The translations under genes were made by a program, and so were the position numbers. A DNA stretch of 20,558 nucleotides from a virus: the IMG/VR virus record IMGVR_UViG_3300011116_000334, positions 1-20,558 of that record, one strand, 5' to 3'. Shown piece after piece: positions 1 through 20,558 of this stretch. The stretch's first letter is position 1. Every line of letters starts with the position of its first letter. The notes below the pieces were generated by a model that searched no databases, was not told the DNA's origin, and worked only from the letters and a program-made list of their open reading frames with translations.

Positions 1-45
1 GTCCACATTCCCCCACAGTAAAATGCGGGGGATAAACCTGTGGAA

Positions 46-83
46 AACAATGTTGTCCACAGGAATCTGTGGACAACATTGTT
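46..83. repeat. 17-bp perfect inverted repeat built around two DnaA-like boxes
   Basis: Positions 46-62 and 67-83 are exact reverse complements separated by 4 bases (GAAT). Each arm contains one full TTGTCCACA/TGTGGACAA unit. A second, smaller palindrome overlaps the next box: 85-91 (ACAAGTT) pairs with 99-105 (AACTTGT) around TGTGGAC. There is no T-run after either arm, so a simple intrinsic terminator is unlikely. A dimeric protein-binding site or a cruciform/hairpin is more plausible. Confidence 0.8.
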
Positions 84-159
84 GACAAGTTTGTGGACAA
101 CTTGTGGAAAACCTCAATCGGCCAAAACATCAAAACTGTGGAAAACTAGATTTGTGAAC

Positions 160-165
160 GGGAGG
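160..165 (+). promoter_or_regulatory. Ribosome binding site that sets the terS start
   Basis: GGGAGG at 160-165 lies 9 bases before the ATG at 175. It selects this ATG over the upstream in-frame start at 40, whose codons would run through the repeat array. Confidence 0.7.
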
Positions 166-174
166 CTGTGGACA

Positions 175-417
175 ATGGCTGCTGGACCAATGGAACGTGC
201 GGTGCGTTCGACTCTGAAAAATCTTGGTGTGAACATCACCAAGGATGCACGTGGACGGTTGGCGGTGACTCTTGCATCCACGTTGGATGGTGACGCTGGA
301 ATGGCTACAGCAGCTGTGTCACGGGAACTGCGCGCAACGTTGACTGAACTGGAAGCACGGGAAAATGAAACAACAACTGATGGATTCGCTGCACTCATTG
401 CAGAACTGTCAGCCTAG
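175..417 (+). CDS. terS: Small terminase subunit-like protein (TerS), 80 aa
   Basis: This short, partly charged protein sits immediately before the large terminase, the usual place for the DNA-recognition subunit of the packaging motor. The sequence resembles the short TerS-like proteins of actinobacteriophages: an N-terminal MERAVRSTLKNLG stretch, then a helical AAVSRELRATLTELEA region (about residues 43-58) and an acidic tail. No helix-turn-helix can be identified with confidence. The start at 175 is chosen because a GGGAGG site precedes it and because upstream codons lie inside the repeat array. The 3' end overlaps the annotated terL start by 53 bases in another frame. TerS is the best reading from position and general resemblance; a small conserved phage protein of unknown role remains possible. 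Confidence 0.6.
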   Translation: MAAGPMERAVRSTLKNLGVNITKDARGRLAVTLASTLDGDAGMATAAVSRELRATLTELEARENETTTDGFAALIAELSA

Positions 418-1855
418 GTGGTCGACACCGCGCACCGGTCGCAGGAGCTTGGGTGACCGTGTTGCTCGAATCGCTGAACTACTTGGGACACCTTTGATGC
501 CATGGCAACGCCATGTTGCTGATGTTGCGTTGGAGCTCGAGGATTTCGTGGACCTGGAAACCGGTGAGGTTTCGCAGCGTCTTGCTTATCGTGAAATCAG
601 GTTGACGGTTCCACGTCAATCGGGCAAGACAACGTTGATGCTTGCTGCGATGACACACAGGTGTGTTGCTATGGGTGAACGTCAGCGTGTGTCTTACACC
701 GCGCAGACCGGTAAGGATGCACGTTTGAAATGGGAGGACGAACATATCCCGGTGTTGGAACGTTCACCTTTTTCACCGCTGATGAAGGTCCGCAAAACAA
801 ATGGGAGTGAAGCGATACGTTGGGAGAACGGTTCGCTGTGGTCACTTTTGGCTACTACTGAAACCGCTGGTCATGGTGCGCAACTAGATTTGGGTGTCAT
901 TGATGAAGCGTTTGCGTTGTCGGATGACCGGTTGGAACAGGCTATGAAACCGGCGATGATCACACGCACCCAACCACAGTTGTGGATTGTTTCGACAGCC
1001 GGAACCAATGACAGTTTGTATTTGAATGACAAGATTGATGACGGACGTTTGCGTGCGACAGCGCAGGACACCAGATCAGTTGCGTACTTTGAATGGTCTG
1101 CACCGGATGATGCACGCATTGATGATGAAGATGTTTGGCGTGCGTGTATGCCGGCGTTGGGGATCACGGTTCCCATTGAAGCAATCCGTTCTGATTTTGA
1201 GTCAATGCGGGAACCTGAATTCCGACGCGCCTATTTGAATCAACGTCAGGATCGGATGGCTACACAACCGTGGCAGATTTTGTCTGAAGATATTTGGTTG
1301 GCGTGCGTTGATGAACGGTCCCGGATTGCAGGTCCAGTTTCGTTAGCGCTCGATGTCACACCGTCACGTGCAATGTCATCTTTGTGCGCAGCTGGTTTGC
1401 GTGATGATGGCAACATCCATGTGGAAGTGATTGGTAACAGACCTGGTACTAGTTGGGTGTTGGATTGGTTCTCACAGAATGAACGTGTTGACCAGTACCG
1501 GAGCGTTACCATTGATCCTGTGTCTGCTGCTGGTTCTTTGGCCGGCGATCTGCGCAGGTTGGGTTTGCAGGTGAACGAAATCAGTTCGCGTCAGATGGCT
1601 ACTGCGTGTGGCAAGTTTTTTGATTGTGTTGTTGATGGTTCGTTGCGTCATATCAATCAGGTTCCGTTGAATTCTGCGGTTGCTGGTTCGAAGCGTCGCA
1701 CGCTTGGTGATTCGTGGGCTTGGCATCGCCGCGATACTGCAACTGATGTTTCACCTTTGGTGGCTTGCACACTTGCTTTGTTGGGTGTGGTTGCACCGGA
1801 TGATCCTGTTGGTGTCCCTACGATTGTTGATCCTTGGAGTGTGTCTGATGCGTGA
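365..1855 (+). CDS. terL: Terminase large subunit (packaging ATPase and nuclease)
   Basis: This is the motor ATPase that pumps DNA into the prohead and cuts the concatemer. At 496 aa it has the usual length. The N-terminal GTPLMPWQRHVADVALE segment (41-57) is typical of actinophage TerL. The Walker A is VPRQSGKT (82-89), the Walker B LGVIDEA (176-182) with catalytic Glu181, and the coupling motif STAG is at 210-213. The C-terminal nuclease half shows likely metal-binding aspartates: D330 (ALDVTPSR), D384 (TIDPVS) and D461 (TATDVSPL). The first ATG at 365 overlaps terS by 53 bases with only a weak GGGA before it; an in-frame TTG at 398 or the ATG at 380 is possible, because the conserved part begins near WSTPRTG (residue 19). 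The stop overlaps the next gene by 8 bases. Confidence 0.95.
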   Translation: MKQQLMDSLHSLQNCQPRWSTPRTGRRSLGDRVARIAELLGTPLMPWQRHVADVALELEDFVDLETGEVSQRLAYREIRLTVPRQSGKTTLMLAAMTHRCVAMGERQRVSYTAQTGKDARLKWEDEHIPVLERSPFSPLMKVRKTNGSEAIRWENGSLWSLLATTETAGHGAQLDLGVIDEAFALSDDRLEQAMKPAMITRTQPQLWIVSTAGTNDSLYLNDKIDDGRLRATAQDTRSVAYFEWSAPDDARIDDEDVWRACMPALGITVPIEAIRSDFESMREPEFRRAYLNQRQDRMATQPWQILSEDIWLACVDERSRIAGPVSLALDVTPSRAMSSLCAAGLRDDGNIHVEVIGNRPGTSWVLDWFSQNERVDQYRSVTIDPVSAAGSLAGDLRRLGLQVNEISSRQMATACGKFFDCVVDGSLRHINQVPLNSAVAGSKRRTLGDSWAWHRRDTATDVSPLVACTLALLGVVAPDDPVGVPTIVDPWSVSDA

Positions 1856-1991
1856 TGTGTTGACCACGGTGGTTGAATTGGTTGGGTGTTGTTTGATTGT
1901 TGCTGGTGTTGCGATGGTCAATGTTCCTGTTGCTGTGATCACAGCTGGTGTGCTGTTGATCCTTGTGTCTTATTTGGTGGCTGATCGATGA
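1848..1991 (+). CDS. Small hydrophobic membrane protein, 47 aa
   Basis: The short frame begins at an ATG overlapping the terL stop by 8 bases and ends in an ATGA overlap with the portal start, so it is translationally coupled on both sides. The product is almost wholly hydrophobic, with two closely spaced membrane-spanning stretches (about residues 8-24 and 27-43) and a charged VADR end. I do not recognise a family. Small membrane proteins between terL and portal occur in actinophages but have no assigned role. The tight spacing and the lack of another gene in this gap support it being real. Confidence 0.65.
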   Translation: MRDVLTTVVELVGCCLIVAGVAMVNVPVAVITAGVLLILVSYLVADR

Positions 1992-3154
1992 GTCTTTTTG
2001 CGAAGCGTGCAACGTTTGTTCCGGAACCATTGCAGGTGACATCTTGGATTGGTGGCAATAACTGGTCCGGTGAGAGTGTCAATGAAACATCTGCGCTCGA
2101 AGTGTCTGCTGTGTTGGCGTCTGTTTCGTTGTTGGCTGATTCTGTTGCGTCGCTTCCGGTGCGTTCTATTGTTCATGTTGGTGATCGTGTTGAGACACAA
2201 CCGGTGCCTACCTGGTTGAACAATTCGTCTACATCAACGCAGTACGAATTGATGCACATGATTGTTTCCAGTTTGGCTTTGCATGGGAATGCGTATGTGT
2301 TTGTTGACCGGGATAGTTCGTCGCTTCCTGTTGCGTTGACTGTGCTGCATCCGTTGAATGTGCAATGCAATGTGATCAATCGTCAGCGTTATTACACGGT
2401 GAATGGTGGCACGATTCCGCAGGATTCGATGTTGCATATTCGTTGGTGGACACCACCGCAGGCTGCTACTGGTTTGTCACCTATCGAGATGCAACGCACA
2501 ACTGTTGGTTTGGCTCTCGCGATGGAACGTCATTTGGCACAGTTCTATGGTGAGGGTGCTACACCATCGAGCGTTTTGGAAGTTGAAGGTGATCTGACTA
2601 CGGATCAGGCTAAGACGTTGCAAGCAACATGGGAGACGCAGAACCGTAGGCGTAGGCGTCCAGCTGTGTTGACTAATGGTATGAAATGGAAATCCATTTC
2701 TGCTGATGCTGCGTCTATGGAAATGAACGCATCACGGGAATTGCAGATTGCACAGATTGCACGCATTTTCCGTATTCCTACGTACATGATTGGTGCGCGT
2801 GGGGATTCGCAGACGTACCAGAACAATGAGATGGCTGGTCAACATTTCGTCACTTACACGTTGCTTCCGTGGTTGAAGCGCATTGAAACCGCGTTGTCTG
2901 CGTTGATGCCGGCCCCACAGGAACTGATGTTTGATACCGCAGGGTTCCTGCGTGCTGATCAGATGAACCGGTACCGTGCGCATGGTGTGGGAATCATGTA
3001 TGGGTTTTTGACACCTAATGAGGCTCGATCCGTTGAAGGTTTGGAACCGTATGACGGTGGTGACGAATTCGTCATGGCGCTTCCCGGTGCGCCCATGGCT
3101 GGACCTGGTATTGATCCACCACCTATGGGTGTTGATGCACAGGAGCCTGTCTGA
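1988..3154 (+). CDS. Portal protein, HK97 family
   Basis: The portal forms the dodecameric ring at the capsid vertex through which DNA passes and to which the tail connectors attach. The 388-aa length fits the HK97-type portal. Typical segments include SALEVSAVLASVSLLADSVA (about 35-54), ALHGNAYVFVDRD near 97-109, an ATGLSPIE motif near 160, RRRRPAVLTNGMKW near 217-230, and QIAQIARIFRIPTYMIG (about 253-269). The C-terminal end is rich in proline and glycine. It starts in an ATGA overlap with the membrane peptide and its TGA shares one base with the protease ATG, so portal and protease are probably co-translated. Confidence 0.93.
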   Translation: MSLFAKRATFVPEPLQVTSWIGGNNWSGESVNETSALEVSAVLASVSLLADSVASLPVRSIVHVGDRVETQPVPTWLNNSSTSTQYELMHMIVSSLALHGNAYVFVDRDSSSLPVALTVLHPLNVQCNVINRQRYYTVNGGTIPQDSMLHIRWWTPPQAATGLSPIEMQRTTVGLALAMERHLAQFYGEGATPSSVLEVEGDLTTDQAKTLQATWETQNRRRRRPAVLTNGMKWKSISADAASMEMNASRELQIAQIARIFRIPTYMIGARGDSQTYQNNEMAGQHFVTYTLLPWLKRIETALSALMPAPQELMFDTAGFLRADQMNRYRAHGVGIMYGFLTPNEARSVEGLEPYDGGDEFVMALPGAPMAGPGIDPPPMGVDAQEPV

Positions 3155-4644
3155 TGCCATATGAAGTTGTTGACAACGCTGATGGTTGCGACGGTTTCGC
3201 TGTTGTGAAGGTCGGTGAAACCGGTGTGGTTGCTGGTGGTTGTCACATCGATTCTGCGGACGCTTATGCGCACATGGCTGCGTTGAACGCTGCGACTGAA
3301 AACGAACGTGCAGTTGGTGACAGTTTTGAGCCTACTGCTGGTGTTCGAGAAGAAGCGCAGCGTGCGTTGGATTGGATTGCTGAAGGTCACGCAGGGTCAG
3401 GGTTCACAGATGTTGGTAGGCGTCGAGCTTCAATACTTGCTGCTGGTGACCCTGTGTCTTTGGATGTGGTCAAACGGATGGCGTCGTATTTGGCACGTCA
3501 CGCGGTTGACAAGCAAGGTGCAGGTTGGTCACCGGGTCAGGATGGTTACCCGTCACCGGGACGTGTTGCTTGGGCTGCGTGGGGTGGTGACCCAGCTGTC
3601 AGTTGGACACGCACAATATTGGATTCAGTTGCAAATGATGAAAGGTCAAACCTGATGGTGGATGAAACCCGTGATGGTGAAGTTGAGGGTATGTACCCGT
3701 TGACACCGCACCAGTTGGCACAGATGGAAGCTGAAGAAGAAATTGCGGACCTGTTCGGAAAGTATGATCAGGGTTCCGGTGCGGACGGTGCGCACTATGT
3801 TGCGGTGTCACCTTTCGCTGATGACGGTTTGGTGTGTTCATCTTGTGCGTTTTATGAAGGTCCGCGTGCGTGTGAAATCGTGGCCGGCGACATCGACCCC
3901 AACGGGATCTGCAAGAAATGGGTGATTCCGGTTGCGTTGGTGAACCCTGCGGTTGTGGCTGAACCTGTTGATGACACCATGATGGAAGATGCTTCCTATG
4001 ACATGACGCCTATGCGTTATGTGAAGGTGGATGCTGAAACCAGAAAGGTCAATGGGCGTGATGTGGAGGTTCGTTCGTTTGATGTTGGTGAGCTCGAGAT
4101 TCGCAGCGTTGATGGTGAAGGTATGCGGTTCTCTGGTTACGCAGCTGTTTTCAATTCTGATTCTGAGCCTCTCCCGTTCATTGAACGAATTGCACCTGGT
4201 GCGTTCAAACGTTCGTTGGGTTCCGGGAAAGAAATCAGAATGTTTGCAAATCACAACATGGATCAGATTTTGGCAACAACGCGTAATGGTTCGATGGTGT
4301 TGACTGAGGACGCACGCGGTTTGAAGGTGGATGCGCAGCTACCGAACACAACTGTTGGTAGGGACCTTGCAACTTTGATTGCTGACGGGACTGTTCATTC
4401 CATGTCTTTTGGGTTCAGCGTTCCCAACGGTGGTGACTCATGGTCTGACAATGGTGCGTCGCGTGTGTTGCGTGAAGTTGTGTTGCATGAGGTTTCGATT
4501 GTCACCGGTTTTCCTGCGTACCCTGACACAACTGGTGCAACTGTTCGCAATGTCGGTGATACAATTTCTGCAAACGAACCTGGCACCGTCCCGGTTGCTT
4601 TGGTTCGTCGAAAGTTTGAATTGCACAGCAAGAAGCGTGTGTGA
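3154..4644 (+). CDS. Multidomain prohead maturation protease (HK97/S78 type) with N-terminal accessory domains
   Basis: At 496 aa this is more than twice a minimal HK97 protease. The C-terminal third (about 300-470) is the protease: FSGYAAVFN (326-334), the IAPGAFKRSL segment (346-355), NHN with probable catalytic His367, SMSFGF with probable nucleophile Ser418, and HEVSIVTGFPAYPDT (445-459). Before it lie an N-terminal domain with a CHIDSADAYAHMAAL motif (30-44), a helical domain seen in many phage head proteins (about 64-151, with YLARHAVDKQ, GYPSPGRVAWAAWGGD), and a four-cysteine segment C-x2-C-x8-C-x12-C (C228, C231, C240, C253) resembling a HiPIP-type iron-sulfur or zinc knuckle. An acidic stretch near 186-200 separates the helical and cysteine parts. 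No separate scaffold gene exists before the capsid gene, so the N-terminal region may act as scaffold; that is inference. Confidence 0.88.
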   Translation: MPYEVVDNADGCDGFAVVKVGETGVVAGGCHIDSADAYAHMAALNAATENERAVGDSFEPTAGVREEAQRALDWIAEGHAGSGFTDVGRRRASILAAGDPVSLDVVKRMASYLARHAVDKQGAGWSPGQDGYPSPGRVAWAAWGGDPAVSWTRTILDSVANDERSNLMVDETRDGEVEGMYPLTPHQLAQMEAEEEIADLFGKYDQGSGADGAHYVAVSPFADDGLVCSSCAFYEGPRACEIVAGDIDPNGICKKWVIPVALVNPAVVAEPVDDTMMEDASYDMTPMRYVKVDAETRKVNGRDVEVRSFDVGELEIRSVDGEGMRFSGYAAVFNSDSEPLPFIERIAPGAFKRSLGSGKEIRMFANHNMDQILATTRNGSMVLTEDARGLKVDAQLPNTTVGRDLATLIADGTVHSMSFGFSVPNGGDSWSDNGASRVLREVVLHEVSIVTGFPAYPDTTGATVRNVGDTISANEPGTVPVALVRRKFELHSKKRV

Positions 4645-4753
4645 TTCTTTCGCTGCTCGGATTTGCGTTCAGACCACATTGATGGAACTACCGCAAAAAC
4701 CACCAGCTTTTGCAACACCAAACCTATCCATTCAAAAGTGAAGGGGATTCATC
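4645..4753 (+). promoter_or_regulatory. 109-base leader before the major capsid gene
   Basis: This is one of only two sizeable gaps in the window. It carries a strong ribosome binding site, AAGGGG at 4741-4746, 7 bases before the ATG. It also holds TTTGCAACAC at 4709-4718, which recurs at a nearly equal distance before the glycosyltransferase gene. No convincing -35/-10 pair was found by eye, though a promoter or an mRNA-processing site here would fit the need for high capsid expression. Confidence 0.5.
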
Positions 4754-5956
4754 ATGACTGATGATCTACTGAAGCGGATGACTGAGAACCGCGCACGTGC
4801 GTGGGAGCAGGCTAAGGATCTTCTGGATTCTGCTACCTCAGAAAACCGTGATCTGTCGGCTGAAGAGTCGGCGCAGTTTGACCGCATCAACGCTGACATT
4901 GACGCGATTGATGCACGTTGCAAGCAGATTCTGGATGCTGAAGCACGTGAGCGTGCCATTAGTGAGTCCCGGTCTGCTCTTGGGCTTCCGCAGGATTTCA
5001 CTCCCGCTGAGATCCGTCAGGCTGAAAGTGATGCTGAGATCATCCGCAGCATTGCTGTTGGTGAGCGTCGGTCTGCTTCTTTCGAGCAGCGCGATGTCAC
5101 CACCGGTTCGACCGGCGCACCTGTTCCCACGAATTTCTACAACCGTCTTGTGGAGCAGCTTGTTCTACAGGGTCCCATGATTGATGGGAACGTGGTCACC
5201 ATTCTGACCACGGATTCCGGGAACAATCTTCAGATCCCGCGGACCAGCGGTTACACCGCACCGGTCATCACCTCTGAAGGTTCGTCCATCGCTGAGTCTG
5301 ACCCGTCGTTCTCTGCTTTCATCACGCTTGGTGCTTTCAAGTATGCAGCTACCTTCCAGCTGTCGCGTGAAGTTGTTGAGGATTCCGGTATCAATCTGCT
5401 GGACTTTGTTGCACGTCAGGCTGCTACCGGTATGGGAACCGCGGTGAACGCTGGTCTGACCACCGGTACTGGTACCGTGCAGCCTCGCGGTATCGTGACC
5501 GCATCCACGCTTGGCGTGACCGGTGGAACCGGTGTGGCCGGTGTTCCGACTGCGGATAACCTAATTGATCTGGTTTATTCCGTTGGAAGTCCGTATCGTC
5601 GCCGCGGTGCAGGTTGGCAGATGAGGGCTGCGACTCTCGCTGCGGTTCGTAAGCTGAAGGACACCACCAATCAGTATATTTGGCAGCCGTCGCTTCAGAC
5701 CGGTCAGCCGGACACGCTGCTTGGTTTCCCGGTTTACGAAAACCCGGATGTTGTTGCGACCGGTACCGGTGCGCGTTCTGTCATCTTTGGTGATTTCAGT
5801 TCGTACTATGTGCGTCAGGTCCGTGGCATCGAGGTGGCACGGGATGACAGCGTTGGTTTCGTTTCCGACCTGATCACGTTCCGTGTCACCTGGCGTGGTG
5901 ATGGCAACCTGCCCGACACCGCCGCGGTGAAGCACTACATTGGTGGAGCTTCCTAA
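4754..5956 (+). CDS. Major capsid protein, HK97 fold
   Basis: This is the shell subunit, 400 aa. The first ~105 residues are helical and charged (EQAKDLLDSATSENRDLSAE and onward), matching the delta domain that is removed by the prohead protease in this family. The shell domain begins near GSTGAPVPTNFYNRLVEQLV (about 117-136) and includes ITSEGSSIAESDPSFSAF, then the segment around FQLSREVVEDSGINLLDFV, and ends with VTWRGDGNLPDTAAVKHY. The strong AAGGGG site and a dedicated leader fit high expression. Codon use differs from all neighbours: none of its 28 leucines is TTG, while TTG dominates in terL and portal, and it favours GGT, ACC and CTG/CTT. This suggests selection for translation speed. 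Confidence 0.95.
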   Translation: MTDDLLKRMTENRARAWEQAKDLLDSATSENRDLSAEESAQFDRINADIDAIDARCKQILDAEARERAISESRSALGLPQDFTPAEIRQAESDAEIIRSIAVGERRSASFEQRDVTTGSTGAPVPTNFYNRLVEQLVLQGPMIDGNVVTILTTDSGNNLQIPRTSGYTAPVITSEGSSIAESDPSFSAFITLGAFKYAATFQLSREVVEDSGINLLDFVARQAATGMGTAVNAGLTTGTGTVQPRGIVTASTLGVTGGTGVAGVPTADNLIDLVYSVGSPYRRRGAGWQMRAATLAAVRKLKDTTNQYIWQPSLQTGQPDTLLGFPVYENPDVVATGTGARSVIFGDFSSYYVRQVRGIEVARDDSVGFVSDLITFRVTWRGDGNLPDTAAVKHYIGGAS

Positions 5957-6071
5957 GCACCATCAACATAGGTTTGTGCGTGGGACGTTGAATCCTTTAC
6001 CCGTGGGGAATCCGTCCCACGCACACCACCTTTGCAACACAACACACAGGTATCACGGGACTAAGGAAATC
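5957..6071 (+). promoter_or_regulatory. 115-base intergenic region after the capsid gene, with inverted repeat and shared leader element
   Basis: The region begins with a 13-bp perfect inverted repeat (5975-5987 and 6013-6025) enclosing a 25-base loop. TTTGCAACAC at 6031-6040 follows, 41 bases before the glycosyltransferase ATG; the same word stands 45 bases before the capsid ATG. A weak AAGGA site (6063-6067) lies 4 bases before the ATG. The layout suggests a control point separating very high capsid expression from lower downstream expression. Confidence 0.5.
5975..6025 (+). terminator. Possible attenuating hairpin downstream of the major capsid gene
   Basis: TGTGCGTGGGACG (5975-5987) pairs exactly with CGTCCCACGCACA (6013-6025), a GC-rich 13-bp stem with a 25-base loop. 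No U-rich tract follows (the next bases are CCACCTTTGC), so it is not a classic intrinsic terminator. In actinobacteria, terminators without U-tracts are reported, and a partial terminator or mRNA-stabilising 3' hairpin after the capsid gene is plausible. An operator is the other option. Confidence 0.45.
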
Positions 6072-7352
6072 ATGGGTAACAAAAGGAATCGCAATGCTGG
6101 TGGAAATCAACGGAATTCCAACGGACCTTCCACCGCATATAGCAACAGCGTTGGTTCTCGCACAGATGTGTCATCTGCTCGAACCGGAATCGTCGTCCAT
6201 TCGAACGCACCATGGGCCGGCACCGGTTACGGAGTCCAAGCAGCGAACCTCACGCGGCAAATCAAAGCAACCGGTAGACCAGTCACGTTCAGCAGCAACT
6301 ACGGTTTATACGGTGGTGTTACCGCATGGGAAGGTGTTGAAGTCCTACCCAACGGATATCACCCGTACAGCTGCGACGTCCTGACAGCGCACACACACCA
6401 CGCAAAACAAACGCATGGTGTTCCGACTGCTTTGCTTACCCTGTTTGACACTTGGGTGTATGACGGTGCGAACATCGACGGGATTGATTTGGTTGCATCT
6501 TGGGTCCCGGTGGATCATCTACCGGTTCCACCAAAAGTTTTGGAATGGTCGCGGCGTGACACCGTGATGTCCATTGCAATGTCCAAGTTTGGGTTGGATC
6601 AGTTGCAGCGTGCTGGTATCGATGCGCACTATGCACCGCACAGCGTGGACACATCTGTGTTTCGACCTGGTGCAACTGTTGATGGTCAAACAGGACGGGA
6701 GCTCTTGGGTGTCCCGTCAGATGCGTTTGTTGTTGGCATGGTCGCAGCGAACAAAGGTCACGCACCTATTCGCAAAGCGTTTGGTGAAAACCTGTTGGCA
6801 ATGGCTGAACTGATGTCACGACACCGTGACATTGTTTTGTATATGCACACAGAATCACGTGGTGCGTCCTTAGGGATCGATCTGAAAGCGTTAGCTGCTG
6901 CGTGTGGAATCCCGGATGACCGCATTGTTTTTGTTGATCAATGGGCGTACTACGCAGGTCTGAATCCGGACGTGTTGGCTGCAATCATGGGTGCTTTTGA
7001 TGTTCACCTGTTGTGTTCTCGCGGTGAAGGTTTTGGTGTCCCAGTTTTGGAAGCTGCTGCGTGTGGTGTTCCATCTGTGGTTTCTGATTTTTCTGCGCAG
7101 CCGGAACTGGTTGGTGACCATGGTTGGTTGGCGACTGTGCAACCGTATTGGGACACAGGTTCCACATCATGGTTTTGCACACCGTTGGTTCATTCGATTG
7201 TTGACCGGCTCGAAGATGCGTACAACGCGTCAGACATGGCTGTGCGTCGTTCTAAGGCACGCGCACACGCAGAACAGTACGAACACCACAAGGTGTTCCA
7301 AGAGCGTTGGGAGCCAATCCTGACAGCAATTGATGAACGTGTGAACCAATGA
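6072..7352 (+). CDS. Glycosyltransferase, GT4-like (GT-B fold)
   Basis: The 426-aa product transfers a sugar from a nucleotide donor to an unknown acceptor. After a low-complexity N-terminus rich in Asn, Gly and Ser (about 1-36), the N-terminal lobe starts at TGIVVHSNAPWAGTGYG (38-54), a pattern typical of GT4-like enzymes. The C-terminal lobe contains FVVGMVAANKGHAPIRKAF (219-237), the IVLYMHTES strand, and the donor-binding EGFGVPVLE motif (E319 and E327, the EX7E pair) followed by AAACGVPSVVSD. The start at 6072 follows an AAGGA site; an open frame from 5940 overlaps the capsid gene and is not used. The position directly after the capsid gene and the coupling to a methyltransferase-like gene suggest virion glycosylation, known for some mycobacteriophage capsids and tails. 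A host-surface target cannot be excluded. Confidence 0.88.
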   Translation: MGNKRNRNAGGNQRNSNGPSTAYSNSVGSRTDVSSARTGIVVHSNAPWAGTGYGVQAANLTRQIKATGRPVTFSSNYGLYGGVTAWEGVEVLPNGYHPYSCDVLTAHTHHAKQTHGVPTALLTLFDTWVYDGANIDGIDLVASWVPVDHLPVPPKVLEWSRRDTVMSIAMSKFGLDQLQRAGIDAHYAPHSVDTSVFRPGATVDGQTGRELLGVPSDAFVVGMVAANKGHAPIRKAFGENLLAMAELMSRHRDIVLYMHTESRGASLGIDLKALAAACGIPDDRIVFVDQWAYYAGLNPDVLAAIMGAFDVHLLCSRGEGFGVPVLEAAACGVPSVVSDFSAQPELVGDHGWLATVQPYWDTGSTSWFCTPLVHSIVDRLEDAYNASDMAVRRSKARAHAEQYEHHKVFQERWEPILTAIDERVNQ

Positions 7353-7888
7353 TCCAACCAGCAGTTCTTTGGGATCAGCTTGGGAAAAGATTGGAAGCGT
7401 TCCAAATGATTGGGGAACTGCTACCGGATGCACCACGGATAGTGGAAACCGGAACTGTTCGTCAGATTGGGAACTGGTTGGGTGATGGTCAGTCCACAAT
7501 TGTGTGGAACCATTACGCTGCACAAACTGATGGTGTGGTTGTCACCATTGACATTGACCCTGTGGGCGCACATTTGGTGGACACGTTGGGACTCTCGCAC
7601 ACCACACCGGTCACAGCTGATTCTGTGGACACGTTGCGCTCGATGTCAGGTGCTGTCAGTTTCCTGTACCTGGATGCCTATGACATTGATTTCAGCAAAC
7701 CGGAACCAGCACAGAAACATCATCTGCAAGAAATTTGTGCAGCATGGCACCTGTTACGCAAAGGTTCTTTGGTTGCTGTTGATGACAACATGGATCATGC
7801 TGGAAAAGGAATGTTGGTTGCAGAATTCCTGCAATCACACAACGCAGTAGAGCTCTTGCAAAGCTACGTGAGAATTTGGAGAATCTGA
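7349..7888 (+). CDS. SAM-dependent methyltransferase-like protein (class I, Methyltransf_24-like)
   Basis: This 179-aa protein has the order expected for a Rossmann-fold methyltransferase: RIVETGTVRQIGNWLGDGQS (30-49) as a motif I-like loop, VVTIDIDP (64-71) with an acidic residue ending strand 2, FLYLDAYD (105-112), and GSLVAVDDN (about 139-147). The VETGT...GDGQST pattern and the DAYD/VDDN pair resemble small methyltransferase-like proteins next to glycosyltransferases in phage and capsule clusters. Its start overlaps the glycosyltransferase stop by 4 bases, so the two are probably made together and may act on the same glycan or protein. The substrate is unknown. A degenerate, non-catalytic role is possible because motif I is not a canonical GxGxG. 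Confidence 0.65.
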   Translation: MIQPAVLWDQLGKRLEAFQMIGELLPDAPRIVETGTVRQIGNWLGDGQSTIVWNHYAAQTDGVVVTIDIDPVGAHLVDTLGLSHTTPVTADSVDTLRSMSGAVSFLYLDAYDIDFSKPEPAQKHHLQEICAAWHLLRKGSLVAVDDNMDHAGKGMLVAEFLQSHNAVELLQSYVRIWRI

Positions 7889-7889
7889 A

Positions 7890-8489
7890 ATGACAATCAC
7901 AAATGGCTATTGCACGTTGGATCAGCTGAAAGCTGTGCTGCGTGTAACAGACACAGTTGACGATTTGCTGTTTGAAACCCGTATTGGGGAAGCGTCGCGT
8001 GTGATCGATGACTACTGCAATCGCAGGTTCTACGCAGACACGACTGCTACCGCACGCATCTATGTGGCCACACAAACCAATGAACTGTTTGTGGACGACA
8101 TCAGCACAACCAGCGGTTTGATTGTCAAAACTGATAGTGCTGGTGATGGAATGTATGCAACCACGTTGGGTGCGTCTGATTACCAATGCGGACCTTTGAA
8201 CGCTGTTGTGCGTGGTCTGCCTATCAATCAGATTTCCACCACACCGTCAGCACAGTTTCCGACATCGAGCGCACCAGCTGGTGTGCAGGTCACAGCCAAA
8301 TGGGGATGGCCAACTGTCCCGGAACCAGTCCAATCTGCGTGCATCATTCTTGCTGGACGTTTGGTGAAGCGCGGTGATTCGCTGCTAGGCGTCGCAGGAT
8401 TTGGTGACCTTGGTGCTATCACGGTGCGTTCCATCGATCCTGATGTGCAACGAATGTTGGCACCGTACCGGACTCTTGTGGTGGCGTGA
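7890..8489 (+). CDS. Head-tail adaptor (gp6/gp15-like connector)
   Basis: The 199-aa protein begins with the helical ITNGYCTLDQLKAVLRV...DDLLFETRIGEASRVIDDYCNRRF pattern that marks the ring adaptor docking under the portal. A beta-rich middle carrying the TNELFVDDI strand and a GLPINQI segment follows, and the C-terminal helices contain WPTVPEPVQSACIILAGRLVKR and end in LAPYRTLVVA. A GGAGA site at 7878-7882, 7 bases upstream, supports the start, which lies just after the methyltransferase-like stop. The last bases overlap the next gene. Confidence 0.85.
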   Translation: MTITNGYCTLDQLKAVLRVTDTVDDLLFETRIGEASRVIDDYCNRRFYADTTATARIYVATQTNELFVDDISTTSGLIVKTDSAGDGMYATTLGASDYQCGPLNAVVRGLPINQISTTPSAQFPTSSAPAGVQVTAKWGWPTVPEPVQSACIILAGRLVKRGDSLLGVAGFGDLGAITVRSIDPDVQRMLAPYRTLVVA

Positions 8490-8896
8490 TGGCAGGCACA
8501 GGACTAGAAATCCAAAACGGTTTGGCTGAAGCAATCGCAACAATCCCAGGTTTGCGTGTTGCGGATCATCTACCGGAACAGATCAATCCACCCATTGCAG
8601 TCATTCAAATTCAGTCGGTCACTTACCATCGCGCTATGGGCGGTGGTTTGTCTGAATGGGATTATGTGGTGAGTGTTGTTGCAGGTCGCATGGGTGACCG
8701 GACAGCACAGCGCACATTGGACAGTTGGATGTCTTATGATGGTGCGTACTCTGTTCGTGCTGCTATCGAATCAGACCCAACTTTGGGTGGTGTTTGCAGC
8801 ACATTGAAGGTGCAGGACATGATCGCTGTTCGTCCAGTTTCTTTGGGTGATGCAGCATACTTGTCATGCGAATTCAACGTCTTTGTTCATGCGTAA
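8489..8896 (+). CDS. Probable tail terminator / tail completion protein
   Basis: The 135-aa protein lies between the head-tail adaptor and the tail tube gene, where siphoviruses carry neck and tail-terminator proteins. The sequence has the pattern NGLAEAIATIPGLRVADHLPEQINPPIAVIQ near the N-terminus and a beta-rich second half (WDYVVSVVAGRMGDRTAQRTLDSWMS, then AYLSCEFNVFV), as in small terminator proteins that cap the tail tube. ATG at 8489 shares one base with the preceding TGA; a GTG one codon earlier (8486) is an alternative. The assignment rests on context and pattern, not on diagnostic residues. Confidence 0.65.
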   Translation: MAGTGLEIQNGLAEAIATIPGLRVADHLPEQINPPIAVIQIQSVTYHRAMGGGLSEWDYVVSVVAGRMGDRTAQRTLDSWMSYDGAYSVRAAIESDPTLGGVCSTLKVQDMIAVRPVSLGDAAYLSCEFNVFVHA

Positions 8897-8900
8897 GGAG
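8894..8900 (+). promoter_or_regulatory. Strong ribosome binding site for the 60-aa gene
   Basis: TAAGGAG at 8894-8900 lies 5 bases before the ATG at 8906. It is among the best Shine-Dalgarno matches in the window and supports this short gene being real. Confidence 0.7.
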
Positions 8901-8905
8901 ACACC

Positions 8906-9088
8906 ATGACAACGTACAAAATCGTTGGACCCCATGTGGTTTGCGGTTTTCAGCCAGGTTCAATTCTGTCTGAAAGTGATTTGGATATTGATGGTGTGGA
9001 TGTTGCGCATCTGATTGCTTCCGGTCACATTGAATCAACCAACACAAAGCGCAGCGAGGCTGTGCAGGAAAAGAAGGAAGGTAACTGA
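8906..9088 (+). CDS. Small phage protein of unknown function, 60 aa
   Basis: The protein reads as a compact domain: KIVGPHVVCGFQPGSILSES followed by DVAHLIASGHIES, then a charged tail with KRSEAVQEKKEG. Small proteins with a comparable G...PG...L...G.I pattern often occur between head-tail connector and tail tube genes. I cannot name the family or role. A near-perfect TAAGGAG site and compact placement between the tail-terminator candidate and the tail tube gene, whose start lies 1 base after its stop, support expression together with abundant structural proteins. Confidence 0.7.
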   Translation: MTTYKIVGPHVVCGFQPGSILSESDLDIDGVDVAHLIASGHIESTNTKRSEAVQEKKEGN

Positions 9089-9089
9089 A

Positions 9090-9494
9090 ATGCCTATTGT
9101 GGTCACCAATGCCGTTGTGTCTATTGGTGGTGTGGATCTGTCGTCGCACATCACCAAGGTCACTTTGTCCACGTCTGTCAATGAGCTCGAGACCACCACG
9201 TTTGGCAACACCGGGAAGCGTCGTGTTGCTGGTCTGCGTGATTCGACTGTTGCGATTGATTGGAACCAAGATTTTTCCGCTTCTGCGGTGGAAGCAACGC
9301 TCTATCCCCTTTTGGGTTCAACCACGCAGGTGGTGGTTCGTCCGAATGGGACTGTGACTAGCGCTAGTAATCCGTCGTATACCTTCAATGTGTTGGTTAC
9401 GGAATGGATGCCTTTGGATGCGCAGGTTGGCGAACTGGCTACTGCGTCGGTGACGTTCCCGGTTGATGGTCTGATCACGAAGGCTACCGCCTAG
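9090..9494 (+). CDS. Major tail protein (tail tube)
   Basis: This 134-aa protein would polymerise as hexamer rings into the tail tube. It is mostly beta strand with the typical order VSIGGVDLSSHITKV (10-24), VNELETTTFGNTGKRRVAGL (about 30-49), a DSTVAIDWNQDF strand, and a C-terminal WMPLDAQVGELATASVTFPVDG. The ELETTTFG segment is characteristic of small siphovirus tail tube proteins. The ATG at 9090 follows an AAGGAAGG site ending 8 bases upstream; an earlier in-frame ATG at 9015 would overlap the preceding gene. Leucine codons are mixed (TTG and CTN), intermediate between the capsid gene and the rest. The GAGCTCGAG repeat word lies in this gene at 9183. Confidence 0.88.
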   Translation: MPIVVTNAVVSIGGVDLSSHITKVTLSTSVNELETTTFGNTGKRRVAGLRDSTVAIDWNQDFSASAVEATLYPLLGSTTQVVVRPNGTVTSASNPSYTFNVLVTEWMPLDAQVGELATASVTFPVDGLITKATA

Positions 9495-9496
9495 TC

Positions 9497-9775
9497 ATGG
9501 CTGCTCTCATGCGGATACGGGTTTCCATGAATGATGGAAGTTCGTATGAAGTTGTTGCAGGTCCGAAAGCGATTGTTGAGTCGGAACGACATTTCAGCAA
9601 GTCAATGACTCAACTGTTCGGCGCTGATAGTGCTTCCTATGAAGCGTTGTGTTTCTTGGCGTGGCGTGCAACACAGCTTTCCAATCGTGTTGTGAAACCG
9701 TTCGATGAATGGTTGGGTGACGTCGAGGGTATTGAACCTGTTGATGAGTCACCGGCCCCTTTAGAGATTCCATGA
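9497..9775 (+). CDS. Tail assembly chaperone, short form (gpG-like)
   Basis: This 92-aa protein guides tail tube assembly around the tape measure and is absent from the virion in related phages. It follows the tail tube gene, as expected. The sequence shows a helical middle with ESERHFSKSMTQLFG, then the typical YEALCFLAWRATQ and FDEWLGDVEGIE segments (about 52-79). The start is an ATG 3 bases after the tail tube stop. Near the 3' end, positions 9757-9763 form an in-frame C CCT TTA slip site, so a fraction of ribosomes should shift to the -1 frame and make a longer G-T form. The zero-frame stop TGA is at 9773-9775. Confidence 0.85.
   Translation: MAALMRIRVSMNDGSSYEVVAGPKAIVESERHFSKSMTQLFGADSASYEALCFLAWRATQLSNRVVKPFDEWLGDVEGIEPVDESPAPLEIP
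9757..9763 (+). promoter_or_regulatory. -1 ribosomal frameshift slippery heptamer, C CCT TTA
   Basis: The heptamer fits X XXY YYZ and is in the right phase: zero-frame codons are GCC-CCT-TTA, ten bases before the zero-frame stop. After slippage both tRNAs can re-pair on CCC and TTT. It lies at the end of the tail chaperone gene, where most long-tailed phages carry a programmed frameshift. Confidence 0.75.
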
Positions 9776-9915
9776 CGTTGCTGGTGGCCCAGGTTGCTGT
9801 GGCCACCAGCATCAGTCCAAATGATTTGTTGGAATGTCCACCGGATGTTTTCCGTGCGATTGTTTCTGTGTTGAAACAGCAAGCACGCGAGGCTGAAGCG
9901 AACACAAGAAGGTGA
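9763..9915 (+). CDS. Tail assembly chaperone, frameshift extension (gpT-like)
   Basis: After a -1 shift at the TTA codon, reading continues from 9763 for 50 codons to the TGA at 9913-9915, giving a G-T fusion of about 139 aa with the 89 upstream residues. The extension contains LLVAQVAVATSISPNDLLECP and an AIVSVLKQQAREAE helix, the pattern of gpT domains that bind the tape measure. An ATG at 9772, overlapping the zero-frame TGA, offers a second route: re-initiation would give a free 47-aa protein. The frame is too short to be found by length alone, but its position between the chaperone and the next gene and its protein pattern support it. Confidence 0.75.
   Translation, partial: RDSMTLLVAQVAVATSISPNDLLECPPDVFRAIVSVLKQQAREAEANTRR
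9779..9811 (+). promoter_or_regulatory. Stem-loop downstream of the frameshift site
   Basis: Positions 9779-9789 (TGCTGGTGGCC) pair perfectly with 9801-9811 (GGCCACCAGCA), an 11-bp GC-rich stem with an 11-base loop. It starts 15 bases after the slip site, further than the usual 5-9 bases, and just after the overlapping ATGA. It could stimulate frameshifting, form a pseudoknot, or limit re-initiation. Confidence 0.65.
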
Positions 9916-9919
9916 CGTT

Positions 9920-10507
9920 GTGGCGTCCATTCGAATATCTGATGTCAAACAACTGAGTGGTGACGTAAAGCAGCAACTGGAAATCCGTGGTTCGCTGAAG
10001 GGTTACAACGAATTCAAAAAAGCAATGAAGGATGCAAGTCCACAATTGCGTAAGGACATGGACAAAGAAATCCGTGACATCCTGAAACCGGTTGTGACCA
10101 ACGCTCGCGCTGCTGTTCCTGCACAACCGCTGTCAGGTTGGCGGTTAGGTAATGACCGAACCGGTCCAGCGAAAATGCCGGATTGGGACCAAGCGACGGT
10201 GCGCAAAGGAATCAGCATCCGTCAGGGTGGCCGGCGATCGCGTGGCAAGTCAACGCAGTCAGCGTGGAAAATCACCAACGCTTCTGCTGCTGGTGAAGTG
10301 TTCGAAGTTGCTAAGAAACAACGCACGAAACCTTCCGGTGGTGTGTTCACATCTGCTTTGACTCTTTACCATGGCAACACATCCAGGTTGATTTGGGCTG
10401 CGTGGGACAAAGCTGGTGGTGAAAAAAAGCTGACACAAGATGTGTTGGATGTTGTGAAGAAGTATGAAGGTGAATTAGAGCGCACACTACGCGCAGCGAA
10501 AGGCTGA
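9920..10507 (+). CDS. HK97 gp10-like phage protein (tail completion / neck family)
   Basis: The 195-aa basic protein has the pattern of the HK97 gp10 family: IRGSLKGYNEFKKAMKDASPQ near the N-terminus, a helical KDMDKEIRDILKPVVTNARAAVP (45-67), then beta strands around SAWKITNASAAGEVFEVAK and an RLIWAAWDKAGG end. In related phages this family is a neck or tail-completion protein encoded before the tail tube gene; here it lies between the tail chaperones and the tape measure. The GTG start at 9920 has an AGAAGG site (9907-9912) 7 bases upstream. The gene ends 3 bases before the tape measure. Confidence 0.7.
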   Translation: MASIRISDVKQLSGDVKQQLEIRGSLKGYNEFKKAMKDASPQLRKDMDKEIRDILKPVVTNARAAVPAQPLSGWRLGNDRTGPAKMPDWDQATVRKGISIRQGGRRSRGKSTQSAWKITNASAAGEVFEVAKKQRTKPSGGVFTSALTLYHGNTSRLIWAAWDKAGGEKKLTQDVLDVVKKYEGELERTLRAAKG

Positions 10508-10510
10508 CCC

Positions 10511-12667
10511 ATGGCTGTAAACATCACAGTTCTTTCAACGTTCAATGATGCAGGGTTGAAAAAAGCGCGTTCCGAAATGGACAAGCTGTCTAAGAAGGTT
10601 GAATCTTCAACGTCTAAGACAATCAAATCTGCTGGTGCTTTGGGTGCTGGTGTTCTCGCTGCTGCTGGTGTCGCTGTTGGTGCGCTGATATCGATTGGTT
10701 CAACGTTTGATGGTGTCTATGACAGCATCCGGGCGACCACAGGAAAAACTGGTGCAGAGCTCGGAGCGTTGAAGGATTCGTTGAAGATTGTTGCATCGAA
10801 CGCTGCAACATCTTTTGATGATGCTGGAACTGTTCTTGCAACTTTCAGTTCGAAACTTGGGTTGACTGGCAAACCGCTGGAGGACATGAGTATCGCGCTG
10901 ATCAATCTGTCAAATATCACCGGAACGGATTTGGGGACCAATCTTGGCGCGGTCACAAAGGTCATGCAGAACTTTGGTGTAGCTGCTGCATATCAGGTTC
11001 CTGCGTTAGATGTTCTGTTCCGTGCATCGCAGCAGAGCGGTGTGTCTGTTTCGGATCTAGCAACAGCAATGGCTGACTCGGGTCCGATTCTGCGCGCAGC
11101 AGGTTTGGATTTCCAATCGTCTGCTGCGTTCCTTGCATCACTTAGCAAGGCTGGTATTGATGCTGGTGATGTGATGCCATTCCTGAAGAAAGGTTTGGCT
11201 GGTGCAGCAAAAGCTGGTAAGGACGCCGGGACTTATCTGACAGACACATTTGCTGCAATCAAAAACGCACCATCTGATACTGCTGCTGCTTCTGCTGCTG
11301 TCACAGCGTTTGGTTCCAAGGGTGCGACAATGGCGCAGCTGATCCGAGAAGGAAAGCTGTCCTATGACGATCTGAAAGCATCAATTGCTGATGGTGACAC
11401 CATCGCAAAAGCAACAACTGACACAGAAGATTTCAGCGAAAAATTCACCAAGCTGAAGAATCGTGTGATGCTCGCGCTAGAACCGTTCGCATCTAAAGCG
11501 TTCGACATTGTGGGCCAGGTGTTTGATTTCATCGGACCCAAGGTTGACCAGGTCACCAAGTTTTTCCAAGAGAACGAAAACGCAATGGCTGCGTTGCAAA
11601 TAGGACTTGGTGCTCTTGCAATTGCGCTACTGGTTGCAGGTGTTGCAGCAAGCATTGCTGCTGTCCAAATGGCAATGCTCGCGCTCGCTGAACTAGGTGT
11701 CACATGGCCAATTGTTCTGATTGTTGCTGGCATTGCGCTACTGATTGCAGCGTTCGTCTACGCATATTTCAAATTTGAATGGTTCCGTAAGGGTGTCGAT
11801 TTCGTTTTTCAATCTGTCAAAAATGCTTTCATGCTGCTTTGGGACGTTGCAAAAACTGTGTTCAACGCTGTTGTTGATGTGGTGAAAAACACCATCATTC
11901 CGTTTTTCAAAAACACGCTGATCCCAATTTTCATTTCAATTTGGGAAACAGCCAAAAACGTGTGGGACAAGATTTCCGCAGTCATCCAGTTCGCATGGGA
12001 ATTTGTAATTCTCCCGGTGCTACGCAGTCTGAAACTGTATTTTGACAACGTGTTGAAACCACAGTTTGAACGGTTCCTAGCGATTGTTCAGTTCGTGTGG
12101 GGAATCATTTCTGCTGTCATTTCGTTTGCGTGGAACAGCATTATCAAACCGGTGTTTGATTTCATTGTTGGTGGTGTTCAGTTCATCATTGACAAGTTTT
12201 TCAGTTTCAAAGATGCGATTGGTTCAGCGTTTTCAACTATCGCAGATGTGATCAAAACACCGTTCAAAGCTGCGTTCAATTTCATTGTTGATGCGTGGAA
12301 TGGAACTGTTGGTGGACTTGGGTTCACCGCACCTGACTGGTTGAAATACATTCCGGGTGCAGCGTGGTTTGCTGGTAAATCGATCACAGTTCCGAAGCTG
12401 ACTAGATGGGCGCATGAAGGTGGTGTTGTACGCGGCGCACCAGGTGCGAACGTTCCCATGATGTTGCAGACCGGTGAAATGGTTTTGTCTCAGGATCAGC
12501 AAGCAATGCTGTTGGGTCGAATCAATGGCACCGGTGGTGGTGCAGGAAACGTTGTCATCAATGTGTCTGTGTCACCTACCGCTGACAAAGCTGCGATTGG
12601 TCAAAGCATCGCTGAAGCGTTGTCAGCGTACGAACGCAGATCCGGTAGTGGTTGGCGTGCAGCATGA
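10511..12667 (+). CDS. Tape measure protein
   Basis: This 718-aa protein sets tail length and passes through the tail during DNA ejection. It begins with a charged helix (SEMDKLSKKVESSTSK), a hydrophobic segment near 41-63 rich in Gly and Ala, then the TMP core with GVYDSIRATTGKTGAELGALKD and TFSSKLGLTG...LINLSNITGTDL. A long hydrophobic region (about 357-420) contains several possible membrane helices. The middle repeats amphipathic helices rich in Phe and Trp (WETAKNVWDKISAVIQFAWE and similar), and the C-terminus carries GGVVRGAPGANVPMMLQTGEMVLS (about 637-660), typical of the end of tape measures. At about 0.15 nm per residue the tail would be near 108 nm, an estimate only. The stop overlaps the next ATG. 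Confidence 0.95.
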   Translation: MAVNITVLSTFNDAGLKKARSEMDKLSKKVESSTSKTIKSAGALGAGVLAAAGVAVGALISIGSTFDGVYDSIRATTGKTGAELGALKDSLKIVASNAATSFDDAGTVLATFSSKLGLTGKPLEDMSIALINLSNITGTDLGTNLGAVTKVMQNFGVAAAYQVPALDVLFRASQQSGVSVSDLATAMADSGPILRAAGLDFQSSAAFLASLSKAGIDAGDVMPFLKKGLAGAAKAGKDAGTYLTDTFAAIKNAPSDTAAASAAVTAFGSKGATMAQLIREGKLSYDDLKASIADGDTIAKATTDTEDFSEKFTKLKNRVMLALEPFASKAFDIVGQVFDFIGPKVDQVTKFFQENENAMAALQIGLGALAIALLVAGVAASIAAVQMAMLALAELGVTWPIVLIVAGIALLIAAFVYAYFKFEWFRKGVDFVFQSVKNAFMLLWDVAKTVFNAVVDVVKNTIIPFFKNTLIPIFISIWETAKNVWDKISAVIQFAWEFVILPVLRSLKLYFDNVLKPQFERFLAIVQFVWGIISAVISFAWNSIIKPVFDFIVGGVQFIIDKFFSFKDAIGSAFSTIADVIKTPFKAAFNFIVDAWNGTVGGLGFTAPDWLKYIPGAAWFAGKSITVPKLTRWAHEGGVVRGAPGANVPMMLQTGEMVLSQDQQAMLLGRINGTGGGAGNVVINVSVSPTADKAAIGQSIAEALSAYERRSGSGWRAA

Positions 12668-14601
12668 CAGAAGCACTATTTGATGACATCAGCATTACTG
12701 TCAAAATTGGGTTCAGTACCACAGCTGGTGCGAACACAGTTCCGTTGGGTGGTTTGATTTCCAACATTGTGTGGACTGACGTGACCGCGTATGTGCGTGG
12801 GGTCAGTATCTCACGTGGACGTTCAACGGAGCTCGAGGCTTTCCAAACAGGTTCAGCCCAAATCGTGTTGTCAAACGCAGACAGACGGTTTGATCCATCG
12901 CACACCACCGGACCGTATTACGGTGCGCTCACACCCATGCGTCCAATCCAAATCACGGTGTCACATCGCAACACATCGAACGTCACCAACAACTACCCAC
13001 AGTTTTTTGGGTACGTGGATGGTTGGCCACAAAGCTACGAAATTGTGGGTGACGCAACAGTCACAGTCAACGCATCCGACACGTTCAAAGTTCTGAACAA
13101 CATTACGTTGGATGGTTACTACGGGACACAGATTGCTTCTGAGAACCCAACCACATGGTTGCGTTTTGATGATGGCACAAGTTCCACGATTGCTAACAGC
13201 GGTTCCACCGGGCAGTCATGGCAATGGGTGAAACTGTCAAACAACACACAACCGTATGGTTCGAACACCACAGTTGCTGGACTCATCGCGAACGACTCGA
13301 ACGGTGCAGGTGATTTTTCATCTGTGTTCTACGCGGTTGGACCAGTTGAACCATCAGGTTTGACTGCCGACCGCACCATTGAATTTTGGATGCAGTCATC
13401 TTCAACTGAAGCAAACACCTATGGTCTGCTCGGAATCAACGCAGGTGATTCCGGGATCTACGCATACATGGTGTCAGCTTTCAGTTTGGCGTTGATCAGC
13501 GTGTGTGTTGGACAACCAGGAACCGGAACATTCAAAAACCTTGTGTCTGATGTGTTTGTGAATGACAACAAACCACATCATGTGGTCATTGTTTTTGGGT
13601 CAACAACCGCTTTGTATGTTGATGGTGTGAAAGCAACGACACCAACAGCAACACTCCCATGCGAATCTGTTTACCCTGACCGCAACCGCATTGGTGGAAC
13701 TCCGTATTACACATCTGATTTCAACGCAACAGCACAGTTCGTTGGCACCATCGACGAATACGCAGACTATGCAAGGTGTTTCACAGCAACAGACGTAGCT
13801 GACCACTATGCGTTGGGTGTCACCAGGTTCGCTGAAGGTGAACGCACAGACCAACGCGCACAACGCATTTTGGACATCATTGATTGGCCGACTGACGGAA
13901 CAACATTTGGTGTTGGTGTCTCAAATGTGCAGGGTGTCAATACGCAAGGAAAAACAGTCCTTGCTGCTTTGCAAGAATGTGAAGCTGCTGAACAAGGAAT
14001 GTTGTTCGCTGATGGAATTGGTGGTGTCAGGTTCATCACGCGAACGGAAATGTCCACCACGTTCAATTCACCGGTTATCACGTTTGGTGACGGAACCGGT
14101 GAGTGTGGTTATCAGGACATCACGATTGAACACAGCGACCAAGACATCGCTAACGAAATCAAAGTGTCCAGATTGAACGGTGCAACAGTTGTTGCTGTGG
14201 ACGCAACATCACAGAACGCTTATTGGCCGCGCACCTATGACATCACAGATCTGATCACGGATGATGATGTGTTTTCGTCGGATCTCGCAAAGTATGTGTT
14301 GAGTCGGTACAAAAATCCGCAGGTGCGTATCAAATCGATCAGCACAACTGTGCGTGGTCACAGTTCGAGCGAAGTTGCTTTGATGCTGTCGTTGCTTATC
14401 GGTCATCAGGTTGTGGTGAAACGGAGACCACAGAACGTTGGATCTGCAATCACGCAAACGTTGCAAATCCAGTCTGTGAAGTATCAAATTGGTCCTGATG
14501 ACATGATCATTTCGTTTGACCTTGGGCCGGCACCAGCACAGTTCTTTGTTCTCAATTCGTCCACCAACGGTGTGTTGAACACATCACGTCTAGGTTTCTG
14601 A
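12664..14601 (+). CDS. Minor tail / tail-tip protein with inserted LamG-like lectin domain
   Basis: This 645-aa protein follows the tape measure, where distal tail and baseplate hub proteins lie. The N-terminal ~150 residues (TDVTAYVRGVSISRGRSTELEAFQ, SNADRRFDP, QFFGYVDGWPQ) and the C-terminal half (ILDIIDWPTDG, then a segment ending in QGMLFADGIGGVRFI, then EHSDQDIANEIKVSR) match actinophage minor tail proteins. Between them, about 160-385, sits a concanavalin A/LamG-like beta-sandwich: TWLRFDDG, RTIEFWMQSSS, HHVVIVFGSTTALYVDGVKATT and FVGTIDEYADYARCFTATDVADHYALG, the last two typical of LamG_3 folds. Such an insert could bind host-surface glycans. ATG at 12664 overlaps the tape measure stop; an in-frame GTG four codons earlier is less likely. 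Confidence 0.85.
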   Translation: MTEALFDDISITVKIGFSTTAGANTVPLGGLISNIVWTDVTAYVRGVSISRGRSTELEAFQTGSAQIVLSNADRRFDPSHTTGPYYGALTPMRPIQITVSHRNTSNVTNNYPQFFGYVDGWPQSYEIVGDATVTVNASDTFKVLNNITLDGYYGTQIASENPTTWLRFDDGTSSTIANSGSTGQSWQWVKLSNNTQPYGSNTTVAGLIANDSNGAGDFSSVFYAVGPVEPSGLTADRTIEFWMQSSSTEANTYGLLGINAGDSGIYAYMVSAFSLALISVCVGQPGTGTFKNLVSDVFVNDNKPHHVVIVFGSTTALYVDGVKATTPTATLPCESVYPDRNRIGGTPYYTSDFNATAQFVGTIDEYADYARCFTATDVADHYALGVTRFAEGERTDQRAQRILDIIDWPTDGTTFGVGVSNVQGVNTQGKTVLAALQECEAAEQGMLFADGIGGVRFITRTEMSTTFNSPVITFGDGTGECGYQDITIEHSDQDIANEIKVSRLNGATVVAVDATSQNAYWPRTYDITDLITDDDVFSSDLAKYVLSRYKNPQVRIKSISTTVRGHSSSEVALMLSLLIGHQVVVKRRPQNVGSAITQTLQIQSVKYQIGPDDMIISFDLGPAPAQFFVLNSSTNGVLNTSRLGF

Positions 14602-14613
14602 GGAGTAACAACA

Positions 14614-15252
14614 ATGGGTGGTTTCAAAAAGTGGGCGACCAGCGATGTGTTGACCGCAGCAGATTTGAACGCTTATTGCGGTTTCCAATCTGTGATGGTG
14701 TTTGCGTCCACTACTGCGCGTGATGCTGCGATTGTTAGCGCTGATCGAATCGCCGGGATGATGGTTTACATCAATTCCGGTGACAGCAATGAAGGTTTGT
14801 ATTCTTGGAATGGTTCGTCATGGACGAAAGGTCCAGGTTGGAATTCACCATTTGGTTTGCGTTCGTCCACGTCTGATGCGACTGACAGAACACGAACCAC
14901 CACCATGGCTGAACTGACAACAGCGCTACGCACCGGATCAACATTCATTGCAAACAGATGGTTGCGGTTCACTTTCGTTGCGAACGTAGACAAAACAAAT
15001 ACTGGAACAGGTTTTGTTGCTGAGGTTTACAACGTGACGACATCAACCACAGTTGGACGTATCGCACAGGTTTTTTCAACTGTTGAGGACGGCTATCAAA
15101 TTGCGCACTCGATCATTGCGCAATCGGAAGCTGGTGCTGTCTACACAATCCGTATGCAAGGAATCACACATAGTGTTGATGTGTTGGGTGCAACAGTTGG
15201 AACAACACGTTTCTTTGTTGAGGACATAGGCGCGCAAGGTGCGCCGGTCTGA
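14614..15252 (+). CDS. Minor tail protein (tail-tip / short fibre type)
   Basis: The 212-aa protein starts with KKWATSDVLTAADLNAY (5-21) followed by VMVFASTTARDAAIV and GMMVYINSGDSNEGLYSWNGSSWTKGPG. This order, a DVLTAADLN start plus a small domain with a Gly-Asn-Gly-Ser-Ser-Trp turn, is common in minor tail proteins of actinophages. The remainder looks like a beta-sandwich. An AGGAG site at 14601-14605, 8 bases upstream, supports the start. The stop shares one base with the endolysin ATG. The exact role, whether tip or short fibre, is unknown. Confidence 0.75.
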   Translation: MGGFKKWATSDVLTAADLNAYCGFQSVMVFASTTARDAAIVSADRIAGMMVYINSGDSNEGLYSWNGSSWTKGPGWNSPFGLRSSTSDATDRTRTTTMAELTTALRTGSTFIANRWLRFTFVANVDKTNTGTGFVAEVYNVTTSTTVGRIAQVFSTVEDGYQIAHSIIAQSEAGAVYTIRMQGITHSVDVLGATVGTTRFFVEDIGAQGAPV

Positions 15253-16079
15253 TGAACCTAGACACCATTCCGTTCATTCAATCTAGGTATTGGTCTGCTG
15301 CGTCTGTCACTCCGAAACTGATTGTGATTCACAGCATGGAATGTCCTTTGGAACCGGGACGCGCTGCGCAGGTTGCAAGGTGGTTTGCTGGTCCAACGTC
15401 GCCGCGTGCGTCAGCGCATTACATGGTTGACCCTCAGTCTGTGTGGTGTGGTGTTCGTCCACCAAATGTTGGATGGCACGTTGGGCGTGCGAATTGGTAT
15501 CAGGGTGCAGCATCGATTGGTGTTGAACAATCAGGGTACGCATACAAAACTGATTGGTTGGCTGATGGTTGGCCACAACAACAGTTGAACAATCTTGTGG
15601 ATCTGGTTGGTTCGCTGTGTGACCGGTATGGGATTCCGCGTGTATGGGTGGACGTTGTAGGTTTGCGTGCAGGTCAGTCTGGTATCAGCACCCATGGTCT
15701 ATGCACACAAGCTGGTATTGGAACAGATCACACAGATCCGGGACCGAACTGGCCAGTTGAAGAATTCATGCGCCGGTTGAACGGCTCGAGCTCGAGAAAG
15801 AAGAAACATCTGATGCACATGGTGACAAAGCAAGATGGTGGAATTGTTCAGTTTGGTTTCTTTGCCGGCCAACTGATGCACAGGTGGCAGGAACGGCCCA
15901 ACGGGAACTGGGGATATTGGATTCCTTTGAATGACGGTCAACCTTTTGGTGCTGACGGTGTGACCGCAGCACAAAACAAAGATGGACGGTTTGAAGTGTG
16001 TGTGTGGAACAGCGAAACCAACCAGGTTGCGTACCGCACACAGAACACCAATGGGACATGGCGTCCTTGGGTTGTGTGA
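15252..16079 (+). CDS. Endolysin: N-acetylmuramoyl-L-alanine amidase (Amidase_2) with lectin-like C-terminal domain
   Basis: The enzyme would cut the amide bond between muramic acid and the peptide stem of host peptidoglycan at lysis. The amidase domain (about 1-178) shows LIVIHSME with likely zinc ligand His27, SAHYMVD (54-60), GWHVGRANWYQGAASIGVEQ (74-93), and THGLC with His148 followed by HTDPGPNWP (160-168), where His160/Asp162 complete the site. A basic linker (SSSRKKKHL, 179-187) leads to a ~88-residue domain with the repeats GQLMHRWQERPNGNWGYWIPL and NQVAYRTQNTNGTWRPWV and a central KDGRFEVCVWN, resembling blades of PLL/tectonin-like beta-propeller lectins; it probably binds the wall. 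No signal peptide is seen, so export should need a holin. Confidence 0.87.
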   Translation: MNLDTIPFIQSRYWSAASVTPKLIVIHSMECPLEPGRAAQVARWFAGPTSPRASAHYMVDPQSVWCGVRPPNVGWHVGRANWYQGAASIGVEQSGYAYKTDWLADGWPQQQLNNLVDLVGSLCDRYGIPRVWVDVVGLRAGQSGISTHGLCTQAGIGTDHTDPGPNWPVEEFMRRLNGSSSRKKKHLMHMVTKQDGGIVQFGFFAGQLMHRWQERPNGNWGYWIPLNDGQPFGADGVTAAQNKDGRFEVCVWNSETNQVAYRTQNTNGTWRPWVV

Positions 16080-16085
16080 TGTGCG

Positions 16086-16376
16086 ATGTTCGCACAGGTG
16101 TCCACACAGATTGTTGACAGCACCGGTTTTGGTGTTGCTGAATGGGTTGGTTTGATCACAGTTGGATGTTTGTTTGTTGGAACTGTGGTTGGTGCGATTG
16201 TTCAGCTGGTGAAGTTACGTAGGGAGAACACAGAACAACACGCTGAAGGTCGCGCAATCGTCACAGATGTGCGTGACCGGCTGTTGGATTTGCACACATC
16301 TGTTGGACGGGTCGATCAGAAAGTGGAGAAGCTGGATGAACGATTGGACCAACACGAACGATTCCACCACCGCTAA
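16086..16376 (+). CDS. Small membrane protein with cytoplasmic coiled coil (holin-like candidate)
   Basis: The 96-aa product has one hydrophobic segment (about 19-43, ending in GAIVQLVKLRR) followed by a charged helix to the end (VRDRLLDLHTSVGRVDQKVEKLDERLDQHERF) with heptad spacing of a coiled coil. This architecture resembles haemolysin XhlA-like and other accessory lysis membrane proteins. It directly follows the endolysin, which favours a lysis role, but a second and clearer holin lies at 17683. The start ATG is 7 bases after the endolysin stop, with no good ribosome binding site, so translation may depend on coupling. Its 3' end overlaps the next gene by 41 bases. Confidence 0.65.
   Translation: MFAQVSTQIVDSTGFGVAEWVGLITVGCLFVGTVVGAIVQLVKLRRENTEQHAEGRAIVTDVRDRLLDLHTSVGRVDQKVEKLDERLDQHERFHHR
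16325..16331 (+). promoter_or_regulatory. Ribosome binding site inside the preceding gene, sets the phosphoesterase start
   Basis: GGAGAAG at 16325-16331 ends 4 bases before the ATG at 16336. It selects this start over an earlier in-frame ATG at 16267 and explains the 41-base overlap with the membrane protein gene. Confidence 0.6.
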
Positions 16377-17187
16377 CGTTGAACCTCGCACACATCTGAT
16401 CATCCCGGACACCCAATCAAAACCTGATGTTCCAATTGATCATCTGTATTGGATTGGCGCCTACATGACTGCGTTGAAACCAGATGTTGTTGTGCATCTT
16501 GGGGACCATTTTGATCTTCCGTCCTTGTCCAGTTGGGACAAAGGAACCGCAGCGTTTGAGGGTCGCAGATATATCGAGGACATCGAAGCGGGAAACGTTG
16601 CGTTTGCTGCGTTGTGTAGCTCGATGGAACAACACAACCAGCATCAGCGTGCAAACCACAAGCCAATCTGGAAACCGGAACTGCACATCACGTTGGGCAA
16701 CCACGAACACAGGGTGACCCGTGTTGCAAATGAGGACCCAAAGCTGCTTGGTTTGGTGACTATGAATGACATGGATTTTCGTGGTTGGAACGTCCACCAG
16801 TTTTTGGAACCTGTGTGTGTGGACGGGATTTGGTATTGCCACTATTGGGCGAATCCTATGAATGGGCGTCCTTATGGTGGCAACGCTGTGTCACGTTTGA
16901 AAACGATTGGTCACACTTTTGTGCAAGGACATCAGCAAACGTTGGACTATGCAATCAGGTTCCTTCCGGGATCAGGTCAACAACAGTTTGGTTTGATCTG
17001 CGGTGCAGCATATTTGCATGATGAGGACTACAAAGGTCCGCAAGGAAACCACCATTGGCGTGGAATAATCGTGTTGCACCAGGTTGAAGGTGACGGTTCA
17101 GCAGACGCCATGTTTGTTTCGTTGGACTATCTGTGCAGACGATTCGAAGGTGTGCGCCTATCCAAATTCATGCAGAAAGTGTTTTGA
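16336..17187 (+). CDS. Calcineurin-like metallophosphoesterase
   Basis: The 283-aa product carries the ordered motifs of the calcineurin-like fold: PDTQ (24-27, metal-binding Asp25), GDHFD (56-60), GNHEH (121-125), a strand ending in CHY (His159), and GHQQ (188-191) in place of the usual GHxH. The substrate may be a phosphodiester or phosphomonoester, and the enzyme probably binds two divalent metals, although the altered last motif might change the site. Its location between lysis genes is unusual; a role in nucleotide recycling, DNA processing or counter-defence against cyclic nucleotides is speculative. The start at 16336 is supported by an internal ribosome binding site. Confidence 0.82.
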   Translation: MNDWTNTNDSTTANVEPRTHLIIPDTQSKPDVPIDHLYWIGAYMTALKPDVVVHLGDHFDLPSLSSWDKGTAAFEGRRYIEDIEAGNVAFAALCSSMEQHNQHQRANHKPIWKPELHITLGNHEHRVTRVANEDPKLLGLVTMNDMDFRGWNVHQFLEPVCVDGIWYCHYWANPMNGRPYGGNAVSRLKTIGHTFVQGHQQTLDYAIRFLPGSGQQQFGLICGAAYLHDEDYKGPQGNHHWRGIIVLHQVEGDGSADAMFVSLDYLCRRFEGVRLSKFMQKVF

Positions 17188-17189
17188 TT

Positions 17190-17558
17190 GTGGCTAAGAA
17201 GATGCGTGACACGAAACCACAATGGGATTCACCTGCATCTGATGCGTTCATGCTTGTTCATGGCCAAGGGTCAGACACACGCGGTGGATTGTACGGACCA
17301 CCATGGGAGGACTACGCGCTGACCACAGACCTTTACGCGAGAATGACCGGGATAGAACTGAGTCCCGTTGAAGGAATTTTGTTCATGGTCGCAGTAAAGT
17401 TGTCCAGGTTGTCCTACGGATTGGGACAAGAATTTCCGGTGGAACTGTTGCGTGACCATCTTGTGGACGCAATCGGATATTTGGACTGTGCGTATGGTGC
17501 GATGCTGCATCAGCCTGCACAGATCGAGGACGAAGAAGAAGCAGAAGAAGAAGAATGA
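17190..17558 (+). CDS. DUF6378-like phage protein of unknown function
   Basis: The 122-aa product matches the pattern of small phage proteins of the DUF6378 type: SPASDAFMLVHG (14-25), a Tyr-Gly-Pro-Pro with WEDYALTTDLYARMTG (35-54), FMVAVKLSRLSYG (65-77) and LLRDHLVDAIGYLDCAYG (86-103). The all-helical pattern and VKLSRL/DHLVDAIGY pair recall helical nucleotide-handling proteins, but no function is established. The C-terminus is extremely acidic (EDEEEAEEEE). The GTG at 17190 begins 2 bases after the previous stop; ATG at 17202 is an alternative, while an earlier ATG at 17133 lies inside the phosphoesterase gene. The stop overlaps the next ATG by 4 bases. Confidence 0.65.
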   Translation: MAKKMRDTKPQWDSPASDAFMLVHGQGSDTRGGLYGPPWEDYALTTDLYARMTGIELSPVEGILFMVAVKLSRLSYGLGQEFPVELLRDHLVDAIGYLDCAYGAMLHQPAQIEDEEEAEEEE

Positions 17559-17683
17559 CTGTCATTGAAATTGAACCTGATGTGATCACGGTCCCGGACG
17601 TTGAAGAACCAGCACCTTATGACCCTGACACAGATGAATTTCCTGACATCCAAACAAACCCTGACCCGGATTGGAACGTGTGA
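17555..17683 (+). CDS. Acidic 42-aa peptide
   Basis: The short frame starts in an ATGA overlap with the preceding stop and ends in a TGATG overlap with the holin start, so it is translationally coupled on both sides. The peptide is very acidic, rich in Asp, Glu and Pro (EPDVITVPDVEEPAPYDPDTDE, in two halves), and probably disordered. It has no recognised family. Highly acidic small proteins can mimic DNA or bind basic partners, but this is speculation. Leaving it out would create an unexplained 124-base gap in an otherwise packed operon. Confidence 0.55.
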   Translation: MTVIEIEPDVITVPDVEEPAPYDPDTDEFPDIQTNPDPDWNV

Positions 17684-17949
17684 TGTTCACCAAACAGTTT
17701 TTGAAGGACCTGTTGGAACGTGCAACGAAAACAGCTGCACAAACTTTGGTGTTAGCGATTGGTGCAGCACAAGGTTTTGATTTGTTCACCGCTGATTGGC
17801 GCACCTTGGCTGGTGCTGCTGCTGGTGGATTCGTCCTGTCTGTTCTGAGCTCAATTGCGTCCGCAACTTTCGGTGACCGCAGTAGCGCTTCTGTTGTTGG
17901 GACCGAATGGGTTTCGGTCACTACAAATGGACCGGTGAACCATGGCTGA
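17683..17949 (+). CDS. Holin, r1t-like
   Basis: The 88-aa product begins with FTKQFLKDLLERATKTAAQT, closely matching the start of r1t-type holins common in actinophages, then a hydrophobic segment (about 19-33), a short loop (GFDLFTADWR), and a second hydrophobic segment (about 41-62). It would oligomerise in the cytoplasmic membrane and release the endolysin at 15252. The start at 17683 shares one base with the preceding TGA; an in-frame ATG four codons earlier is inside the acidic peptide gene. The last 8 bases overlap the next gene. Confidence 0.85.
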   Translation: MFTKQFLKDLLERATKTAAQTLVLAIGAAQGFDLFTADWRTLAGAAAGGFVLSVLSSIASATFGDRSSASVVGTEWVSVTTNGPVNHG

Positions 17950-18277
17950 TGTCCCACAGTTCCCGTTGACCGTTCGTATTGGAGACACAGAAACCATTAC
18001 TGTCACTTGCCAATCGGATGGTGTGCCAATCAACATCACCGGTCGAACCTATGCAGCGCAGATCCGTAGCGCAGCTGCATCGACTGCGGTCATTGCAACG
18101 TTCAACTGTGCTGTTGCGAACGGTACTGCTGGTGTGTTCACCTGCACACTTGGAACTGCTGTCACGTCAGCTTTGACCGCAGGACAAGCGGTGTTTGACA
18201 TCCAAGAAACAAACGGTTCCACGGTCACCACGTTGCTTGCTGGTCCGGTGTTCATTGTGCAGGATGTGACCAGATGA
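17942..18277 (+). CDS. Baseplate/fibre-associated beta-sandwich protein (BppU N-terminal-like)
   Basis: The 111-aa protein shows the pattern of BppU-type N-terminal domains and similar small baseplate proteins: TVRIGDTETITVTC (10-23), DGVPINITGRTYAAQIR (26-42), a GVFTCTLGTAVTSALTAG region, and FDIQETNGSTVTTLLAGPVFIVQDVTR at the end. In such phages this fold links fibres to the tail tip. It starts inside the holin 3' end and is coupled to the next fibre gene by an ATGA overlap. Identification is by fold pattern only. Confidence 0.65.
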   Translation: MADVPQFPLTVRIGDTETITVTCQSDGVPINITGRTYAAQIRSAAASTAVIATFNCAVANGTAGVFTCTLGTAVTSALTAGQAVFDIQETNGSTVTTLLAGPVFIVQDVTR

Positions 18278-19335
18278 GCAGCAACGTTGTTCTCAATTTC
18301 AGTCGCAACCAGGTCACCCTAGATTTCGTTCCTGATCGTGTTGTTGTTGCTGGTGTTTCCGGTCCTACAGGTCCAGCAAATACTTTGACAATTGGGACGG
18401 TCACAACTGTTGCTGCTGGTGGCTCAGCTACCGCATCGATTGGTGGAACCGCACCAAACCAAACGTTGTCTTTGGGTGTTCCAACTGGTGCGACAGGTCA
18501 AACCGGTATCAGCGTGAGTCCTACAGCACCAGCAAACACAGCGATTCTGTGGGCTGACACATCAGATGAAACCGCGTACACACCAGTTCCAGCTGGTGGA
18601 ACAACCGGTCAATCGTTGGTGAAAACATCATCTGCGAACTATGCGGTTGCATGGTCCAATCCAACTGTGCAACCGTCACAGGTCGCTGGTACTGCGGTGA
18701 TCACAACTGACAGCCGACTGTCTGACGCACGCACCCCAACCACCCATGTGGCTACGCATCGAACCGGTGGAACAGATGCCATGACCGGCTATGACATCGG
18801 CGCGCTGCCAGTCTCATGGGTTACAGGTCAGTATCGGCGTGCTGTGTGGGGACAAGGAACTGTTGGTGCAGGAGTATTGACACTCAACAGACCTTACGCA
18901 ACTGCTATCTATGTTCCACGCGGCGCCGGAATTGACCGTGTTGGTGTCGATGTGACCACGGTTGGTAGCGCAGGGTCCGTCATGCGCTTTGGTTTGTATA
19001 CGAACGCAACTGATCGACCAGGAACGTTGATCAATGATGCTGGAACAGTTGACACCGCAACCTCAACTGGCATCAACCAGCTAACAGTTGCATGGTCCAA
19101 TCTGAATGACGGCATCTACTGGATCGTGACCGTCCCGCAGGGTGCCATTCCGACCGTGCGCTTCACATCCACCAACACACCGCTAGTTGGGTGGGGTCCA
19201 TTCAACGTTGGTGCGAACAACGCACCTGACCGTTGGCAAGTTTTCCAAACAGCGTCTGTGTCTGGTGCGCTCACATCAACGTTCACAACGAACACGTCCA
19301 TTGACGGTCCAATCATCATTGTCAGGTGCGCATGA
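18274..19335 (+). CDS. Tail fibre protein with collagen-like segment
   Basis: The 353-aa protein starts with a short beta region (VVLNFSRNQVTLDFVPDRV), then a collagen-like and fibre-repeat module (about 28-79) with GPTGP, ANTLTIGTVTT, GTAPNQTLSLGVPTGATG. Next come WADTSDE and PVPAGGTTGQSLVKTSSANY, and the fibre motif SRLSDARTPTTHVATH (147-162). The C-terminal ~170 residues form a beta-rich domain (GAGVLTLNRPYATAIYVPRG, then RFGLYTNATDRPG) of the sort that binds receptors. The module at 28-79 recurs in the fibre gene at 19568. Gene ends overlap neighbours as ATGA on both sides. Confidence 0.8.
   Translation: MSSNVVLNFSRNQVTLDFVPDRVVVAGVSGPTGPANTLTIGTVTTVAAGGSATASIGGTAPNQTLSLGVPTGATGQTGISVSPTAPANTAILWADTSDETAYTPVPAGGTTGQSLVKTSSANYAVAWSNPTVQPSQVAGTAVITTDSRLSDARTPTTHVATHRTGGTDAMTGYDIGALPVSWVTGQYRRAVWGQGTVGAGVLTLNRPYATAIYVPRGAGIDRVGVDVTTVGSAGSVMRFGLYTNATDRPGTLINDAGTVDTATSTGINQLTVAWSNLNDGIYWIVTVPQGAIPTVRFTSTNTPLVGWGPFNVGANNAPDRWQVFQTASVSGALTSTFTTNTSIDGPIIIVRCA
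18355..18507 (+). repeat. Fibre module, copy 1
   Basis: Encodes GPTGP-ANTLTIGTVTT, GGSATASIGGTAPNQTL and a Gly-Ala-Thr-Gly end. It is homologous to the module at 19742-19885 in the second fibre gene, with short stretches of identical DNA such as GCACCAAACCAAAC. Probably an old duplication or exchange between fibre genes. Confidence 0.75.
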
Positions 19336-19571
19336 GAATAACAACCTACGGTTTGGGTGGTTTCGACCCAACAAAACCGGACAACAACATTGTTGAAGTG
19401 ATCGAAGTTCCGGACGAACCAGCAGCACCTTTGGACCCTGTTGGTTCTTTGGCTGCGCTACTGGCCGTGACCGGCGCGGTGTCAGTCGAGGACGCTGCGA
19501 ACGCTGTCAGATTGACTGTTGAACAGCTGCAAAATGAAGCCATTGCGTGGGGAATGGGGGACAAACCATGA
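19332..19571 (+). CDS. Small fibre-cluster protein of unknown function, 79 aa
   Basis: This protein between two fibre genes begins MRITTYGLGGFDP, continues with an acidic/Pro segment (EVPDEPAAPLDPVG) and ends in a helical part (LAALLAVTGAVSVEDAANAVRL, then TVEQLQNEAIAWGMG). The C-terminal helices resemble a small helix-turn-helix-like fold (SVEDAANAVRLTVEQLQ), but a DNA-binding role cannot be claimed; small proteins of this layout are frequent beside actinophage fibre genes. It is coupled on both sides by ATGA overlaps. A GTG two codons earlier is a less likely start. Confidence 0.65.
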   Translation: MRITTYGLGGFDPTKPDNNIVEVIEVPDEPAAPLDPVGSLAALLAVTGAVSVEDAANAVRLTVEQLQNEAIAWGMGDKP

Positions 19572-20209
19572 CTGTCCTAAAGCAATTCAAAGACGGGACT
19601 TGGCAGACTGTGGTGGTTGGTGCAGCTGCGACTGTCACCGCTGGAACCACCGTGACAGGTGCTGCTGGTTCAACCGCTTTGGTCACCAATTCCGGGAACA
19701 GTTCTGATGCGGTTTTCAATTTCACAATTCCACGCGGCGACACAGGTGCGACCGGTCCCGCAAACACTCTTGCTGTTGGGACTGTGACTACCGGTCCAGC
19801 TGGTGGTTCTGCTTCAGCATCGATCACCGGGACTGCACCAAACCAAACATTGAATCTGACGATTCCAAAAGGTGACGCTGGTGATTGGGCGTCAGCGCAA
19901 ACCATCAACGCGCAGACCGGAACCAGTTACACCCTGCAATCTAGTGACGTTGGAAAACTGGTGACGTTCTCGAGCTCTGGAACTGCTGGTGTTGTCACGT
20001 TGACTGTGAACACCGGGTTGGGTTTGACGAACGGTCAACGAATCGACCTTGCGCAACTTGGCACAGGACAGGTTCAGATCAGCGGAAGCGCAACAGTCAA
20101 TTCTTCAACCACGCTGAAGTTGCGCACACGGTATTCGTCAGCGACTCTGATTGTGATTGATTCGACCACCAACACCTATCTGTTGGTCGGGGATCTGGCG
20201 TCCGTCTGA
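19568..20209 (+). CDS. Tail fibre protein with collagen-like module and beta-rich C-terminal domain
   Basis: The 213-aa protein opens with VLKQFKDGTWQTVVVGAAATV, continues with a fibre repeat (TALVTNSGNSSDAVFNFTIPRGDTGATGPANTL), a second unit (GTVTTGPAGGSASASITGTAP, NQTLNLTIPKGDAGD, about 71-106), and a C-terminal domain (108-213) with GTSYTLQSSDVGKLVTFSSSG and NGQRIDLAQLGTGQVQI, a common phage fibre end domain. A GGGGG site at 19556-19560 lies 7 bases before the ATG at 19568; an in-frame ATG at 19547 is less likely. The stop shares one base with the next gene. Likely a trimeric receptor-binding fibre. Confidence 0.8.
   Translation: MTVLKQFKDGTWQTVVVGAAATVTAGTTVTGAAGSTALVTNSGNSSDAVFNFTIPRGDTGATGPANTLAVGTVTTGPAGGSASASITGTAPNQTLNLTIPKGDAGDWASAQTINAQTGTSYTLQSSDVGKLVTFSSSGTAGVVTLTVNTGLGLTNGQRIDLAQLGTGQVQISGSATVNSSTTLKLRTRYSSATLIVIDSTTNTYLLVGDLASV
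19742..19885 (+). repeat. Fibre module, copy 2
   Basis: Second copy of the collagen-like/ANTL-GTVTT-GTAPNQTL module, encoding about residues 60-105 of the fibre protein. Compared with 18355-18507, the protein pattern is well kept but the DNA has drifted at third positions, which suggests an old duplication kept by selection. Confidence 0.75.
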
Positions 20210-20558
20210 TGCCATCAACGTTCGGGATTGTTGCGTCCCATTCCACCTACATCCATCCAAAGATTACGCTTGCGACCGGTGCAGGTGCGCCGACTGGCAC
20301 ATCAACACCAGGAGATGGATTCCAATACGCATGGTGGTCAACAGCTGTGACTGCTGTTGGTTTCACAGTTGACATACCAGGTGAAGTTGGTGTGTTTCGT
20401 GTTGGTGCAGGTGGTGGTGGTGGTGGTTCGCAAACCAACTTTCCCGGTGGTGGCGGTGGTGGTGGCGAAGTTCTCACATCTGTCCTTCTGCTCGAAGCTC
20501 TCGCACACACAGTTGAAATAGGTGCTGCGACAGCTAACACCGCGTCCACACCGGGACT
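20209..20558 (+). CDS. Glycine-rich tail fibre or adhesin, partial (3' end outside window)
   Basis: The frame opens at an ATG sharing one base with the previous TGA and stays open for 116 codons to the window end. The visible part starts MPSTFGIVASHSTYIHPKITL, has a YAWWSTAVTAVGFTVDIPGEVGVFRVG strand-rich segment (in two parts), then two glycine runs (six Gly at about 68-73 and seven at about 80-86) flanking SQTNFP, followed by EVLTSVLLLEALAHTVEIG. Glycine-rich segments of this sort occur in phage fibre tips and adhesins where they can form polyglycine helices. Function is inferred from content and neighbours. Confidence 0.7.
   Translation, partial: MPSTFGIVASHSTYIHPKITLATGAGAPTGTSTPGDGFQYAWWSTAVTAVGFTVDIPGEVGVFRVGAGGGGGGSQTNFPGGGGGGGEVLTSVLLLEALAHTVEIGAATANTASTPG
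20410..20466 (+). repeat. GGT/GGC codon repeats in the partial fibre gene
   Basis: Six GGT codons at 20410-20427 and seven GGT/GGC codons at 20446-20466 make a triplet repeat able to change length by slippage without breaking the frame. The complement is a long proline-rich open frame on the minus strand, a shadow of this repeat. Confidence 0.8.

Follow-up and report, generated by a model that had tools for sequence, protein, structure and literature searches.

DnaA-type box clusters next to packaging genes in several unrelated phages suggest a possible tie between phage DNA and replication under host control

Clusters of DnaA boxes and phage cos sites are each well known. The actinobacterial oriC is a cluster between dnaA and dnaN that has boxes placed closely head to tail. 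Its high-affinity box is TTGTCCACA (PMC4285127; PMC3583192), as described for M. tuberculosis and S. coelicolor (PMC4285127). In E. coli the DnaA-box consensus is TTWTNCACA (PMC5835720). Clusters are also found outside oriC at datA, which has 2 consensus boxes and 4 with one misfit (PMC5835720), and at other loci that titrate DnaA. DnaA boxes in the genome of Pseudomonas phage vB_PseuGesM_254 have been proposed as an origin (PMC11512268). Actinophages with a 3'-overhang cos are cut just upstream of terS, and an HNH gene lies on the left. In the lambda-type cosB the repeated R sites bound by TerS lie between cosN and terS. IHF acts there as an architectural helper.

The window, which is the whole stretch of 20,558 bases that was analysed, has 7 exact copies of TGTGGAMAA. 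All of them lie within 39-175, packed into 137 bp, and there are 0 copies elsewhere on either strand. The four copies of TGTGGACAA are at 53-61 (minus strand, TTGTCCACA), 68-76, 92-100 and 167-175, and the three copies of TGTGGAAAA are at 39-47 (TTTTCCACA), 103-111 and 137-145. Except for the box at 53-61 these are all on the plus strand, so 6 boxes point toward terS and 1 points away. The boxes at 92-100 and 103-111 are head to tail with a gap of 2 bp. Dinucleotide-shuffled versions of the complete window have 1.29 +/- 1.12 copies with a maximum of 5, which rules out a chance origin of the cluster, and the Poisson P for 7 copies in 175 bp is ~4e-18. The preliminary description of this DNA had claimed at least seven such 9-mers in the first 175 bases with the last one touching the start of terS, and the exact count bears out both points. 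It had left to be checked whether the 9-mer is unique to this locus, and within these 20,558 bases it is. Two more copies can be added to that first reading. One is TGTTGACAA, a copy with one mismatch at 80-88 on the plus strand. The other is a truncated eighth box at 1-7 on the minus strand, read directly as the GTCCACA of NNGTCCACA and cut by the start of the record with 2 bases missing.

The last box lies between a GGAGG ribosome-binding site (161-165, plus strand, read directly) and the start codon of the first late gene, and overlaps the A of its ATG. This gene (175-417, plus strand) is a putative terminase small subunit of 80 aa. It is called terS by position only because no family in Pfam or PHROGs matched it, and the ORF is conserved upstream of terL in >50 relatives. 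The large subunit gene follows at 365-1855 on the plus strand (PF03237, 1.4e-8; PF03354, 5.2e-7). Further along, a glycosyltransferase gene (PF13692, 5940-7352) lies within the structural module between capsid and connector genes, and there is a metallophosphoesterase gene (phrog_221, 16267-17187) in the late region.

The array does not lie inside continuing sequence, for it is almost certainly at a physical genome end. Many contigs with a related TerL start shortly before terS, or before a small gene that precedes it. Twenty contigs, including the window, share an identical start, exactly 8 bases before the TCCC of one conserved element. Base 1 of the window is therefore almost certainly the physical left end of a linear genome, the left end being 1-8 and its side of cos being followed at 9-32 by an inverted C-tract/G-tract element (TCCCCCACAGTAAAATGCGGGGGA). 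This element takes the form TCCCCCCCAC-n-GCGGGGGA and is found beside the contig start or the junction in relatives with and without boxes. The sequence left of the cut (TTTTTCTG...ACCCC) is also conserved with and without the array. The single-strand fold of the element has a z of -2.57 in the window and is near 0 in L039 and L015. A similar C-tract/G-tract element comes before terS in Rhodococcus phage RRH1 (L149, about 137-168), whose record does not start at cos.

The other side of the cut can be seen in relatives, since the right end of the window's own phage falls outside its record. The full-length relatives L039 (30,944 bp) and L043 (30,200 bp) both end in ...GCACTGCTGTCCAC. In L041 and L044, which span the junction, GCACTGCTGTCCAC is followed by ten bases, CCCGAGCCCC or CCCGAGTCCC, and then by the left end. 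The 10-nt gap is seen in the pairs L039/L041 and L043/L044. A 10-nt piece missing from both ends fits a 3' overhang that was lost in end polishing. The phage is therefore most likely of the cos type, with an overhang of this kind.

It is strongly supported, by every sequence test available, that the 9-mers of the window are DnaA boxes. They include exact copies of the actinobacterial high-affinity box, and TTTTCCACA fits the E. coli consensus. The way the copies vary is one such test, but the window alone is too small for it, so it rests on pooled lineages. Viral contigs were scanned with pair and triple box patterns whose seeds fixed A or C at position 7, so that T copies and position-5 variants were not selected by the scan. 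This brought up arrays in phages unrelated to one another. The lineages pooled are A (the window clade), B (L246 and others), D (L220), E (L172, L247) and F (L233). Their pooled arrays have 98 exact boxes with A, C or T at position 7 and never G, though it must be noted that T but not G was admitted when cluster sizes were counted afterwards. One-mismatch copies in the same lineages fall at positions 5 and 9 in 22/34 cases against a same-contig background of 19% (P 9e-9, which is optimistic since members within a lineage are not independent). These are the places of the N in TTATNCACA and of the outer T, where DnaA tolerates variation. Lineages A, B, D and E all have head-to-tail boxes that are 11-12 bp apart.

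The triple box pattern has 2 matches in 297 Actinomycetota genomes, and one of these is ~170 bp downstream of a dnaA homologue. In six genomes the boxes close to dnaA are a mixture of types, so the comparison to host oriC speaks for compatibility only. The host of the window clade is most likely actinobacterial, judging by a WhiB-family regulator in the close relative L010 (listed at L082:2491-2952, minus strand) and by the TerL relatives, which are located mostly in actinobacterial genomes. The match to actinobacterial DnaA boxes claimed in the preliminary description thus stands at the sequence level, on the exact high-affinity box, the DnaA-type degeneracy, the triple beside dnaA and the WhiB of L010. 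We infer that host DnaA would bind the array.

The array is not a general feature of this terminase family. Using the window TerL as a query we found 73 related loci in viral contigs. Boxes are present at a readable cos-terS region only in L008 (87% TerL identity) and L010 (85%), and ~60 others have none. The preliminary description had looked to close relatives for the array, and it is there in the two closest readable ones and absent beyond them. L008 reads across cos and has 5 boxes. Two are on the left just after the HNH gene, which itself has a TOPRIM/AAA_25 primase-helicase on its left, and on the right of cos are 2 exact boxes and 1 variant (TGTGCAAAA). L010 has 2 boxes right of cos, and the left side of cos is outside its record. 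Some of the box-less relatives have only a few tens of bases between cos and terS. Many others (L011, L014, L015, L043 and similar) have a small Prim-Pol gene there, for example PF09250 at L043:131-778. No substitute repeat array was found at cos in the box-less relatives. Packaging in this family therefore seems not to need the array.

Arrays beside terminase genes recur in phages that are not related to the window. Lineage B has a TerL of a different family (phrog_9) and a different TerS. Searches with PF03237 and phrog_2 miss this terminase, so its TerL was confirmed with phrog_9. All 7 of the 7 members examined have 7-10 boxes upstream of terS, with TerS identities of 71-100%, and at most 1 box in the remainder of the locus. 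Three contigs other than L246 (L196, L268, L330) share a start within 1-2 bases. It lies ~32-34 bp ahead of the first box and marks cos in this lineage too. The order in L246 is primase-helicase, an HNH-like small gene, boxes, cos, boxes, terS and TerL. The small gene matched no Pfam or PHROGs model and its HNH label was given by eye. Boxes therefore flank cos on both sides in L008 and in L246, each time beside a primase-helicase. In lineages C, C', D, E and F, too, an array is adjacent to terS or TerL. The first late gene is directly preceded by the array in A, B, C, E and F, whereas in C' and D the array is between terS and TerL.

It must be noted that the enrichment is modest. TerL lies at most 2.1 kb from the array in 6 of the 12 lineages in which TerL was found against 2.6 expected by random placement (P 0.016), in what is a small and non-exhaustive sample. 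The large phages L313, L253, L230 and L258 have their arrays elsewhere, with the terminase far away. Four AT-rich and apparently T4-like contigs (L162, L191, L209, L212) have DnaA-box arrays that are intergenic and away from the terminase. When the array was compared with phage isolates by BLAST, no hit extended over the greater part of it (best E ~2). Arthrobacter phage Hum25, the isolate with the nearest lineage-B TerL (47%), is free of boxes over its first 2.6 kb. One can imagine that unrelated tailed phages have repeatedly placed arrays for host DnaA at cos and terS so that DnaA couples replication to packaging. For example, DnaA would occupy the DNA flanking cos during replication and leave when phage copies dilute it. 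We consider this general proposal distinctly unlikely.

Lineage C offers a comparison between phages that differ little. There are 72 close relatives with TerS 88-100% identical, and in 21 of them terS is preceded by 7-17 DnaA boxes. Boxes are few or absent in the remaining 51, and most of those inspected carry ~10-bp repeats of TGACCCAA or TGACTCAC. TerS proteins that are 96-98% identical are paired with different repeats, which means that the repeats of this lineage are not read by TerS. The swap means that the DnaA-type array of lineage C is one allele of a variable element. In the near-identical podoviruses L394-L473 the allelic arrays of TTGTCCACA, TGACCCAA or TGACTCAC lie within the 800 bp before terS. 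At the arrays of this lineage a phage factor may play a part. Its isolate relatives MW202483 and OR003940 have no box array upstream of terS.

We argue that the reading to prefer for the window is a DnaA-dependent replication origin that spans the ligated ends, but we prefer it tentatively and would stop short of calling it probable. We take the region to be the left cohesive end of a siphophage of actinobacteria, in which the array is packed into the space from the cut site to the first late gene. Annealing and ligation of the ends would then place the array between the replication genes (primase-helicase and HNH) and terS, and boxes would flank cos on either side as they do in L008. Host DnaA would bind these boxes cooperatively, and this would mark or melt the origin for the phage-encoded primase-helicase. 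An origin is our first choice because the replication genes meet cos there, boxes are on both sides and the replication genes seen in L008 and L010 include none that was recognised as a separate initiator, though the genomes of this clade are incomplete and one may have been missed. Several points weigh against an origin. Relatives that lack boxes evidently have another way of replicating, and L010 has only 2 boxes right of cos. There is also no clear AT-rich unwinding element beside the boxes: windows of 40 bp reach at most 62% AT, and the array region is 55% AT against 49% for the window. We dropped GC skew as proof of an origin. It flips at cos in L008 (-0.18 to +0.16, with all counted genes co-directional), but it also flips in six relatives without boxes (L021, L032, L061, L128, L057, L050) and does not in seven others (L035, L037, L041, L054, L064, L043, L039). 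The sign change varies within the family in a way unrelated to the boxes, so it does not discriminate between an origin and two of the other explanations, a switch for the late genes and a sink for DnaA.

If the array is a switch, DnaA bound there would repress or activate the promoter of the late operon that terS leads. Phage replication would multiply the boxes and dilute DnaA, and late expression would change. DnaA is known to regulate the transcription of box-bearing promoters such as mioC (PMC5835720), which we count in favor of this scenario. The place of the array directly upstream of the first late gene in five lineages fits it, as does the window box that overlaps the start codon. However, that box position (167-175) is not retained in L008 or L010, and the location of the array between terS and TerL in C' and D also speaks against it. 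We regard it as unlikely, although less so than the explanations that follow. A decoy like datA would tie up host DnaA and slow initiation on the host chromosome. Dense exact boxes would serve this purpose, and the big phages do carry large clusters far from their terminase. But a decoy could sit anywhere, so it leaves the arrays that adjoin the terminase or straddle cos unexplained, and we think it quite improbable.

The alternative in the preliminary description was a packaging recognition region, and only half of it survives. The region is indeed a cos end, and the array occupies the position of cosB from the cut site to terS, as it does in all 7 members of lineage B with another terminase. 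A cosB-like element could be bound by TerS, or by DnaA as an architectural helper. However, conservation of the terminase and of cos does not extend to the boxes: ~60 relatives of the same TerL family lack them, many of these have the same cos element, and no repeat takes their place. It is also hard to see why one 9-mer should be common to unrelated terminases, or why nearly identical TerS proteins in lineage C should be paired with different repeats. Since the boxes track neither terminase nor cos, TerS-binding repeats were rejected as the main reading. A cosB that binds TerS is unlikely, and we give a packaging element of either kind little credence. The same low credence goes to the idea that these are iterons of a phage-encoded DNA-binding protein that match the DnaA consensus by accident. 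The swap of boxes for TGACCCAA or TGACTCAC among close relatives in lineage C speaks for such iterons, and L008 does encode a small helix-turn-helix protein. Against this, the same 9-mer with DnaA-type degeneracy is found in the unrelated lineages A, B, D, E and F, for which a protein specific to one phage would not account.

If DnaA does act at these sites, some phages would leave the timing of their replication, late genes or packaging to the initiator of the host cell cycle. This would give a testable link between the growth state of the host and the development of largely uncultured actinophages. The recurrence of arrays beside the terminase in unrelated lineages and the repeat swap in near-identical phages are natural comparisons for such a test.

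The known systems each match the locus in part. Like the actinobacterial oriC, the window array has the same 9-mers, including the high-affinity TTGTCCACA, and places boxes closely head to tail. Unlike it, the array is at a phage end beside terS without dnaA or dnaN, has no clear AT-rich unwinding element and is far shorter than the ~950 bp oriC of Streptomyces. Like datA and other titrating loci it is a DnaA-box cluster outside oriC, but it has at least 7 exact boxes and sits at a phage end. It resembles vB_PseuGesM_254 in having DnaA boxes in a phage genome, but the origin there is an Ori-Finder prediction around an AT-rich region, and the available part of that description gives no link to cos or terminase (PMC11512268). 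The lambda-type cosB has the same position and also consists of repeated short sites, whereas the boxes of the window are not conserved with the terminase and the same 9-mer is found with unrelated terminase families. We found no description of a cos inside a DnaA-box cluster in the open-access literature, which is weak evidence of absence as most subscription papers were outside the search. The 3'-overhang cos of actinophages agrees in the cut just upstream of terS, in the HNH gene on the left and in the 10-nt gap of relatives, which is consistent with a 3' overhang. What the window adds to it is a DnaA-box array on the terS side, and L008 has boxes on the other side too, so what appears to be new is the placement of such a cluster around a phage cos.
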